Below are positions 1 to 64,000 of a stretch of 64,000 bases of DNA, one piece after another. The notes below the pieces were generated by a model. It searched no databases. It saw only the letters and a list, made by a program, of their open reading frames with translations, and was not told the origin of the DNA. The DNA is from Marivirga harenae (lineage in GTDB: Bacteria; Bacteroidota; Bacteroidia; Cytophagales; Cyclobacteriaceae), in assembly GCF_030534335.1 (NCBI RefSeq), contig NZ_CP130565.1, forward strand, positions 1,571,501 through 1,635,500, written 5' to 3'. Made by a program: the position numbers and the translations under genes. Each line of letters starts with the position of its first letter. Within the stretch, counting starts at the first letter, position 1.

Positions 1-1481
1 CTACCCCATTTGAAAGTGAAATTTCAAACTTCTACAAAGCAGATAGTACCTTTTTATATTGGGCAGATAAAATATCCGATTCCTTATATATTACTTCAAG
101 TTGGGAAAATGGAATGCAGCTTTTTGACTCTGGCGGACGGATATTGAAGAAGTTAACAACCAGGAACGGGCTATTTTCCAATTTCATATCCCATCCAGAA
201 ATCGATAGAAGGCATAATTTGTGGGTAACGAGTGGTCTTGGTATACAATATCTGGAATTCTACAAACCCAAGGAAGAACTAGATTTCCAGCCTTTGGCGA
301 AGATTAGATATATTAGAGTTGGGGATAGCACGCTCTATGTTCGCGATAGTAGTCACCGCATGGAATTCAACTTGGCTGATTTTAAATCGGTTGATTTTTA
401 TTTTTCCGCACCAGGGTTTTTTGAAAAGGACCTGCAGTTTTCATACTATTTGGAAGGCTTTGACGAAGAATGGTCAGAATGGACTACGAATTCCAGGAAA
501 GAGTACACTAATTTACCGGGGGGAGAATATACAATTCATTTAAAAGCAAAGCACTCAACACTAGACCATCTTCAATTTGCTCCATTTCATTTTGATTTAA
601 TAATTCCTAAACCTTGGTATAGATACACTATCTCTTATGTCGTCTTTATACTTATTATTGGGCTCCTAATAGTTGGTTTTATTCGTTTTAGGACTCACAG
701 ACTGAGCGTACTGAATAAAAAATTGGAGGAGACTGTTAAAGAAAGGACTGCCGAATTGAGATCCCAAAAAGAAAGATTAAAAGAAGCCAATGAAGAATTA
801 AAAACTATTAATAATGAACTTGATAATTTTGTTTATCGTTCTTCTCATGATTTAGTAGCCCCTCTCAAATCTCTACGTGGATTAATTTCAGTTGCTGGGA
901 TGTCAAATAATCCTGATCAAATTAAGGATTATTTCCAATTGATGAATATTAGCATCAATAAACTAGAAGAATTTATTAGGAGTATAATGGATTTTTCTAC
1001 TAACACTAAAAAACCATTGGAGATAAGAGAAATCCGGATGGATGTAGTTATAGACAGCATAGTAGAGGATTTGAAATTTTACGAAAATGCCGAAAAGGTG
1101 GAGCTAATCAGGGCCTACGATTCAGAGTTCAAAATAAAAACTGACGCTAAAAGACTTAATATAGTATTAAGTAATCTGGTGACTAATGCTTTAAAATATC
1201 ATGACTTTAAGAAAGATGAACCACCTTATATTAAGGTCTCCGCAAAGGTCGAAAATAATTCTTATTTGATCGAAGTTGAAGACAATGGTTCTGGAATCCC
1301 TGAAGAATATCAAGGGAAAATATTCAATATGTTTTTTAGAGCACATCAAGGAATTGAAGGGTCAGGACTAGGTTTGTATATTGTTAGGGATACATTAAAC
1401 GTTTTAAAAGGCACGGTTGATTTTACATCTAAAGTTCGAAAAGGAACTACCTTTAAAGTGGTACTTCCTGTGATCACTTGA
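1..1481 (+). CDS. Y_Y_Y-domain sensor histidine kinase (5' end outside window)
   Basis: The reading frame is open to the first base of the window, so the start and most of the N-terminal sensor lie upstream. The visible part begins with the last blades of a two-component-regulator propeller (reg_prop-like, with NGLFSN and LWVTSGLGI). A Y_Y_Y domain follows (YYLEGFDEEW, then NLPGGEYT), then one membrane helix near 610-690, a coiled coil, a DHp domain with H-box SSHDLVAPLKSL, and an ATP-binding domain with N box (NLVTNALKYH), G1 (VEDNGSGIPEE) and G2 (GSGLGLYIV). This is the classic Bacteroidota periplasmic-sensor kinase. No receiver or AraC domain follows, so the partner regulator must be encoded elsewhere. 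The gene converges on the next one with a 2-base gap. Confidence 0.93.
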   Translation, partial: TPFESEISNFYKADSTFLYWADKISDSLYITSSWENGMQLFDSGGRILKKLTTRNGLFSNFISHPEIDRRHNLWVTSGLGIQYLEFYKPKEELDFQPLAKIRYIRVGDSTLYVRDSSHRMEFNLADFKSVDFYFSAPGFFEKDLQFSYYLEGFDEEWSEWTTNSRKEYTNLPGGEYTIHLKAKHSTLDHLQFAPFHFDLIIPKPWYRYTISYVVFILIIGLLIVGFIRFRTHRLSVLNKKLEETVKERTAELRSQKERLKEANEELKTINNELDNFVYRSSHDLVAPLKSLRGLISVAGMSNNPDQIKDYFQLMNISINKLEEFIRSIMDFSTNTKKPLEIREIRMDVVIDSIVEDLKFYENAEKVELIRAYDSEFKIKTDAKRLNIVLSNLVTNALKYHDFKKDEPPYIKVSAKVENNSYLIEVEDNGSGIPEEYQGKIFNMFFRAHQGIEGSGLGLYIVRDTLNVLKGTVDFTSKVRKGTTFKVVLPVIT

Positions 1482-1483
1482 AT

Positions 1484-3022
1484 TTAGTTTTCTTCATCCA
1501 GCTCTAGCAGATTTTTCAAGTTGAATATCACGTTATCTAATTCCATCGCACTTGTTTTCAAATGGTTCAAAACTATCGGATCAATTTTCCCATCTTTTGT
1601 GAGTTCAATTACATTTATAAGGCCTAAAACGTTAGCAACAGGAGCACGCAATTTATGTGAATTATAATAGGTGAATTCAGCAATTTGTCTATTTCTTTCG
1701 TTCAATTTTTGGGTTCTTTCCATCACTCTCTGTTCTAAATTATTGTTGAGGTTATGAAGTTCTTTATTTAATCTGGCTAGCTCTAGAGATTTAGAGGAAA
1801 TCTTCTTTTGCTTTTGTTCGATCTCCTCTTTCTGTTGTTTTAATTTAAAATGTGCACTTTTGAGTTGAGTACTCTTATTTCGCAAATAAATGATCAACAC
1901 GATGGAGATGATAAGAGCTGCAATTAGTAAAATTAGAAATTGTGTCCTATTCTCAATTTTATTAGCAAGTTGCGATTTTTCTAATGCTATTTTATAGCTT
2001 TCTTTTTCCTTTTGTGCTAAACCATACTGAATACTGAGTTTATTGATTTCTGCTCTTGATTCAGAGCTGAAAATAGAATCTTGAATTTTCAAGTATTTAT
2101 TAAAATAGTAAACCAAAGAATCTTTACTCCCTTGGATTGTGAAAAGATCGATTTTAGCTTGAAAAGCTTTTAGTAAAAGGTCTAAAGAATTGATTTTTAA
2201 GGCAAGTGTTTCAGCATCTTTCAAATACTGCTTAGCCATTGAGTAATTCCCTTGTTTAATATCTACTTGAGCAAGTTCAATCTTACTTTCAACAAAACCT
2301 CTAGCATAGTTTATTTCGGACCAATAAATTAAACTTTGATGCAGGAAAAATTTGGCTGAATCATTTCGCCCTATTTTCCGATAAGTAATTCCTTTATATA
2401 GGGTTGTAAATCCTTTCGATTGTTCACTGACACTATCTTTTTGCAATATTTGATCTAGATAGTAATTGGCACTATCATAGTTTTCCTGTAACATAAAAAG
2501 CTGCCCTAAATTCACTAATATTAATTCAGGAGAAAATTCTTCAACTTCATCTAATTTGGCTAATGCTGACTTAATAAATCTGGCAGATTGGACATAGTCT
2601 TTTTGCTTTTTGTATGTCTCTCCAATATTATTGAGTGTTTTTACAACTTCTATTTTATTATCAAACTCTTCAAATAGTTTTAAAGACTCAAAGTAAGCAG
2701 TCAATGCCGCATCATAAATTCCTTGCAGCCAGTAGTAGGTGCCCTTTTTACTAAGAATATAAGCTTTGCCATTTTTATTTTCTTCGGAATCTAATTTGTT
2801 TTCTAACAAAGTAACATAGTACAATGCATCTGTGGGAGAACGCGAATACAATTTGGAAGTCAGGTCTAAGTATTCCAATACACTTTCCTCGCTGTTGAAT
2901 TCAGTTGCTAAAAGCTGATCATCTAGTAATGATTGAATGGAGTCAGACTGAATAGCAAAGGCCGAGTAAAAGAATGTACACAACGTAAGGGGCAATATGA
3001 TTTTAAACCATTGGCTGTTCAT
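1484..3022 (-). CDS. TPR protein with membrane helix and histidine-kinase DHp domain, no ATPase domain
   Basis: This 512-residue protein starts with a signal peptide (hydrophobic stretch at about residues 7-24). Several TPR-like helical repeats fill residues 40-330, followed by one membrane helix (about 362-382) and a long coiled coil. It ends in a DHp-like segment with H-box NSHKLRAPVANVLGL, histidine near residue 454. It stops about 58 residues after this histidine (LLELDEEN), where a normal kinase would continue for more than 100 residues with N, G1 and G2 boxes. The stop lies 2 bases from the end of the convergent Y_Y_Y kinase. It may be a phosphotransfer or dimerisation-only partner, or a kinase shortened by 3' loss. 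The architecture is clear, the function is not. Confidence 0.85.
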   Translation of the reverse strand: MNSQWFKIILPLTLCTFFYSAFAIQSDSIQSLLDDQLLATEFNSEESVLEYLDLTSKLYSRSPTDALYYVTLLENKLDSEENKNGKAYILSKKGTYYWLQGIYDAALTAYFESLKLFEEFDNKIEVVKTLNNIGETYKKQKDYVQSARFIKSALAKLDEVEEFSPELILVNLGQLFMLQENYDSANYYLDQILQKDSVSEQSKGFTTLYKGITYRKIGRNDSAKFFLHQSLIYWSEINYARGFVESKIELAQVDIKQGNYSMAKQYLKDAETLALKINSLDLLLKAFQAKIDLFTIQGSKDSLVYYFNKYLKIQDSIFSSESRAEINKLSIQYGLAQKEKESYKIALEKSQLANKIENRTQFLILLIAALIISIVLIIYLRNKSTQLKSAHFKLKQQKEEIEQKQKKISSKSLELARLNKELHNLNNNLEQRVMERTQKLNERNRQIAEFTYYNSHKLRAPVANVLGLINVIELTKDGKIDPIVLNHLKTSAMELDNVIFNLKNLLELDEEN

Positions 3023-3082
3023 ATAATTTTATAACCAATAATTTAGTCAAAAAAAGTCTAACGTTTGGAATGTTGAGTAAAT

Positions 3083-4111
3083 CTAATTTTTCAAAACCAA
3101 AGATTTTAAGGTATCTATCCATTCTTTGTTATCATTTAGACTCTCAACCAAATCCCATCTTTCACCTCCAGCTTCCTCGAATTCTTCCTTGAATTCTTCG
3201 CCAACCTCTATGGTGGTCTCCAGGCAGTCTGAAACAAAGGCTGGAGAAAAAGCCAAGATTGATTTTTTGCCTTCTTTGGCTAAGTCTTTTAACACATCAT
3301 CCGTGTAAGGCCTAATCCACGGATCATTTCCTAACCTACTCTGGAAGGTGACGGTGAATTTTTCTTCTGGTAAATTTAATTCACCTGCAATAAGTCTTGC
3401 GGTTTGGAAACACTGCGCTCTATAGCAAAATCTATTTTTGTCATGATATGCATTGCAGCAACTCCCTAATTTACAGTAATTGTCAACCGAACCTTTTCTA
3501 ATTTGGCGTTCAGGTAAGCCATGAAAACTGAAAATCACATGATCATAATCATGCTGTTCCATATGTTTTTTACCTAAAGCTGCAAATGTTTTATAAAAAC
3601 CTGGCTCTTCTACAAAAGTGCTAATAAAGTTAATTTGTGGAATAATTTGCCAATCTTGAACAATTTCCATGACCTTATCGTGAACTGATCCACTAGTTGC
3701 CGAAGCATATTGTGGAAACATTGGTACCACAATTATTTTGGCTACTTTATGATTTCTTAGTTCTTCCAAAGCACTTTTTATGCTAGGGGATTGATAGCGC
3801 ATTCCCAAAGCAACAACATAGTCATCATCCAATTCGCTTTGAAGTAAATCACGAACATCTTCCCCATAAAATTTCAGTGGAGAACCGCGTTCCACCCAAA
3901 GTTTGCGGTATTCTTTGGCTGATTTTGGCGCTCTAAATGGCGAAATGATCAAGTTTACTAACATCCAACGCAATAGAAAAGGAATATCTATCACTCTTTT
4001 ATCCATTAGAAATTCCCTTAAATATTTTCTTACATCTCCTGTCTTTGTAGAATCGGGTGTTCCCAGATTTACTAATAAAACGCCTGTCTTTCCTTGATTT
4101 ACTTTTTTCAT
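3083..4111 (-). CDS. hemH: Ferrochelatase with internal cysteine cluster
   Basis: Inserts ferrous iron into a porphyrin in the last step of heme (or coproheme) synthesis. The 342-residue protein has the family start GVLLVNLGTPD, the conserved segment LWVERGSPL, the catalytic histidine in SFHGLPER (H197), and the SDCLETTIEVGEE motif with the conserved glutamate at about E298. Between residues 213 and 234 there are five cysteines (C213, C218, C219, C229, C234). A class of bacterial ferrochelatases is known to bind a [2Fe-2S] cluster through cysteines in an internal insert at about this place, so a cluster is plausible here. No other heme genes are adjacent. The function is secure; the iron-sulfur cluster is inference. 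Confidence 0.95.
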   Translation of the reverse strand: MKKVNQGKTGVLLVNLGTPDSTKTGDVRKYLREFLMDKRVIDIPFLLRWMLVNLIISPFRAPKSAKEYRKLWVERGSPLKFYGEDVRDLLQSELDDDYVVALGMRYQSPSIKSALEELRNHKVAKIIVVPMFPQYASATSGSVHDKVMEIVQDWQIIPQINFISTFVEEPGFYKTFAALGKKHMEQHDYDHVIFSFHGLPERQIRKGSVDNYCKLGSCCNAYHDKNRFCYRAQCFQTARLIAGELNLPEEKFTVTFQSRLGNDPWIRPYTDDVLKDLAKEGKKSILAFSPAFVSDCLETTIEVGEEFKEEFEEAGGERWDLVESLNDNKEWIDTLKSLVLKN

Positions 4112-4210
4112 ATTGGGTTGAATAACCTAAAGTGTCCTTTGTATGTTTCTTAAATACGCGAAAATTTATTAAAGTGGTATTTCCTGTTCTAATGTGCGTG
4201 AGAGTTGTAC

Positions 4211-6442
4211 TTAGGAAAGGCCTAGATTTCTCTTTTGTTTTTCGAGAGAGGCTTTTAATTCGTCCTCATTTTTTTGAAGCTTATTAATTAAAGATTTCTT
4301 CAACTGTTTTTGATACTTTTTCAAGTCATCTAATCCCCCTTCTCCAGTACCTTGGATCTTTCCTTCTATATTTTCCAGTTGATCATTTAACGTTACTTTT
4401 TCCTTTTGTAAAGCCGCAAGATTCTGATAAATTTCGCTTATATCAAATGCAAATTTGATAATTTTTGTGATCTCATCATTTTGGTTCCTTAAAACTGTGT
4501 AAGTCCCTTTGACATGAATTTTTCTACCATTTTTCGTGTACCGATCGAAAATACCACTTTGAATTTCTCCAGTTCTTAGATTGTCCCAGAAGCTATGATA
4601 TTCTTCAGAATTGGCATACTCATTACTTACAAATATTCGATGGTGTCTGCCCTTTATTTCATCAATAGAATTATATCCAAACAATTTAATAAAAGTTTCA
4701 TCAGCTGTAATTATTTCACCAGATGGTGTAAACTCAACGTAGGCCAGTCCACTTTTTTCCATTGCCGTTAGTCGCTCATTATTTTCTTTTTGTGAGCGTT
4801 CCATCTCTTCCTGAGTTGCTTGCAACTCTTCCATGTTTTGGCGCATTTCCTCTTCTTGAGCCCGCATTTCTTCAGTCATTTGCTGCGAGTCTTCTAGCAG
4901 CCTATTTGTCCTCTCATTAATTTTTACTGATTGAACTGACGAGGCAATATTTTCTCCTACGTCCTCTATAAATTTCCTTTCATTTTCAGTGAACTCTGTA
5001 AAAGTACCAATTTCAATTACTCCATAAACTATATTGTTGGCTATTAAGGGGACTATGAAAATACTATTTGGTGTCGCTTTTCCCAAACCAGAAGTGATGG
5101 TGATATAGTTTTTAGGCAGTTCTTTCATGTAAATAGATTGTTTCTCTAAATACACTTGCCCAACTAGACCTTGTCCTGGCTGGATTGTCTTTTCTATAAA
5201 TTTCTTCCTATCATAGGCATAGGTGGCTGTTAAATGTAAAGACTCTTCTCCATTTTCGTCTTCATCCACAATGAAAATGCTACCCTGATTGGCATTTAAG
5301 TACTTGACCATAAATGTGATGACATGGTTGCTTAATTCGGCAATATTATTGTTAAATTTTCTTAAAATGTCACCGAATTCTGCAGAGCCTTTATTGGTCC
5401 AATTTCTGATTCTAGCTTCCTCAGATACATTTTTTAGACTATCCCGCATTTCTGCCAAGGAAGTACCTATATCTCCCTGATTATTAAATACAGAAATATC
5501 ACTATCAAAACTTCCTTTTCCGACTTCTAAAGCAAAATCCTTTACATTTGCCAAGTTGCTTGATAAGGTGTGAATTTCTTCCAATATGATGTCCAGTTCA
5601 TCATTTGTATGGGCTTTGGTTTCAGGAATATTCCCTTCGCTAAGAATTTTAACCTCGTCTTGCAGGGTGTCAATACTGCTTTTTATTTGCTTCCGGGCAA
5701 AGCGATAAAGAATGAAGCATAATATTATAGCAACAATTACAATGGTGGTTTCAACTATTACAAATCTGTCACGAGCTGCAAAAATTTGTTCTCCAATTTC
5801 TAAAGATTGTTTTTCTAGGTTAGAACACAAAACACCTGCTCTCTCATCAAATTCATCGCTCAAAGCTTTTAGATTTTCTTCATATAAAAGCCCATTTGGA
5901 TTACTATTTGAACTCTGATTATTCAACTCATCATCAATCCAATTTTGTAAATCATTAGTACCGTAAATCGTATCACCTTCCATATTTGGATAATTGAATA
6001 ACGATAGACTAACATCCCCTCCTCCAAACTGAGCATTATTCAATACTTCTTGTTGATTTTTCTTAATTCTTTCAGCCAGCCTACTCAGCTTTTCGTAAAT
6101 AATGATGTTTTCAGGATTGTTCCAATGTGTTTTTAGCGAATCAATACTGTCTTTAGCTGATTGAATTTCCTTGTTCCAAATATCAGTGATTTCCTTTTTC
6201 AGTTGTTCATTACCCGAAAGCAAATAATTTTGTACAGTAATATTGGAATGTCGAACTCCACTTTTCATTGCATCTACATACATCCGGGAGGGCTGTTTAT
6301 TTTCCAAAACATCATTGCCCATTTTCATGATATTGGCGATTTGTGAAAGCGTTATAAAAACCACAATAACGATCAACATCGCCATACTGCCATAGCCAAT
6401 AATCATTCGACTTTTTATGGAATTGAAATTTATTTTTTTCAT
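4211..6442 (-). CDS. Membrane sensor with 4-helix-bundle, GAF and PAS domains, no kinase output
   Basis: The start is placed at the second methionine (MKKINFN, 743 residues). It directly precedes a basic stretch and the first membrane helix, and AGGGAAAG lies just upstream; a start 24 bases earlier at 6466 is possible. Order of parts: membrane helix at about 15-35, a periplasmic helical bundle resembling 4HB_MCP/CHASE3 sensors, a second helix at about 225-247, a HAMP-like linker, a GAF domain at about 370-520 (GQGLVGQVYLE and IVYGVIEIG), a glutamate/methionine-rich coiled coil, and a PAS domain at about 565-680 (KLFGYNSIDEIKGR, then FDISE). The protein ends in another charged coiled coil. There is no histidine kinase, GGDEF, EAL or methyl-accepting domain, so it must act through protein contacts. 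Confidence 0.85.
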   Translation of the reverse strand: MKKINFNSIKSRMIIGYGSMAMLIVIVVFITLSQIANIMKMGNDVLENKQPSRMYVDAMKSGVRHSNITVQNYLLSGNEQLKKEITDIWNKEIQSAKDSIDSLKTHWNNPENIIIYEKLSRLAERIKKNQQEVLNNAQFGGGDVSLSLFNYPNMEGDTIYGTNDLQNWIDDELNNQSSNSNPNGLLYEENLKALSDEFDERAGVLCSNLEKQSLEIGEQIFAARDRFVIVETTIVIVAIILCFILYRFARKQIKSSIDTLQDEVKILSEGNIPETKAHTNDELDIILEEIHTLSSNLANVKDFALEVGKGSFDSDISVFNNQGDIGTSLAEMRDSLKNVSEEARIRNWTNKGSAEFGDILRKFNNNIAELSNHVITFMVKYLNANQGSIFIVDEDENGEESLHLTATYAYDRKKFIEKTIQPGQGLVGQVYLEKQSIYMKELPKNYITITSGLGKATPNSIFIVPLIANNIVYGVIEIGTFTEFTENERKFIEDVGENIASSVQSVKINERTNRLLEDSQQMTEEMRAQEEEMRQNMEELQATQEEMERSQKENNERLTAMEKSGLAYVEFTPSGEIITADETFIKLFGYNSIDEIKGRHHRIFVSNEYANSEEYHSFWDNLRTGEIQSGIFDRYTKNGRKIHVKGTYTVLRNQNDEITKIIKFAFDISEIYQNLAALQKEKVTLNDQLENIEGKIQGTGEGGLDDLKKYQKQLKKSLINKLQKNEDELKASLEKQKRNLGLS

Positions 6443-6504
6443 AGTGCTTTCCCTACCGTTTTCCAAAGTTCAATTTATCTCATATCAACCTAATTAAAAA
6501 GCTT

Positions 6505-6512
6505 CAAACATA
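6505..6512 (-). promoter_or_regulatory. Possible -7 element for the GAF/PAS sensor gene
   Basis: Read on the minus strand this is TATGTTTG, a perfect match to the Bacteroidota TAnnTTTG element, about 60 bases upstream of the chosen start. No TTG is present at the expected -33 distance, so the call is weak. Confidence 0.3.
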
Positions 6513-6533
6513 AATTTTGATCAATCGGTTATA

Positions 6534-7985
6534 ATGACTCATGAAAATTCTTGCGAAATGTATAAAAAGCACCGAAAATCACTAATTTGGTTTAGAAGAA
6601 ATCTCAGACTGGAAGATAATCAAGCACTTTGGGAAGGAATTCAAAATTCTGGGTCTTATTTATTGCTGTATATTTTTGATGAAAAGGATTGGGAAGATAA
6701 TCCATTGGGAATGAGGCGATCTTCGGATTTGAAATTAAATTTTATTTGGCAATCAGTCTTAGATTTAAAGCAAAACATTGAGAGAAAAGGAGGGCAGTTA
6801 GTAATTCGAAAAGGTAATGCTATTAAAATTATTGAAGAGTTTTTATCCGAAAGTAAATTTGATGCACTTTATGCTCCTAAGGAAGCTGGAACAGAGGAAG
6901 CGCAAGTAGAAAAATCTATTGAGGAGTTGTGCATCAGAAGCAAGTTAGAAGTTAATTTTTACGCTCAAACAACGCTTTTTCATGAAGACGATATCCCTTG
7001 GCCTATCAATAAATTACCAAATATTTTCACGCAATTCAGAAAGGAAAATGAAAAGCAAACGGAAGTTCGAGAGTTGTTTGCTACGCCTGATGATTTGTCA
7101 GCCTCAGTCAAGTTGATAGACGATTTTCAATACGCTAACTTAGGAATTATTGAGACTGAAATAGACGAAAAATCTGTATTAAACTTTGAGGGTGGAGAAA
7201 GTAAAGCTTGGGAAAGACTGAACTATTATTTTTGGGAATCGAGCTTATTGAAAGAGTATAAAAACACCAGGAATGGTTTATTAGGACCTGACTATTCTTC
7301 TAAATTTTCTCCTTGGCTTGCACAGGGCTGTATTTCTCCAAAATCTATTTATTACCAAGTCAAGAAATATGAAAAAGAACGAAAAAAAAATCAATCAACC
7401 TATTGGCTGATTTTTGAACTCATTTGGAGAGATTATTTTCATTTCGTCTTAAAGAAATATGGAACCAAGCTCTTTCAGAAGGAAGGCATTAAAGGAGAGG
7501 GAGTGAATTGGAAATGGGATTTACAAGTATTTGAGAAATGGAAAAATGGAGAAACAGGAGTCCCATTCATTGATGCTAATATGAATGAGCTAAATGCATC
7601 TGGATTTATGAGTAACAGAGGCAGGCAAAATGTAGCTAGTTTCTTAGTGAAAGATTTAGGATTGGATTGGCGAATGGGGGCTTGGTATTTCGAGCATCAG
7701 TTAATTGATCATGATGTGGCCAGCAATTGGGGGAACTGGGCCTATGTAGCGGGTGTAGGAAATGACCCTCGGGATAACCGTTATTTCAATATCTTAAGCC
7801 AGGCAAAAAAATATGATAGTAAAGGAGAATATGTGCGTTATTGGATTCCAGAATTGCAGGAAATTGAGGGTTTTAATATTCATAAGATTTCATTAATGAA
7901 AGCTTCTGAATTGAAGAATATTGATAATTTTATTCCGGAAGTGTACTTGAAACCAACAGTTGATATGGGAAAGTGGGAGTATTAA
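6534..7985 (+). CDS. DASH-type cryptochrome / photolyase
   Basis: An FAD-binding blue-light protein of the cryptochrome/photolyase family (483 residues). The N-terminal Rossmann domain starts with LIWFRRNLRLEDN. The C-terminal FAD domain carries family motifs such as NGLLGPDYSSKFSPWLAQG, FELIWRDYFHF, GVPFIDANMNELNASGFMSNRGRQ, and DWRMGAWYFEHQLIDHDVAS followed by NWGNW. The SNRGRQ and GNDPRDNRYFN segments are typical of the DASH branch, whose members repair cyclobutane dimers in single-stranded DNA and bind FAD and usually a folate antenna. An alternative start at 6558 would give a shorter leader. The gene is divergent from the GAF/PAS sensor with a short shared upstream region. Light protection fits the carotenoid genes further along. 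Confidence 0.93.
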   Translation: MTHENSCEMYKKHRKSLIWFRRNLRLEDNQALWEGIQNSGSYLLLYIFDEKDWEDNPLGMRRSSDLKLNFIWQSVLDLKQNIERKGGQLVIRKGNAIKIIEEFLSESKFDALYAPKEAGTEEAQVEKSIEELCIRSKLEVNFYAQTTLFHEDDIPWPINKLPNIFTQFRKENEKQTEVRELFATPDDLSASVKLIDDFQYANLGIIETEIDEKSVLNFEGGESKAWERLNYYFWESSLLKEYKNTRNGLLGPDYSSKFSPWLAQGCISPKSIYYQVKKYEKERKKNQSTYWLIFELIWRDYFHFVLKKYGTKLFQKEGIKGEGVNWKWDLQVFEKWKNGETGVPFIDANMNELNASGFMSNRGRQNVASFLVKDLGLDWRMGAWYFEHQLIDHDVASNWGNWAYVAGVGNDPRDNRYFNILSQAKKYDSKGEYVRYWIPELQEIEGFNIHKISLMKASELKNIDNFIPEVYLKPTVDMGKWEY

Positions 7986-8131
7986 ATTGATTGATTAATT
8001 ACAAATTGCCTATCCAGAATTTCAAAATAAGTTCTGTAGTCATTTACTAAAGCTTTTTAAGTAAATTTAGATTTCATTTGTCAATAGCCACATCTTACTG
8101 CACCATCTTTAGCTTTATGCTCAAATCTTCT

Positions 8132-8139
8132 TATTTTTG
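8132..8139 (+). promoter_or_regulatory. Possible -7 element of the tpiA operon
   Basis: TATTTTTG matches TAnnTTTG and lies 32 bases before the tpiA start. The -33 position shows TTTAGC rather than a clear TTTG. Plausible but not strong. Confidence 0.35.
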
Positions 8140-8171
8140 TTTTTTAGCTTTCAATTATAAATGAGAATAAG

Positions 8172-8933
8172 ATGAGACAAAAAATAGTAGCAGGAAACTG
8201 GAAAATGAATAAAACTTTAGCAGAAGCACAAGCATTGACTTCTGAAATTGCAAATATGGTGGAAGATGAAGCTCCTGCCAATGTTAAAGTAGTAATTGCT
8301 GCTCCTTTTCCTTTTATATATGCAATTGAAAATCTAATCCCTGAGATGGGCAAAATTGTTTTGGCAGGACAAAATTGTCATCATGAAGATGCTGGTGCTT
8401 TTACAGGTGAAGTTTCTGCCCCTATGCTGAAATCTTTAGGTGCTCAATATGTGATTTTAGGGCATAGTGAAAGGAGACAGCACTTTTCCGAAACTGATGC
8501 TGAACTAGCAAAAAAGACAGATAATGCGCTTAAAAATGATCTGAAAGTAATTTTTTGTTGCGGTGAGCCATTGGATATCAGAGAAGCTAATACTCAAAAT
8601 GAATATGTAACCAAGCAATTGACCAATAGCTTATTTCATTTATCCGCGGACGAATTCAAAAATATTGTGATTGCTTATGAACCCATATGGGCAATTGGAA
8701 CAGGTAAAACGGCAAGTTCAGATCAAGCTCAGGATATGCACAAAACGATCCGCCAGCATATTGCATCCAAATTTGGTGAAGAGGTAGCAAATGAAACATC
8801 AATTTTATATGGTGGGAGCTGCAAACCTGATAATGCGAAGGAATTGTTTTCTCAGCCTGATGTAGATGGAGGTTTAATTGGAGGGGCTTCTTTAAAATCA
8901 AGAGACTTTACAGATATTATCAAATCATTTTAA
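8172..8933 (+). CDS. tpiA: Triosephosphate isomerase
   Basis: Interconverts dihydroxyacetone phosphate and glyceraldehyde 3-phosphate in glycolysis and gluconeogenesis. The 253-residue length is normal for this TIM-barrel enzyme. Catalytic residues are visible: N9 and K11 in AGNWKMN, H98 in ILGHSERR, and E170 in AYEPIWAIGTGK. The phosphate-binding segments LYGGSCKPDNA and GGLIGGASL are present. The stop codon shares one base with the start of prmA (TAATG), so the two are translationally linked. First gene of a probable operon running to the M20 peptidase at 15996. Confidence 0.98.
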   Translation: MRQKIVAGNWKMNKTLAEAQALTSEIANMVEDEAPANVKVVIAAPFPFIYAIENLIPEMGKIVLAGQNCHHEDAGAFTGEVSAPMLKSLGAQYVILGHSERRQHFSETDAELAKKTDNALKNDLKVIFCCGEPLDIREANTQNEYVTKQLTNSLFHLSADEFKNIVIAYEPIWAIGTGKTASSDQAQDMHKTIRQHIASKFGEEVANETSILYGGSCKPDNAKELFSQPDVDGGLIGGASLKSRDFTDIIKSF

Positions 8934-9781
8934 TGAGCTATATTTCTTTAGAGGTAAGCTGCACCGAAGATTTTATAGAGATTTTCATGGCGGAGTTGGC
9001 ACAAATAGGATTCTCTACCTTTCAGGAAAAGGAGGATGGATCTGGTCTTTTTGCCTATTCAGAGGAGAATCAAATAATAGAAGCTTCTCAAATAGAGGAG
9101 CTTTTTAAGCAGTATTTCGAACTGACTACAGTTACTTATCAATTGGGAACAATAGAAAAGGAAAACTGGAATGCAGATTGGGAGAAGAATTATCAGCCCA
9201 TTGAAGTGGAGAATAAAATTCTTGTTCGTGCTGATTTTCATTCGCCTAATCCAAAATTTCCTGTTGAGATTATCGTAACTCCCAAAATGTCATTTGGAAC
9301 TGGGCATCATGAGACTACTTATCAGATGCTAAAATTGATGCAAGACAAGGAGTTGACTGGTAAAAGAGTTCTAGATGCTGGATGTGGAACAGGAATCTTG
9401 GCTATCTTAGCTTCAATTAAAGGGGCCTCAACAGTAGATGCTTATGACCTTGACGAATGGGCGGTTGAAAATACAAAAGAGAATTTTTCGTTAAATTCAT
9501 GTGATAAATCTGTTTATAAAGTCTGGCAAGGAGAAGTGGAGAGTATCCCAGTTGAGGCTAAGTACGATTTAGTTTTAGCTAATATAAATAAAAATATTTT
9601 GCTTGCAGATATTCAACATTTACAACAACATCTTGAAAAAGGGGGGAGTTTGATGCTAAGCGGGTTTTATGAAAATGATATTGATGATATTTTGAATGAA
9701 TGCCAAAAATTTTCGTTAGAGCTAACAAATCAATCGGTAAGGAACCAATGGACAGCACTTTTGCTTAGAAAGAATAAATGA
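8933..9781 (+). CDS. prmA: Ribosomal protein L11 methyltransferase
   Basis: SAM-dependent methyltransferase that modifies ribosomal protein L11 (282 residues, usual length). The N-terminal third is the L11-recognition domain (SCTEDFIEIFMAELAQIGF). A linker (ENWNADWEKNYQPIEV) leads to the Rossmann methyltransferase domain with MSFGTGHHETT, motif I VLDAGCGTGILAI, and the NPPY-like motif LVLANINKNIL. It overlaps tpiA by one base, and its TGA overlaps the next gene's start by four bases (ATGA), which indicates one transcript. The tpiA-prmA pairing is not functionally obvious. Confidence 0.96.
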   Translation: MSYISLEVSCTEDFIEIFMAELAQIGFSTFQEKEDGSGLFAYSEENQIIEASQIEELFKQYFELTTVTYQLGTIEKENWNADWEKNYQPIEVENKILVRADFHSPNPKFPVEIIVTPKMSFGTGHHETTYQMLKLMQDKELTGKRVLDAGCGTGILAILASIKGASTVDAYDLDEWAVENTKENFSLNSCDKSVYKVWQGEVESIPVEAKYDLVLANINKNILLADIQHLQQHLEKGGSLMLSGFYENDIDDILNECQKFSLELTNQSVRNQWTALLLRKNK

Positions 9782-12700
9782 GATTATACTTTACAACCAT
9801 ATTGCTATTCTTAGTTATTTTTGGCCTACAAGCTCAAAATGAAGAAAGCGATTTAGAATCATCTAAACCTGGTTTTCTAGGTGAGGTTCAGATGGATTTG
9901 GCACAAATTGGAACCGAAAAATCGGAAAGCGTATCACTTTTTTTTCAAAACTACTGGAATCAGGATAATTTATTCACTCAGCAGAACCGGCTATTAATTG
10001 AAGAAATCTACGGTAAGATGAAATCTGATAATCTTTCTATTCGTGATTTTAGACTTCCTTTCATCAGTACGCTCTCTGGTGCAGCTTCCAATTTGGAAGA
10101 CCCAGCAAATGCCATTAATACATTCTTAGAAATCACAAAAAGAGCATATGAAGAATTGGAAGCCAATCAATTTAAAATACTTTTAAGAACTACAGAGCAA
10201 ATTTTAGAGAAAAAGGCAATTTTTTATAGCAGATATTATCAAGTGGCATTTTCAGGTGGTAGTGTCAGTTTTGAATGGCCTTCTGAACCAGTGGTATCAG
10301 TAGAATATGAAACAGAGCCTCAAGAAGAAGTAGTAGAAAGTGAATGGGGATCTGAAGCAAATGATGGCTGGGAAGATAATGATGATGGCGGATGGGGTAG
10401 TGATGATAGTTGGGGAGACGATAGTTGGGGCAAGGAGGAAGCTGTCGCAGAAGAAACCAACCAAGTAGAGGAAAATAGTCCAGTTGACTTATCAGCTTTT
10501 AGCGAGCCAATGCCCATTTTGGAAGGGCCGATAGTGAAATTGAAAAACATAAATCTCAAATTTCTTAATACAACCGATTCTATTAAGGTGAATAGCGTTT
10601 CAGGTAAATTGGAATTGATCGGTAACACTTTTGTAGCTGAGAGTGGGGTATTGACCTGGGAACACCTAGGAAGAGAAAAGGATGAATTGAATGCAGAATT
10701 GTCGGAGTTTACTTTTGAAGTGAATAAAAAGGAATTTTCAGCAGAGCAAGTTACGTTGAATTATCCAGATATTATTAAGCAACCAGTCAAAGGATTTATC
10801 GATTTTAATGCTGAAAACAGAAGTGGCGAAAATGCCGCATTCCCGTTTTTCCAATCCTACAAATCAGGTTATGACTTGAATTTTGTGGATAAAGATGGCC
10901 TGTACTTGAAAGGTGGGGTAACCTTAAAAGGTACCACTTTAAGTACCTCGGCTATGGATAGAAGTATAAGTAGTTTAGAACTACAGGGTAAAGCAGTAAA
11001 AATGTTTAGGGCGGAATCAAGAGAGTTTATTTATCAAGACAGCACTTTCTCATCGGAAGTCAGTAGCGTATCAATCTACCAACGTACAGATTCAATTTAT
11101 CATCCAGGTTTAAGTCTAGATTACAGGGTGAATGAAAATAACTTAAATCTTTTGAAAAATAAAGGGGATTTTAAGAACACCCCTTTTTATGCAAGTTACT
11201 TTAATATGGATTTTACGGCTGATAAACTAAGCTGGGATATGGACTCTTCTGTAGTGGATATATCAATATTGATAGCAGGAAATAGGGTGCCGGCTTTATT
11301 TGAATCAGCAGAATATTTTAACGAGTATCGATACAACAGTCTCTCAGGATTATATAGATTTCATGTTTTACAAGTGGCGGTAAACTATAGTAGAAATGCC
11401 AACATAAAAACCTTTTACACTAATGAAGTAGCTCAGAAAACAGGCATTGAAGAAAGCAAATTAAGATCTGGAATGAAATTGTTGATGCAAAATGGATTCA
11501 TAAAATATGACATTGTAAGCGGAAGAATAGAAATGTTGGATAAGGCCTTTCATTACGTGGATTCGAAATGGGGAAGGAAAGATTATGATAATGTTCAAAT
11601 ATCATCGGTATCTTCTGGGAAACCTAACGGCAAATTGAATCTGAATCAAGGCACTTTAGATATTTTTGGGGTGGAAGAGTTTATAATTAATGATAAGCTT
11701 GGCATTAGCGTTGAGCCAGATAGCGGTAAAGTGGTTTTGAGAAAAAACAGAGATATTCAATTTGATGGAACCGTTTACGCAGGTAATTATCAATACAAAG
11801 GAGCCGAGTTTAGAATGGACTATGATAGCTTTTTAATCTCAATGCCTCAAATTGATAATATTAAATTCAATTTAGCAGCTGGTGCTGATAGTAAACAATC
11901 CAATAAAGAACAAATACAAAACCAACTGGTAGAAACTGCTGGAGTATTATATATTAATGAACCGAACAACAAATCTGCTCAAAAGGAATTTCCTAAATAT
12001 CCAATTTTCAATGCCACTAAAGGGGCTACAGTATATTTTCTTGGGGAAGAAATTTTGAATGGGGTTTATGATCAAAGTCTGTATTTCGTGATCCCTCCGT
12101 TTGAAATTGATTCAGTGAGTAGCTCAGATCCCAACTCAATAGCTTTTGACGGAGTATTTCATTCAGGCGATATTTTTCCCGAATTTGAGGAAAAGCTAAG
12201 GGTGATGCCAGATAAATCGCTTGGGTTTAATCACCCTTTACCTGATGATGGAATTGATCTATTAGACGGAGAAGCAAGATTTTACGGTAACATTAAATTA
12301 GATAACAATGGCTTAAGGGGTGGAGATAAGATTGAGTATTTGAGCTCTACTATAAGATCTGAAAACTTCACTTTTTTTAAGGATTCAATTACCGCAATTG
12401 GGACTTATGCAACTATTGAGGCAGGTGATTGGGAAGGGGTGTCTTATCCTCAATTAGAAATTGCCGATTTTGATATGCGTTGGTTAACAGCCAAAGATAG
12501 TTTGTACATGTCCAATCGATCTGATGCATTTAAAATGTATGAGGAAACAGCCTCGCTGGAAGGGAAAGCTATTATTTCAAAAAAAGGACTTTTTGGGATG
12601 GGAGAAATGACCACACGGGGATCCAATACTTCATCAAACAAATTTAGTTTTGAAGAGCAAAGCTTTTCGGCCAGAAATGCAGAATTTAGAATTGAATCAA

Positions 12701-14580
12701 CTGATACTATTCCTGCTTTATCTGCAGATGACGTTCGATTGGATTTTGATTTTATGGCCAATACTGCAACTGTTAACCCCGAGATTGAAGGAGATGCGGC
12801 CTTGAATTTCCCTTATGCGAGTTACAAAACTTCTATACCGTCCGCATTATGGAGATTAGATGAGAAGATTGTAGAAATGACGAAGCCGGAAAATATCAAT
12901 ATTAATAATTCTTATTTCTATTCTACTAATCCAGATCAAGATTCTCTTGTATTTAATGCAACAAAAGCGATTTATGATATCGAAAGTCAGGCACTTAATG
13001 TTTCTGGAATCCCATTTATTATTGTTGCAGATGCTCAAATCACCCCAAGTGGTGGGGAAGTAATTATTGGTGAGAATGGTAAAATCAATAAATTATTTAA
13101 TGCAACCCTAAAATTAGATACATTAACTGGCTATCATAATCTGTATGACGCAGAAATTGACATTGTGTCACGAAAGAAATTTGAAGGGAATGCTACGTAT
13201 CGATATGTAAATTCTGTAGGAGATACTTTTTCAATAAAAATGGGGGAATTTAGCTTACAACCTATACCCAATTCCCCTAAAGGAGAGACTCAATTGCGAA
13301 CTGTTTCTTCTGGAAGTGTTAGAAAAGAGGATAGAATGTTAATAAGCCCAGGAATGTATTATAAAGGAGATGTCACTATGTATGCCGATAAGCCTGCACT
13401 TGAATTGCAAGGATACATTCAGCCCGATTTAAGAGATATCCCAAATTACGATACTTGGATTTCATATAGGAGTGATGGAAGTGCCAAGGAAGTAGTAATA
13501 GATTTTGATAATAGTACTACTGAAATGGGTGAGCCTCTTCAAGCCGGCATCCATTTCGATAACATTGATAATCAGCTATATGCCACTTTTATCAACGAAA
13601 AGAGGGATTTTACTGATGTTGATTTCTTCAAGCCAAGTGGTTTACTAACTTATAATGCATCTACAACCCAATTCATCATTGAAAGTAAAGCAAGAAAAGC
13701 CGGTACGTCCTACGCAGGTAAATATTTTGCCTATAACGAAAAAGAGCAGAAATTAGAGTTTGAAGGGCCATTTCAATTTATTGAAAGCAGGAAAGAAGCT
13801 GCATTTAAATCTGCGGGTTCTGGATCAGGCGACTTGTTAAGTCAAGAATTTATTTTCAATTTGATGATGACTATTGAATTTGATTTGCCAAATGCTTTTA
13901 CCCCAATTGTTGGAACAGATATGGTTGAGGTAGTTCAAAGGCTAGGATTGCCAGAATCAACAAAAGATTTAGATCGCTTACTTCCCAAACTTGCTGAAAT
14001 AGCTGGGAATTCTGCGGCTAAGCGTTATGAAGAGAATATTTTTAATGAATACATTCCCTTACATGCTTTATCTTCTGATCTAACCAAAACTATTGTTTTG
14101 AATAATATTGACATGAAATGGTCGGATGAAGAGCATTCTTGGCACAGTGTAGGGAAAATTGGTCTATCAAATACCGGGGCACAGGATGTTAATGCAAATA
14201 TTGATGGATTTATAGAAATTCGGAAATTGGAAATGGGATCTGCCATTAAATTATTCCTGCAGGTTTCTCCTTCTTGTTGGTATTTCTTCCATTTTGAGCA
14301 AGATAGATTAATATTTTTCTCCTCTAACAGTGAAGCAAATGAGCTTATTGAAAAAAAATCTAAAGCAGATAAAGCCAAATTCGGTGAATTTGTATTTCTA
14401 ACTGGCGATAAATTGGAAGTCACTAACTTCGTGGAGGATTATCGAAAGAGATATTTTGATATAGACGCACCATATTACCTTGAAATGGCTAGCGAAGCAA
14501 CAGCTACTGCAGCGCCTGTAAATACTCCAGTTCCAACTCAAGATAATCCGGCTGCTGATGATGATGACGATGGTTTTTAA
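9778..14580 (+). CDS. Very large secreted protein of unknown function (1600 residues)
   Basis: I do not recognise a named family. The protein begins with a signal peptide (cleavage likely after LQAQ, residue 20) and has no later membrane helix. Residues 190-219 form a low-complexity stretch rich in Trp, Gly, Asp and Ser (W190, W198, W206, W212, W217) set in an acidic linker at about 177-235. Most of residues 250-1500 is beta-rich, with recurring patterns such as 'TLDIFGVEEF', 'FDGTVYAGNYQYKG' and 'MYYKGDVTMYADKPALELQG', which suggest a repetitive beta-solenoid or barrel-like assembly (OstA- or AsmA-like shape would be a guess). The C-terminus is acidic (DDDDDGF), with no T9SS sorting motif. 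It overlaps prmA by 4 bases. Probably periplasmic or outer-membrane associated. Confidence 0.7.
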   Translation: MRLYFTTILLFLVIFGLQAQNEESDLESSKPGFLGEVQMDLAQIGTEKSESVSLFFQNYWNQDNLFTQQNRLLIEEIYGKMKSDNLSIRDFRLPFISTLSGAASNLEDPANAINTFLEITKRAYEELEANQFKILLRTTEQILEKKAIFYSRYYQVAFSGGSVSFEWPSEPVVSVEYETEPQEEVVESEWGSEANDGWEDNDDGGWGSDDSWGDDSWGKEEAVAEETNQVEENSPVDLSAFSEPMPILEGPIVKLKNINLKFLNTTDSIKVNSVSGKLELIGNTFVAESGVLTWEHLGREKDELNAELSEFTFEVNKKEFSAEQVTLNYPDIIKQPVKGFIDFNAENRSGENAAFPFFQSYKSGYDLNFVDKDGLYLKGGVTLKGTTLSTSAMDRSISSLELQGKAVKMFRAESREFIYQDSTFSSEVSSVSIYQRTDSIYHPGLSLDYRVNENNLNLLKNKGDFKNTPFYASYFNMDFTADKLSWDMDSSVVDISILIAGNRVPALFESAEYFNEYRYNSLSGLYRFHVLQVAVNYSRNANIKTFYTNEVAQKTGIEESKLRSGMKLLMQNGFIKYDIVSGRIEMLDKAFHYVDSKWGRKDYDNVQISSVSSGKPNGKLNLNQGTLDIFGVEEFIINDKLGISVEPDSGKVVLRKNRDIQFDGTVYAGNYQYKGAEFRMDYDSFLISMPQIDNIKFNLAAGADSKQSNKEQIQNQLVETAGVLYINEPNNKSAQKEFPKYPIFNATKGATVYFLGEEILNGVYDQSLYFVIPPFEIDSVSSSDPNSIAFDGVFHSGDIFPEFEEKLRVMPDKSLGFNHPLPDDGIDLLDGEARFYGNIKLDNNGLRGGDKIEYLSSTIRSENFTFFKDSITAIGTYATIEAGDWEGVSYPQLEIADFDMRWLTAKDSLYMSNRSDAFKMYEETASLEGKAIISKKGLFGMGEMTTRGSNTSSNKFSFEEQSFSARNAEFRIESTDTIPALSADDVRLDFDFMANTATVNPEIEGDAALNFPYASYKTSIPSALWRLDEKIVEMTKPENININNSYFYSTNPDQDSLVFNATKAIYDIESQALNVSGIPFIIVADAQITPSGGEVIIGENGKINKLFNATLKLDTLTGYHNLYDAEIDIVSRKKFEGNATYRYVNSVGDTFSIKMGEFSLQPIPNSPKGETQLRTVSSGSVRKEDRMLISPGMYYKGDVTMYADKPALELQGYIQPDLRDIPNYDTWISYRSDGSAKEVVIDFDNSTTEMGEPLQAGIHFDNIDNQLYATFINEKRDFTDVDFFKPSGLLTYNASTTQFIIESKARKAGTSYAGKYFAYNEKEQKLEFEGPFQFIESRKEAAFKSAGSGSGDLLSQEFIFNLMMTIEFDLPNAFTPIVGTDMVEVVQRLGLPESTKDLDRLLPKLAEIAGNSAAKRYEENIFNEYIPLHALSSDLTKTIVLNNIDMKWSDEEHSWHSVGKIGLSNTGAQDVNANIDGFIEIRKLEMGSAIKLFLQVSPSCWYFFHFEQDRLIFFSSNSEANELIEKKSKADKAKFGEFVFLTGDKLEVTNFVEDYRKRYFDIDAPYYLEMASEATATAAPVNTPVPTQDNPAADDDDDGF

Positions 14581-14613
14581 TTTAATTCACACCAAACTTA
14601 TAATATTTAATAG

Positions 14614-15996
14614 ATGATAACTAAAGAAGAAACAGGACAATATTTAAGCGAAAACAAGCAAAGATTTTTGGATGAGCTTTTCGATTTACTAAGAATTCCA
14701 AGCGTCAGTGCGGACCCTAAATTCAGTGGAGACGTGAAAAAAGCTGCTGAATTCATGAAAACTAAATTTGAGGAGGCTGGTGCTGAAAATGTAGAAGTTT
14801 GTGCAACTGCTGGTCATCCGATTGTTTATGCCGATAAAATAATTGATCCTAAGTTGCCAACTGTTTTGGTTTATGGTCATTATGATGTTCAGCCTGCGGA
14901 TCCGTATGAGCTCTGGGATTCTGAGCCCTTTAACCCTGTTATCAAAAACGGGAAAATTGTAGCCAGGGGATCTGCCGATGACAAAGGTCAAATGTATATT
15001 CATGTTAAAGCCTTTGAGATGATGATGCGCAAAGGGGGAGTTCCTTGCAATGTTAAATTTATGATTGAAGGTGAAGAAGAGGTTGGTTCGGAAAATCTTG
15101 AAATATTCATAGCGGAGAATAAAGAAAAACTAAAGGCGGATGTAATCGTGATATCGGATACTTCCATGATTGCCAACGAACACCCTTCCATGGCAATAAG
15201 TCTAAAAGGCATAAGTTATCTTGAAGTTGAAGTCACTGGACCCAATAGAGATTTACACTCTGGAGTTTACGGAGGTGCTGTTGCTAATCCAATAAATGTA
15301 TTGACCCGCATGATTACTTCACTTCAAGATGAAAATAGGAAAGTAACAGTTCCTGGTTTCTATGATAAGGTGGTAGAATTGACACAGGAAGAAAGAGATA
15401 AAATGAATCTAGCGCCTTTCAATCTGAATGAATTCAAAAAGGATTTAGATATTGATGATGTTGAAGGTGAAGCTTCTTACAATACGCTAGAAAGAATGGG
15501 TATTAGACCCACCTTGGACGTCAACGGTATTTGGGGAGGATATATAGGTGAAGGAGCCAAAACTGTATTACCTTCAAAGGCAAGTGCTAAAATATCGATG
15601 CGATTAGTGCCTAATCAAAATCATCATGAAATAACAGCACTTTTTCAGAAACACTTTGAAAGTATTGCTCCTGAAAGCGTAAAAGTGAAAGTTACTCCTC
15701 ATCACGGTGGAATGCCTTACGTTACGCCAACGGATACGGATTCTTATAAAGCCGCTGAAAGAGCATTTGAAAAAGTATGGGGCAAAAAACCAATTCCTAC
15801 GCGAGAGGGAGGAAGTATTCCAATTGTCTCCTTGTTTAAAGATATTTTGGGTCTTGATAGTATTTTGATGGGGTTTGGTCTTAATTCAGACGCAATACAT
15901 TCACCAAATGAAAGTTTTGGTGTTGAGAATTATTTAAAAGGGATTGAAACTGTTGCTTTATTCCATCAATATTTCGCTGAGCTAGACAAAAAATAA
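14614..15996 (+). CDS. M20-family metallopeptidase (dipeptidase-like)
   Basis: A cytosolic-looking zinc peptidase of the M20 family (460 residues, no signal peptide) of the type usually annotated as dipeptidase or CNDP-like. Metal-site motifs: VYGHYDVQPADP (His and Asp), GSADDKGQ (bridging Asp), EGEEEVGS (catalytic Glu then metal Glu), and a late His in SDAIHSPNE. The middle lid domain has the usual DLHSGVYGGAVANP segment. It starts 33 bases after the 1600-residue protein and is followed by a hairpin terminator, so it is the last gene of the tpiA run. Confidence 0.93.
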   Translation: MITKEETGQYLSENKQRFLDELFDLLRIPSVSADPKFSGDVKKAAEFMKTKFEEAGAENVEVCATAGHPIVYADKIIDPKLPTVLVYGHYDVQPADPYELWDSEPFNPVIKNGKIVARGSADDKGQMYIHVKAFEMMMRKGGVPCNVKFMIEGEEEVGSENLEIFIAENKEKLKADVIVISDTSMIANEHPSMAISLKGISYLEVEVTGPNRDLHSGVYGGAVANPINVLTRMITSLQDENRKVTVPGFYDKVVELTQEERDKMNLAPFNLNEFKKDLDIDDVEGEASYNTLERMGIRPTLDVNGIWGGYIGEGAKTVLPSKASAKISMRLVPNQNHHEITALFQKHFESIAPESVKVKVTPHHGGMPYVTPTDTDSYKAAERAFEKVWGKKPIPTREGGSIPIVSLFKDILGLDSILMGFGLNSDAIHSPNESFGVENYLKGIETVALFHQYFAELDKK

Positions 15997-16021
15997 ATCA
16001 TTAGGTTGTATAGTAGTAGAT

Positions 16022-16053
16022 GCCTGTTTTTCGGAAGAATGACAGGCTTTTCT
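16022..16053 (+). terminator. Rho-independent terminator after the M20 peptidase
   Basis: GCCTGT at 16022-16027 pairs with ACAGGC at 16042-16047. The loop can add an inner TTC/GAA stem with a GGAA tip. TTTTCT follows directly on the plus strand. It overlaps the very end of the convergent exchanger gene. Confidence 0.8.
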
Positions 16054-17092
16054 ATTTTATGACTATGGAGGTTATTCCTAAAGTCTCCAAAATCATCCAG
16101 GCAACAAAAAAGACATATAGTACTAATAATACAATGCCTTCCCATCTAACTAATGCTAGATTAGTTCTCAAGAATATGAACATAATAATAGTAATGAGCG
16201 CTAAAAATAACATTAAAGGAGCAGCAACCGTGAAGTTGACAACCGCGGTTCCTGCTATCAATACCCCAACAGGAACAGCTACTAATAAATCAAAAATATT
16301 ACTACCTAGAACATTTCCTAAACTAATGGAGCCTTTAAATTTTCTAGCAATTTTAATACTAACTACCGCATCAGGAATACTTGTAGCGCCAGCAACTATT
16401 GTTATGCCCCAAATAAAATCAGGCGTATTGAAAAACTCACCTAAAAATATAGCTCCACTAACCAAGCCTTCCACACTGGCAACGATCAAAACAAGACTGA
16501 TAATTAACTTAATCCAGTCCTTTCTAATGTTTACGCTCTCTTTATCAATACCTAATACTGCTCTTTTCCCGTGGTCTCTTCTATAATCACGGGTTTCCAT
16601 TCCTTGTATAAATAGATATAGACCGTAAAAAACGATTGGAATAATAGCTATCCATCTTGTCATGGTACCTTCCATATTCCCAGGATTAACTGAAATTGGG
16701 AAATAGATATATGCTAATGCGAAGGTAATGAACAGTACAAAAACTGAAATAATGTAATATTGAGTGTCTTTATATATTAAGCTTAAATCTGCGGGCATTC
16801 TTTTAACCAGAACCGCAGAAATACCAGGTATAACCAAAATATTAAATATGGCTGATCCAACTATTGCTGATACTCCCAGATCAAACTTACCGTGGAGTAA
16901 GGTAGATAAAACTGTTGCTGCTAATTCAGGAAAGCTAGAGCCAACAGCTGTGATTATGGTACCTTGAATCAAAGGGGGTAGGTGATAATAGTCGGATAGT
17001 TTTTCAGAAGATTCTTCAAGGAGACTTCCTCCTTTCCAAACTGCCCAGGTGGAAATTAATATAATTCCAATATATAATAAAAGTTCTCCCAT
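16052..17092 (-). CDS. Sodium/calcium exchanger family membrane protein (CaCA)
   Basis: A polytopic inner-membrane cation antiporter of the Ca2+/cation antiporter superfamily (346 residues, about 10-11 helices). The two inverted alpha repeats are clear: first GSSFPELAATVLSTLLHG followed by VGSAIFNILVIPG, second GATSIPDAVVSIKIARK followed by LGSNIFDLLVAVPVG. The acidic residues in GSSFPE and GATSIPD are the expected ion-binding positions. A Bacteroidota-type promoter lies just upstream. The gene is convergent with the M20 peptidase. Ion specificity cannot be told from sequence. Confidence 0.9.
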   Translation of the reverse strand: MGELLLYIGIILISTWAVWKGGSLLEESSEKLSDYYHLPPLIQGTIITAVGSSFPELAATVLSTLLHGKFDLGVSAIVGSAIFNILVIPGISAVLVKRMPADLSLIYKDTQYYIISVFVLFITFALAYIYFPISVNPGNMEGTMTRWIAIIPIVFYGLYLFIQGMETRDYRRDHGKRAVLGIDKESVNIRKDWIKLIISLVLIVASVEGLVSGAIFLGEFFNTPDFIWGITIVAGATSIPDAVVSIKIARKFKGSISLGNVLGSNIFDLLVAVPVGVLIAGTAVVNFTVAAPLMLFLALITIIMFIFLRTNLALVRWEGIVLLVLYVFFVAWMILETLGITSIVIK

Positions 17093-17102
17093 ATTTCAAA
17101 TT

Positions 17103-17133
17103 CAAATATGAGTAAAATCAGAATCTAAAACAA
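17103..17133 (-). promoter_or_regulatory. Promoter of the cation exchanger gene
   Basis: On the minus strand TTG (17133-17131), a 20-base spacer, then CATATTTG (17110-17103), seven of eight matches to TAnnTTTG. It sits about 10 bases ahead of the start codon, so the leader would be very short. Confidence 0.4.
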
Positions 17134-17224
17134 CATCACATCTGATTTTAATGCAAATTATATGTCCAAACATCCTTTATTTTAATAGTATGACTTTTTT
17201 GCTGTAAAATATTTCTGAAAAAGT

Positions 17225-18628
17225 CTAATTTCTTACATATGATTCTTTGCTTAACTGCTTGTATTTCATGTTTTTGAAGACAAGTTTGTCATAATGATGG
17301 TTAAAGATTCCCGTGAAATCTAAAATAATCTCCGGTTGATTTTTTTGAATATCTTTGTAAAGAGCCATTGATTGCTCTTTTTCACTCATTTCCATTAGGA
17401 TGATTTCACTGAGAGTAGGGTCATAATAATCAGTGGCTATGCGGTTAACAGATTTGTAAATATCTGTTGAGCCTCCCAGAATCATGACAGATTTATCTTT
17501 TACTAGCTCATGATGTATTGATTTACTACTTTTTAATGCGTTGAAATCTCCTAAAAAATGTAAAGCAGAATATTGATAGAACATTGTGTAGTTCAGCGCG
17601 ATCAGAGCAATGCTGAATATTAAAGTGAATAATTCCGCTCTCATCTTTTTTCTAAATTGAAAGATTAAATGAATGATGAAAAAGGCAACGGAGGGTACAA
17701 AAGCCAACAGTTCATATGGTGCTTGTTTCTCTGAAATCCACCAGCTTCCAAAAGCTGCCAAAAACATTATAAACATTACTTGTTGAACCCGTACTTGATA
17801 ATTGGTAAAGCGTTTCGCACTAAAAGTTTTGTAGAGTGCTACTAAAAAAACAAGGGTTGGAATTATAACAATTAAAAGGATCGATCTTAAATCAATTACT
17901 GGCTGTACTGAATTGAACAAATTAAATTCAATCCATTGAGAAATAAGAGCTTCAAGTCCATCTTGCCAATAGAAATAAATTAAAACTAGGGCTATTGGAA
18001 ATGTAAAGCCGTAAAGGAACAATAGATATCTTCTTAAAACCAAACTGGTCAATAATGCAAAAGACAGGATTGTCGCTAACAAAAAGAAGATTGACGGTAA
18101 ATAAAATAGAACCGCCAAACCCATGAAAATTCCTGTTTTGAGAATAGTAGCATCTTGTAATTTATTTTCAATCCTTAAATAGATATTATCCAATACTAAT
18201 AATATAAATGTAAGACTTATTAATGCTGGTGATAGGGTGAAAAAATCATAAAAAGTGAACAGGATTAAAGCATAAATCAATGCAGGGATATATGAATTTT
18301 CATTGTAAGCCTTATTCCTCAACATAATATTGTTGAAAAGTGAAAATTGGTAGGTTACTAACAAAACAGACAAAATGTGCAATACTAGTATAGATTTTCC
18401 AAAAACGAAATCTACTACCATATAAGTCCATGCGGACAAGGGTGAAATAGGGCTTATCAAGTCTTTGTAAAGGACTTTTCCACTGTTTAAAACCTCTCCA
18501 ACTAAAAGCCAATCTACTTCATACACTAACGGCTCTGACCCGATTATATACGGTAATCGGAAAAACAATACCGCCAAAAAAAGTATCAGCAATCGATAAG
18601 GGTCGTTTATTCGGAAAAAACCTAGCAA
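17225..18628 (-). CDS. Polytopic membrane protein, GT-C glycosyltransferase-like
   Basis: A 467-residue membrane protein with about 10-12 hydrophobic helices and a C-terminal soluble tail. The first loop after helix 1 carries acidic residues in LVYEVDWLLVGEVLNSGKVLY, which resembles the catalytic loop region of GT-C (GT39/ArnT-like) lipid-linked sugar transferases. The soluble tail contains KDKSVMILGGSTDIYKSVNR and EIILDFTGIFNHHYDKLVF. The GT-C link is inferred from topology and loop chemistry; I do not recognise the exact family. It is divergent from rbfA with about 100 bases between. Confidence 0.6.
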   Translation of the reverse strand: MLGFFRINDPYRLLILFLAVLFFRLPYIIGSEPLVYEVDWLLVGEVLNSGKVLYKDLISPISPLSAWTYMVVDFVFGKSILVLHILSVLLVTYQFSLFNNIMLRNKAYNENSYIPALIYALILFTFYDFFTLSPALISLTFILLVLDNIYLRIENKLQDATILKTGIFMGLAVLFYLPSIFFLLATILSFALLTSLVLRRYLLFLYGFTFPIALVLIYFYWQDGLEALISQWIEFNLFNSVQPVIDLRSILLIVIIPTLVFLVALYKTFSAKRFTNYQVRVQQVMFIMFLAAFGSWWISEKQAPYELLAFVPSVAFFIIHLIFQFRKKMRAELFTLIFSIALIALNYTMFYQYSALHFLGDFNALKSSKSIHHELVKDKSVMILGGSTDIYKSVNRIATDYYDPTLSEIILMEMSEKEQSMALYKDIQKNQPEIILDFTGIFNHHYDKLVFKNMKYKQLSKESYVRN

Positions 18629-18727
18629 TAGTCTTTGGGTTTGTTTATGATTCGGTTGCTAAATTAGAGGATAAAGCACAAATTGTATAAAATATCATGC
18701 ATATTTGTAAAGAAATTAGAGATAAAT

Positions 18728-19120
18728 ATGGCGGCAGGTTCAAGACAAAAAAAGTATTCCAGTTTATTACAAAAAGATTTGAGTGAAATTTTCCAAAAAC
18801 AAATGGCTAATTCCTTTGGAAAGGCATTTATTACCATTACTGATGTTGAAGTTTCTCCTGATTTGAGTTTTGCTAAAGTCTATCTAAGTCTTATGCTTTC
18901 TGATAAGCCAAACGAAACCTTGGAAAGGATCCAGGAAAGAAAAAGCGAGATTAGAAAACATTTGGGAAATAGAATAGGGAAACAAGTAAGGATAATTCCT
19001 GAACTGGCTTTCTTTATGGATGAAACCTTGGAGAATGCGAACCGAATCGATGACATCCTTTCAAAATTGGATATCCCTCCTGAAGAGGAGGATGAAGACG
19101 ATGATGAAAATAGAGATTAA
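18728..19120 (+). CDS. rbfA: Ribosome-binding factor A
   Basis: A 30S maturation factor that binds near helix 1 of 16S rRNA. The start is set at the ATG giving MAAGSRQKKYS, because the family begins with a short basic segment (RQxK) before the KH-like domain; an upstream ATG at 18683 would add 15 non-conserved residues. Visible family features: LQKDLSEIFQ, the strand ITDVEVSPDLSFAKVYLS, and PELAFFMDETLENANRIDDIL. The acidic tail (EEEDEDDDENRD) is a lineage add-on. The following permease gene begins 18 bases after the stop, a pairing I believe is common in Bacteroidota. Confidence 0.95.
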   Translation: MAAGSRQKKYSSLLQKDLSEIFQKQMANSFGKAFITITDVEVSPDLSFAKVYLSLMLSDKPNETLERIQERKSEIRKHLGNRIGKQVRIIPELAFFMDETLENANRIDDILSKLDIPPEEEDEDDDENRD

Positions 19121-19138
19121 TTAATCCCCAAGCGAATC

Positions 19139-20365
19139 TTGAAGAATCTATCATTTTTCATAGCGAGAAGATATTTCCTTTCGAAAAAGAAAAAAGGGTT
19201 TATTAATGTCCTGTCCATTATTGCCATGGTTGGTGTAGCAATTGGAACTGCGGCATTGGTAATCGTGCTATCCGTTTTCAACGGGCTCGAAGACTTGATT
19301 CGTTCACTCTACAGTTCTTTCGATGCCGATTTGAAAATTGGTTTGACTGAGGGTAAATTTTTCGAATACGATGAAGAATTACAAACTAAGATCAACACCA
19401 ATGAAGGTATTGCCACTATCGTGCAAGTAGTGGAAGATAATGCTTTAGTTCGATATAATGATGGTGAATCAGTGGTACGGATGAAAGGAGTTAGTCCTGA
19501 ATTTGTGAAAAATAGCGAACTTAAGACTCACATTACAGAAGGTCAGTTAAAACTGACAGAAAAAGAACAGAATTTTGCTGTTGTTGGACAAGGAATACGT
19601 TATGATTTATCAATAAATTCTCGTAATGATTTTCTGGCTTTACAGTTCTATTATCCTAAGGATATCAGTCCTGGAAGAACAAATCCTTCGAATATGTATA
19701 ATTCCGGAATTTTGATGCCGGCTGGAGTTTTTGCAATCGAAAAACAATATGATGAAAAGTACATTTTTGTCCCTATTCGTTTCGCAAGAAAATTGATTGG
19801 TAAAGGGAATCAATGTACTTCTTTAGAAATCAATTTAGAAGAAGGAGCTTCGGTTATTGAGATTCAGAAAAGCCTCCAAAAGACGCTAGGTGTTGAATTC
19901 GAAGTTTTAAATTCTGATGAGCAACATGCTTCCTTACTGAAGGCTATAAAAATCGAGAAATTATTTATTTATATCACTTTTACATTCATTCTAGCGGTGG
20001 CTTCTTTTAATATCTTTTTCGCCTTGACAATGTTGGCTTTAGATAAAAAAAGAGATATAAGTATTTTGTTTGCTATGGGGATACCAATTAAGACCATTCG
20101 AAATATTTTCTTAAAAGAGGGAGCGATTATTTCCCTTTCTGGAGCCATAACAGGAGGGCTGATAGGCTTTATAATATGCTTTTTGCAACAAGAATATGGC
20201 TTGATATCGATGAACATGGCCTCAGCAGTTCAGGAAGCATATCCAGTAAAGATGATAGCCACTGACTTTATCTTTACGATGCTTAGTATAGCGCTTATTA
20301 CGATTTTAGCTTCTTTCAAACCAGCTCAAATTGCTGCAAAATCGGTAGAAATACAGCGTTTGTAG
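19139..20365 (+). CDS. LolC/LolE-like ABC transporter permease (FtsX family)
   Basis: An inner-membrane permease of the MacB/FtsX type (408 residues): one N-terminal helix, a large periplasmic domain at about 45-270, then three C-terminal helices. The start is a TTG codon: the family's N-terminus (SFFIARRYFLSKKKKGFINV, then the IAMVGVAIGTAALVIVLSVFNG helix) extends upstream of the first ATG. Such proteins usually work with a LolD-type ATPase to release lipoproteins from the inner membrane; no ATPase gene is present nearby, so the partner must be elsewhere. Likely co-transcribed with rbfA. Confidence 0.88.
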   Translation: MKNLSFFIARRYFLSKKKKGFINVLSIIAMVGVAIGTAALVIVLSVFNGLEDLIRSLYSSFDADLKIGLTEGKFFEYDEELQTKINTNEGIATIVQVVEDNALVRYNDGESVVRMKGVSPEFVKNSELKTHITEGQLKLTEKEQNFAVVGQGIRYDLSINSRNDFLALQFYYPKDISPGRTNPSNMYNSGILMPAGVFAIEKQYDEKYIFVPIRFARKLIGKGNQCTSLEINLEEGASVIEIQKSLQKTLGVEFEVLNSDEQHASLLKAIKIEKLFIYITFTFILAVASFNIFFALTMLALDKKRDISILFAMGIPIKTIRNIFLKEGAIISLSGAITGGLIGFIICFLQQEYGLISMNMASAVQEAYPVKMIATDFIFTMLSIALITILASFKPAQIAAKSVEIQRL

Positions 20366-20471
20366 CAAATTATTCAAAAAAGTACCAAGAGTTCCATCCT
20401 ATTTTATTAAATTTCAAATCTGATTTTTTCAAAAAATTGAGAATAGCTATTTGATTGACAAGTTTTAATTC

Positions 20472-23402
20472 ATGAAGGTCTATACCACTCAACCATTTCA
20501 ACTTATATATTCATTATTCGAACATGAATATTTGGGCTATACTTTCGAATCCTTTGTAGTGCAAAAAAACAGCAGGGGTGATCTTACTTTTTCCCACCAA
20601 AATATATCATCCAAAAATGCTAGTGAATTTGGAAAGGGGATGGATGATGTGGATTATGAGTTAATTGAGTTGATGGATGAAATGCAACAAGATGTTGTGG
20701 TCAGGAAGTTTGCTAAAAAGAAAATGAAGCCGGCCGAATTCTTTGATAAGTATTATAATGATGACGGGGGCAGTGATTTGGTTAAAGATGAGATTGAGCG
20801 CTATATGGAGAAAAGGCGTTCCGAAATTCTCAGCCGAATCACGGGTAAATTGCTTTTTGAAATGGGAAATGATGGGGAACCTGCTTGGCGTCAAATTGAA
20901 GTTATGGACGAGAAGGCAACTATCCTTTTTCATTTTGTTAAAAATGAAGATAATACTCACTATTTTCCTACCATTAAGCATAATGGAGAAAAATTAGAAT
21001 TTCAATATAAAGGGGCATATCTCATTTGTAATAAACCCGCTTGGTTAGTGGTAGATCAAAAGTTGTACTCTTTCGAGAAAAACCCAGAGGGTAAGAAAAT
21101 TAAGCCATTCCTTAATAAAAAATTCATTGCGATTCCTGAAAAAGTAGAAGAAACCTATTTTAAAAAATTTGTAGCTCCACTTGTTGCATCTTTTGATGTC
21201 TTTGCCAGAGGCTTTAAAATAAAGACATATAGAGAAGAGCCACTGCCTAAATTGAAGATTTCAGAATTGGTTTCAACATCAGGCAAAAACTTGGATCTAT
21301 TTAGTAATGGAAATAAGGACACGGAAGGTGAAAGTAAGTTGTTATTGGAATTAAAGTTTCAATACGGTGAGCACATTTTTCCTCTTGGTAAAGGAGAAGG
21401 GGTTTCCGTGAAAGTTGAAAAAGAAGAGGGTCAATTTGTTTTTAAAAGGTTGGTTAGAAATCTTCTGAAAGAAAAGAGTCTTCGAGATGCAATGATTGAA
21501 AGAGGATTGGACATATTAAAAGGGAAAATAACAGCTCCGAAAACCAAAACTTTTAGTTGGATATCAAAGAATGTCGATTGGCTAAAGGAAAATGAGATTG
21601 AGATTCTTCAAGATAAGCATGTAAGTGATAAGAACTACTTTGTTGGTAAATCAACCATCGAAATTGATATTTCTGAAGGTATAGACTGGTTTGATATCAA
21701 TGCAGTGGTCATGTTTGGTGATTATGAAGTCCCTTTTAAAGAGCTGAGGAAACATATTTTGAATAATCAATTGGAATTTAAGCTACCGAATAATCAAACA
21801 GCTGTAATTCCTTCCCATTGGTTTGAAGATTATTCTGAGCTTTTCAGCTTTATGGAAAATGGAGAAGAGGATGCAATGAAAATGAGGAAGCATCATATTT
21901 CACTTGTAAGCGAAATGGAAAATAGCAACCTGGCAAAAGTGCAAATGGACAGGAAGCTTGCAAAACTGAAAGACTTTACTCAAATAGATGATCATCCTAT
22001 GCCATCCGATTTTTCAGGAGAGTTGAGACCGTATCAAAAAGAAGGCTTTAATTGGTTGCAATTCCTCAATCAATATAATTTTGGCGGTTGTTTGGCTGAT
22101 GATATGGGCTTAGGTAAAACAGTTCAGACTTTGGCAATGTTGCAATCCGAGAATGAAAGCGGTAGAACTGCTGCTAATTTGCTTATTATGCCAACTTCTC
22201 TTATTTATAATTGGCAATCTGAAGCTGAAAAATTTACTCCAGAACTTAAAATATTTGTTTATACAGGTACAAACCGAATAAAAGATAGCAAGCAATTTGA
22301 GGATTATGATTTGGTTTTAACCTCCTATGGTATCACTAGGCTGGATGTTGATATTTTATCGGAGTTTTTATTTAATTATATTATTCTCGATGAATCCCAG
22401 GCCATTAAAAATCCTGAATCGCATATTGCCAAGGCAGTTAGAAAATTAAAATCTCGAAGAAAACTAGTGTTGACGGGTACACCAGTTGAGAATAGTACCA
22501 TGGACTTATGGTCGCAAATGTCATTTGTAAATCCTGGCTTATTGGGCAATAAAAAATTCTTTAAAGATGAGTTCGTGACGCCTATTGAAAAGAAGCGAGA
22601 TGAACAAAAGTCTCAAAAACTAGCGACCTTGATTAAACCTTTCATCCTGAGAAGACATAAATCGCAAGTGGCTACAGAATTGCCTGATAAAATTGAAAAT
22701 GTGCATTACTCGGGTATGACCACCATGCAAGAGGAAAAATATGAAGAAGTGAAAAACTACTTCCGAGATATGATTTTGGACGAAATTGAAAAGAATGGGG
22801 TCAGAAGTTCACAAATGATTTTATTGCAAGGATTGACCCAATTACGCCAAATTGCTAATCACCCTAAAATGACGGATCAAGAATACCAGGGTGATTCAGG
22901 AAAAATGGAAGATGTGACGCATATGTTAAATTCCATAATTTCAAAAGGTCATAAAATTTTAGTGTTTAGTCAATTTGTTAAGCACTTAAGCCTCTTTAAA
23001 GAGTATATGGAGCGTAGTCATATAAAATATGCTTATTTAGATGGAACCACCAAAGACCGACAAAAGCAGGTGAAATTATTTCAGGAAAACGAAGAAATTT
23101 CAGTCTTTTTGATTTCCCTCAAAGCGGGTGGACTAGGTCTAAACCTGACGGCTGCGGACTATGTATTCTTGCTAGACCCGTGGTGGAATCCTGCTATTGA
23201 GCAACAAGCTGTTGACCGAGCCCATAGAATTGGTCAAAAACAGCAGGTTTTTACTTATAAATTCATTACCAAAAACTCTGTAGAAGAGAAAATATTAGCT
23301 CTTCAACAGAAAAAATTGACCCTAGCTCGAGATTTGATCAGCACAGAGGAAAGCTTTATGAAAAGTTTGAGCAAAGAGGATATTGAAGGAATTTTGGCAT
23401 AA
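20472..23402 (+). CDS. SNF2-family DNA helicase/translocase
   Basis: A 976-residue Swi2/Snf2-type ATPase (bacterial RapA/HepA/SNF2 group). An N-terminal region of about 500 residues of unknown detail precedes the helicase core. Core motifs: ADDMGLGKTVQTLAML (Walker A, about 541), TSYGITR, DESQAIKN (Walker B, about 640), LTGTPVENS (motif III), ILVFSQFVKHLSLF, LISLKAGGLGLNLTAADYV and QQAVDRAHRIGQ (motif VI, about 914). No zinc-binding SWIM cysteine pattern is evident in the N-terminal part. It probably remodels DNA-protein complexes or RNA polymerase. It stands alone on the plus strand between the Lol-like permease and radA. Confidence 0.92.
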   Translation: MKVYTTQPFQLIYSLFEHEYLGYTFESFVVQKNSRGDLTFSHQNISSKNASEFGKGMDDVDYELIELMDEMQQDVVVRKFAKKKMKPAEFFDKYYNDDGGSDLVKDEIERYMEKRRSEILSRITGKLLFEMGNDGEPAWRQIEVMDEKATILFHFVKNEDNTHYFPTIKHNGEKLEFQYKGAYLICNKPAWLVVDQKLYSFEKNPEGKKIKPFLNKKFIAIPEKVEETYFKKFVAPLVASFDVFARGFKIKTYREEPLPKLKISELVSTSGKNLDLFSNGNKDTEGESKLLLELKFQYGEHIFPLGKGEGVSVKVEKEEGQFVFKRLVRNLLKEKSLRDAMIERGLDILKGKITAPKTKTFSWISKNVDWLKENEIEILQDKHVSDKNYFVGKSTIEIDISEGIDWFDINAVVMFGDYEVPFKELRKHILNNQLEFKLPNNQTAVIPSHWFEDYSELFSFMENGEEDAMKMRKHHISLVSEMENSNLAKVQMDRKLAKLKDFTQIDDHPMPSDFSGELRPYQKEGFNWLQFLNQYNFGGCLADDMGLGKTVQTLAMLQSENESGRTAANLLIMPTSLIYNWQSEAEKFTPELKIFVYTGTNRIKDSKQFEDYDLVLTSYGITRLDVDILSEFLFNYIILDESQAIKNPESHIAKAVRKLKSRRKLVLTGTPVENSTMDLWSQMSFVNPGLLGNKKFFKDEFVTPIEKKRDEQKSQKLATLIKPFILRRHKSQVATELPDKIENVHYSGMTTMQEEKYEEVKNYFRDMILDEIEKNGVRSSQMILLQGLTQLRQIANHPKMTDQEYQGDSGKMEDVTHMLNSIISKGHKILVFSQFVKHLSLFKEYMERSHIKYAYLDGTTKDRQKQVKLFQENEEISVFLISLKAGGLGLNLTAADYVFLLDPWWNPAIEQQAVDRAHRIGQKQQVFTYKFITKNSVEEKILALQQKKLTLARDLISTEESFMKSLSKEDIEGILA

Positions 23403-23548
23403 TTGGCTATACAGCATAAGACAAGAATCCGAAAGTTTTTAGCTCTAATTGATATTCTGCAACAACAGTTAGGACTTTTATGATTTGCTATTATTTTCTG
23501 AAGAAATTATTTTTTTGAATATAGGCTATTCCCCCTTATTAAATCGGC

Positions 23549-23556
23549 TAGATTTG
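23549..23556 (+). promoter_or_regulatory. Possible -7 element of radA
   Basis: TAGATTTG is a perfect TAnnTTTG match 34 bases before the radA start. The -33 position is ATT and not TTG, so only half of the promoter is supported. Confidence 0.35.
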
Positions 23557-23589
23557 TGTAATTGTTTTTAAATCTATTGAAGTAGCTAA

Positions 23590-24954
23590 ATGGCGAAAGT
23601 TAAATCAGCATTTTTCTGTCAAGAATGTGGTCACGAATCACCAAAGTGGGCTGGGAAATGCCCTTCATGTGGGCAATGGAATACTTTTGTGGAAGAGGTT
23701 GTCACAAAAGAAAAATCATCTAGCGGATACCAATCAGCTAAAAAAATTGCCAATAAACCTATTTCTATTCAAGAAGTAGAAAGTACTAAAGAAGCCCGAA
23801 TTAAAGTACAGGATAGGGAATTAAGTAGGGTTTTAGGAGGTGGAATTGTGCCAGGTTCTTTGGTGTTAATTGGTGGTGAGCCAGGAATTGGTAAATCGAC
23901 TCTGATGTTGCAAATTGCTTTACAGCTTTCCAATCTCAAAATACTGTATGTGAGCGGTGAAGAAAGTGCACAGCAAATTAAAATGCGTGCTGACAGAATG
24001 GAGCATGATTCCAAAAACTGCTATATTTTAACTGAAACTCATACCGCTGATATTTTCAGAGAAGTAGAGGCCTTAGGACCTGATTTGTTGGTTATCGATT
24101 CGATTCAAACTTTACATTCACCAAAAATAGAATCGGCAGCTGGAAGCGTAGGTCAGGTCAAAGAATGTACTGCAGAATTGATGCGCTTTGCTAAAGAAAA
24201 TAAAATCCCAGTTTTTTTAATAGGCCATATCACAAAAGATGGTGCAATTGCAGGGCCTAAAGTATTAGAACATATGGTAGATGCTGTACTTCAATTTGAA
24301 GGAGATCGGCATTTGACCTATCGGATTTTACGAACCACTAAGAATCGATTTGGTTCTACCAATGAATTGGGAATTTATGAAATGATGCAGAACGGCTTGC
24401 GACAAGTCAGTAATCCTTCCGAAATATTGATTTCTCAAAAAGATAAAGATAGCAGTGGGACAGCCATTGGTGCTACAGTGGAAGGAAACCGCCCGCTTTT
24501 GATTGAAATTCAAGCTTTGGTTAGCCCTGCTACTTATGGTACTCCTCAGCGTTCAGCAACTGGCTATGACAGTAAGAGATTAAATATGCTTTTGGCTGTT
24601 TTAGAGAAAAGAGGTGGTTTTCGACTTGGCATTCAGGATGTATTTCTGAATATAGCTGGCGGGCTAAGAGTTGAAGATCCTGCCATTGATCTTGCTGTTT
24701 GCGTTGCCATCATTTCATCCCTGGAAGAAATTCCTTTGTCTTCAAAAACATGTGTCGCGGCTGAAGTGGGCTTGAGTGGGGAAATTAGGGCTGTTAATAG
24801 GGTTGAGAACAGAATAGCAGAGGCAGAAAAACTGGGTTTTAACGAAATATTAGTTTCTAAATTTAGTATGAAGGGAGTAGATGTGTCAAGATATAAAATT
24901 GATATTAAAACCTTCAGTCAGCTAGGTGAAGTTGTTAGTTATTTATTTGGGTAA
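23590..24954 (+). CDS. radA: DNA repair protein RadA
   Basis: A recombination mediator that drives branch migration (454 residues, normal length). An N-terminal four-cysteine zinc finger (C10, C13, C24, C27 in CQECGH and GKCPSCGQW) precedes a RecA-like ATPase with Walker A GGEPGIGKST (about 95-104), Walker B LLVIDSIQTL, and the RadA-specific KNRFG motif (about 252). A Lon-protease-like domain forms the C-terminal third (ATGYDSKRLNMLLAVLEKR, then AAEVGLSGEIRAVNRVENRI). The Lon-like domain is non-proteolytic in this family. Monocistronic by spacing. Confidence 0.97.
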   Translation: MAKVKSAFFCQECGHESPKWAGKCPSCGQWNTFVEEVVTKEKSSSGYQSAKKIANKPISIQEVESTKEARIKVQDRELSRVLGGGIVPGSLVLIGGEPGIGKSTLMLQIALQLSNLKILYVSGEESAQQIKMRADRMEHDSKNCYILTETHTADIFREVEALGPDLLVIDSIQTLHSPKIESAAGSVGQVKECTAELMRFAKENKIPVFLIGHITKDGAIAGPKVLEHMVDAVLQFEGDRHLTYRILRTTKNRFGSTNELGIYEMMQNGLRQVSNPSEILISQKDKDSSGTAIGATVEGNRPLLIEIQALVSPATYGTPQRSATGYDSKRLNMLLAVLEKRGGFRLGIQDVFLNIAGGLRVEDPAIDLAVCVAIISSLEEIPLSSKTCVAAEVGLSGEIRAVNRVENRIAEAEKLGFNEILVSKFSMKGVDVSRYKIDIKTFSQLGEVVSYLFG

Positions 24955-25140
24955 TTAGAAGATTTATTTTGAGAATCCTGATAGTCAAATTGATGCAGAA
25001 TATTGTCCGTCCTGGGGTTTTTGTGGGTAGGAAATTTCTGTCAGGAGGATACAAATCTGTTTGTTGACGATATGCCAAATACATTTCCCAAACTAAATTT
25101 ATTTTCAGATATTTAAGTTTTCCTTCAAAAATATTTTTTT

Positions 25141-25743
25141 ATGCAAGAGTTTTTTCTAGAATTGGGCTTTTCCAGCAATATTTTTGCCTTTGTCATACTG
25201 CCATTATTGATTTTCATGGCACGGGTAGCAGATGTTTCCATCGGAACTATTAGAGTTATTTTGGTGATGCAAGGCAAAAAAGGACTTGCTCCGCTCCTCG
25301 GTTTTTTTGAATCCTTAATTTGGTTATTGGCAATCGGTCAAATCTTTCAGCACATAGATAATCCCGTTAGTTATATTTCATATGCAACCGGCTATGCATT
25401 TGGGACTTACGTTGGAATCATCTTAGAGGAAAAAATGGCTATTGGCAGAGTGGTTGTTAGGGTTATTACAGCATTACCGGCCAATGAATTAATTGAGTAT
25501 TTGGAAAGAAAAAATCACAGATATTCTAATATTGATGCTACCGGTAATGACGGTAAGGTAAACATTATTTTTACAGTAGTAAAAAGGAATACACTGAAAG
25601 AATTAATCCCAAAAGTTAAAGAGTATAATCCAAAGGCGTTTTTCACAATTGAAGGAGTTAAGAAAGTAAGTGATGAGGAAATGTCATTCAAAGAAAACAA
25701 AGGAATTCTATTAGGTAAAATGTTGGATATTAGAAGTAAATAA
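25141..25743 (+). CDS. UPF0316 / DUF2179-type membrane protein
   Basis: A 200-residue protein with three N-terminal membrane helices and a small C-terminal cytoplasmic domain. Family signs: MARVADVSIGTIRVILVMQG, the glycine-rich GYAFGTYVGIILEEKMAIG, and a DUF2179-like tail (ALPANELIEYLERKNHRYS followed by TVVKRNTLKELIPKVKEY). Function is unknown for the family. It is separated from radA by 186 bases in which I see nothing distinctive. Confidence 0.88.
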   Translation: MQEFFLELGFSSNIFAFVILPLLIFMARVADVSIGTIRVILVMQGKKGLAPLLGFFESLIWLLAIGQIFQHIDNPVSYISYATGYAFGTYVGIILEEKMAIGRVVVRVITALPANELIEYLERKNHRYSNIDATGNDGKVNIIFTVVKRNTLKELIPKVKEYNPKAFFTIEGVKKVSDEEMSFKENKGILLGKMLDIRSK

Positions 25744-25914
25744 AGCTCAAAAAAGATTGAAAATTAAAGCATGCTTTTTGCATACTCAATTCCATTGTGC
25801 TATTTTGGATTAATATTATTTTTCATGCTTTAAGTTTAGTTAAATAAGTTTTAAATTGATTATCTGTGGCACAATTTTGGCTTATTCACATTCTTTAATT
25901 GAATCTAAATCCTA

Positions 25915-26319
25915 ATGAAGGGAATCGTAGTAAAAATATTCTTTTTCCTATTGCTGTCAAGTTTCAGTTTTAGTGACGCTCATGCACAAAATCAGTCTTT
26001 ATTTGGGGATGTTCGCTCTGCACTCAAAGCTGGAAGTTCTAAAGAACTGTCCCAGCATTTCCATGATAATATTCAGCTAAATATTAATGGAGAGGAAGGA
26101 AACTTCAGTAATGTCCATGCAGAAATTTATTTAAAAGAGTTTTTCAAAAAGCACGAACCCATTAGTTTTGAATATGCCCATCAAGGTAGTTCTAATGAAG
26201 GTTTGAAATATGCCATCGGAAATTACGTACATTCCGAAGGCACTTATCTTGTTCTTATTAGAGCGAAAAAGTTTAATGGCAAGGAAAAAATTTATATAAT
26301 TGATTTCTCTGAGGAGTAA
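25915..26319 (+). CDS. DUF4783-type secreted small protein
   Basis: A 134-residue exported protein with a signal peptide ending near HAQ (residue 25). The mature part resembles the NTF2-like DUF4783 family of Bacteroidota: QSLFGDVRSALKAGSSKELSQHF, HAEIYLKEFFKKHEP and IYIIDFSEE. In related genomes I recall this gene next to nadC, but nadC is not here. Function is unknown. It ends 6 bases from the convergent PspC gene. Confidence 0.8.
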   Translation: MKGIVVKIFFFLLLSSFSFSDAHAQNQSLFGDVRSALKAGSSKELSQHFHDNIQLNINGEEGNFSNVHAEIYLKEFFKKHEPISFEYAHQGSSNEGLKYAIGNYVHSEGTYLVLIRAKKFNGKEKIYIIDFSEE

Positions 26320-26325
26320 ATGCTA

Positions 26326-26529
26326 TTATCGTTTCCAGCTTAGTTTTTCCTCTGGCATCACGAACCATAAAATTACATAGACCAATATCCCAGGGAAAGC
26401 AGCACTTAGTATTGATATTAATACATAAAGCAAACGCACTTTACCGGCATCCCAACCGAAATATTTTGCAATTCCTCCGCAAACTCCTGCGAATACCCTT
26501 TCTCTCGTTCTTTCTAAATTCTTTTCCAT
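26326..26529 (-). CDS. PspC-domain small membrane protein
   Basis: The start is chosen at MEKNLERTRERVFAGV, which gives 67 residues; an upstream ATG at 26568 would add 13 non-conserved residues. The body is a PspC domain: ERVFAGVCGGIAKYFGWD, a membrane helix (LLYVLISILSAAFPGILVYV) and the tail WFVMPEE. In enterobacteria PspC takes part in the phage-shock envelope response. No pspA or pspB-like gene is adjacent, so a link to membrane stress is only family inference. Confidence 0.88.
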   Translation of the reverse strand: MEKNLERTRERVFAGVCGGIAKYFGWDAGKVRLLYVLISILSAAFPGILVYVILWFVMPEEKLSWKR

Positions 26530-26649
26530 TTGTTCTTTTTTTATTTCAGAGCTCAAAATAAATGCCAATGTGTAAAAATAGCGTTTACCACTTATATGGG
26601 TAGTTTAAAGCTTGGTAGGTGTTCGACTTTGAACAGTTTTTTTCACATA

Positions 26650-26678
26650 TTGAACACTCCCTAAAATTATTATATTTG
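26650..26678 (+). promoter_or_regulatory. Bacteroidota-type promoter of the acyltransferase gene
   Basis: TTG (26650-26652), 18-base spacer, TATATTTG (26671-26678, perfect TAnnTTTG). The start codon at 26694 (or 26703) follows closely. Spacing is identical to the ClC-gene promoter at 46278. Confidence 0.6.
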
Positions 26679-26693
26679 TGACTTTAAGATTTA

Positions 26694-28012
26694 ATGTCCC
26701 TAATGTATAAAATTATAAAGTCCCTCATTTACTCTTTGCTCCGTGTTTTTCTAAATGCGAGTATGTCTTTTAGTTATCGTAATATCATAGTGACAGGTTA
26801 TGACCGAATTAAAAATTGCAAACCAACTTTATTTGTAAGTAATCATCAAAATACTTTCATGGATGGTTTGGTTTTGGTAAAAATAGCAAAAAATATAAGC
26901 CCCAACATCCTTGTCCGTGCAGATATATTCAAATCTAAATGGGCAGCAATTGCGCTTGACATCATACATTTGATCCCAATCTACAGAAAAAAGGACAATA
27001 TGGGCAGTGTGGCCCAAAACAATGAAATATTTAAAAAGTGCTTTGACTTATTTAAGAGGGGCAAAACTTTATTGATTTTCCCGGAAGGAAACCATGCTAT
27101 AAAAAGGTTTTTGAGGCCAATGCAGAAGGGCCTGCCAGAATTGCATTTGAGGCTGAGGATGAAAACAATTTTGAACTTGGATTGAATGTAGCTCCATTTG
27201 GCCTGCACTACGAAAGCCACCCCCAAAGGTGGTACGATTTACATGTCCATTTTGGGGAGCCCTTTCAAGTAAAGGATTTTAAGGAGGTCTACAATGAAAA
27301 TGCTATTATTGCGCATAAACAGTTTACCGATAAAATTAGAGAAGATATTTCGGCAGAAATGGTCGATATCAAATGGCATGATGAATATGAATTTATGGAG
27401 CAAGTCAGAGCTCTGCTGAAGCCTTATGCTATGCAGTGGGCGGAGAATAAAAAATCTATTGTTCATGCAGAAAATGAGCTGGTTAATAAGGTAGGGGAAC
27501 AGCTTCGGAAAGATCCATCCAATTTAGAATTACTAAAGGGGAAAATTCAGGATTATTTTGAGAATATTCAAAGTCATCACCTTACCAAAGACTTCCTAGC
27601 AAAAAAAACGAATTTATTGGGCTTGTTTTTCAAATCTATTGGTCTTTTGTTTGGATTGCCTTTTTGGGTGATAGCCAAAGTCATTAATTTTATTCCTGAA
27701 TTTATTATTGAGAAGAAGGTTATTGCTGGAGTTAAGGATGTGACCTGGCACATCTCTTTGAGATGTGGCATTTCTTTATTTCTTTACCCAATCTATTATT
27801 GTATAATGTTCCTGATATTGGTCTTTAGTTTGGATTGGATTTTAGCGGGGATTATAGTTTTTACATTCCCACTGGTGTCTATAGTAATGTATGAAACTGA
27901 GTACCATTTCAAAAAACTGAAAAATGCTTTTCTCTTGTTTAAGAAGCCTGAAATACTAAAAATAGAACAAGAATTAGTAAAGGAAATTAGAGCTTTAATA
28001 GGTAAGGGATAA
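26694..28012 (+). pseudogene. PlsC-type acyltransferase split by a -1 frameshift
   Basis: Two frames together give one acyltransferase-like membrane protein of about 439 residues. The first part (26694-27185) carries SNHQNTFMDG (H-x5-D form of the acyltransferase motif) and LLIFPEGNHA, then reads LRPMQKG and runs into junk residues and a stop. From about 27128 the -1 frame continues logically as GPARIAFEAEDENNFELGLNVAPFG and stays open to 28012, with two hydrophobic helices near the end. The sequence AAGGGCCTGCC at 27126-27136 would be in frame with one extra G, so a GGGG to GGG loss is the simplest cause. Whether this is a real mutation or a read error cannot be told here. The intact family acylates lysophosphatidate or related lipids. 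Confidence 0.8.
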
Positions 28013-28027
28013 GTTTTTTCTTAGACG

Positions 28028-29479
28028 TTAGTTCCCAACAAAGGGAGCCAGAAAGTATCCAGCAATAGTTAATACAATTACTGCTATAATATTCAATAGG
28101 ATACCTGCTCTAACCATTTGCTTTATGTTGATATAACCACTGGAAAATACAATTGCATTAGGAGGAGTGCTAATAGGCATCATAAAAGCACAACTTGTAG
28201 CCATCGCTACCGGTATTGCCAATAAAAGTGGTTCCACCTTCAATCCTGTAGCAATACTTAATACCATTGGAATTGCGATAGTTGTTAAAGCCACATTACT
28301 CATGATTTCAGTTAAGAATAGAGCCAATGCAGTCAATATCAACACCAATATCCAAAGCGGTATATTTTGATATTGGCTAATGGCTTCACCTATCATATCC
28401 ACAAATCCAGCTTCTTCCATGGCTTTTGCCAATACCATTCCACCTCCAAACAAGATTAAGATGCCCCAAGGAAGGTTTTTCATGTCTTCCCAATTCATTA
28501 GCATTTTGCCAGATTTATTAAGTGGCACTAAAAAAGTGGCCATTCCACCGGACATCGCTGTGACTGTGTCGTTTAATATATCAACTCCTAATAATGAATT
28601 GATTTGTGATTTAAAAATCCAACAAAAAGCAGTGATACCAAAAATGACAGCTACCCATTTTTCTTCCGTACTCCAGTGCCCCAATTTCTTTAATTCCTTT
28701 TCAATAAATAATTCTGCTTTTTCAATTTTCGTGATGCCGTGTCGAAATAGCACTTTGGTCAGCATCTGGTAAATTAGAAAAAGCATAACCGCTACAGATG
28801 GAATTCCGATAATAAGCCAGCTAGCAAAGCCAATTTCTTTGTTCAATATGCTTTTGACCAGGCCAACTAAAACAACATTGGGAGGGGTTCCAATGATAGT
28901 AGCCATGCCCCCAACATTAGCAGCATAGGCAATGCTTAAAAATAAGGCCGTTTTAAATCTGTTAAAACCAGAAAACTGATTTTCTGTGAATTCCAATAAT
29001 TTTACCACTGATAAAGCAATGGGTAGCATCATAACGGCAGTGGCAGTATTGCTGATCCACATGCTTAAAACCGCAGTAGCCAACATAAAACCTAAAATAA
29101 TGCCATTAGCATTTGTACCAGTCAATCGGATTAGATTCAATGCAATCCTTCGGTGAAGCTGATGTTTTTCCATGGCCAAGGCTAACATAAATCCGCCCAT
29201 AAAAAGGAAAATAATGGGGCTTGCATAGGGAGATGTAGCTTCTATCAGATTAAATACACCAGTTGTTGGAAATAAAATCATCGGCAGTAAAGCAGTGGCA
29301 AAAATAGGTATTGCTTCAAATACCCACCAGATAATCATCCATAGGGCAATGGAAAATACATCCCATCCAATTTCAGGAAACCAGAATTGGGGGTTGGCCC
29401 ATTGAATAATAAGGAAAAAAATTGGGCCTAATGCCAATGCGATATATTGAAATTTAACTTTCAAAGGTATTTTGTTCAA
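28028..29479 (-). CDS. SLC13/DASS-type anion (dicarboxylate) symporter
   Basis: A 483-residue membrane transporter of the divalent anion:sodium symporter family, with about 11-13 helices. Family signatures: LWMIIWWVFEAIPIFATALLP near the N-terminus, the first substrate/sodium motif WISNTATAVMMLPIA, GGMATIIGTPPNVVLVG, the second half-repeat motif TEIMSNVALTTIAIP, and CAFMMPISTPPNAIVFSSG. The second motif reads SNV where SNT is common. The likely substrates are succinate, malate or other dicarboxylates, or sulfate; sequence alone does not decide. A decayed copy of the first 50 codons lies about 950 bases upstream of its start. Confidence 0.93.
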   Translation of the reverse strand: MNKIPLKVKFQYIALALGPIFFLIIQWANPQFWFPEIGWDVFSIALWMIIWWVFEAIPIFATALLPMILFPTTGVFNLIEATSPYASPIIFLFMGGFMLALAMEKHQLHRRIALNLIRLTGTNANGIILGFMLATAVLSMWISNTATAVMMLPIALSVVKLLEFTENQFSGFNRFKTALFLSIAYAANVGGMATIIGTPPNVVLVGLVKSILNKEIGFASWLIIGIPSVAVMLFLIYQMLTKVLFRHGITKIEKAELFIEKELKKLGHWSTEEKWVAVIFGITAFCWIFKSQINSLLGVDILNDTVTAMSGGMATFLVPLNKSGKMLMNWEDMKNLPWGILILFGGGMVLAKAMEEAGFVDMIGEAISQYQNIPLWILVLILTALALFLTEIMSNVALTTIAIPMVLSIATGLKVEPLLLAIPVAMATSCAFMMPISTPPNAIVFSSGYINIKQMVRAGILLNIIAVIVLTIAGYFLAPFVGN

Positions 29480-29720
29480 TGCCGAAATTATGAAAAATAT
29501 AGCAAGAAGAAATTATTTGAGCGATAAAAGAAATTGCTTTTAGCTTGAATATAAATAGATTACTTATTCAGATCAAAATACCACAGCTCTTAAAAAAGCT
29601 TAATATTCCAACTCTTTACTTCCGGGTTGTGTCAATTGGCTAAGAAATCTATTACTGTAGTTAGTCATATCTCTATCTATGATTTTTTGAATAAACAATT
29701 ATGGACTTATATAGCACAAG

Positions 29721-30425
29721 ATGAAAATAAACAATCTGTCTTACCTTTATATCATGCTAAGCTCTTTTCTAATGCTCAGTTGTGTTTCTATTCAACCTCA
29801 ACTATTAGATATACCGCTGATTGAAGAAAAGAATGATTTGAGAGTAGATGGGAGTGTTTCCTTGGTTAAAGGCAGTGTTAGTGGAAACGTAGCGTATGGG
29901 ATAACAGATGAGTTGGCGGTTCAGCTTGGGGGTAATGTAGCAACTTTGACCAGTGGAAGGCATGACTATGGACAAATGGCAGTAGGTTATTACCGAAATA
30001 TAAGGCATAATTTGCTATTTGAGATTTACGGAGGTGCTGGTTATGGTCATGGGTATACTCAAAATGCTGCACCACAGTTTGATGAACGTTTTAAGGGAAA
30101 TTACCAAAAGCTTTTTACACAGCTAAACATTGGTGGACTTGGAGAACATCTTGAAGGTGGTTTTGGACTCAAGGGAGGTTTTATGCAATCAAGTTTTTCT
30201 TATGGTGGCTTTGAGAACAGAGGCAACTATGTCCGGCTCACCGAACAGATTTATAGAGATAATTATATGTTGATAGAGCCAACTGCTGTGCTGAAATTCG
30301 GCTTGAAAAATTTTAAATTTAATGTAAAAGTAGGAGGTCTGTTCATGAAAAACTTGGATAATCAGTCAAGAGGTATTCCATATTCACCTTTTAATTTTGG
30401 GGGCGGAATTTCATTAGATTTATAG
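29721..30425 (+). CDS. Lipoprotein with outer-membrane-barrel-like body
   Basis: A 234-residue protein with a lipoprotein signal (SSFLMLSC, lipidated C21). The mature part has alternating, aromatic-ended strands (VSGNVAYGITDELAVQLGG, LFEIYGGAGYGHGYTQ, FKFNVKVGGLFMKN) and ends in FGGGISLDL, the pattern of small beta-barrel proteins of Bacteroidota. I do not recognise a specific family. It lies on the plus strand between the intact SLC13-type gene and its fragment, both on the minus strand. Confidence 0.7.
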   Translation: MKINNLSYLYIMLSSFLMLSCVSIQPQLLDIPLIEEKNDLRVDGSVSLVKGSVSGNVAYGITDELAVQLGGNVATLTSGRHDYGQMAVGYYRNIRHNLLFEIYGGAGYGHGYTQNAAPQFDERFKGNYQKLFTQLNIGGLGEHLEGGFGLKGGFMQSSFSYGGFENRGNYVRLTEQIYRDNYMLIEPTAVLKFGLKNFKFNVKVGGLFMKNLDNQSRGIPYSPFNFGGGISLDL

Positions 30426-30434
30426 TTTAGGTGA

Positions 30435-30584
30435 TTACTCAAATATCCACCAAATAATCATCCATAATGCTACGGAAAGAACATCCCAACCGATTTCAGG
30501 AAACCAGAATTACAGATTATCAATATGGATAATCGCAATGGCCAGTGGACCCAGACAGAGCGGATTAGCATTTAAACTTACTTT
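30435..30584 (-). pseudogene. Decayed N-terminal fragment of a second SLC13-type transporter gene
   Basis: Translation of the minus strand gives KVSLNANPLCLGPLAIAII, HIDNL, a stop, then FWFPEIGWDVLSVALWMII and WWIFE followed by a second stop. This lines up with residues 7 to about 55 of the intact transporter at 28028-29479 (LGPIFFLII, FWFPEIGWDVFSIALWMII, WWVFE). The DNA is clearly alike too: both copies contain the 15-base stretch TTTCAGGAAACCAGA. No start codon is in register, and nothing of the rest of the gene follows. Confidence 0.85.
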
Positions 30585-30652
30585 CAAATACAAATACTGT
30601 TTTTAAAGCTTTATAATGAAAAAAAGTTAAAATGAAAAATAATAGATTGTTA

Positions 30653-30690
30653 GTCACAAAAAAAGGCAACAAATTTACTTGTTGCCTTTT
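30653..30690 (-). terminator. Terminator of the giant T9SS protein gene
   Basis: A perfect 12-base inverted repeat: AAAAGGCAACAA (30661-30672), six-base loop, TTGTTGCCTTTT (30679-30690). Read on the minus strand it is followed by a T run (30664-30658). It sits 23 bases after the stop codon of the 2413-residue gene. Confidence 0.88.
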
Positions 30691-30712
30691 GAACAGAGTT
30701 ACATTAAGTTCC

Positions 30713-33700
30713 TTACCATTTTAGAATTCTGGATTGTGATACAATACCTCCCGTTTGATTAGTTACTCTCAATTGATAAAGACCCTGAGGATACTTTCTT
30801 AAATCTAATCTACCTTTTTCTTCTCCATCTCGCAACGAGAAAGTAGAATGATTCATTAGTTCGCCTTTTATATTATAGAGTCTGGTATGAAATTCATTTC
30901 CTTCACCTTTTAAGCTGATATTGATGAAGTCTGTAACTGGGTTAGGGAATGCTCTAACCTCAATATCTTCTTCATTAGCTATAAGGTTCTCCTGCTTAGT
31001 AATTTCACTAATCAGTTCCTCATCCTGTTGATCACCTAGATTATTAATTATCATAATACCATCTAAGTCATATCCATCAGCATTTCCACCTTGGAAATCA
31101 TCAGGATTACTTATATCAGTGATTCTGATGTATTTAGCGGTGGTTAAACCTCCATTCGCTAAATCTACTTCTCCATCTCTGCAAATTTCTTCTGCAATTG
31201 TTACCCAATTTTCACCGTCCAGTGATGCTTCTACCTTAGCTTTTTCAGGATACTGGCCACAAGATCGATCTGAATCTCTGAATGAAGTTTCCACAATTAG
31301 CAAATCATTGCCTTCATGATCCATAACTTCACAACCTAATTCGATCGTTATAGATCCGCCAAATCCTAAAGTCACAAAGTTATAATTGTCATTTTCTTGT
31401 GGTTGACCAAGTGCTTTTTCAGGATTTGATCTACTATGAGGTAATGTACGTCCATTTTTTCTGTTGCCAGGTTGAAAATCTGTAACGGATTCACCGTAGC
31501 AAAAATCTGGTTGATTATCTATCACTTCAAATTCAACTGTTAATGCTGTTCCAACTTTTCCAGTACCATTGTTTCCCGTATAAGGAGTGGCAGTTATTGT
31601 ATTAATTCCCATTGGAAATGCCACAGGATAAAAAGAACTTCCACTATTAAAATCCCCGCCTAATGCATATGGGGCAATATTCTCAGTTTGAAAACCTTCC
31701 TCACCATTGAAGTCAAAGACCACGCTGCCCACATTTTCCATGCTAGCTGGATTAGCTAAAACGCTAAATTCATTGTTTGCATAATTATCCAAATTGATGA
31801 TTTCACCGGTGAATAGTTCTCCAATTTCTTCACTCAATTCAGCATTAATTAAGGTGAAGCTGCTAATCTCAGGAAGCGTTAAGACTTTTAATGAAACCGG
31901 TACAGTTAATTCTGGCGAAATTGGATCATTACTACTAGCTATTATATCCCCAAGGTATGTCTCGCCAGCATCAAGCCCTTCTGAAAAGAAAGTAATTGGA
32001 ATATCCGCACTCTCTCCGGCTGCAAGTACTCCTTGTATTGGCGGAGTAAATGTAATGGCCAAATTATCTGTAAGGTATGTGTTGTTAAAGATAACCTGAA
32101 GACCTGACTGGCCTTGTGGTCCTTCCAAACCTACCGTAGAAGAAGTGGCCAAGGAAGAAGCGACATTTTCATATTGCATTTTGATTTGTCCATTTGGATA
32201 TAGAATTACTTGAAAACTAACAGGATCAGGTATTGGCAAGAATGGTGGAAAACCAAAACCAGGTACACTATCATATTGAACTATAAAGTAATCTTCAGTA
32301 GCCTCATAATATACACCACCTCCATTTTGAGGTTCCAAATCAGACCACATAGGAGCGATAAATAAATTTGGATTTGCTTCATCAGGAATTTGTGCATTTA
32401 CAAAATTACTTCCTACTACAGCATCGAAAGTTAAGAATCCATTTGCTCCAATTGTAACTTCATTTTCATTGCTGCCGAAGAAATTGAATTCAAATGGTAA
32501 GGCAATTGTAGTATTCCCGTCAGCACCAACACTTGCTAATTGACCTGATTCACTTATATCAACATAATCATAAGCTGGTCCGCCACTGTTATTATCTATC
32601 CAAGTATAACCAAAAGTTCCTGGTCCACCACTTGCATCTAAGAATTCAGGACCTACTCTCGTATCCTCTGTTTCTTTGCTTAGGATCTTTTCAAAGTTTA
32701 GCTTTTCATATTGCTTTACTTCACTGTTTGCAGCTTGTGCTTTTCCAAAGAAAGGAACGGACAAAGAGTAAAAAAGATCGGCAGCGCCTGCATTGGCAAT
32801 AGTTACATTCTCTGTAGCGGAATCTCCTTCATAAACTACTACCGAAAGAGAATCTGGTGACAGATTTATGACAGGTGGATCTATCCCAACTCCTGATAAG
32901 TAAATGCTAGCTGATTCGTTTCCAAAAACATCATTACTTTCCACTATAATCTCATCAGTAATACTTCCAACACTTGAAGGAGCAAAAGTAACGTTTACAA
33001 TTCTTGACTGATTTGGTTGCAAGCTAATTGGTCCAGATTCATCCAGTTGGAAATCACTATTGTTATTTGAAATGGATGATATTAGCAATTCTTTTGAACC
33101 TTCATTACTTATTAGAAGTGATGCCTCTGAGCTTAAACCAACGAATATAGGTTCAAAATTCAAAGAGTCTGAATCAAAACTGATTTCCGGGAAACCTACA
33201 ACTGTCAAGTCAAATAAAGCGATAGTTCCCGAATCTGAAGGCGCATTGGTTGATGCAATTAGTTGATCGAAATATCGTCCGTCATTCAAATCAGTGGCAT
33301 CCAAAGTGACTGTGATATCTTTAGAACCACCTGCTGGTACAACCCCACTTAAGTCGTCAACAGCTGTAATGAATGGAGTGAGGGACATCGTAGGCTTTAT
33401 AAACCTGACTGCTAATTCATCTTTTATATAAGAGGTATTAAATGCAACCTGAGCTCCATCTGAACCATCTGCGTTTTCAATTCCGACAGTGGTTGTATTT
33501 AGAAATGAAGCACTTTCTACATCTTCGTAATATATATCTATATTCCCGTCTTCATGGAGCACTATTTGGAAAGTGACTGATTCATTAGCTGTACCAAAAT
33601 ATTCAGTTGCTTCTGTCCATTGAACGATTAGCTTATCTCCAAAATCCTGATAATGCACTGATCCATTGAATTCCTGTGGCTCTATGTCATTCCAGAAACC

Positions 33701-36700
33701 GGCAATCATGTTATTGACATTGTCATCGGTTGGTATTTGTGAATTAGTATAGGTATTAAAGCCAGCCGGTGCCTCAAATGCTATAAAACCATTTGCATTA
33801 ACAAAAGCACTAGAATAACTTTCACCATAAAATTCAAAAGAAAAAGATAAAGGGACTTGGGCGGTACCATCTCCCCCAACATTGGTGGTGATTTCAGTAC
33901 CAGTAGCCGTAATATCAGTGAAGTTATAAACAGGGCCGTTTGCTTCATCTGAATCTATCCAACTGTATCCGAAATCATTGTCTGTACCTACATTGAAAAG
34001 CACCTCATGACCTACCCTTGTATCTTCTATTCCTTTTTCTTCATTGAGACCTGCATTGTCAAAAGTTAGCAGTTCTGAATTATTAAAAGCAACTTCAGGG
34101 TTTGCTAAAAGGGAACTTAAAGCTAGATCAGGAAAAGAGTATATCAGTGGAGCATTACCATCATTTCTAAGACTAATGGTTTTTTCGATGATAGTACCTG
34201 CATCCACGGATTCAATAACTTCTTCAGGATCGAATTGGCCGAATGGAGGCTCAGCTCCGATTCCATTCACCACGACTTCAATCGGATCTTGCATTCCTGC
34301 AGTTTCAATGCTAACTATTCCATTGATACTACCAAGTTGACTAGGTGCAAAATTTACAGTAACAACCTGTTCTCCACCTGGACTAATATTTACACTTGCA
34401 GGTGAAACTGAGAAATCAGCATTATCGGAAGAGATAGAGCTCACATTTAACTCCGCCAATCCGCCATTTGTAATGGAAAAAGTCCTCTCTCTATTTTGAC
34501 CAATAAAGACATCATTAAATAATAAGTATTCGTCCGAAACCTCAATTATTGCAGTTTGACCAGAAACCTGTAAACTAGTTGCTACTTCAACAGAAGGATT
34601 TATCGGATCATTACTCGAGATAAGTATGTCTGTTTCGTGTAAGCCATTTGCCAAGGTAGTTGCATCAAAAGTTGCTGATACTCCCAGAGATTCTCCCGGT
34701 GCTATTGTGCCTGACGCTGGAGATAAACTGATGTAATTATCAGAACCAGATCCGCTTAAAGCTCTTACCAAAAATACAAATCCTGATGGGTTGAAAGTTG
34801 CCCCACCATCACCACTAAAGAAGTAGGTATCTGGTCTTTGTGCAATATTATCGTCTACTCCCTGAGGGAAAGCGATTCCATCAGGGTATTTATGAACCAC
34901 CCAAAAAGACTCACCAGCTTCGAAAGAAAGTGATTCATTTAGTTCTTCAAGTGCAAAAACACCTTCTTCACTAGATTGATCAAAAGTCTGGCTAGTCAAT
35001 AGTTCACCTGCGTTAGGAGTGTCTCCGCCAAGATAGACTTCTAGAATTACGACTGGATCACTAACAGCTTCAGTCCTAAAGGCATTGCGAATCGCGGTTA
35101 AATTGAATGAAGATTCAACATCAAATTTAATAGCACTAGTGTAAGCGCCCTGCTGAATCCCAGCAAAGTCATCAGGGAAATTGATTCCTGAATCATAAGC
35201 TATAGAATCTGAAAATGTATTATTGTTAAGTGCATTAATTTCACTAGATCCAGAGGAAATTGTACTCAAAACTTTAGCTTTGATACCTGCTGATTTTTCC
35301 TCCGATCCGGCTGTGTTTCCTACGCCATAGAGGCTCATATCCAAATCAGCTATCTTAATGGAGCTGGTATTTGCAGCAGGAGTGAAGGTTGTTCCACTTA
35401 ATGCAGTACTAAACTCTAAAGTGCTTTCTCCACTGTTTGAAATAGTAAAGATTTCTGTGGCTGTTGCTGGATCATCAACGGCAACATCAATTGCAGCAGT
35501 GATTTGATCAGGATTTACAGAAATAACTGCTGGCTGTACTACGGACAAACTAACTGGCACTTCAACAACAGCATTTTCAGTGTCATTGCTGTTGATTGTG
35601 ATTGTTGCAGTGTAATCGCCCGGTAATAAGGATCTGGCATCAAATCTTACTTCAGCAGTTAATGAAGAACCAAATGGTACAATTCCTTCAAGAGGAGTTA
35701 CCGTAATAAAAGGACTGTTGGCATCACCATCAATAATTTCAAAGTTATCGATGTCGATTGAACTTCCTGTTGTTTCCATTGCACTGAGAACAACGACTTG
35801 CTCAATTTCTCCTGCAAATCCCTGACCGGAAAATACTATTTCATCATCGAAGTAAACAGAGAATGTAAAATCCTCTTTGTCTACAACAATTCTTAGATCA
35901 AAATATCCTTCCGGAATTTCTGCATCCACAGATACAAAATCTGGATTCACTAAAGCACTAATGGTTCCGTCCCCATTAAATCGAAGACGGGTAACTACAG
36001 ATCCAGCGGCCGGTGATTGAGGAATGATTTCCCAGGTAACACCTTCTCCTTGAATATTTACTCTTGAAGAATACACCATGAACGCTTCGTCTCCTGGAAC
36101 TACAGTAGGAGATATTGCCAATACAGATCCTGGCCTGTCAGCACCAAGACCATCAGAAATACCTCTAAAATGTAAATTTCCCTCAAACGGATTGCTCTCA
36201 GATATTACCCAATTATTTTCAAATTGACTTACCCATCCATTTTTTCCATTAACATCCCCTAAAGTGAAATCTTCAAAGTCGGTAGAGTACAAGCTTGTGA
36301 TGATTTTGGTGTACTGATTGCTTTCAGTTTTTAAAAGAGCACTTTTACTACTCCCCTCTGTATAAGGATAAGAAGCAGAAATAAAACCATCTTTGTCAAT
36401 GGCATTTTTGGTTTTCTTTACATTAGATGTGAATTGATCTAAAGAGTCACCATCAACTGAAATATTAAATGTTAAATCGGCATTTCCAGTATTAGTAATC
36501 AGTAACTCTTCAGATCTCACTTTAAACTGTTCTATTACTTCAGTGAAAGCGGTAGGGGAAAGCTCAATAATAGGTGATTCTGTCCCATCTAAAACTCTTA
36601 TTTCGACAGGGATACTGATCAATGCCGAAGAATTGATCACATCAATAAGAATAGTATCACTATAAATACCAGCCTGTATATTGGTAGCATTAAATTTAAT

Positions 36701-37954
36701 TTCAAATGATTCTTCTCCCGATGCTTGGATACTTAGAGAAGAAGGGTTAATAGAATTAATTAAAGGAATGGACTGAGCAGAACTTATAGAAATATCTAAA
36801 GCAGAGTCTGCCAGATTGGTTAAAGTGATGGTAGCAAAAAGGGAATCATTGACATTCAGTTCTTCCGTGATCGAATTAATATTAGACACAACAGGAGAAG
36901 CCTCAGCCTCATTTATTTGCCATCCCATATCTTTAAATAGGCCTCTTGTAATATCTCCTATGTCAAAGTTAGATTCAGCAGATCCTACTTGAGGTGTCAT
37001 TAAAGAATTCAGATCTCCTGCAGGGAATGCAGCCTCATCCCAATGTGCAATACTGGAACCACCTTGAAAATTAGCAGGTGCGTAAAGTTCAGGTCGCTGT
37101 CCATTTAAAGCAGACACAGCAAAATTACCACCCATGAAAATATCTCCTCCTGTAAAAGCATCTCCTACTTCAGTGGAAGGGTCTGGAAAATCCAGCAGTA
37201 GATTACCATCTCCATCTTCGATGAATAGTCCGTAAACCGCTGGGTTTCCGTTGGACCGTAAAGACCCAACGCCTCCACTAAATGAACGAACCGTTGTGAA
37301 TCCTAAACCATGTCCGGCTTCGTGCAAAGCGACAGTAACGAAATCATATTGACCCGCGGGCGTATTTCCATCTAATCCAAAATACCAAGGTATTCCGTTT
37401 CCTAAATTTACAATGAGATCGAAATCTTCATCTGGAAATAATACTTCTCCTGCTAAAGCATTGGCCAATGCAGCCGGATATAGTGTGTTTTGCTCGGGGG
37501 CACCTGGGAAGTTTAGAACATTGTAGGCAGGTCCTGCTGACGCTAAAACACCAGTGCCTAAATTAGCAAACTCTGCATATATTTTGATAGGCACTGACGA
37601 CACAATTTGAGTAGCCCAGATGTCAAGTGCATATTCGAAAGCTGCCATTGCATCAGGATTAGCTTGTGCTCCTGGTCCAAAGGTAATTTCAAATTCAGCC
37701 GTGGCATTATTCTGTGCAATCCGTTGAAATTCTCCACTGGATTCCGGTATGTTGATTCTAGTAAACATATCCTGATCTTTTGCCGGACATATAATGGGTT
37801 CGGCAGGGCGCTTTTCAGCTCCTTGTGCTACTAAGGATTCGGCAGTCCAAAGCGACAGAAAAAGCAATAAAATGCTTGTAATAAATAGTCGATTTTTTAC
37901 GGTAAATTTGTGACCGGTGCTGAAGATTTGGTGAATGTAGTGATTTTCTCTCAT
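30713..37954 (-). CDS. Giant T9SS-secreted protein with metalloprotease motif and Ig/ASH-type repeats (2413 residues)
   Basis: A signal peptide ends near LVAQG (residue 45). The first about 360 residues look like a secreted zinc peptidase: ALHEAGHGLGF (H211, E212, H215) and a later NSLMTP segment as a possible Met-turn. The expected third metal ligand at H+10 is Thr, so the ligand set is not the standard metzincin one. Next comes a chain of Ig-like/ASH (ASPM-SPD2-Hydin-like) and BACON-like modules, e.g. YLLFNDVFIGQNRERTFSITN near 1131 and LNFEPIFVGLSSEASLLISN near 1590. Two related modules of about 205 residues begin with EDTRVG near 1311 and 1763 and share ANGFIAF/ANGFLTF, SFQVILYPNGQI-like and TVGxE motifs. 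A discoidin-like segment is followed by a C-terminal type A sorting domain (about 2331-2413, VRAFPNPVTDFINI, then YPQGLYQLRV). Export by the type IX system and surface attachment or release is the likely fate. Confidence 0.88.
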   Translation of the reverse strand: MRENHYIHQIFSTGHKFTVKNRLFITSILLLFLSLWTAESLVAQGAEKRPAEPIICPAKDQDMFTRINIPESSGEFQRIAQNNATAEFEITFGPGAQANPDAMAAFEYALDIWATQIVSSVPIKIYAEFANLGTGVLASAGPAYNVLNFPGAPEQNTLYPAALANALAGEVLFPDEDFDLIVNLGNGIPWYFGLDGNTPAGQYDFVTVALHEAGHGLGFTTVRSFSGGVGSLRSNGNPAVYGLFIEDGDGNLLLDFPDPSTEVGDAFTGGDIFMGGNFAVSALNGQRPELYAPANFQGGSSIAHWDEAAFPAGDLNSLMTPQVGSAESNFDIGDITRGLFKDMGWQINEAEASPVVSNINSITEELNVNDSLFATITLTNLADSALDISISSAQSIPLINSINPSSLSIQASGEESFEIKFNATNIQAGIYSDTILIDVINSSALISIPVEIRVLDGTESPIIELSPTAFTEVIEQFKVRSEELLITNTGNADLTFNISVDGDSLDQFTSNVKKTKNAIDKDGFISASYPYTEGSSKSALLKTESNQYTKIITSLYSTDFEDFTLGDVNGKNGWVSQFENNWVISESNPFEGNLHFRGISDGLGADRPGSVLAISPTVVPGDEAFMVYSSRVNIQGEGVTWEIIPQSPAAGSVVTRLRFNGDGTISALVNPDFVSVDAEIPEGYFDLRIVVDKEDFTFSVYFDDEIVFSGQGFAGEIEQVVVLSAMETTGSSIDIDNFEIIDGDANSPFITVTPLEGIVPFGSSLTAEVRFDARSLLPGDYTATITINSNDTENAVVEVPVSLSVVQPAVISVNPDQITAAIDVAVDDPATATEIFTISNSGESTLEFSTALSGTTFTPAANTSSIKIADLDMSLYGVGNTAGSEEKSAGIKAKVLSTISSGSSEINALNNNTFSDSIAYDSGINFPDDFAGIQQGAYTSAIKFDVESSFNLTAIRNAFRTEAVSDPVVILEVYLGGDTPNAGELLTSQTFDQSSEEGVFALEELNESLSFEAGESFWVVHKYPDGIAFPQGVDDNIAQRPDTYFFSGDGGATFNPSGFVFLVRALSGSGSDNYISLSPASGTIAPGESLGVSATFDATTLANGLHETDILISSNDPINPSVEVATSLQVSGQTAIIEVSDEYLLFNDVFIGQNRERTFSITNGGLAELNVSSISSDNADFSVSPASVNISPGGEQVVTVNFAPSQLGSINGIVSIETAGMQDPIEVVVNGIGAEPPFGQFDPEEVIESVDAGTIIEKTISLRNDGNAPLIYSFPDLALSSLLANPEVAFNNSELLTFDNAGLNEEKGIEDTRVGHEVLFNVGTDNDFGYSWIDSDEANGPVYNFTDITATGTEITTNVGGDGTAQVPLSFSFEFYGESYSSAFVNANGFIAFEAPAGFNTYTNSQIPTDDNVNNMIAGFWNDIEPQEFNGSVHYQDFGDKLIVQWTEATEYFGTANESVTFQIVLHEDGNIDIYYEDVESASFLNTTTVGIENADGSDGAQVAFNTSYIKDELAVRFIKPTMSLTPFITAVDDLSGVVPAGGSKDITVTLDATDLNDGRYFDQLIASTNAPSDSGTIALFDLTVVGFPEISFDSDSLNFEPIFVGLSSEASLLISNEGSKELLISSISNNNSDFQLDESGPISLQPNQSRIVNVTFAPSSVGSITDEIIVESNDVFGNESASIYLSGVGIDPPVINLSPDSLSVVVYEGDSATENVTIANAGAADLFYSLSVPFFGKAQAANSEVKQYEKLNFEKILSKETEDTRVGPEFLDASGGPGTFGYTWIDNNSGGPAYDYVDISESGQLASVGADGNTTIALPFEFNFFGSNENEVTIGANGFLTFDAVVGSNFVNAQIPDEANPNLFIAPMWSDLEPQNGGGVYYEATEDYFIVQYDSVPGFGFPPFLPIPDPVSFQVILYPNGQIKMQYENVASSLATSSTVGLEGPQGQSGLQVIFNNTYLTDNLAITFTPPIQGVLAAGESADIPITFFSEGLDAGETYLGDIIASSNDPISPELTVPVSLKVLTLPEISSFTLINAELSEEIGELFTGEIINLDNYANNEFSVLANPASMENVGSVVFDFNGEEGFQTENIAPYALGGDFNSGSSFYPVAFPMGINTITATPYTGNNGTGKVGTALTVEFEVIDNQPDFCYGESVTDFQPGNRKNGRTLPHSRSNPEKALGQPQENDNYNFVTLGFGGSITIELGCEVMDHEGNDLLIVETSFRDSDRSCGQYPEKAKVEASLDGENWVTIAEEICRDGEVDLANGGLTTAKYIRITDISNPDDFQGGNADGYDLDGIMIINNLGDQQDEELISEITKQENLIANEEDIEVRAFPNPVTDFINISLKGEGNEFHTRLYNIKGELMNHSTFSLRDGEEKGRLDLRKYPQGLYQLRVTNQTGGIVSQSRILKW

Positions 37955-38618
37955 GGCTATTTGGGGTTAGTTTTAAATAGTTGATCGATGAAATTAGGTT
38001 TAATGACCTGAAAATCAAAACAAAACGATTAAAATAAACTGTTTATCGAAAAAATAAACTTAATATTTAGTCCTTATGAAATTTGATTTTTCCACTACAA
38101 ATATCCTCTGATGTCTGATATCAGTATGTAATATATAATGATATATAGAAAAATTATGTATGAAATATTTTTATATTAAATGGTCGGATTTGTCTTGAGT
38201 TGCTATTAATAATTGATGATTGGAAAATCTATTTTAGATTAATTTGACCTCTAGTTTATGGAAGGAAGTTTTGGTTGTCATATTGAATTGTATGTCTATT
38301 TTTTAGCAGCTTTTTTCATTAGTGGTATAAAAAGAGATCTCCAAAATTTCACATGATCACTTTCCCACCTAAATTGTATGTCATTTTTCTGTAGTCGCTT
38401 TGATTTTGTTTTCAGGATCAATTATGGCGGATGGATGGGAATTATCTTATATGAAAGAACTAGGCTAAGGCTTTGCTAATGTATTATATAAAAAACGTAG
38501 TACATCTAACTCCTCATTTTTGGAGGTATTACTGAATTTGGAATCAGCAATTTTGAATTATAGGGGAAAGTAGAGAGTCTAATACCAAGTATTTCAAAAA
38601 TGGCTTTTTGAGGCATCT
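37955..38618. other. Long non-coding stretch upstream of the giant gene
   Basis: About 660 bases, AT-rich, between the start of the 2413-residue gene and the end of nth. I find no convincing coding frame, RNA gene or hairpin terminator. It must hold the promoter of the giant gene but I cannot place it. Two loosely similar 25-base stretches near 38284 and 38372 share AATTGTATGTC. Confidence 0.5.
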
Positions 38619-39278
38619 TTAGAGTTGTTTTTCCAAAGGCTTATTTTTCTCAAAATACCTACAAATATGTGTGATTTTGCATTCTTCACATTTAGGCCTT
38701 CTCGCTACACAAACATATCTACCATGCAAAATCAACCAATGATGGGCTACATGCACGTATTCAGAGGGAATGTGTTTGATTAAAGTTTTTTCAACTTCCA
38801 GAGGTGTTTTCGCATTTTGATTGACCAAGCCCAGTCTTTTGGAAACACGAAAAACATGGGTGTCCACAGCCATGGCAGGCTGATTGTAGATAACGGAAGC
38901 AATCACGTTGGCTGTTTTTCTGCCTACGCCTGGCATTTTTTGCAAATCATCTATGGATTCCGGCACTACAGAATCAAAATCCTCTACTAATATTTTAGCC
39001 ATGCCCAGTAAATGCTTGGTTTTATTATTCATGAAGGAGATGCTTTTGATGTAGGGTAATACCTCATCAAAATGAGAATTGGCTAAATGCTCTGGCGTGG
39101 GAAAGGCTTCAAAAAGGGCTGGCGTGACAATATTCACTCTTTTATCTGTGCATTGGGCGGATAAAATAACAGCCACAAGCAGCTGGTACGGATTTTCATA
39201 ATGTAATTCCGTCTCTGCTTGTGGCTGATTTTTAGAAAAATAATCTAAAAAAGCTTCGTAGCGTTCTTTTCTTGTCAT
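38619..39278 (-). CDS. nth: Endonuclease III
   Basis: A bifunctional DNA glycosylase/AP lyase for oxidised pyrimidines (219 residues, usual length). The helix-hairpin-helix is MPGVGRKTANVIA with the lyase lysine K121. The catalytic aspartate is D139 in AMAVDTHVFRVSKRLGL. The C-terminal [4Fe-4S] ligands follow the family pattern C-x6-C-x2-C-x5-C (CVARRPKCEECKITHIC). It is 3 bases downstream of the small sigma-partner gene on the same strand, so it is probably in one transcript with the ECF sigma factor. Confidence 0.97.
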   Translation of the reverse strand: MTRKERYEAFLDYFSKNQPQAETELHYENPYQLLVAVILSAQCTDKRVNIVTPALFEAFPTPEHLANSHFDEVLPYIKSISFMNNKTKHLLGMAKILVEDFDSVVPESIDDLQKMPGVGRKTANVIASVIYNQPAMAVDTHVFRVSKRLGLVNQNAKTPLEVEKTLIKHIPSEYVHVAHHWLILHGRYVCVARRPKCEECKITHICRYFEKNKPLEKQL

Positions 39279-39281
39279 TTG

Positions 39282-39521
39282 CTATTCCTTTACAGGATGC
39301 AAATTAACAGCTTTTGAGTATTCTAAAATACTGTTGATGGTTTTTTCTGAAGGGTTCATCAATCCCCCGTCCATTTGCTTTCTCAGCCAAAGGAGTTCAT
39401 GGTATTGTTCTAAAAGTTCCATGTCCTCACTTAAGGCCAGTTCGATTTGCCGATTTTCGTCCGGCTCTGTTTCTGAATAAACATATCGGATTAAATCGTC
39501 ATGAGTAAAAATTTTGGTCAT
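39282..39521 (-). CDS. Small putative anti-sigma or sigma-partner protein
   Basis: A 79-residue, acidic, helical protein without membrane segment or cysteine motif. Its start overlaps the end of the ECF sigma gene by 23 bases, so the two are translationally coupled. The helical N-terminal part (FTHDDLIRYVYSETEPDENRQIELAL) resembles the start of anti-sigma domains that count residues DxxLxxYxxGE, but there is no zinc motif. The role is inferred from position and size only. Confidence 0.65.
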   Translation of the reverse strand: MTKIFTHDDLIRYVYSETEPDENRQIELALSEDMELLEQYHELLWLRKQMDGGLMNPSEKTINSILEYSKAVNLHPVKE

Positions 39522-40101
39522 AGGCTATATTATATTGTTGCATCTTTTTCCTCAAATTAATGAGGGCATAGCGCATTCGACCTAATGCAGTATTGATGCT
39601 CACTCCGGTTTGATCCGAAATTTCCTTAAAGCTCATGTCCATATAATGGCGCATGATCAGCACTTGCTTTTGTGCTTCAGGTAATTCCGCTATCAATTTG
39701 CGAAGCGATTTATGTACATCTTTCTTCATTTGAATGTCCTCAAAATTGCCTTCAGCAAATTCGAGGGTTTCGAATACACTATTTCCATCATCCATAACGA
39801 TGGTAGGGTATCTTTTATTTTTCCGGAACCTATCAATTGCTAAATTATGTGCAATTCTCAAAATCCAGGGCAAAAATTTACCTTCCTCGTTATAACGACC
39901 AGATTTCAAAGTTCGTATAGCCTTAATGAAAACTTCTTGCATTAGATCCTCAGCTACATAATGATCTTTAACAATCATGTAGATAGTAGTGAAAATTCTT
40001 GACTTGTGGCGGTTTACTAATTCTTCAAACGCTACTTCATTACCATTGATATACTGACCGACCAATTGGCTGTCGTCCAGCATTGTTTTTTGATTATTCA
40101 T
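39499..40101 (-). CDS. ECF-type RNA polymerase sigma factor
   Basis: A 200-residue group 4 sigma-70 factor. Region 2 is clear (FEELVNRHKSRIFTTIYMIV, EDLMQEVFIKA, FLPWILRIAHNLAIDRFRK), as is region 4 with its helix-turn-helix (ELPEAQKQVLIMRHYMDMSF, KEISDQTGVSINTALGRMRY). It starts a probable three-gene unit with the 79-residue protein and nth. It is divergent from the second ECF sigma gene across a 370-base gap. Confidence 0.94.
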   Translation of the reverse strand: MNNQKTMLDDSQLVGQYINGNEVAFEELVNRHKSRIFTTIYMIVKDHYVAEDLMQEVFIKAIRTLKSGRYNEEGKFLPWILRIAHNLAIDRFRKNKRYPTIVMDDGNSVFETLEFAEGNFEDIQMKKDVHKSLRKLIAELPEAQKQVLIMRHYMDMSFKEISDQTGVSINTALGRMRYALINLRKKMQQYNIAYDQNFYS

Positions 40102-40471
40102 CTTAAAACACCTTGTTTAGTTTGGTAAAAGTTTATTCTATAGCGTCAAAATTTAGAGGTAAAACATTCTTTTATAGCTTCGAAAGTATTCAAATGATTT
40201 TAAATCACAAAAATATTTTTCGATTTATTTTATAGTGACAGGAGAAATGTAAAAAAGGTTGGAATTAGTAAAATAAACTTTTTTCTTCCTCGTTTAATTG
40301 CATTTTTTTTTACCTGATTTTAAAAAGTAATTTTTTCAAAATATCATTTTTTTAAAGTATTTAAAAGAAATGTATATTGAGTCAGTTTCCTTAAGCTTTT
40401 TTAATAAATCTTTATTTTATCTTAAAAAATAGTAGATTTATACAGTTTTGTTAGTATATTTATCGAATATT
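40102..40471. other. Divergent regulatory gap between two ECF sigma genes
   Basis: A 370-base, very AT-rich stretch with many T and A runs and no coding frame. Both sigma genes must be driven from here. I found no clean TTG-N18-20-TAnnTTTG match in either direction, which would fit control by alternative sigma factors, but this is only suggestive. Confidence 0.45.
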
Positions 40472-41050
40472 ATGGTAAATCACGGAGAGATAACACAGTT
40501 ACTGGTTCAAGTAAATCAAGGGGATATCAATGCCTATAATAAGATATTTCCTGTTATTTACAGCGAACTACGTCATATTGCCCACAGGATTCGATTTCAG
40601 TATTTCGGGATAGAGACTTTGAATACCACTGCGATAGTGCACGAAGCTTACCTGAAAATAATAAATTCAGAAGCCAGCTGGAATAGTCGGGCGCATTTCT
40701 ATGGCGTGGCCGGAAAGGCAATGAGACATATTTTGCTAAATGCAGCTCGAAGAAAGAATGCTATTAAACGTGGACGGGATGCACAACACATTTGCTTTGA
40801 AGAGTGGGAAGAAAAGATTAACTTATCAGATGATTGTTCAGATGAATTGTTGAAATTGGATGAAGTATTGAATGAACTCGAAAAGAAAGACAGCAAGCAT
40901 GTGAAAATAGTGGAGTGTAGGTTTTTTGCCAATATGACTATTGAAGAAACAGCAACAGTACTTGACGTATCACCATCCACTGTTAAAAGAAATTGGCAGG
41001 TAATAAAAGCCTGGATATATAGTCAGATCCAAGCTAAGAAAACGGCTTAA
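40472..41050 (+). CDS. ECF sigma factor of the kinase-linked (TIGR02999-like) type
   Basis: A 192-residue sigma factor from the ATG at 40472; a TTG eight codons earlier is less likely. Features of this subfamily: GDINAYNKIFPVIYSELRHIA, NTTAIVHEAYLKI, SRAHFYGVAGKAMRHILLNAAR, and a region 4 with FFANMTIEETATVLDVSPSTV followed by KRNW. It is directly followed (6 bases) by a Ser/Thr kinase gene. Members of this sigma group are often encoded beside such kinases, and phosphorylation of the sigma factor or of a partner is a likely control route. Confidence 0.93.
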   Translation: MVNHGEITQLLVQVNQGDINAYNKIFPVIYSELRHIAHRIRFQYFGIETLNTTAIVHEAYLKIINSEASWNSRAHFYGVAGKAMRHILLNAARRKNAIKRGRDAQHICFEEWEEKINLSDDCSDELLKLDEVLNELEKKDSKHVKIVECRFFANMTIEETATVLDVSPSTVKRNWQVIKAWIYSQIQAKKTA

Positions 41051-41056
41051 CTTGAA

Positions 41057-43558
41057 ATGGGATATTCTTGGAGTGAATTGGAAGATATCTTCCAAAATGC
41101 ATTGAAAATGCCTGCTTCAGAGCGGGAAATTTATGTAAAAAATCATGCTAATGATAATCAGCGATTGGAGCAAACCGTCCTGATGATGCTAAGAGATGCA
41201 GAAAATGCAGATCAATATTTTGATAAACTTCAGAAAGGTATAGCTGACGGCTTAGAGGAGAAACAGGAAGATATTTATCAAGCTGGTGATAAAATTGATA
41301 AATATAAGATTATCGAACCCATAGGCCGAGGTGGTATGGGACAGGTTTTTTTAGCCGAAAGAAATGACCGTCAATTTGAACAAAAAGTTGCTATTAAATG
41401 CTTCTCTGCTGATGAGGTCAAAGATAATTTCTTCGAGAATTTCCGAAATGAACAGCAATTTTTAGCCAATCTTAATCATGCTGCTATTGCTCACATTTTA
41501 GATGGCGGGGTTACTGATGAAGGCATCCATTATATCATTATGGAATATGTCGATGGCTTACCTGTTAATGAATACCTAAAATCATCTTCTTTAAACACAG
41601 GTGAAAGACTTCAACTTTTTATTAAAATATGTGATGCTATTAATTATGCTCATAATAGGCTGATTCTACATTTAGATATAAAACCATCAAATATTTTAAT
41701 TAATGAAGAAGGACATGTTAAGCTATTAGACTTTGGGATTGCCCAAAAGATTGGCAATAGACTGCAAAAACAGGTGCAAAAAGCTACACCCTTTTATGCG
41801 GCTCCTGAGCAGCTTAAATTGGGAGACATCACGATAGCAACTGATATCTTTCAGTTAGGAATTTTATTACATATTATTATTTCCGCTGAAAATCCGTTAA
41901 AGCCTAGTGAAGATAATCCTTATGATCGCAAGGTCAAACTATCACAATCCATTGATCAGGAATTGCTAGCTATCATTAATGTTTGTTTAAGTGAGTCCTC
42001 CGAATGTCGATATGTTTCAGTCTCTGCTTTAATAGAGGATGTCAAGAATTACCTGAATAAGTTTCCGGTTAAGGTTTATTCTAAGAAATGGTCTTATCGG
42101 GCCAAAAAGTTTACTGACAGAAATAAGATTAAAATTACACTTTCTGCCTTATTAGTTATATCGTTGCTATCGGGGCTTATTATTTCTTCTTATCAGTCTA
42201 AGATAGCACAAGAAAACGAACAAAAAGCGCTTAAAACAAGCGAATTTCTATTGGATATTTTTAGAAATGCTGACCCCGTTCAAACAGAGGGAGGGTTGAC
42301 TGTAAAAGATATTTTAGATAATAGTAGCAAGAGTGTTGAGTTGAAGTTTGACGACAAAGAATTTAAGCTTGATCTCTATGATAGGTTAATAAATATTTAT
42401 ACCAATGTTTACCTATGGAACGATTCTAAGAAACTTGCGGAAAAAGTTTTAAGAGATTACAAAGATATCAATACAAAAAGTAAATTGAATATTATGAGTA
42501 CCCTTGCCGGCAATTATCGTGAATTGTCGGAGTATCAAAAGGCAGATTCAGTTTTTGGATTGTTACTGTCGAAAATTCAGGACCCAAAAGAAAATTTACC
42601 ATTAGATTTTAAAATAGAAAATATCTTAGCCCTTGCAAAGTCGCAGCAAATTCAAGGTAAATATGATTCTGCTCTGCATTTTATCCATCAAGCAAATAGT
42701 TTGATAAATGACGATATGTTTGATAAGGATAAAGCTGATATATTCAATCATTATGCATCTGTCTATAAAGATTTATCGAAATTAGATACAGCGGCCTTTT
42801 ATCAAAAAAATGCAATCCGTATTTTAGAGGCGCACCATACACCTGAGCACCAAACTGCACTTGCTGTTTACTACAATAATCAGGGAAATTTATTTAAAGA
42901 TATGTCTCTGTATGATTCAGCAATTGCTTCCTTTGAACATTCCCTAAGTCTCAAAAGAAAAATAGCTTCGAAAGCAAATCTTGACATAGCAATTACCTAT
43001 AGTAATTTAGGAGGGGTACATTACAAGAAGAAGAATTATGACAGCGCCTCTTCTTACCTGAACAGAGCAATAGAAATCTTTAGTACTCAGTTAGAACCGA
43101 GTAATAATTTTATAATATCCACACGATATAGTTTAGCGAATATATATTATAATCAAAGGAACTTTCAAAAGGCGTTATTTGAATACCAGGAAGTACTAGC
43201 AGCAGATACTGCAAATTTCGGCTTGGATCATCCCTATATCGCGGATGATTATATTTCCTTATCAAATTGTTATATAGGTTTGAAGCAGATGGATAAGGCA
43301 TTTGGGTTGCTCAAAAAAGCGGAAGGTATTATTGAGGCTAAATTTGATAAGAGTCATCAGAAGACTTCTTATTTATACAATAAATTCGGGCAGTTTTATG
43401 AGGAGCAGAAAAATTACGCTATGGCTCAAATGTATTTTCAGGAATCGTATACTTTAGTCGAACAGTATTTGGGAGAGGATCATCGCTATACTAAGCTGTA
43501 CAAAAAAGATGTCGAGCGAATTACTAAGCTAATGATTGGTAAAATTGAAAATCTTTAA
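41057..43558 (+). CDS. Membrane Ser/Thr protein kinase with TPR sensor domain
   Basis: An 833-residue protein. A short N-terminal helical segment (1-75) leads to a Hanks-type kinase domain: glycine loop IGRGGMGQVFLA (89-100), VAIK (K114), catalytic loop HLDIKPSNIL (D207, with Leu in place of the HRD arginine), and DFG (225-227). One membrane helix follows at about 355-373 (LSALLVISLLSGLIISSY). The outer part holds about eight TPR-like repeats, e.g. AVYYNNQGNLFKDMSLYDSA and AITYSNLGGVHYKKKNYDSA. It should sense something at the periplasmic side through TPRs and signal to the upstream sigma factor, with which it forms an operon. Confidence 0.93.
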   Translation: MGYSWSELEDIFQNALKMPASEREIYVKNHANDNQRLEQTVLMMLRDAENADQYFDKLQKGIADGLEEKQEDIYQAGDKIDKYKIIEPIGRGGMGQVFLAERNDRQFEQKVAIKCFSADEVKDNFFENFRNEQQFLANLNHAAIAHILDGGVTDEGIHYIIMEYVDGLPVNEYLKSSSLNTGERLQLFIKICDAINYAHNRLILHLDIKPSNILINEEGHVKLLDFGIAQKIGNRLQKQVQKATPFYAAPEQLKLGDITIATDIFQLGILLHIIISAENPLKPSEDNPYDRKVKLSQSIDQELLAIINVCLSESSECRYVSVSALIEDVKNYLNKFPVKVYSKKWSYRAKKFTDRNKIKITLSALLVISLLSGLIISSYQSKIAQENEQKALKTSEFLLDIFRNADPVQTEGGLTVKDILDNSSKSVELKFDDKEFKLDLYDRLINIYTNVYLWNDSKKLAEKVLRDYKDINTKSKLNIMSTLAGNYRELSEYQKADSVFGLLLSKIQDPKENLPLDFKIENILALAKSQQIQGKYDSALHFIHQANSLINDDMFDKDKADIFNHYASVYKDLSKLDTAAFYQKNAIRILEAHHTPEHQTALAVYYNNQGNLFKDMSLYDSAIASFEHSLSLKRKIASKANLDIAITYSNLGGVHYKKKNYDSASSYLNRAIEIFSTQLEPSNNFIISTRYSLANIYYNQRNFQKALFEYQEVLAADTANFGLDHPYIADDYISLSNCYIGLKQMDKAFGLLKKAEGIIEAKFDKSHQKTSYLYNKFGQFYEEQKNYAMAQMYFQESYTLVEQYLGEDHRYTKLYKKDVERITKLMIGKIENL

Positions 43559-43571
43559 ATTAAGTCTACAT

Positions 43572-43600
43572 GTTTTAAGTGTGTTTTTAAAACTTTTGTT
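43572..43600 (+). terminator. Weak AT-rich terminator after the Ser/Thr kinase gene
   Basis: GTTTTAA (43572-43578) pairs with TTAAAAC (43587-43593), followed by TTTTG. The stem is AT-only apart from one G-C pair, so the call is tentative. Confidence 0.35.
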
Positions 43601-43641
43601 CTACAAAGACATTTACTTGTAATAATAAATTTGATTCAAGT

Positions 43642-45105
43642 ATGAAAGCAGTTATTGTTGGTGCTGGAATAGGTGGGTTAGCCACCTCAATTCGGTTAGC
43701 AAAAAAGGGGTATGAGGTAGAAGTCTTTGAGCAGAACAACTATCTTGGCGGAAAGCTATCAGTCTTTGAACAAGAGGGGTTTCGATTTGATGCTGGTCCT
43801 TCTTTGTTTACCTTACCAGAGTTAGTTGATGATTTGGTTGCGTTACAAAGCGAGGAAAGCACTATTAAGTTTCCCTACAAAAAACTAGATGAATCTTGCA
43901 GGTATTTTTGGGAAGACGGGAAGCGACTTACTGCCTATACAAGTCCTAAGAAATTTGCATTAGAAGTTGAGCAAGTCTTAGGGGTACCCGTAAAAGTAGT
44001 AACAGATTATATCAAAAATGCTGAGTTTAAATATGAAAAATCAGCCAAGATATTCTTAGAAAAATCTTTACATAAGCGCTCAACATTTCTCTCGAAAGAG
44101 ATCCTGCCGGCATTACTAAGCATATATAAGTTTGGCTTGTTTGAGAGTATGAATCAAGTGAATGAATCCAAATTAAAGCATCCGAAATTGGTTCAGTTAT
44201 TCAATAGATTTGCAACCTATAATGGCTCAAGTCCTTATCAGGCGCCTGGTATTTTGACTTCTATTGCTAATTTGGAATTAAATAGAGGTACTTTTTATCC
44301 TGAAAATGGAATGTATCAGATAACGCATACACTTGCTCAGGTGGCGGAAAGCTTAGGCGTAAAAATCCATTTTAATGCGGGTGTTGAGAAAATTCTTGTT
44401 GAAAATAAAGTAGCCAAAGGAATTGTAGTCAATGGAAAGATAAGTTCTGCAGACTTGGTGGTGAGTAATATGGACATTTACCCTACCTACAAAAAGCTGC
44501 TAAGTGATCAAAAACAACCTGAAAATATCCTGAATCAGGAAAGAAGTAGTTCTGCTTTAATTTTTTATTGGGGTATTGAAAAGGAATTTGGAGAGCTTGG
44601 TCTGCACAATATTTTCTTTAGTGATGATTATCATCAGGAATTCCACAATATTTTCAAGACGAAGACGATAGCTCCCGACCCTACTATTTATGTCAACATA
44701 ACTTCCAAACATACTCCTTCTGATGCCCCAGACGGAATGGAGAATTGGTTTGTCATGGTGAACGTACCTTCCAACAGTGGACAAGATTGGGATCAATTGA
44801 TCCCTGAGATCAAGAAGTCAGTCTTGAAAAAACTCAAAAGAATGCTAGGCATTGATATAGCTCAGTACATTAAAACGGAAAGTATTCTTGAGCCGCGAAC
44901 AATAGAAAGTAAAACCTCTTCTTATCAAGGAGCCTTATATGGAAGCAGTTCTAATAATCGATATTCTGCCTTTTTGCGACATCCTAATTTTCATCCCAAA
45001 ATAAAAGGACTATATTTTTCTGGTGGAAGTGTACATCCGGGTGGAGGAATTCCATTATGTTTGCTGTCAGCTAAGATAATTGATGATTTAAGTCCTTCAG
45101 TTTGA
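43642..45105 (+). CDS. CrtD/CrtI-type carotenoid desaturase
   Basis: An FAD-dependent carotenoid desaturase (487 residues). The dinucleotide motif is VIVGAGIGGLATSIRLAKKG (4-23), followed by the family segments FDAGPSLFTLPELV and YNGSSPYQAPGIL and the C-terminal FAD motif YFSGGSVHPGGGIPLCLLSAK. The next gene is cruF-like and overlaps by one base. In Bacteroidota that make saproxanthin- or myxol-type pigments, the 1-hydroxycarotenoid 3,4-desaturase CrtD sits beside CruF, so CrtD is more likely than phytoene desaturase. A perfect TAnnTTTG (TAAATTTG, 43626-43633) lies just before the start. Confidence 0.88.
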   Translation: MKAVIVGAGIGGLATSIRLAKKGYEVEVFEQNNYLGGKLSVFEQEGFRFDAGPSLFTLPELVDDLVALQSEESTIKFPYKKLDESCRYFWEDGKRLTAYTSPKKFALEVEQVLGVPVKVVTDYIKNAEFKYEKSAKIFLEKSLHKRSTFLSKEILPALLSIYKFGLFESMNQVNESKLKHPKLVQLFNRFATYNGSSPYQAPGILTSIANLELNRGTFYPENGMYQITHTLAQVAESLGVKIHFNAGVEKILVENKVAKGIVVNGKISSADLVVSNMDIYPTYKKLLSDQKQPENILNQERSSSALIFYWGIEKEFGELGLHNIFFSDDYHQEFHNIFKTKTIAPDPTIYVNITSKHTPSDAPDGMENWFVMVNVPSNSGQDWDQLIPEIKKSVLKKLKRMLGIDIAQYIKTESILEPRTIESKTSSYQGALYGSSSNNRYSAFLRHPNFHPKIKGLYFSGGSVHPGGGIPLCLLSAKIIDDLSPSV

Positions 45106-45782
45106 TGAAAAAAGCAGTTTTAAGTGTGGTAGCAAATTTGAAATCCAAACCGATAGTTGGGATTATTATAATTTCTGCCTTCTATTTTTTTGGGGTAATC
45201 GGAATTCTGTCTGCTAACAGAGAGTGGTTTGTTGAGAAAACGGCCTTTAACTTATCCTTGTCTTTTGTAGTACTTATCATGTATCAGAATCACTACAAGT
45301 TTTCTTTAATTTGGGCTTTTGTATTTTGTTATGTGGTTGGCTTCTTAGCAGAATACCTAGGAGTTAACTTTGGATTGATATTCGGTGATTACTATTACCC
45401 TAAAACCTTGGGGCCACAATTAGGTGGTGTGCCCGTGATAATCGGTATCAATTGGTTTCTCATAACTTTTTGCGTAGCATCATTAATATTTCCCCTTAAA
45501 ACTAATGTATTCTTAAAAATATTATTAGCCACTATTACAACAGTCATAATTGACGTTCTAATTGAACCTGTAGCTATGGAATTGAATTTTTGGAATTGGG
45601 AAAATAATGAGGTGCCGTTACAGAATTACGTAGGATGGGCGATAGTTTCGTTCTTAATTTTCAGTTTTTATTTCCTCATTAAGATTCCACTAAGGAATAA
45701 AATGTCTATCGTCTTATTATTTTGGCAGGTGGTCTTTTTTGTGGTTTTAAATCTGTTTTTAGTAAAAAATTATTGGGCATAA
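45105..45782 (+). CDS. cruF: CruF-type carotenoid 1',2'-hydratase (DUF422 family)
   Basis: A 225-residue membrane protein with about seven helices. The ATG at 45105 shares one base with the crtD-like stop codon (TGATG). Family motifs: AEYLGVNFGLIFGDYYYPKT, GGVPVIIGINWFLITF, and IDVLIEPVAMELNFWNWEN. Known members hydrate the psi end of gamma-carotene-type pigments. Together with the desaturase this gives a 1'-hydroxy, 3',4'-didehydro end group. The earlier carotenoid genes (crtB, crtY) are not in this window. Confidence 0.88.
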   Translation: MKKAVLSVVANLKSKPIVGIIIISAFYFFGVIGILSANREWFVEKTAFNLSLSFVVLIMYQNHYKFSLIWAFVFCYVVGFLAEYLGVNFGLIFGDYYYPKTLGPQLGGVPVIIGINWFLITFCVASLIFPLKTNVFLKILLATITTVIIDVLIEPVAMELNFWNWENNEVPLQNYVGWAIVSFLIFSFYFLIKIPLRNKMSIVLLFWQVVFFVVLNLFLVKNYWA

Positions 45783-45784
45783 AA

Positions 45785-45808
45785 AAACCAGCTTCAGGGC
45801 TGGCTTTA
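45785..45808. terminator. Hairpin terminator between cruF and the convergent small gene
   Basis: CCAGC (45788-45792) pairs with GCTGG (45799-45803). An A run precedes and CTTTATTT follows, so it could serve both convergent genes. Confidence 0.65.
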
Positions 45809-45817
45809 TTTGTTGAT

Positions 45818-46045
45818 TCAAGCAGAATTTTGAACATAATGTTTCTCTTCTCTCAATTCGAAATATTCCTCAAACAGAGATTTTGAGATTAATTTACTTT
45901 CTGTTCCTGAGCCCCATTTAGCATTTAATTCAAATAAGCCGTTGTACGCTCTCCCTTCATAATTCTCACCCACTTTAAAACCTCTCAAACCGGTTTTTTG
46001 GTCAGGTAATTTATTACAAACAAAATTTATTCTATACCTATCCAT
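45818..46045 (-). CDS. Small hypothetical protein (75 residues)
   Basis: I do not recognise the family. The protein is soluble, has no signal peptide, and contains RINFVCNKLPDQKTGLRGFK, YEGRAYNGLFEL and SLFEEYFELREE. The regular spacing of hydrophobic and aromatic residues suggests a small beta fold. It is bounded by a convergent terminator at its 3' end and 266 non-coding bases upstream, so it has its own promoter. Confidence 0.6.
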   Translation of the reverse strand: MDRYRINFVCNKLPDQKTGLRGFKVGENYEGRAYNGLFELNAKWGSGTESKLISKSLFEEYFELREEKHYVQNSA

Positions 46046-46277
46046 GTCTAAAAGTTTTTGTAAAACTATGTACTAAAGACCAAGATGCGTGCCAAAAGGT
46101 TGGGATTTGTAAAAAAAATATCGACCAAATGCCGAATTTTTAGGATGAGTGGCCTAACTACAAATATAGGATACTTAAATTTCAATGAACTACTGGGAAT
46201 TGATTTCATTAAGTAGTCAAAATCGTTAAGTATTTTAAAATATGCCCAAAATGTAGGAAATAACATATATTTCAATC

Positions 46278-46306
46278 TTGTATAGCTTGATATTTATTTA
46301 CCTTTG
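46278..46306 (+). promoter_or_regulatory. Bacteroidota-type promoter of the ClC gene
   Basis: TTG (46278-46280), 18-base spacer, TACCTTTG (46299-46306, perfect TAnnTTTG). The start codon is at 46312, so the transcript would be nearly leaderless, or translation starts slightly downstream. Confidence 0.6.
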
Positions 46307-46311
46307 CACGC

Positions 46312-48090
46312 ATGAATTTTAAAGGCCTTTTGCTTAAGTTTCTCATTTGGCGCGTAAAGCATGTCAGCACCACCAACTTTGTAATCATTACAAGTGGTGT
46401 GATTGGGATTATAGCTGGATTAGCAGCTGTAACACTTAAGGAAAGTGTGCATATTCTTCAAAATTTCTTGACCCGGGATTTTCAACAGGAATTTGGAAAT
46501 TATTTGTACTTAAGTTACCCGCTTGTGGGGATTGTTTTGACGCTCCTTTTATCAAAGTATATTCTTAAAGAAAAGCTAGGGCATGGAATAACTGATATTC
46601 TTTATTCGATTTCCAAGAAGTCAAGTATTGTAAAGCGGACCAAAACATTTTCAAGAATGCTGACAAGTACTTTGACTGTAGGATTTGGGGGATCTGTGGG
46701 CTTAGAGGCACCTATTGTAGTGACAGGATCTGCTATTGGGTCTAATATTGGTAGATTAGTTCATTTGAATTATAAGCAGCGAACACTTTTGATTGGCTGT
46801 GGCTCCGCGGGTGCAATATCAGCTATATTTAATTCGCCTATTGCCGGTGTCATCTTTAGCATTGAAGTAATTTTGGCAGAGGTGACAATTAGTTCATTCA
46901 TCCCGCTTTTAATTGCTTCCGTTTGTGGAGCCTTGGTTTCTTTAACTTTATTAGGTGATGATGTTTTATTCTCATTCAATCTGACTGATGAATTTATTGC
47001 GGCTGACACCCCCTTTTATATTTTTTTAGGGATTTTTACGGGGATGGTAGCCCTCTATTTTACAAAAGTTGTTGGTAAAGTGGAAGGCTTGATTAAGAAT
47101 GTAAAAGGTGATTTAAATAGGGCGATTTTGGGTGGTGTTGCTTTAGGTTTTTTGATTTTTATACTTCCACCCTTATATGGTGAGGGGTATGATACTATAA
47201 CTAAGCTATTGGATGGTAATGCTCAAAGCATTCTGAACAATAGCTTATTTTTTGATGAGGTGGAATCATTCTTTCTATTGGTTTTATTTGCGGCAGGAAT
47301 TATATTAGTAAAGCCTGTAGCCACAGCTCTGACCATTGGTTCAGGTGGAAGTGGAGGGATATTTGCCCCTTCTTTGTTCTTAGGGGGGGTAACTGGATTT
47401 TTATTTGCTTATTTGATTAATAAACTAGGAATTACAGACCCAATCAGTTTGAGCAATTTTACTCTAGTTGGAATGAGTGGAGTAATGAGTGGAGTTTTGC
47501 ATGCCCCACTAACAGCTATTTTCCTGATTGCAGAAATTACTAGTGGTTATACCTTATTTGTTCCGTTAATGATTGTTTCCGCAATCTCATACAGTACAAT
47601 CTCGTATTTTGAAAAATATTCGATGTACACCAAACCATTAGTAGAAAAGGGAGATTTGATTTATCATGATAAGGATAGACAGGTTTTAAGTTTGATAGAT
47701 TTGAAAAAAGTCATTGAAACAGATCTCTTAACTATAGACCCAGATGCCACCCTGGGAGAATTGGTAGATTTAGTAAGGTTCTCTAAAAGAAATATTTTTC
47801 CTGTGGTTAATAAGGATCGGGAATTAATGGGGATTGTTACTTTGGATGATATTCGTGAGATTATGTTTGATGAGGAATCTCGAAAAAATATTATTGTTAA
47901 TACCCTAATGCACAGCCCACCTACCTTTGTTACCGGAAAGGAAAGTATGCGTTCTGTAATGATGAAGTTTGAAAAAACAGGTGCTTGGAACTTACCTGTA
48001 CTGGAAGATGGCCAGTATGAAGGATTCGTTTCTAAATCTAGAATTTTCAATGCCTACCGTAAAAAGTTGATTAGACAACAGATAGAATAG
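46312..48090 (+). CDS. ClC-family chloride channel/antiporter with CBS pair
   Basis: A 592-residue protein. The ClC membrane part (about 20-440) has the anion-pathway motifs GSVGLEAPIV (the glutamate equivalent to the gating Glu of GREGP), GSAGAISAIFNSPIAG and GSGGSGGIFAPSLFLGG. Two CBS domains at about 455-580 (TIDPDATLGELVDLV, FPVVNKDRELMGIVTLDDI, LPVLEDGQYEGFVSKS) suggest nucleotide regulation. With the gating glutamate kept it may be an H+/Cl- exchanger. It is convergent with the S41 peptidase gene across the gap that holds the DnaA boxes. Confidence 0.93.
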   Translation: MNFKGLLLKFLIWRVKHVSTTNFVIITSGVIGIIAGLAAVTLKESVHILQNFLTRDFQQEFGNYLYLSYPLVGIVLTLLLSKYILKEKLGHGITDILYSISKKSSIVKRTKTFSRMLTSTLTVGFGGSVGLEAPIVVTGSAIGSNIGRLVHLNYKQRTLLIGCGSAGAISAIFNSPIAGVIFSIEVILAEVTISSFIPLLIASVCGALVSLTLLGDDVLFSFNLTDEFIAADTPFYIFLGIFTGMVALYFTKVVGKVEGLIKNVKGDLNRAILGGVALGFLIFILPPLYGEGYDTITKLLDGNAQSILNNSLFFDEVESFFLLVLFAAGIILVKPVATALTIGSGGSGGIFAPSLFLGGVTGFLFAYLINKLGITDPISLSNFTLVGMSGVMSGVLHAPLTAIFLIAEITSGYTLFVPLMIVSAISYSTISYFEKYSMYTKPLVEKGDLIYHDKDRQVLSLIDLKKVIETDLLTIDPDATLGELVDLVRFSKRNIFPVVNKDRELMGIVTLDDIREIMFDEESRKNIIVNTLMHSPPTFVTGKESMRSVMMKFEKTGAWNLPVLEDGQYEGFVSKSRIFNAYRKKLIRQQIE

Positions 48091-48566
48091 TTTGCGAAAA
48101 TAAAATATTACATCTATTAATAGGATAGTTGTTGAACCCTGTTTATTTCGGTAAGTTGTTGACTTTCTGGTGCTTGTCCACAATTTCCAGATTATTAATT
48201 TTATTGTAATGACCATAAAGCCAGGCAGTTATAGATTTAATGTGGATAAATGTGGATAACTTGTCTAATTTGTGGATAAAAAAACAAAAGATAATTTGAA
48301 TCTTATTTTTGTTAAAAATTAGATGAATTTTAGGCTCTTAATGTAAGGTTTAATATAAATTAATATTGTTATAACATTTCTAATTTACATTAAACAAAAA
48401 CTAACTGATCAGAAATACTTAAGTTAATATTACCTCATTTTTTACTGTATGAATTAAATGTTTACTTTAAGTTAACTAAATTTAAATTCGAATGTGTGGA
48501 AGTTTAGTTTGATTTAAGTAGTAAAGTCAAATTCAGTAGTCAGGGCGAATATTGGAAAAGTACAAT
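48091..48566. other. Candidate replication-origin-like region
   Basis: A 476-base gap between two convergent genes, where no promoter is needed. It contains three perfect DnaA boxes in one orientation (48241, 48251, 48271), one near-match TTGTCCACA in the other (48174-48182), and then about 280 bases of very AT-rich DNA with repeated TTAATAT and TAAGTTAA words and the palindrome AGTTAACT. No coding frame is credible. This fits an oriC or another DnaA-binding locus; dnaA itself is not in the window. Confidence 0.55.
48241..48279 (-). promoter_or_regulatory. Cluster of three perfect DnaA boxes
   Basis: TGTGGATAA, the exact complement of the consensus box TTATCCACA, occurs at 48241-48249, 48251-48259 and 48271-48279. 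Start-to-start distances are 10 and 20 bases, so all boxes face the same side of the helix. Confidence 0.8.
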
Positions 48567-49634
48567 TTACTGATTTTTGATATAATCGATGGCTTCTTCA
48601 ATTAACCTATCTGTACCATTATTGAAATCAGTGGAATCCAACGCAATGGCAATGTCTGGCTGAACACCAAATTCAATGTTGTTTCCATTTGCATCAATTG
48701 TTTTAGTTGAAGAAAACCTGTATCTCCAGCCATTCGGAAGTTCATTATTGATGGGGAGTCCTCCGCCTCCGCCAGTTCGATCTCCCATCAAGGTTACATT
48801 GGGTAAAAAGCTCATCATACTAGCGAAAAAATTTGCAGAACTATAACTACTTCTATTGATCAATACCACAATGGGTTTATTGAATTTATAGTCTTCATCT
48901 CCATCAAATTCTAAAAATTTTTCTTCCGCCTTGGTGAAATCGTCATGTCCAGGCCCATTTTTATAAAACCAATCTGCAATTTTAATGCGCTCATTTGCAA
49001 ATCTATTAGCAATAGTAAATGCATTACTAATACTACCACCACCATTATTTCTGATATCAATGATTAGACCTGCTACAGGCCCCTCTAAACTGTTGATTTG
49101 GAAACTGCCTTCTCTTTCGTTGATTAGGAATTTGAGTACTAAATAATCCATCAGTGAGGTACTAACATTGCTGGAAAAACTTTCATAGTACATATATCCT
49201 ACCGAATCAATAATAGTATTGTGAATTGGTCCTGAAATCTGATAATCTTTACTAGGCACTAGGTAGTTTCTTTCAATAACATCAAAATTGAAATTGGTCG
49301 GATATTCTAAATACCAATCCCAGTTGCGTGAAACATCAATTCCTGCAGAAATATTTACATGACCATCTTCCAAAATAAACAGCATATCAGCCAAAATATT
49401 AAAGAGTTCAATACTGTTCCTGGCATTTATTGCTTTTGGTCTAAATACATCCTTTGCTGAATCCCAGTCAATATTTTTATCGGAAAAAAAGGAGTATTTT
49501 TCATCAACGGTTTGCCATAAGTGGTCAAATACTTTTGCATTTTCTGGTTCAGGATCTTCTTCCATAAAGAGCCTTTCACAAGAATAAAGACTAGCTGAGA
49601 TTACGAGCAATATGGCGAAGAGACTTTGTTTCAT
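48567..49634 (-). CDS. S41-family peptidase lipoprotein
   Basis: A 355-residue protein with a lipoprotein signal (SASLYSC, C19). The body matches the S41 (C-terminal-processing/tricorn-like) peptidase family: FDHLWQTVDEKYSFF, a short central region, LIIDIRNNGGGSISNAF, then VVLINRSSYSSANFFASMM with the likely catalytic serine, and TGGGGGLPINNELPNGW. Anchored on the outer or inner membrane facing the periplasm. Its start overlaps the upstream barrel protein gene by 4 bases. Last gene of the lysA run. Confidence 0.88.
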   Translation of the reverse strand: MKQSLFAILLVISASLYSCERLFMEEDPEPENAKVFDHLWQTVDEKYSFFSDKNIDWDSAKDVFRPKAINARNSIELFNILADMLFILEDGHVNISAGIDVSRNWDWYLEYPTNFNFDVIERNYLVPSKDYQISGPIHNTIIDSVGYMYYESFSSNVSTSLMDYLVLKFLINEREGSFQINSLEGPVAGLIIDIRNNGGGSISNAFTIANRFANERIKIADWFYKNGPGHDDFTKAEEKFLEFDGDEDYKFNKPIVVLINRSSYSSANFFASMMSFLPNVTLMGDRTGGGGGLPINNELPNGWRYRFSSTKTIDANGNNIEFGVQPDIAIALDSTDFNNGTDRLIEEAIDYIKNQ

Positions 49635-50452
49635 ATCTTAAAGAAAGTGCTGATTAGTATAGAATGTTCGCCTGTTCTAATCCGATTTTGTGAATTGTAG
49701 CTTTCGTAGCTCCAAAAATAATCTAGTCTTAATCCATTTCCATTTTTTAGCGGGTAATATAAATAATATTGAGCCGACCATTTAAAGTAACTACCCAAGC
49801 TGATGATTTCACCACCTTTCACATAGTCAAAAAACTCAACTTCCTCCTTATTGACGGAAGCTGGAAAGCGAGTTGAGGCAAATAGTGGACGAGTGGCATA
49901 TGTAATCAATGGCGTGCTAGTGAATAATCCTAATTCTAAAGTTCTGCTCCAAAGATTGAATGGTCTTGCTATCATTACAGCAGGAGCCGCTGAAAATCTG
50001 GTTTCAATATGCTGACTATTGTTCGTAAAGCTTAGATGTTGCCTTAAGGCCCATTTAGCAGACAGATCAATTCCTGGTCTGATTTTTAGTTTTTTGTTTT
50101 CAAGATTAGGTGGTTTCCAATATTGCTGAAAATGGCCTTCAAGCCTGAATGTGTACATTTCTGCATTACTGATGCTACTTGAGGGATTATTGAAATCAAA
50201 TTTTGCTCTGGATGTATTGATGATTCTTTCTTTTTCGTGAAAATGACCGAGAATAACTGCACCCCCAATACCCTTGTAAAGTAAGGGTGAAATACCTTCA
50301 TCAATTACATTTACATAACTCCCCCCAATTCCTGTTATGAAGTGAGTTTGCTTTTTAAAACCAATGGCTTTTTGTCCTTGTCCCAAACTAGGAAAGCCAA
50401 GTGCAAAAACCGTTAGAAAAAATCCTACAATATATAGCTTATTCAAAGTCAA
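49631..50452 (-). CDS. Secreted barrel-like outer-membrane protein, unknown family
   Basis: A 273-residue protein with a signal peptide ending near SLGQG (residue 26). The mature part has alternating strands rich in aromatic residues (MYTFRLEGHFQQYW, YFKWSAQYYLYYPLK, GLRLDYFWSYESYN) and ends in ILISTFFKI, typical of outer-membrane barrels. No family recognised. It overlaps lysA by 14 bases and the S41 gene by 4 bases, which implies coupled translation with a cytosolic lysine enzyme, an odd pairing. Confidence 0.65.
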   Translation of the reverse strand: MTLNKLYIVGFFLTVFALGFPSLGQGQKAIGFKKQTHFITGIGGSYVNVIDEGISPLLYKGIGGAVILGHFHEKERIINTSRAKFDFNNPSSSISNAEMYTFRLEGHFQQYWKPPNLENKKLKIRPGIDLSAKWALRQHLSFTNNSQHIETRFSAAPAVMIARPFNLWSRTLELGLFTSTPLITYATRPLFASTRFPASVNKEEVEFFDYVKGGEIISLGSYFKWSAQYYLYYPLKNGNGLRLDYFWSYESYNSQNRIRTGEHSILISTFFKI

Positions 50453-51647
50453 CTATTACTTGGTTTCTTAATAAGTCATCCAAAGATTCTCTTTTTCTGA
50501 TCAACTGATCCTTACCATCATATACCATTACTTCGGCAGGTCGATAGCGTGAATTATAGTTGGAAGCCATTGAAAATCCATATGCCCCTGCATTTTTGAT
50601 GGCAATAATGTCTCCTTGCTTTACTTCTGAAAGCCTTCTGTCGGTTCCAAATGTATCAGTTTCACAAATATAACCCACTACCGTGTACACTCTCTGCGTA
50701 TCGGATGGATTAGAAATATTTTCAATTTGGTGATAAGCATCGTACATCATTGGTCGCAATAAATGGTTCATGCCAGTGTCCAAGCCTACAAAAACTGTTG
50801 CTGGAGTTGTTTTGATTACATTTACTTTTGATAGAAAGTATCCTGCTTCTGAAACTAAGAATTTCCCAGGTTCAAACCATAGTTCTAAATCCTTTCCTCT
50901 TTTTTTGCAAAACTCTTTAAATCTCTTACTTACTTCTTTTCCTAGTTCTTCTATATCAGTGGTGATATCCCCATCTTTATATGCTACTTTAAAACCACTT
51001 CCAAAATCGATAAAGTCAATATTAGGGAAGTCTTCTGCAGCCTCAAAAATTAAGTCAGTACCTCTTAAAAACACCTCTGAATCAAGAATATCGGATCCAG
51101 TATGAATATGTAAACCTATAACATTGATATTATAATTCTCAATTACTCTTAGCAAATGGCGCATTTGTAGAATAGAGATGCCGAACTTAGAATCAATATG
51201 TCCAGTAGAGATTTTTGAATTTCCACCAGCCATGATGTGTGGGTTTAATCTGATACAAACAGGCACACTGTTGTGGTAACGATGACCAAATTGCTCTAAT
51301 ATCGCGATATTATCGATGTTGATCATCAAACCGAGATCAACTGCTTCTACTATTTCATCAATGGAAACACAGTTTGGCGTATAAAGTATATCCTTAGGCT
51401 CAAACCCTGCTTTCAAACCCAGATAAGCTTCTTGAATGGAAACAACATCAAGTCCTGTTCCATGTTTTTTCATCCACTTCAAAACAGAAACGTTGCTCAA
51501 AGCCTTAGTGGCATATTTCAATTTCAAATTAATACCAGCAAAGGCATCGTTTAATCTTTTAATTTGAGACGCTATTTTATCTGCATCATAAACATATAAT
51601 GGTGTGCCGTATTTTTTGGCGAGTGATGTTAAAACTGTATTCTCCAC
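50439..51647 (-). CDS. lysA: Diaminopimelate decarboxylase
   Basis: PLP enzyme that makes L-lysine from meso-diaminopimelate (402 residues). The PLP lysine is K48 in KYATKAL. Other family features: HGTGLDVVSIQEAYLGLKAG, GLHIHTGSDI, DFGSGFKV, FEPGKFLVSEAGYF, the substrate motif CETDTFGTDR, and AGAYGFSMASNYNSRYRPAEV. The C-terminus overlaps the following barrel protein gene by 14 bases. Forty-one bases separate it from the Kef-type antiporter upstream, so all four minus-strand genes may form one operon. Confidence 0.95.
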   Translation of the reverse strand: MENTVLTSLAKKYGTPLYVYDADKIASQIKRLNDAFAGINLKLKYATKALSNVSVLKWMKKHGTGLDVVSIQEAYLGLKAGFEPKDILYTPNCVSIDEIVEAVDLGLMINIDNIAILEQFGHRYHNSVPVCIRLNPHIMAGGNSKISTGHIDSKFGISILQMRHLLRVIENYNINVIGLHIHTGSDILDSEVFLRGTDLIFEAAEDFPNIDFIDFGSGFKVAYKDGDITTDIEELGKEVSKRFKEFCKKRGKDLELWFEPGKFLVSEAGYFLSKVNVIKTTPATVFVGLDTGMNHLLRPMMYDAYHQIENISNPSDTQRVYTVVGYICETDTFGTDRRLSEVKQGDIIAIKNAGAYGFSMASNYNSRYRPAEVMVYDGKDQLIRKRESLDDLLRNQVIVDFE

Positions 51648-51688
51648 TGAGTATTCTTAATTAAATTGTTGATTTTCACTAATTCTTA

Positions 51689-53719
51689 TCAAATGCTGAT
51701 TTTTTCGTAAAATTGTTCCAAATCTTCGGGTTTACCAAATACAAAAATTGTATCTCCTTTTCTTGGAGTAGTTTCAGGTCCAATTTGGGTGGTTAAGTTC
51801 CCATCTCTTTTCAAACCTATCACTGTAACACCAAATTTATGACGAATGTTAGTTTCCGCAATCGGTTTGTCTGTAATTTCACTATGATCTTTTTCAATTT
51901 CATAGCAAGCTGTTGTTAAATTAGGAAATTCTTCAGTTAATTTTTGCATCGGTGACCTTTTTAGAACTCCTCTAAGCATTTCATAATTGTCTGCCCGTAC
52001 ATTTCTCACAAATTCTTTGATTTTCTTCTGCGGAATAAAGTATTGATTTAATACTCTTGTAAAAATCTCCACAGAAGTTTCGAATTCTTCCGGAATGACT
52101 TCATCTGCTCCTAATCGCAGATTTTCTTCTGTTTCAGTTATAAATCTGGTTCTCACAATAATATGGATAGTATTACTAATGGACCGTATTTGGGTGACAA
52201 TCCGCTTAGTAGCTAGCGGGTCGGAAATAGCGATTACCACTACTTTGGCTTTGTATACTCCCAAACCTTTTAGTACCTCTGGTTGAATTGCATCACCATA
52301 ATGGATAGGTTCACCCAGCGCTTTATATTTTTTGATGGTATCGGGATTCATTTCACATATAACATATGGAATGCCCGCACTTTTAGCGGCCTTAGCTACA
52401 TTTTGTCCATTAAGTCCAAAGCCTATAATCACAATATGCTTATCCAGTTGTTCTTCTGGTATTTCATTGATTTCCTCGGGAGTGTCAGGAAAGGAAAAAA
52501 ACATTCTCTGTGTTTTATTCCCTATTTTCGAAGCGAGCTTACTAGAAGCCAATTTATCAGCGAGCTTCGGGGAAATACTCATCATAAATGGAGTAATGCC
52601 CATCGTAAACAATGATACAGATAGAAAGTATTGGTAGGTAAGGTCTGAAATCACGGCATAAGTGATACCAACTGTTGATAGAATAAAAGCAAATTCACCT
52701 ACTTGAAATATTGAAAAACCTATCCGATAGGAAGTCCTGCCCGGGTATCCTAGAAATGCTCCTGCTAAGGTGGCAATTAATGATTTTCCAATAACAGTAG
52801 CTACCATTAATCCCACAATAATAATGAAGTGGTCTGCCACGAAGAAAATATCCAAAAGCATCCCAATTGAGACAAAGAAAAATGAAGTAAACAACTCATG
52901 GAATGGTAAAATATTGCTTGCTGCTTGGTGGCTATATTCAGATTCAGAAACAATCAATCCCGCCAAGAATGCACCCAAAGCAAGTGAAAGACCTAGTGCT
53001 GCACTTAACCAAGCTATTGAAAAACATATTAAGACAATCACCAGAATGAAAAGCTCTTTACTTCTCGTTTTTGCAATTTGGTAGAATAACCACGGGACAA
53101 TGTAACGTGCACTAACGAGAACAAAGGCAATTAGTAGAGCAGCTTTTAGTACCATCATCAGTATTTCCATCCATATATTTTGAGATTCTCCTGCCAATAG
53201 CGGTGTAAATAGCATCATGGGTACAACTATGATGTCTTGAAAGATCAGAATGGCTAGGATAGTTTTTCCGTGAGGCGTAGTGGTTTCTCCTTTGTCCTGT
53301 ATGATTTTCAATACAATGGCAGTACTACTTAAGGAAAACAAAAAGCCTAGGAAAATAGCTGCACTTAAATCAAAATTAGTATTTAATGCAATCAGCATAA
53401 CTAGTAAAATAGTCCCGACTACTTGCACCGTACCCCCGATGAAAACAGCCCTTTTAATGGAAATTAAACTCTTTATAGAGAATTCAATACCAATGATGAA
53501 AAGTAAAAGGATTACTCCAATTTCGGCAAAGACTTTTACCCCTTCAGTTGCCTCTATTAACTGAAAACCGTACGGGCCAGCAATTATACCGGTTATCAAG
53601 AAACCGATAATAGGTGGGACCTTCAATTTTCTAAAAAGCAGAATTACAAAAATTGAAAGTCCTAAAATGATGACAATGTCACTTAAGATCGGGATATCTA
53701 CGCTTGCGGCTAAAATCAT
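51689..53719 (-). CDS. Kef-type (CPA2) cation:proton antiporter with TrkA domains
   Basis: A 676-residue protein. Residues 1-390 form the CPA2 membrane domain with about 12 helices (GFLITGIIAGPYGFQLIE, FSLSSTAIVLKIIQDKGET, LSLALGAFLAGLIVSESEYS). A TrkA-N/RCK domain follows from about 426 (IVIIGFGLNGQNVAKAAKSAG) and a TrkA-C domain at about 595-670 (GVTVIGLKRDGN, RKGDTIFVFGKPEDL). This is the KefB/KefC-like layout for K+ or Na+/H+ exchange, gated by nucleotides on the RCK domain. It heads the lysA run. Confidence 0.93.
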   Translation of the reverse strand: MILAASVDIPILSDIVIILGLSIFVILLFRKLKVPPIIGFLITGIIAGPYGFQLIEATEGVKVFAEIGVILLLFIIGIEFSIKSLISIKRAVFIGGTVQVVGTILLVMLIALNTNFDLSAAIFLGFLFSLSSTAIVLKIIQDKGETTTPHGKTILAILIFQDIIVVPMMLFTPLLAGESQNIWMEILMMVLKAALLIAFVLVSARYIVPWLFYQIAKTRSKELFILVIVLICFSIAWLSAALGLSLALGAFLAGLIVSESEYSHQAASNILPFHELFTSFFFVSIGMLLDIFFVADHFIIIVGLMVATVIGKSLIATLAGAFLGYPGRTSYRIGFSIFQVGEFAFILSTVGITYAVISDLTYQYFLSVSLFTMGITPFMMSISPKLADKLASSKLASKIGNKTQRMFFSFPDTPEEINEIPEEQLDKHIVIIGFGLNGQNVAKAAKSAGIPYVICEMNPDTIKKYKALGEPIHYGDAIQPEVLKGLGVYKAKVVVIAISDPLATKRIVTQIRSISNTIHIIVRTRFITETEENLRLGADEVIPEEFETSVEIFTRVLNQYFIPQKKIKEFVRNVRADNYEMLRGVLKRSPMQKLTEEFPNLTTACYEIEKDHSEITDKPIAETNIRHKFGVTVIGLKRDGNLTTQIGPETTPRKGDTIFVFGKPEDLEQFYEKISI

Positions 53720-53738
53720 TAGGTATTTTATTAAGCTT

Positions 53739-53746
53739 CAAAAATA
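53739..53746 (-). promoter_or_regulatory. Possible -7 element of the Kef/lysA operon
   Basis: TATTTTTG on the minus strand matches TAnnTTTG, 20 bases before the start. No clear -33 TTG at 18-20 bases, so the call is weak. Confidence 0.35.
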
Positions 53747-53944
53747 AACATATATACTAAACTTTTTAGGTGATTAGTCAACTCAATTGGGAAATCTTTT
53801 AATTTACCTGATTGACTGGGTAATGACATGAAAATTCAATTGCTATTTTTACTAGTTCATCCTTAATTTTTTCGCGTTGGGTAGGTTTTATTATTTTGAA
53901 AACCGGATTGACCCTTTATTTGCCTTCATAAATCAACAGAAATT

Positions 53945-56341
53945 ATGCAAGCCATGAGAAAGTTTGTAATAACAATTCTACTATCGATGGCAGTATCCAT
54001 CGGAATTTCCCAAGAAAAAGAAAGGGAAGTCACGTATACGCAAAATGTTAGAGGTATAATCGTAGACAAAGTGACCCAATCACCTTTACCGGGGGCCAGC
54101 GTCAAGATTGTGAACAGCGACCCATTGAAAGGAGCGACAGCTGATGTAAACGGACAATTTTTATTAGAAGATGTGGAAATTGGTAGAGTCAGCTTGGAGG
54201 TTTCCTATATTGGATATGAAACCATTGCAATTAATCAATTACAAGTTAATACAGGCAAAGAATTAGTCTTGAATATTGAATTACAAGAGAATATTGAAGA
54301 ATTATCGGAAGTGACTGTTAAAGCCAACCAGAACCCACAAAATGCTTCTAACGATCTGGCATTGGTCAGCGCCCGAGGATTTGATATGGAAGAAACAAAC
54401 AGATATGCTGGGGCTAGAAATGACCCTGCTAGAATGGCTCAAAACTTTGCAGGAGTTAGTGGAGCCAATGATTCAAGAAATGATATTGTCATCAGGGGAA
54501 ACTCTCCCAGTGGTGTTTTATGGAGATTAGAAGGAGTTGATATCCCTAATCCCAACCATTTTGGAGCATTAGGCACCACCGGTGGCCCCGTAAGTATTTT
54601 AAATAATAACCTTTTGGCCAAGAGTGATTTTATGACTAGTGTCTTTCCATCCGAATATGGAAATGCTACTGCAGGGGTGTTTGATTTGAAAATGAGGAAA
54701 GGGAATTCTTTTAAAAGGGAGCATATTTTTCAAGTGGGCTTCAATGGGTTTGAACTAGGTACTGAAGGTCCAATAGGCACGGAAGGGGGTGCTTCTTATT
54801 TACTGAACTACAGGTACTCAACTTTAGCGTTGATGGATGAAGTTGGATTATCTCCTGGCACGGGAAATGCAGTGCCTTATTATCAAGATTTTTCAGCTAA
54901 AATAGACGTGCCTACTAAAAAGCTAGGAAAGTTCAGCCTATTCGCCATTGGTGGCAAAAGCAATATAGATTTAGTAGGGACAGAAACAGACACCACCGAA
55001 ACAGATTTGTATTCTGATATCTCTCAAAACATCTATAATTCAGCCAAAATGGGGGTGATAGGGCTTTCCAATACTCAATATTACAATAATGACACTTATG
55101 GCATTTTCACTCTTTCAGCGGACTATACCTTTACCGGTAATATAGTAGATTCCTTAAGCACTGAAAACCGAATTCCTCAGCCATTCTACAGGAGCAATTA
55201 TGGATTGACTAAATATCGGGCGCAATACCATTTTCATCAGAAAGTCAATGCCAAGCATAATTATGTCACTGGTTTTAATTATGATGTTTATTCATTCAAC
55301 TTGCAGGACAGTATTTATAGAGCTTCAACTGATGATTTTAGAAATTTACGAGATGAACAAGGAGTTTCAGGCTTGGCGCAGGGCTTCTTTCAATGGCAAT
55401 ATAGGATAACTGAAAAACTGGATGCTACGGCTGGCTTACATTACCAGTATTTCGCCTTCAATGGCTCACAACAAATAGAACCACGACTAGGGGTAAACTA
55501 TCAGCTTAATAAGCAAAACAGCTTGAAGTTTGGTTATGGATTGCATAGTCAGCTTCAAGTAATGCCCATCTATTTCTTAGAAACTCAACAAGCTGGAAAT
55601 GGAAAAATCAGAACGAATGAAAATCTGGATTTTACAAAATCACATCATTTTGTAGCTGGGTTTAATCATCTATTTACGAGAGATTTCAAGTTAAGCACAG
55701 AGGTATACTACCAACACTTATACGATGTTGCAGTGGAAAGGAGAAGTAGCTCTTTCTCAATGCTCAATGCAGGAGCTGATTTTGGCGTTCCGAATGTCGA
55801 TAGCTTGGTTAATACAGGTATCGGCACAAATTATGGTTTCGAATTGACAATGGAAAAAAGCTTTAGCAATAATTATTATTTCCTTGCCACGGCTTCCATC
55901 TTTGAATCAAAATATCAGGGCAGTGACGGTAAATGGCGAAATACTGCCTTTAATAGCCAATACGTGCTGAATGGTCTATTAGGAAGAGAATTTGAATTAG
56001 GTTCTAAGAACAGAGTTTTGGCCATAGATCTTAAAAGTACCTATGCTGGAGGACAATATGTAACGCCAATAGATTTGGAAGCTTCGAGACTAGCTAAAGA
56101 AATGGTATTAGATAGTAAAAATGCATATTCAGTAAAAAATCCGGACTATTTCAGAACGGATTTTAAAATAAGTTTTAGGATGAACAGTAAAAAATTAACC
56201 CATGAATGGGCCTTGGATATTCAAAATGTATTTAATACCCAAAACCTTTTCCGAAGAACTTACAATCCTGAAACAGAACAAATAGTGAAAAACAATCAAT
56301 TAGGGATATACCCTATCCCGCAATATAGGTTGACATTTTAA
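53945..56341 (+). CDS. TonB-dependent receptor with carboxypeptidase-regulatory-like domain
   Basis: A 798-residue outer-membrane receptor. The signal peptide (start at the first or fourth codon) ends near SIGISQ. A CarboxypepD_reg-like domain covers about 30-115 (GIIVDKVTQSPLPGASVKIV, VSYIGYETIAINQ). The plug domain (RNDIVIRGNSPSGVLWRLEGVD) and a beta barrel follow, ending in YPIPQYRLTF. No SusD partner follows, so it is not a standard glycan SusC. The next genes are a LytS/LytTR pair, which may control it. Substrate unknown. A weak promoter-like TTTATTTG lies at 53915-53922. Confidence 0.9.
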   Translation: MQAMRKFVITILLSMAVSIGISQEKEREVTYTQNVRGIIVDKVTQSPLPGASVKIVNSDPLKGATADVNGQFLLEDVEIGRVSLEVSYIGYETIAINQLQVNTGKELVLNIELQENIEELSEVTVKANQNPQNASNDLALVSARGFDMEETNRYAGARNDPARMAQNFAGVSGANDSRNDIVIRGNSPSGVLWRLEGVDIPNPNHFGALGTTGGPVSILNNNLLAKSDFMTSVFPSEYGNATAGVFDLKMRKGNSFKREHIFQVGFNGFELGTEGPIGTEGGASYLLNYRYSTLALMDEVGLSPGTGNAVPYYQDFSAKIDVPTKKLGKFSLFAIGGKSNIDLVGTETDTTETDLYSDISQNIYNSAKMGVIGLSNTQYYNNDTYGIFTLSADYTFTGNIVDSLSTENRIPQPFYRSNYGLTKYRAQYHFHQKVNAKHNYVTGFNYDVYSFNLQDSIYRASTDDFRNLRDEQGVSGLAQGFFQWQYRITEKLDATAGLHYQYFAFNGSQQIEPRLGVNYQLNKQNSLKFGYGLHSQLQVMPIYFLETQQAGNGKIRTNENLDFTKSHHFVAGFNHLFTRDFKLSTEVYYQHLYDVAVERRSSSFSMLNAGADFGVPNVDSLVNTGIGTNYGFELTMEKSFSNNYYFLATASIFESKYQGSDGKWRNTAFNSQYVLNGLLGREFELGSKNRVLAIDLKSTYAGGQYVTPIDLEASRLAKEMVLDSKNAYSVKNPDYFRTDFKISFRMNSKKLTHEWALDIQNVFNTQNLFRRTYNPETEQIVKNNQLGIYPIPQYRLTF

Positions 56342-56350
56342 ACAGGACAC

Positions 56351-56437
56351 AAAACTTTTCCAAAGTTTTACCTAGTGAAAGATGAAGGATTATTTTAAAT
56401 AGTTGGAAATCTGTCAATTATCAACTTTGGAAAAGTT
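56351..56437. promoter_or_regulatory. Twin dyads ahead of the LytS/LytTR operon
   Basis: Two short palindromes, AACTTT-TCC-AAAGTT (56353-56367; the stem extends to AAAACTTT/AAAGTTTT at 56351-56369) and AACTTT-GGA-AAAGTT (56423-56437), have centres 70 bases apart. Together they form an exact 15-base inverted repeat. They lie between the TonB receptor stop and the small membrane protein. They may be operators, or the first may act as a weak terminator. Confidence 0.45.
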
Positions 56438-56520
56438 ATACAATAAAGTAATACTGAAGTCAGATTTTTAAACAATAATCAAATTACAAATTGTCAAAAC
56501 TTCAAAATTTAGAAGAAATC

Positions 56521-56655
56521 ATGAGAAAGAAATGGAATAATCTCAGCAAATTAGAAGCAACAATTTTTAAGATTCTCATTGTGTTGGTGTTAGGTTTATT
56601 CATTTTTACAATGGGTGTAGAAGCAGGAAATACAATTTATAAAGCCATTAATTAA
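56521..56655 (+). CDS. 44-residue single-helix membrane protein
   Basis: A small frame from ATG to TAA coding 44 residues: a basic start (MRKKWNNLSKLE), one hydrophobic helix (about 14-33, ILIVLVLGLFIFTMG) and a short polar tail (VEAGNTIYKAIN). It ends 8 bases before the LytS-type kinase start, so it would be the first gene of that operon. The charge layout fits a true inner-membrane peptide. No family recognised; it may tune the kinase. Confidence 0.6.
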   Translation: MRKKWNNLSKLEATIFKILIVLVLGLFIFTMGVEAGNTIYKAIN

Positions 56656-56663
56656 GGTTGAAA

Positions 56664-57665
56664 ATGATAATAAAGGAGCCATACGATCGATATTTAATGA
56701 TGCTCGGGTTAGCAACTGTTTTGACAGTTACTAATCCTAAAGGCCCTTTTTTGACTGTTTTTTTTATCACCTTAGCCTTTACTTTTGCCTATTGGGAAGG
56801 CAATTATCATATCGTGAGCTGGGTAAGAATCAAATTTCCAGCGCTAAAAGACACCAAAAAGAGGATATTCACTCAAGTTGGCTGGTCATTTCTATATACC
56901 ATCGGAATAGCTAGCTTCTTGGTACTCATGTTGCATTTTTTAGGATTTGTGCCTTATAGCAAACAATATCATTTTTATAATATCGCATTAGGCTTGGGAA
57001 TTACCATCATAATTTCAATCATTTATGAAACCATCTGCTATTTCCAGCTCTGGAAAGATGCACTTTTAGAAAGTGAAAGGTTGAAAAAAGTAGAAGCTCG
57101 GTTACAGTATGAAAGCTTGAAGAACCAAGTCAATCCACATTTTCTTTTCAACAGTTTAAATACGCTGTCTTCCTTGATTTCAGTTAACCCTGAAAAGGCA
57201 GAATTATTTGTTCAGGAATTTTCTAAAATTTATCGTTATGTTTTGGAGGTAAGAGACAAAAGCTTTGTGCCTCTCAGACAGGAGCTGGATTTTGTGGATT
57301 CTTATATTTTTTTACAAAAAATTCGCTTTGATGACCATTTACATTTTGAAAAAAGCATTCAAGATGAAAAAAATGATTTGTTTATCCCACCATTGATTCT
57401 TCAGAACCTGGTTGAGAATTGCATCAAGCATAATACTATCAATCAGAGAAACCCACTTAAAATTAAAGTTGAAATAGTAGACGGAAGATTGTTGGTAATT
57501 AACAATTTGCAAGAAAGAAAAGAGGACTATACATCAACCAAAACGGGGCTATATAATATCGAGCAAAGGTTTAAACTACTAAATGGTGAGGCACCGAAAT
57601 TTTATCAGGAAAATGGGCAATTCATTGCGGAGATTAAGCTTCAAACATTAAGTGTAGACCCTTGA
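56664..57665 (+). CDS. LytS/YehU-type sensor histidine kinase
   Basis: A 333-residue protein from the ATG at 56664. Four membrane helices fill residues 8-135. The His_kinase (PF06580-type) domain has the phosphoacceptor in NQVNPHFLFNSLNTLSSL (H159) and LILQNLVENCIKHN as N box. The G boxes are short, as usual for this family (LLVINNLQER, TKTGLYNIEQRF). The cognate LytTR regulator is two genes downstream. Confidence 0.93.
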   Translation: MIIKEPYDRYLMMLGLATVLTVTNPKGPFLTVFFITLAFTFAYWEGNYHIVSWVRIKFPALKDTKKRIFTQVGWSFLYTIGIASFLVLMLHFLGFVPYSKQYHFYNIALGLGITIIISIIYETICYFQLWKDALLESERLKKVEARLQYESLKNQVNPHFLFNSLNTLSSLISVNPEKAELFVQEFSKIYRYVLEVRDKSFVPLRQELDFVDSYIFLQKIRFDDHLHFEKSIQDEKNDLFIPPLILQNLVENCIKHNTINQRNPLKIKVEIVDGRLLVINNLQERKEDYTSTKTGLYNIEQRFKLLNGEAPKFYQENGQFIAEIKLQTLSVDP

Positions 57666-57762
57666 AAGGCAAATAGGCTAAGCACTTTTTCGGCAATGAA
57701 ACCTTGCAGTTTTTAGAACCACAGATACAGTAGCAATTAAATAGAACTAAATCCTTATAAGA

Positions 57763-58422
57763 ATGGAGAATACATATCAAACCCTTTTAATAATTCACAT
57801 TATCGCAGGATTTACTGGTCTGATAAGTGGCTTACTCAATATGCTTATGAAGAAGGGAGGTAAAACTCACCGAATAGTAGGCAAAGTGTTTGTGGTCGGA
57901 ATGATACTTTCATCCATCATAGCATTGACTATGGCAAGCATCAAAACGAACTATTTTCTATTCGTGGTGGGTGTATTTACCATTTATTTGGTTGGGACTG
58001 GTAATCGGTACATTTACCTCAAGCTGCTAGGAAAAACACAGAATCCAAAAATCTTAGATTGGGTGCTTTCTGGGGGTATGTTTTTCATGAGTATTGCTTT
58101 TGTTTTTCTCGGAGTAACACTGTTGAAAGATCAACAAAATTCATTTGGTATTGTCCCAATAGTGTTCGCTTTCGTTGGTTTCGGAAGTGTGCGAGTAGAT
58201 TTATTAAATTATACTGGTAGAATTAAATCTTCGCAATTTTGGCTTAAAGCTCATATTTCAAGAATGTCAGGCGGATTTATTGCCGCTTCAACTGCATTTT
58301 TAGCCGTGAATGGACCTAAAATTCCGTTGGAAATCCCAACATTTGTTTATTGGTTGTTACCAACAATATTGATCACCCCTTTAATTACAAAATGGAGTAG
58401 AAAATTAAGAATGAAGAAATGA
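57763..58422 (+). CDS. DUF2306-like polytopic membrane protein
   Basis: A 219-residue membrane protein with six to seven helices. N-terminal IIHIIAGFTGLISGLLNML and KKGGKTHRIVGKVFVVGM and a later histidine in WLKAHISRMSGGFIAA are typical of DUF2306-type proteins, possibly heme- or quinone-related by the conserved histidines. It sits between the LytS kinase and LytTR regulator and overlaps the latter by 4 bases, so it is part of the same system, possibly as target or third component. Confidence 0.75.
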   Translation: MENTYQTLLIIHIIAGFTGLISGLLNMLMKKGGKTHRIVGKVFVVGMILSSIIALTMASIKTNYFLFVVGVFTIYLVGTGNRYIYLKLLGKTQNPKILDWVLSGGMFFMSIAFVFLGVTLLKDQQNSFGIVPIVFAFVGFGSVRVDLLNYTGRIKSSQFWLKAHISRMSGGFIAASTAFLAVNGPKIPLEIPTFVYWLLPTILITPLITKWSRKLRMKK

Positions 58423-59174
58423 ATGCTGTAATAATTGAAGATGAGAAATTAGCTGCTCAGAAGCTGGAGTCTATGTTGTCTAAAATACAACCTAGCTTAA
58501 AAATAATTAAACTGATGGGAAGCATTGAAGAGGCGGTTGAGTTCTTTCAAAATGAAGTTCAAGTAGACTTAGTTTTTCTAGATATTCATTTATCCGATGG
58601 AAGTAGTTTTAATATTTTTGATCAAGTAGAAATTACAGCTCCAATCATTTTCACTACTGCTTATGATGAATATGCACTGAAAGCATTTAAGGTGAACAGT
58701 ATTGATTATTTACTGAAACCCATTGCACAAAGCGATTTAAGAGCCGCTTTGGATAAATTAATGAACATTTCAGCCAATGGTAGCAGCAATGATATCGAAA
58801 AACTTATTACTGCATTCAGAACAAATCAAGCAGCACACAAGCAAAGGTTTTTGCTGACCTATGGAAGCCAAATAAAATCCATCAGAACAGAAGATACTGC
58901 ATATTTTTATGCGGACAATAAGATGGTATTTTTAGTGAATCAAGATGGTCATAAATATGTGACGGATGAAACGATGGATCAAATAGAAGCGGTACTAGAT
59001 CCAATGGAATTTTTTCGCGTAAATAGAACATTTTTGATTGGCATAAATTCAATTACGAAAATGAACACTTATTCCCGTAGTAGAATAAAAATTGATTTGG
59101 TTCCTGCATGTGAGAAAGAATGCATTGTGAGCACTGAAAAATGTGCTGACTTTAAAAGATGGTTGGGTAAATAA
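58419..59174 (+). CDS. LytTR-family response regulator
   Basis: A 251-residue regulator. The receiver domain has the acidic pair in IIEDE (E7, D8), phosphorylation site D55 in VFLDIHLSDG, and the conserved lysine in IDYLLKPI. The LytTR DNA-binding domain spans about 145-250 (KSIRTEDTAYFYADNKMVFL, FFRVNRTFLIGINSITKMN). Its start overlaps the DUF2306-like gene (ATGA). It should respond to the LytS-type kinase of the same operon. Confidence 0.95.
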   Translation: MNAVIIEDEKLAAQKLESMLSKIQPSLKIIKLMGSIEEAVEFFQNEVQVDLVFLDIHLSDGSSFNIFDQVEITAPIIFTTAYDEYALKAFKVNSIDYLLKPIAQSDLRAALDKLMNISANGSSNDIEKLITAFRTNQAAHKQRFLLTYGSQIKSIRTEDTAYFYADNKMVFLVNQDGHKYVTDETMDQIEAVLDPMEFFRVNRTFLIGINSITKMNTYSRSRIKIDLVPACEKECIVSTEKCADFKRWLGK

Positions 59175-59178
59175 GGAG

Positions 59179-59209
59179 GCTATTCTTAGTAATGTAAGAA
59201 TAGCTTTCC
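59179..59209 (+). terminator. Terminator after the LytTR regulator
   Basis: GCTATTCTTA (59179-59188), six-base loop, TAAGAATAGC (59195-59204), then TTTCC. A perfect 10-base stem directly after the stop codon, ahead of the convergent SDR gene. Confidence 0.8.
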
Positions 59210-59213
59210 AAGA

Positions 59214-59972
59214 TTAGGCCGTCATGCCACCATCAACAGGATTTACTGTTCCTGTGATAAAGCTACTCTCATCACTTCCTAAAAATAACATTAGTTTTGC
59301 TACGTCTTCATTGGTTGCATAGCGTTGCAATGGGATACTTTGTTCAAATCCTTTTTTGGCTTCTGCTCCTGCACCTGGCGCAAAGCCTTCTTCCAAAGAG
59401 CGCATCATTCTGTTGTCAACAGGTGATGGGTTTACAGTATTTACTCGGATTTTATGAGGAGCTCCTTCCAAAGCAGCGGATTTCATCATTCCAATCACAG
59501 CATGTTTGCTGGTTACATAAGGTAAAACATTTGGGGTTCCCATCAAGCCAGCAACGGAGGAAGTAATTACAATACTACCACCCTCTTTATTATTTTTCAT
59601 CACTGGAAAAACATGTCTCAATCCATAAAAAACACCCTTTATATTTACGTTCAGTACTTGATCAAATACTTCTAAAGGATATTCATCCAAGGGAGCTACT
59701 TTACCTTCGACTCCTGCATTATTGTAGAAAATATCGATACCTCCCATTTTTTCCACTGCGTATTGTACATATTTTAATACCTCGTTTTCTTGGCTAACGT
59801 CTGCTTTGTAAATAAAAAGCTTTTCAGAAGCTAATTCCTCTTTCGTTTTTTCTAAATCTGTATCCTTTAGATCAGTAATGAGTACCATGGCTCCTTTAGC
59901 TAATAATTCTTTTGCTAGCGCCTTTCCAATAGCGCCACTTCCCCCTGTGATAACAATTCTTTTATTTTTCAT
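59214..59972 (-). CDS. Short-chain dehydrogenase/reductase
   Basis: A 252-residue NAD(P)-dependent oxidoreductase of the classical SDR family. Cofactor motif TGGSGAIG (9-16), NNAGVEG, the catalytic serine in ITSSVAG, YxxxK in YVTSKHA (Y about 152), and a C-terminal FITGTVNPVDGGMTA. DLK after strand 2 (ITDLKD) favours NAD over NADP. Substrate unknown; related to glucose/ribitol or 3-oxoacyl reductases. Monocistronic by context. Confidence 0.93.
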   Translation of the reverse strand: MKNKRIVITGGSGAIGKALAKELLAKGAMVLITDLKDTDLEKTKEELASEKLFIYKADVSQENEVLKYVQYAVEKMGGIDIFYNNAGVEGKVAPLDEYPLEVFDQVLNVNIKGVFYGLRHVFPVMKNNKEGGSIVITSSVAGLMGTPNVLPYVTSKHAVIGMMKSAALEGAPHKIRVNTVNPSPVDNRMMRSLEEGFAPGAGAEAKKGFEQSIPLQRYATNEDVAKLMLFLGSDESSFITGTVNPVDGGMTA

Positions 59973-60091
59973 AATTGTAAGTTTAAGTTCTAATAATGAG
60001 AACGTTATGTCTTGATAGAGGTTAGTGAGTTTAATTATAAAATATGATGATTTATATCACTTAATTTGATTCTGATAATCGAATTATAGTA

Positions 60092-60121
60092 TTGAGCTAA
60101 GCTTATATTTACTTAATTTTG
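60092..60121 (+). promoter_or_regulatory. Bacteroidota-type promoter of the RluA-type synthase gene
   Basis: TTG (60092-60094), 19-base spacer, TAATTTTG (60114-60121, perfect TAnnTTTG), 47 bases ahead of the start codon. Confidence 0.6.
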
Positions 60122-60167
60122 TTTCTCTAAATAATTACAGCCTCAGGCATTTCATATTTCCCAACCT

Positions 60168-61814
60168 ATGCAGGACACTCACTTCATAAACTTCAATTCT
60201 GACATTTCTAATTTTACTTTGCCTAAGAGATTCACTTTCCCATTTTCTTATGAACCCCATCCACTTACGGAACTTGCCGCAAATGAGCTACAAGAAGTCT
60301 TGAAGTCTGCTAAAATACGCAATGAAATAAGTGGCAAAATGTACGGTGTTTTAGTAGTCAAAAACCAGAAGGGAGAATTAGGGTATTTATGTTCCTTTTC
60401 AGGGCAAGACTATCAAGGGACACCTCCCATCAACTTTGTGCCACCAATTTATAACAGATTGGAAATTGAGGGCTTCTATAAAAAAGGGGAACAAGAATTA
60501 GATAGCATCAATAACAAAATTAAGTTGCTCGAAGAAGATCCAAACTTCATCCACTTAATGGATCAGCTCAAATTACAGAGTAAGAGATCAAATGTCGAAT
60601 TAAAATTGGAGCAGGAAAAAAAGCAAAAGTTGAAGGCAATTAGAAAGGAAAAGAGGGAAGAGGGAATGATTGAATTGAGTCCAAATGCCTTTGATAAGCT
60701 GGACGAGAAGCTACGAAAAGAAAGTAGAAACGAAGATTATGACTACAAAAAGCTTCTTAAGAAGTGGAAGAAAAAAATAGCAACGATCCAATCAAAAGTA
60801 GCGACATATGAATCTCAAATTCAACAATTAAAAAAGGAAAGGAAAAAGAAATCAACTCAACTTCAAAAGCAGATTTTCGATCAATATCAATTTTTAAATG
60901 TCAAGGGAAATAGGAAGGGTTTAGAAGAAGTATTTGAAGAATTTGGCTATCCTCCATCCGGTGCTGGCGATTGTGCATTACCCAAATTATTACAATACGC
61001 TTTTGAAAATCATTATAAACCTTTGGCAATGGGCGAATTTTGGTGGGGGAACGCTCCTAAATCTGAATTACGGAAAGAGGGAAGATTTTATCCTGCTTGC
61101 AGTGGAAAATGCAAACCTGTTTTAGGACATATGCTCACAGGCCTGCAGCTAGAACAAGATCCCCTTTTGCTGTACACTGCGGAAGATAAAGTAGTCGAAA
61201 CTTTGTATGAAGACAAACAGATTGTGGTGATTGTAAAGCCTGCTGGCTTGCTAAGTATTCCTTCCAAAGAGATCAAGGATTCCGTACTGATCAGAATGCA
61301 AAAAAAGTATCCCAAAGCCTCTGGTCCATTGTTAGCTCACCGTTTAGATAAAATGACTTCAGGGATCATGTTAATCAGCAAAGATTTAGAAAGCCATAAG
61401 TATTTGCAAAAGCAATTTATGGATAAAACTATCCAAAAGAGATATTCTGCTGTTTTGGAGGGAGCATTGTCAAAGCAAGAAGGAGAAATCAGTTTACCCT
61501 TAGCGGTGGATGAGGATAATCGTCCCATGCAGAAGGTAGATTTTGAAGCAGGTAGGAAAGCACTGACTCAATGGAAATTAATCAAACAGACTGAAAATAG
61601 ATGTGAAGTTGTATTTTTTCCAATAACGGGAAGAACACATCAACTTAGGGTTCACGCAGCGCATCCTCAAGGACTAGATGCGCCCATAGTTGGAGATACA
61701 CTTTATGGTAAAAAAGATGAAAGGCTTATGTTGCATGCTGGATACATTCAATTTAAGCACCCCAAAACTGAAGAATTATTGGAATTTGAAAACAAGGCAG
61801 ATTTTGGATTGTAA
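60168..61814 (+). CDS. RluA-family pseudouridine synthase with long N-terminal extension
   Basis: A 548-residue protein, about twice the usual family length. The C-terminal part (about 345-548) is the RluA catalytic domain: HRLDKMTSGIMLISK with the catalytic aspartate, GRTHQLRVHAAH, and GDTLYGKKDERLMLHA. The N-terminal about 340 residues hold a small folded region (KMYGVLVVKNQKGELGYLCS), a highly charged coiled coil (about 115-235), and a segment with GAGDCALPKLLQYAF, FWWGNAPKSELRKEG and a CSGKCKPVLGHML cysteine pair. The extension may bind RNA or a partner; the RNA target is unknown. Confidence 0.9.
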   Translation: MQDTHFINFNSDISNFTLPKRFTFPFSYEPHPLTELAANELQEVLKSAKIRNEISGKMYGVLVVKNQKGELGYLCSFSGQDYQGTPPINFVPPIYNRLEIEGFYKKGEQELDSINNKIKLLEEDPNFIHLMDQLKLQSKRSNVELKLEQEKKQKLKAIRKEKREEGMIELSPNAFDKLDEKLRKESRNEDYDYKKLLKKWKKKIATIQSKVATYESQIQQLKKERKKKSTQLQKQIFDQYQFLNVKGNRKGLEEVFEEFGYPPSGAGDCALPKLLQYAFENHYKPLAMGEFWWGNAPKSELRKEGRFYPACSGKCKPVLGHMLTGLQLEQDPLLLYTAEDKVVETLYEDKQIVVIVKPAGLLSIPSKEIKDSVLIRMQKKYPKASGPLLAHRLDKMTSGIMLISKDLESHKYLQKQFMDKTIQKRYSAVLEGALSKQEGEISLPLAVDEDNRPMQKVDFEAGRKALTQWKLIKQTENRCEVVFFPITGRTHQLRVHAAHPQGLDAPIVGDTLYGKKDERLMLHAGYIQFKHPKTEELLEFENKADFGL

Positions 61815-61869
61815 CTAAATGAGTTCATTTCTGTATAAACAATAGGTTCAAGTATAAATTAAACCAACT

Positions 61870-62328
61870 ATGTTAAAGATAACAAGATCAATAGCAGCAG
61901 CAATAATTGTTTTTTCATTAGTATCATGTTCTAATAGTAAAAGTCTAAGCTCTAAAAATGTAGAGGAAATCTTTAGTTTAAATTCTGCACCTTGTCAAAC
62001 TTCATGTCCCGCATTTGAATTGTCTCTATATGGAGATAAAACCTTGATATTTATAGGGGAAGAAAACACAGCATTGAATGGAAGACATAAACAAACCCTT
62101 ACTGATGAGCAATTTGAAGCATTACTTGGAATTATTGAAACTGCTGACTGGGCAACTTTGAATGATAATTATCAATCTAAAGTGCAAAACCTACCAACAC
62201 AAAAATTTACATATAATCGCAATGGTATCAATAAAAGAGTATCAAGGTTTGGAGGAGGTCCTGAATCGATTTCAAATCTTTCCGATGCAATCCTGAAATT
62301 TGTTGAAGTGCAGGTGTTTAATAAGTAA
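61870..62328 (+). CDS. DUF6438-type lipoprotein
   Basis: A 152-residue lipoprotein (VFSLVSC, C20). The body has the pattern of DUF6438: NSAPCQTSCPAFELSLYGD, LTDEQFEALLGIIETADW and the late FTYNRNGINKRVSRFGG. The two cysteines in PCQTSCP could form a disulfide. Function unknown. Its stop codon directly abuts that of the convergent NTF2-like gene. Confidence 0.8.
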   Translation: MLKITRSIAAAIIVFSLVSCSNSKSLSSKNVEEIFSLNSAPCQTSCPAFELSLYGDKTLIFIGEENTALNGRHKQTLTDEQFEALLGIIETADWATLNDNYQSKVQNLPTQKFTYNRNGINKRVSRFGGGPESISNLSDAILKFVEVQVFNK

Positions 62329-62850
62329 TCAGTTCTTTTTTAAGTACTTTTTCGGAAGTTTTTTATCAGCAGATTCATTGCTCCAAAAGACCGACATTAT
62401 GTACCATCTGTCCTCTCCTTTCAATAATTGAATACTATTAATCCCTCTTCTCTCAATTGGGCCATCTTCTGAGGTGCGTACTGCATAGGTGCTAAAACAG
62501 TGTGCAATATTACCGAAAGATTCAGTGATTCTGAAAAGTTCCTGTTCATAGAAAGCTGTTCCACCCCTGTTCGTTTGGTACATTTTAACATACTCCTCTG
62601 GAGTCCAATAATTGTAGCTGACTTCGCCAGTTTCTGATTTTTGAGTTGGGATTAATTTCGCATCAGCAGAAAACAGATATTTAAATCTTTCCCAATCTCT
62701 TTCTTCCTCAGCAGGTCCAGAAATCACGGCTGTTAAAGCAGACATTATAGCATCAACAGATTGAACATCCTGATCGTAATTTTGTGCAAATGTCAAATTG
62801 CAAGAGAAAAATAATGGTAGTAGGAATGCGATTTTTGTTAAATTATTCAT
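62329..62850 (-). CDS. Secreted NTF2/SnoaL-like protein
   Basis: A 173-residue protein with a signal peptide ending near LTFAQ (residue 22). The mature part looks like an NTF2-like fold: VDAIMSALTAVISGPAEEERDW, FKYLFSADAKLIPT, YWTPEEYVKMYQTN and the final GEDRWYIMSVFWSNES. Such proteins bind small ligands or act as enzymes; nothing more can be said. Its start overlaps the XRE regulator gene by 8 bases, so it is likely under that regulator's control. Confidence 0.78.
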   Translation of the reverse strand: MNNLTKIAFLLPLFFSCNLTFAQNYDQDVQSVDAIMSALTAVISGPAEEERDWERFKYLFSADAKLIPTQKSETGEVSYNYWTPEEYVKMYQTNRGGTAFYEQELFRITESFGNIAHCFSTYAVRTSEDGPIERRGINSIQLLKGEDRWYIMSVFWSNESADKKLPKKYLKKN

Positions 62851-63379
62851 GGTTTTTGTCTAGAATTTTAATTAAATCAGTGTTGCTTCTTAATACAGTC
62901 AACAGAATATCTAATAAGTTCTCATAGTCACCTGACAACTTTTTATTCAACTCTTCAGCATCAGTACTAGATTCCACCCTCATCTTATGAAATGCCCTAA
63001 ACCCTTCAACCACTTTGTGGATATCCTTGTTTTGATCTTTCAGTTTTTTGATTTTTTCATCTGGATTATGATTCCCTTTAAGAGCATTCACTCTGTCTTT
63101 TAATCCTTGTATAGGAAACCTTTCTTCAAAAATTTTAAATGGACTTTTTTCGGACGGGATTTTTTTAGGAGAAAATTGTAAATCTTCATTTACGATCTGG
63201 TGGATATCTATTCCAAAGAAATCTGCAATTTTGACCAAGTTTTCTATACTTGGCTGTGCAAGTTCTTTTTCATACGAAGCAATATTACCTCTTTTCAGTC
63301 CAACAGCCTCAGCCATTGCTGTTTGACTCAAGCCCTTTTGGGTCCTGAGATATTTTATATTGTTTGCTATTTTTGTCAT
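62843..63379 (-). CDS. XRE-family transcriptional regulator
   Basis: A 178-residue protein with an N-terminal Cro/CI helix-turn-helix (IKYLRTQKGLSQTAMAEAVG, LKRGNIASYEKELAQPSIEN) and a C-terminal helical, charged region of unknown role (a likely coiled coil around 120-175). It is co-directional with the NTF2-like gene. Two 17-base repeats directly ahead of its start codon suggest autoregulation. Confidence 0.9.
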   Translation of the reverse strand: MTKIANNIKYLRTQKGLSQTAMAEAVGLKRGNIASYEKELAQPSIENLVKIADFFGIDIHQIVNEDLQFSPKKIPSEKSPFKIFEERFPIQGLKDRVNALKGNHNPDEKIKKLKDQNKDIHKVVEGFRAFHKMRVESSTDAEELNKKLSGDYENLLDILLTVLRSNTDLIKILDKNHE

Positions 63380-63380
63380 T

Positions 63381-63429
63381 TGTCAACAATATTAACATTT
63401 ATCGAGGAAAAATGTCAATATATGTAACA
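63381..63429. promoter_or_regulatory. Paired repeats ahead of the XRE regulator (candidate operator)
   Basis: TGTCAA-N7-AACA occurs at 63381-63397 and 63413-63429, both followed by TTT, with a 32-base period (three helical turns). The outer TGT...ACA ends are symmetric. They lie between the XRE gene start and the divergent YtxH gene. Confidence 0.5.
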
Positions 63430-63492
63430 TTTTTTTGATCTGCAGGTTAATATAGATAGAAATTAATCAATAAACATAAAATTATAATCGCT

Positions 63493-63750
63493 ATGAATAA
63501 CGGAGTAAAAATTTTGACAGGATTTAGTTTAGGATTGTTAACAGGAGCAGTAGCAGGTCTTCTTTATGCGCCAGAAAAAGGTGATAAAACCAGAAAGAAA
63601 TTAAAAAAGAATGTCGATAAATCATATAAAGATTCAATGAAAAAAATTGATGAACTGAAATCGACATTAAATAAGGAGATTGATAGTGTTTCATCTAAAG
63701 GAAAAGAAACTATCGATCAATTGAAGGAGTCAGTCAATTATAAAAATTGA
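63493..63750 (+). CDS. YtxH-domain small protein
   Basis: An 85-residue protein with one hydrophobic N-terminal helix (GFSLGLLTGAVAGLLYAP) followed by the YtxH hallmark PEKGDKTRKKLKK and a charged amphipathic helix. YtxH proteins are linked to stress in several bacteria. It is divergent from the XRE regulator and just upstream of a Dps gene, which supports a stress role. Confidence 0.9.
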   Translation: MNNGVKILTGFSLGLLTGAVAGLLYAPEKGDKTRKKLKKNVDKSYKDSMKKIDELKSTLNKEIDSVSSKGKETIDQLKESVNYKN

Positions 63751-63809
63751 TAACTGGTTTGATATTAAAATGTTAACCACGTTTAATACAAGTTAAAAAA
63801 ATAATTTTT

Positions 63810-64000
63810 ATGAGTACAACAGTTGATAAAAGATATAGAAAATTAGGTTTCGACAAGTCAGAAACTGACAAATTGGTAGAAGTGATGAATGCATTGCTTG
63901 CAAATTATCACATGCATTATCAAAAATTACGAAACTTTCATTGGAATGTGAAAGGCGCGGATTTCTTTGATTTGCATGAACAATTTGAGGAAAGGTATGA
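63810..64000 (+). CDS. dps: Dps-family ferritin-like protein (3' end outside window)
   Basis: A frame from ATG at 63810 runs to the window end. The 63 visible residues include ETDKLVEVMNALLANYHMHY, NFHWNVKGADFFDLHEQFE and ERY, the ferroxidase-site start of Dps/starvation proteins (His in FHWN, Asp/Glu in DLHEQFEE). Dps proteins store iron and shield DNA in oxidative stress and stationary phase. Confidence 0.93.
   Translation, partial: MSTTVDKRYRKLGFDKSETDKLVEVMNALLANYHMHYQKLRNFHWNVKGADFFDLHEQFEERY

Follow-up and report, generated by a model that had tools for sequence, protein, structure and literature searches.

A conserved DnaA-box element of the Cyclobacteriaceae as a candidate origin-proximal DnaA regulatory site

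Does a cluster of DnaA boxes that lies far from dnaA mark the start of chromosome replication, or does it serve DnaA in some other way? The window analysed here, that is, the whole 64,000-base stretch C1:1571501-1635500 of a single-contig Marivirga genome of 4,373,458 bases, poses this question in a gap of 476 bases (48091-48566) between two convergent genes. On one side is the plus-strand gene for a ClC-type chloride channel/antiporter with CBS domains (46312-48090; Pfam Voltage_CLC 5.7e-80, CBS 6.6e-17), whose protein is 96% identical to those of L097 (Bacteroidetes bacterium) and L098 (Marivirga sp.) and 95% identical to that of L099 (Marivirga sericea); on the other is a minus-strand gene for an S41-family peptidase (48567-49634). 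Further genes in the window at 41057-45782 are those for a serine/threonine kinase with tetratricopeptide repeats, then an Amino_oxidase-domain protein and then a Caroten_synth protein. The initial annotation had proposed a replication origin or DnaA-binding locus in the gap, and the boxes that it listed were recovered at the positions given. Three exact boxes, TGTGGATAA, start at 48241, 48251 and 48271, a one-mismatch box in the opposite orientation occupies 48174-48182, the DNA beyond the third exact box is 78% A+T, and, of the 7 gaps that separate convergent open frames of at least 100 codons in the window, this one is the longest. The dnaA gene is indeed far away, at 2.82 Mb.

DnaA boxes as such are not enriched here. 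With up to one mismatch, 24 boxes were found in the window against 20.9 expected, and the genome has 63 exact boxes against 53 for a reversed control pattern. This corresponds to about 0.9 exact boxes per 64 kb, so the earlier estimate of less than one per window by chance holds, if barely; a fourth exact box of the window lies at 10884. The clustering of the boxes, on the other hand, is far beyond chance. Given the observed box density, the whole genome should by chance contain about 0.03 pairs of boxes, and 6e-6 triples, within 30 bp, and the next closest pair of exact boxes in the genome is 138 bp apart. Many similar clusters elsewhere had been named as a point against the locus, and we find this to be the only such cluster among the 63 exact boxes of the 4.37-Mb genome.

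To follow the cluster in relatives, we read the DNA 3' of the stop codon of ClC homologues from named genomes (best 80 of 546), searching for triples of boxes with an A-B spacing of 70-85 bp, a B-C spacing of 17-23 bp, at most 2 mismatches per box and an inverted box A. An element was found 3' of the ClC stop in 67 of these 80 loci. It is about 107 bp long and consists of an inverted box A followed after 78 bp by box B and after a further 20 bp by box C (start to start), the DnaA boxes being its most conserved part. Among the 67 elements from these best 80 of 546 ClC relatives, the A-B spacing is 78 bp in 57, the B-C spacing is 20 bp in 59, and both values hold in 56. Box A reads TTATCCACA in 24, TTGTCCACA in 21, TTATCAACA in 19 and otherwise in 3 of the same 67; box B is TGTGGATAA in 49; and box C is TGTGGAAAA in 32, TGTGGATAA in 21 and another sequence in 14. 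The inverted box A also appears in relatives listed without any requirement on orientation.

In the window the element extends from 48174 to 48279. Box A is the TTGTCCACA copy on the plus strand (48174-48182), with one mismatch and inverted relative to B and C; box B (48251-48259, minus strand) starts 77 bp from A, and box C (48271-48279, minus strand) starts 20 bp from B. The remaining exact box, at 48241-48249 on the minus strand, lies outside the conserved core and is an extra that some Marivirga have, as do a few other loci. Of the three exact boxes whose conservation in the same gene context had been suggested as a check, B and C are therefore kept and the one at 48241 is not part of the core, which consists of A (48174), B (48251) and C (48271). 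Three boxes pointing the same way were tried as a diagnostic pattern and dropped as too narrow, since the first of them is an extra: the pattern occurred in the own genome only of 295 in the class and in 8 of 216 in the family. An alignment of the whole gap against 60 family genomes gave matches in 7 including the own genome, mostly short and weak.

For wider searches we used a profile model, R1, made from 51 sequences and using sequence only; it matches 48173-48282 of the window with 55.5 bits, a score to be read with the window sequence being one of the 51. In 13 of the best 80 of 546 ClC loci (L103, L110, L114, L116, L118, L129, L134, L143, L151, L160, L172, L173 and L175) no element was found by the triple search, nor by R1 at E <= 0.01; three of these misses are short, with 53 bases after the stop in L118, 304 bases in L160 and a record without a stop in L151. 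A second set of ClC loci gave no element match in 8 of 30, one of which, L216, ends just after the gene. No A-B-C triple was found in 120 stretches of 20 kb from four genomes (3960 segments of 600 bp). All 5547 control segments together gave 47 triple hits, every one in a locus fetched as an element, ClC, origin or model hit, and a smaller control gave triples in 3 of 3001 segments, in a set contaminated by other copies of the element.

Across the order Cytophagales, the A-B-C pattern was found in 64 of 390 genomes, against 1 for the reversed control, and R1 matched 108 of 390 at E <= 1e-5. The model matches 73 of the 74 sampled Cyclobacteriaceae genomes, the single exception being G012, a proportion that is not independent of R1, many matched genomes being close to the sequences from which it was built. 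It also matches 7 of 8 genomes of f76, a family absent from the model, while families f2 and f3 together gave 5 weak matches. Where a genome had a second match, this was either weak, for instance at the origin of G036, or fell on the opposite strand at the same site. The element is thus kept through the sampled Cyclobacteriaceae and part of the order, with one strong copy per genome.

Between boxes A and B lies a palindrome, TAAnnnnCTGATnATCAGnnnnTTA, each half of which fits WATCARNNNNTTR; this we take to be the IHF consensus of E. coli, which may not be the specificity of the Marivirga protein. We scored this consensus in the A-B interval of 103 distinct elements (67 linked to ClC, with another 36 taken from the scan of the order and from retrieved flanks), which had been selected by rules that fixed the boxes and left the centre free. 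The best score was 9/9 in 47 of the 103, where shuffled sequences predict 1.4, and 8/9 in 49 (26.4 expected), with lower scores in 7 (75.1 expected). The consensus core sits at one of two mirror offsets in 80 of the 103. In the window the palindrome (48207-48231, read by eye) is degraded, and its right half, AGCCAGGCAGTTA (48219-48231), agrees with 7/9 fixed positions of the E. coli-derived consensus. This weak copy is the weakest point of an IHF-type reading for the Marivirga genome itself. One protein of the HU/IHF family (PF00216) was found in the own genome at E <= 0.001, encoded at C1:1567660-1567926 (L318:1501-1800). Among NCBIfam models it is matched best by IHF beta and alpha, with 63.8 bits against a cut-off of 120; HU models give it lower scores than IHF models do, and it reaches the cut-off of neither. 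A symmetric site together with a single subunit would fit a homodimer.

Where the chromosome starts to replicate was estimated from the skew at third codon positions, taken by gene strand over 862 open frames from the window and 60 further stretches of 20 kb each; a change-point model with a single origin and a single terminus was fitted on a grid of 20 kb. The fitted origin of the own genome (G000) is at 1.30 Mb, 0.33 Mb from the element, and placing it at the element costs a delta chi-square of 146. To the left and to the right of the element the skew at third positions is positive, and the total skew to the right is close to zero (-0.004). Elsewhere, a gap of 362 bp between open frames (1,293,127-1,293,488), 78% A+T, contains five one-mismatch boxes; a sixth, exact box lies at 1,293,517, just within the adjoining open frame, and mnmG, named from its sequence rather than by a family search, is about 2.7 kb away. 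The true oriC of the own genome is probably this region, C1:1293127-1293525 (L057:13127-13525), near mnmG and at the GC-skew switch. A search of 60 family genomes recovered the gene adjoining the mnmG-linked gap in 56, and 29 of the 30 mnmG-linked loci examined have at least three boxes (with at most one mismatch) in 400 bp, and up to eleven; the remaining locus has two.

The same fit was made in other genomes. In G036 the fitted origin is at 0.82-0.98 Mb, which includes the mnmG neighbourhood, and the ClC element is excluded by 33 units. The element is likewise excluded in G028, by 31 units; the best position there is 5.92 Mb, with an accepted range of 5.78-6.20 Mb that includes the mnmG-linked site, 4.4 units from the best. 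The fit in G030 has its best position at 3.64 Mb, between both sites, at a cost of 10.1 units for the mnmG site and 8.5 for the ClC site, where no element match was found. The suggestion of a replication origin, for which the place of the GC-skew minimum had been set beforehand as a possible refutation, is contradicted in G000, G036 and G028, where the minimum lies elsewhere. The companion suggestion of a DnaA-binding locus fares well, as conservation of the boxes and their spacing gives good support to predicted binding. The element resembles an oriC in being a DnaA box cluster beside AT-rich DNA and differs from one in its failure to coincide with the skew switch. We conclude that the box cluster is real and old, but very probably not the replication start site of the chromosome. 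Looking for an origin by its exact DnaA boxes would lead to the wrong place in the Marivirga genome, because five of the six boxes at the probable true origin are imperfect.

Searches in the wider class touch on origins as well. At E <= 0.001, R1 matches 32 of 395 genomes of the class, among them every one of the 9 sampled members of the family, and the matches outside the order are weaker and partly beside nadA/mnmG. In L328, L329, L331 and L336, from other families of the class, the match lies beside nadA, with the start of mnmG next in L331; these look like origins rather than the element and could help to define oriC there. In family f4 (L333, L334, L335 and L337) the matches to the A-palindrome-B part are almost gap-free and contain further box-like words, with flanking genes for an AIR-synthase-like protein (L335) and an enoyl-CoA hydratase (L337); they may be origins or belong to a second lineage of the element. 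Weak R1 matches also occur at some origin loci within the family, the best scoring 28 bits. The module is therefore not confined to the element, and a box-IHF-box arrangement may be common to oriC and the element, as in E. coli.

In every case that could be measured, the element is situated in the part of the chromosome near oriC. All 12 genomes with a confirmed element on the same contig as the mnmG-linked gene have the two 19-551 kb apart: 326 kb in G000, 188 in G036, 257 in G028, 147 in G013, 551 in G016, 116 in G017, 333 in G035, 110 in G050, 68 in G057, 19 in G006, 83 in G033 and 70 in G026. Fragmented assemblies bias such distances short, and the single contigs with a confirmed element are G000, G028 and G036 only, where the distance amounts to 7.5% (G000), 3.8% (G028) and 2.9% (G036) of the chromosome. 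Taking the strand of the origin gene as reference, 4 of the 12 elements fall to one side and 8 to the opposite side; with respect to fork movement, 7 are oriented one way and 5 the other. The ClC gene itself is 93-206 kb from the origin gene in G010, G030 and G040; no element match was found at ClC in G010 and G030, and in G040 the element is on another contig. In G012, the family genome without an R1 match at E <= 1e-5, ClC is 2.5 Mb from the origin-linked gene.

The element survives changes of neighbour. In eight family genomes the element is present with ClC on another contig, diverged or not found; no ClC match was found in the 3.2 kb around the element in these eight, and a thioredoxin-like gene pair lies near it in seven of them. 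In the loci examined from families f76 and f89, the neighbours of the element encode a nucleotidyl transferase, a thioredoxin-like and a SPOR protein; and an asparaginase and deaminase, LptC and a PKD protein. A relative of the S41 peptidase was found within 7 of the 67 element loci (from the best 80 of 546 ClC relatives), these being the Marivirga-type loci and two of Reichenbachiella.

To our knowledge, how Bacteroidota restrict replication to once per cycle is poorly known, and Cytophagales are not known to have Hda and SeqA, regulators of E. coli. Judged from sequence features, the element is likely to be an origin-proximal chromosomal DnaA regulatory site outside oriC, datA/DARS-like and working with an IHF-type protein. 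Since its layout differs from theirs and its features are mixed, we place it beside datA and DARS as working like them, without assigning it to either. From the boxes, their spacing, the palindrome, their conservation and their position we infer a mechanism in which DnaA would bind boxes A, B and C, and a homodimeric HU/IHF-type protein would bend the palindrome so that DnaA bound at A could meet DnaA on B and C. Once the replication fork has copied the site, such a complex might soon alter how much free DnaA there is or which nucleotide it carries. The weakest step of the mechanism is the direction of this effect, for which post-initiation down-regulation, by datA-like hydrolysis or by titration, would be favoured over DARS-like reactivation because the site is duplicated early. 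If the reading is true, off-origin DnaA-IHF regulation extends to another major phylum. More tentatively, and with the balance tilting somewhat against it, the element may represent a third control-site architecture in Cytophagales, distinct from datA and DARS, in which convergent boxes are folded round a two-fold symmetric, homodimeric HU/IHF site kept near oriC despite changing side, orientation and neighbours, and which acts as the main post-initiation brake. Our literature search, with most subscription journals outside its coverage, did not find a paper on such a site in Bacteroidota.

The closest competitor is a variant of this same reading, whose odds overlap with it: a DARS-like site that would reactivate ADP-DnaA through release of ADP, rather than inactivate ATP-DnaA. 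The opposed orientation of A and B resembles the head-to-head boxes I and II of DARS, as these are presented in the accessible part of PMC5742627. We nevertheless regard reactivation as rather unlikely, for the element is origin-proximal whereas DARS sites lie farther away and come into play later in the cycle (in part from PMC4585315), and its IHF-like site lies between the boxes and not outside the core. Less probable still is a plain titration sink, in which the boxes would merely hold DnaA, with no change of nucleotide state and no need of an IHF-type protein. Titration calls for DnaA boxes enriched near oriC, according to the excerpted text of PMC12371093, and the element would supply some, but 3-4 boxes beside 60 other exact ones add little capacity, and the fixed A-B spacing and the central IHF-like palindrome would be left unexplained.

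It is very unlikely that the region regulates or terminates the ClC gene or its convergent neighbour. Such a role could draw on the place of the element 3' of the ClC stop in the 67 of 80 loci (best 80 of 546 ClC relatives) and on a T-rich tract 3' of box C. In the window this short tract, TTTGAATCTTATTTTTG (48295-48311, plus strand), is of a kind kept in six Marivirga-type loci, and a T-rich tract ending in TTTTG occurs in 26 of the 67 ClC-linked elements from the best 80 of 546 relatives, against 3% of shuffles, 13 of them at equal distance. However, the element persists with other genes where its flanks contain no ClC match, and a search of the window copy for terminator-like hairpins and a search of Rfam both came back empty, so that the ClC-regulator, terminator and RNA readings were set aside. 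We give an equally slight chance to a chromosome-organising or segregation (centromere-like) site that would use DnaA or a dimeric protein at the palindrome; the origin-proximal position, single copy and central palindrome would suit it, but the DnaA boxes are the most conserved part and the palindrome resembles IHF half-sites. Least credible of all is an oriC at which DnaA on the boxes would open the AT-rich DNA to the right, since its boxes, its A+T-rich flank, its intergenic position and its place within 0.33 Mb of the skew minimum are outweighed by the three change-point fits, the positive skew on both sides and the boxes beside mnmG that sit at the skew switch.

Compared with the mnmG-linked oriC of the same bacteria, which it resembles in its DnaA boxes and in the weak R1 matches of some relatives' oriC loci, the element differs in having three exact boxes and one near-exact box off the skew switch, whereas the origin cluster lies at the switch and comprises six dispersed boxes, of which five are imperfect. 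Off-origin clusters of DnaA boxes that are datA-like occur in B. subtilis and Streptomyces, and the oriC-proximal clusters of B. subtilis (Okumura 2012) and the cluster of Streptomyces coelicolor repress untimely initiation, as reported in the sections of PMC5742627 consulted. The element is likewise a box cluster away from the origin, near oriC like those of B. subtilis, but no fixed A-palindrome-B-C layout is described for these clusters in the same sections. DARS1 and DARS2, the DnaA reactivation sites of E. coli, have, on the partial account available, a three-box core with an opposed pair and conserved spacing, as well as an IHF site in the case of DARS2, a layout that the element resembles in part. 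In the element, the opposed boxes A and B are 78 bp apart with the IHF-like site between them, whereas the accessible description of DARS2 puts its IHF and Fis sites in a regulatory region outside the box core; the element also differs from DARS in being origin-proximal. At E. coli datA, the site of DnaA-ATP hydrolysis, IHF bends the DNA between DnaA boxes in a spacing-dependent manner, and the site lies near oriC and is thus duplicated early (extracts of PMC5742627 and PMC4585315). As far as those extracts describe datA, the element is like it in being a non-coding cluster of boxes with a putative IHF site between them, under constrained spacing and near but outside oriC: in the family consensus, boxes flank a predicted IHF site at constrained spacing (7/9 in the window copy), and the distances of 2.9, 3.8 and 7.5% in the three single-contig genomes place it close to oriC yet outside it. 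Compared by layout, it is unlike datA in that the essential boxes of datA share one direction whereas box A is inverted (convergent) relative to B and C, in its length of about 107 bp against the 262 bp of minimal datA, and in the two-fold symmetry of its central site.
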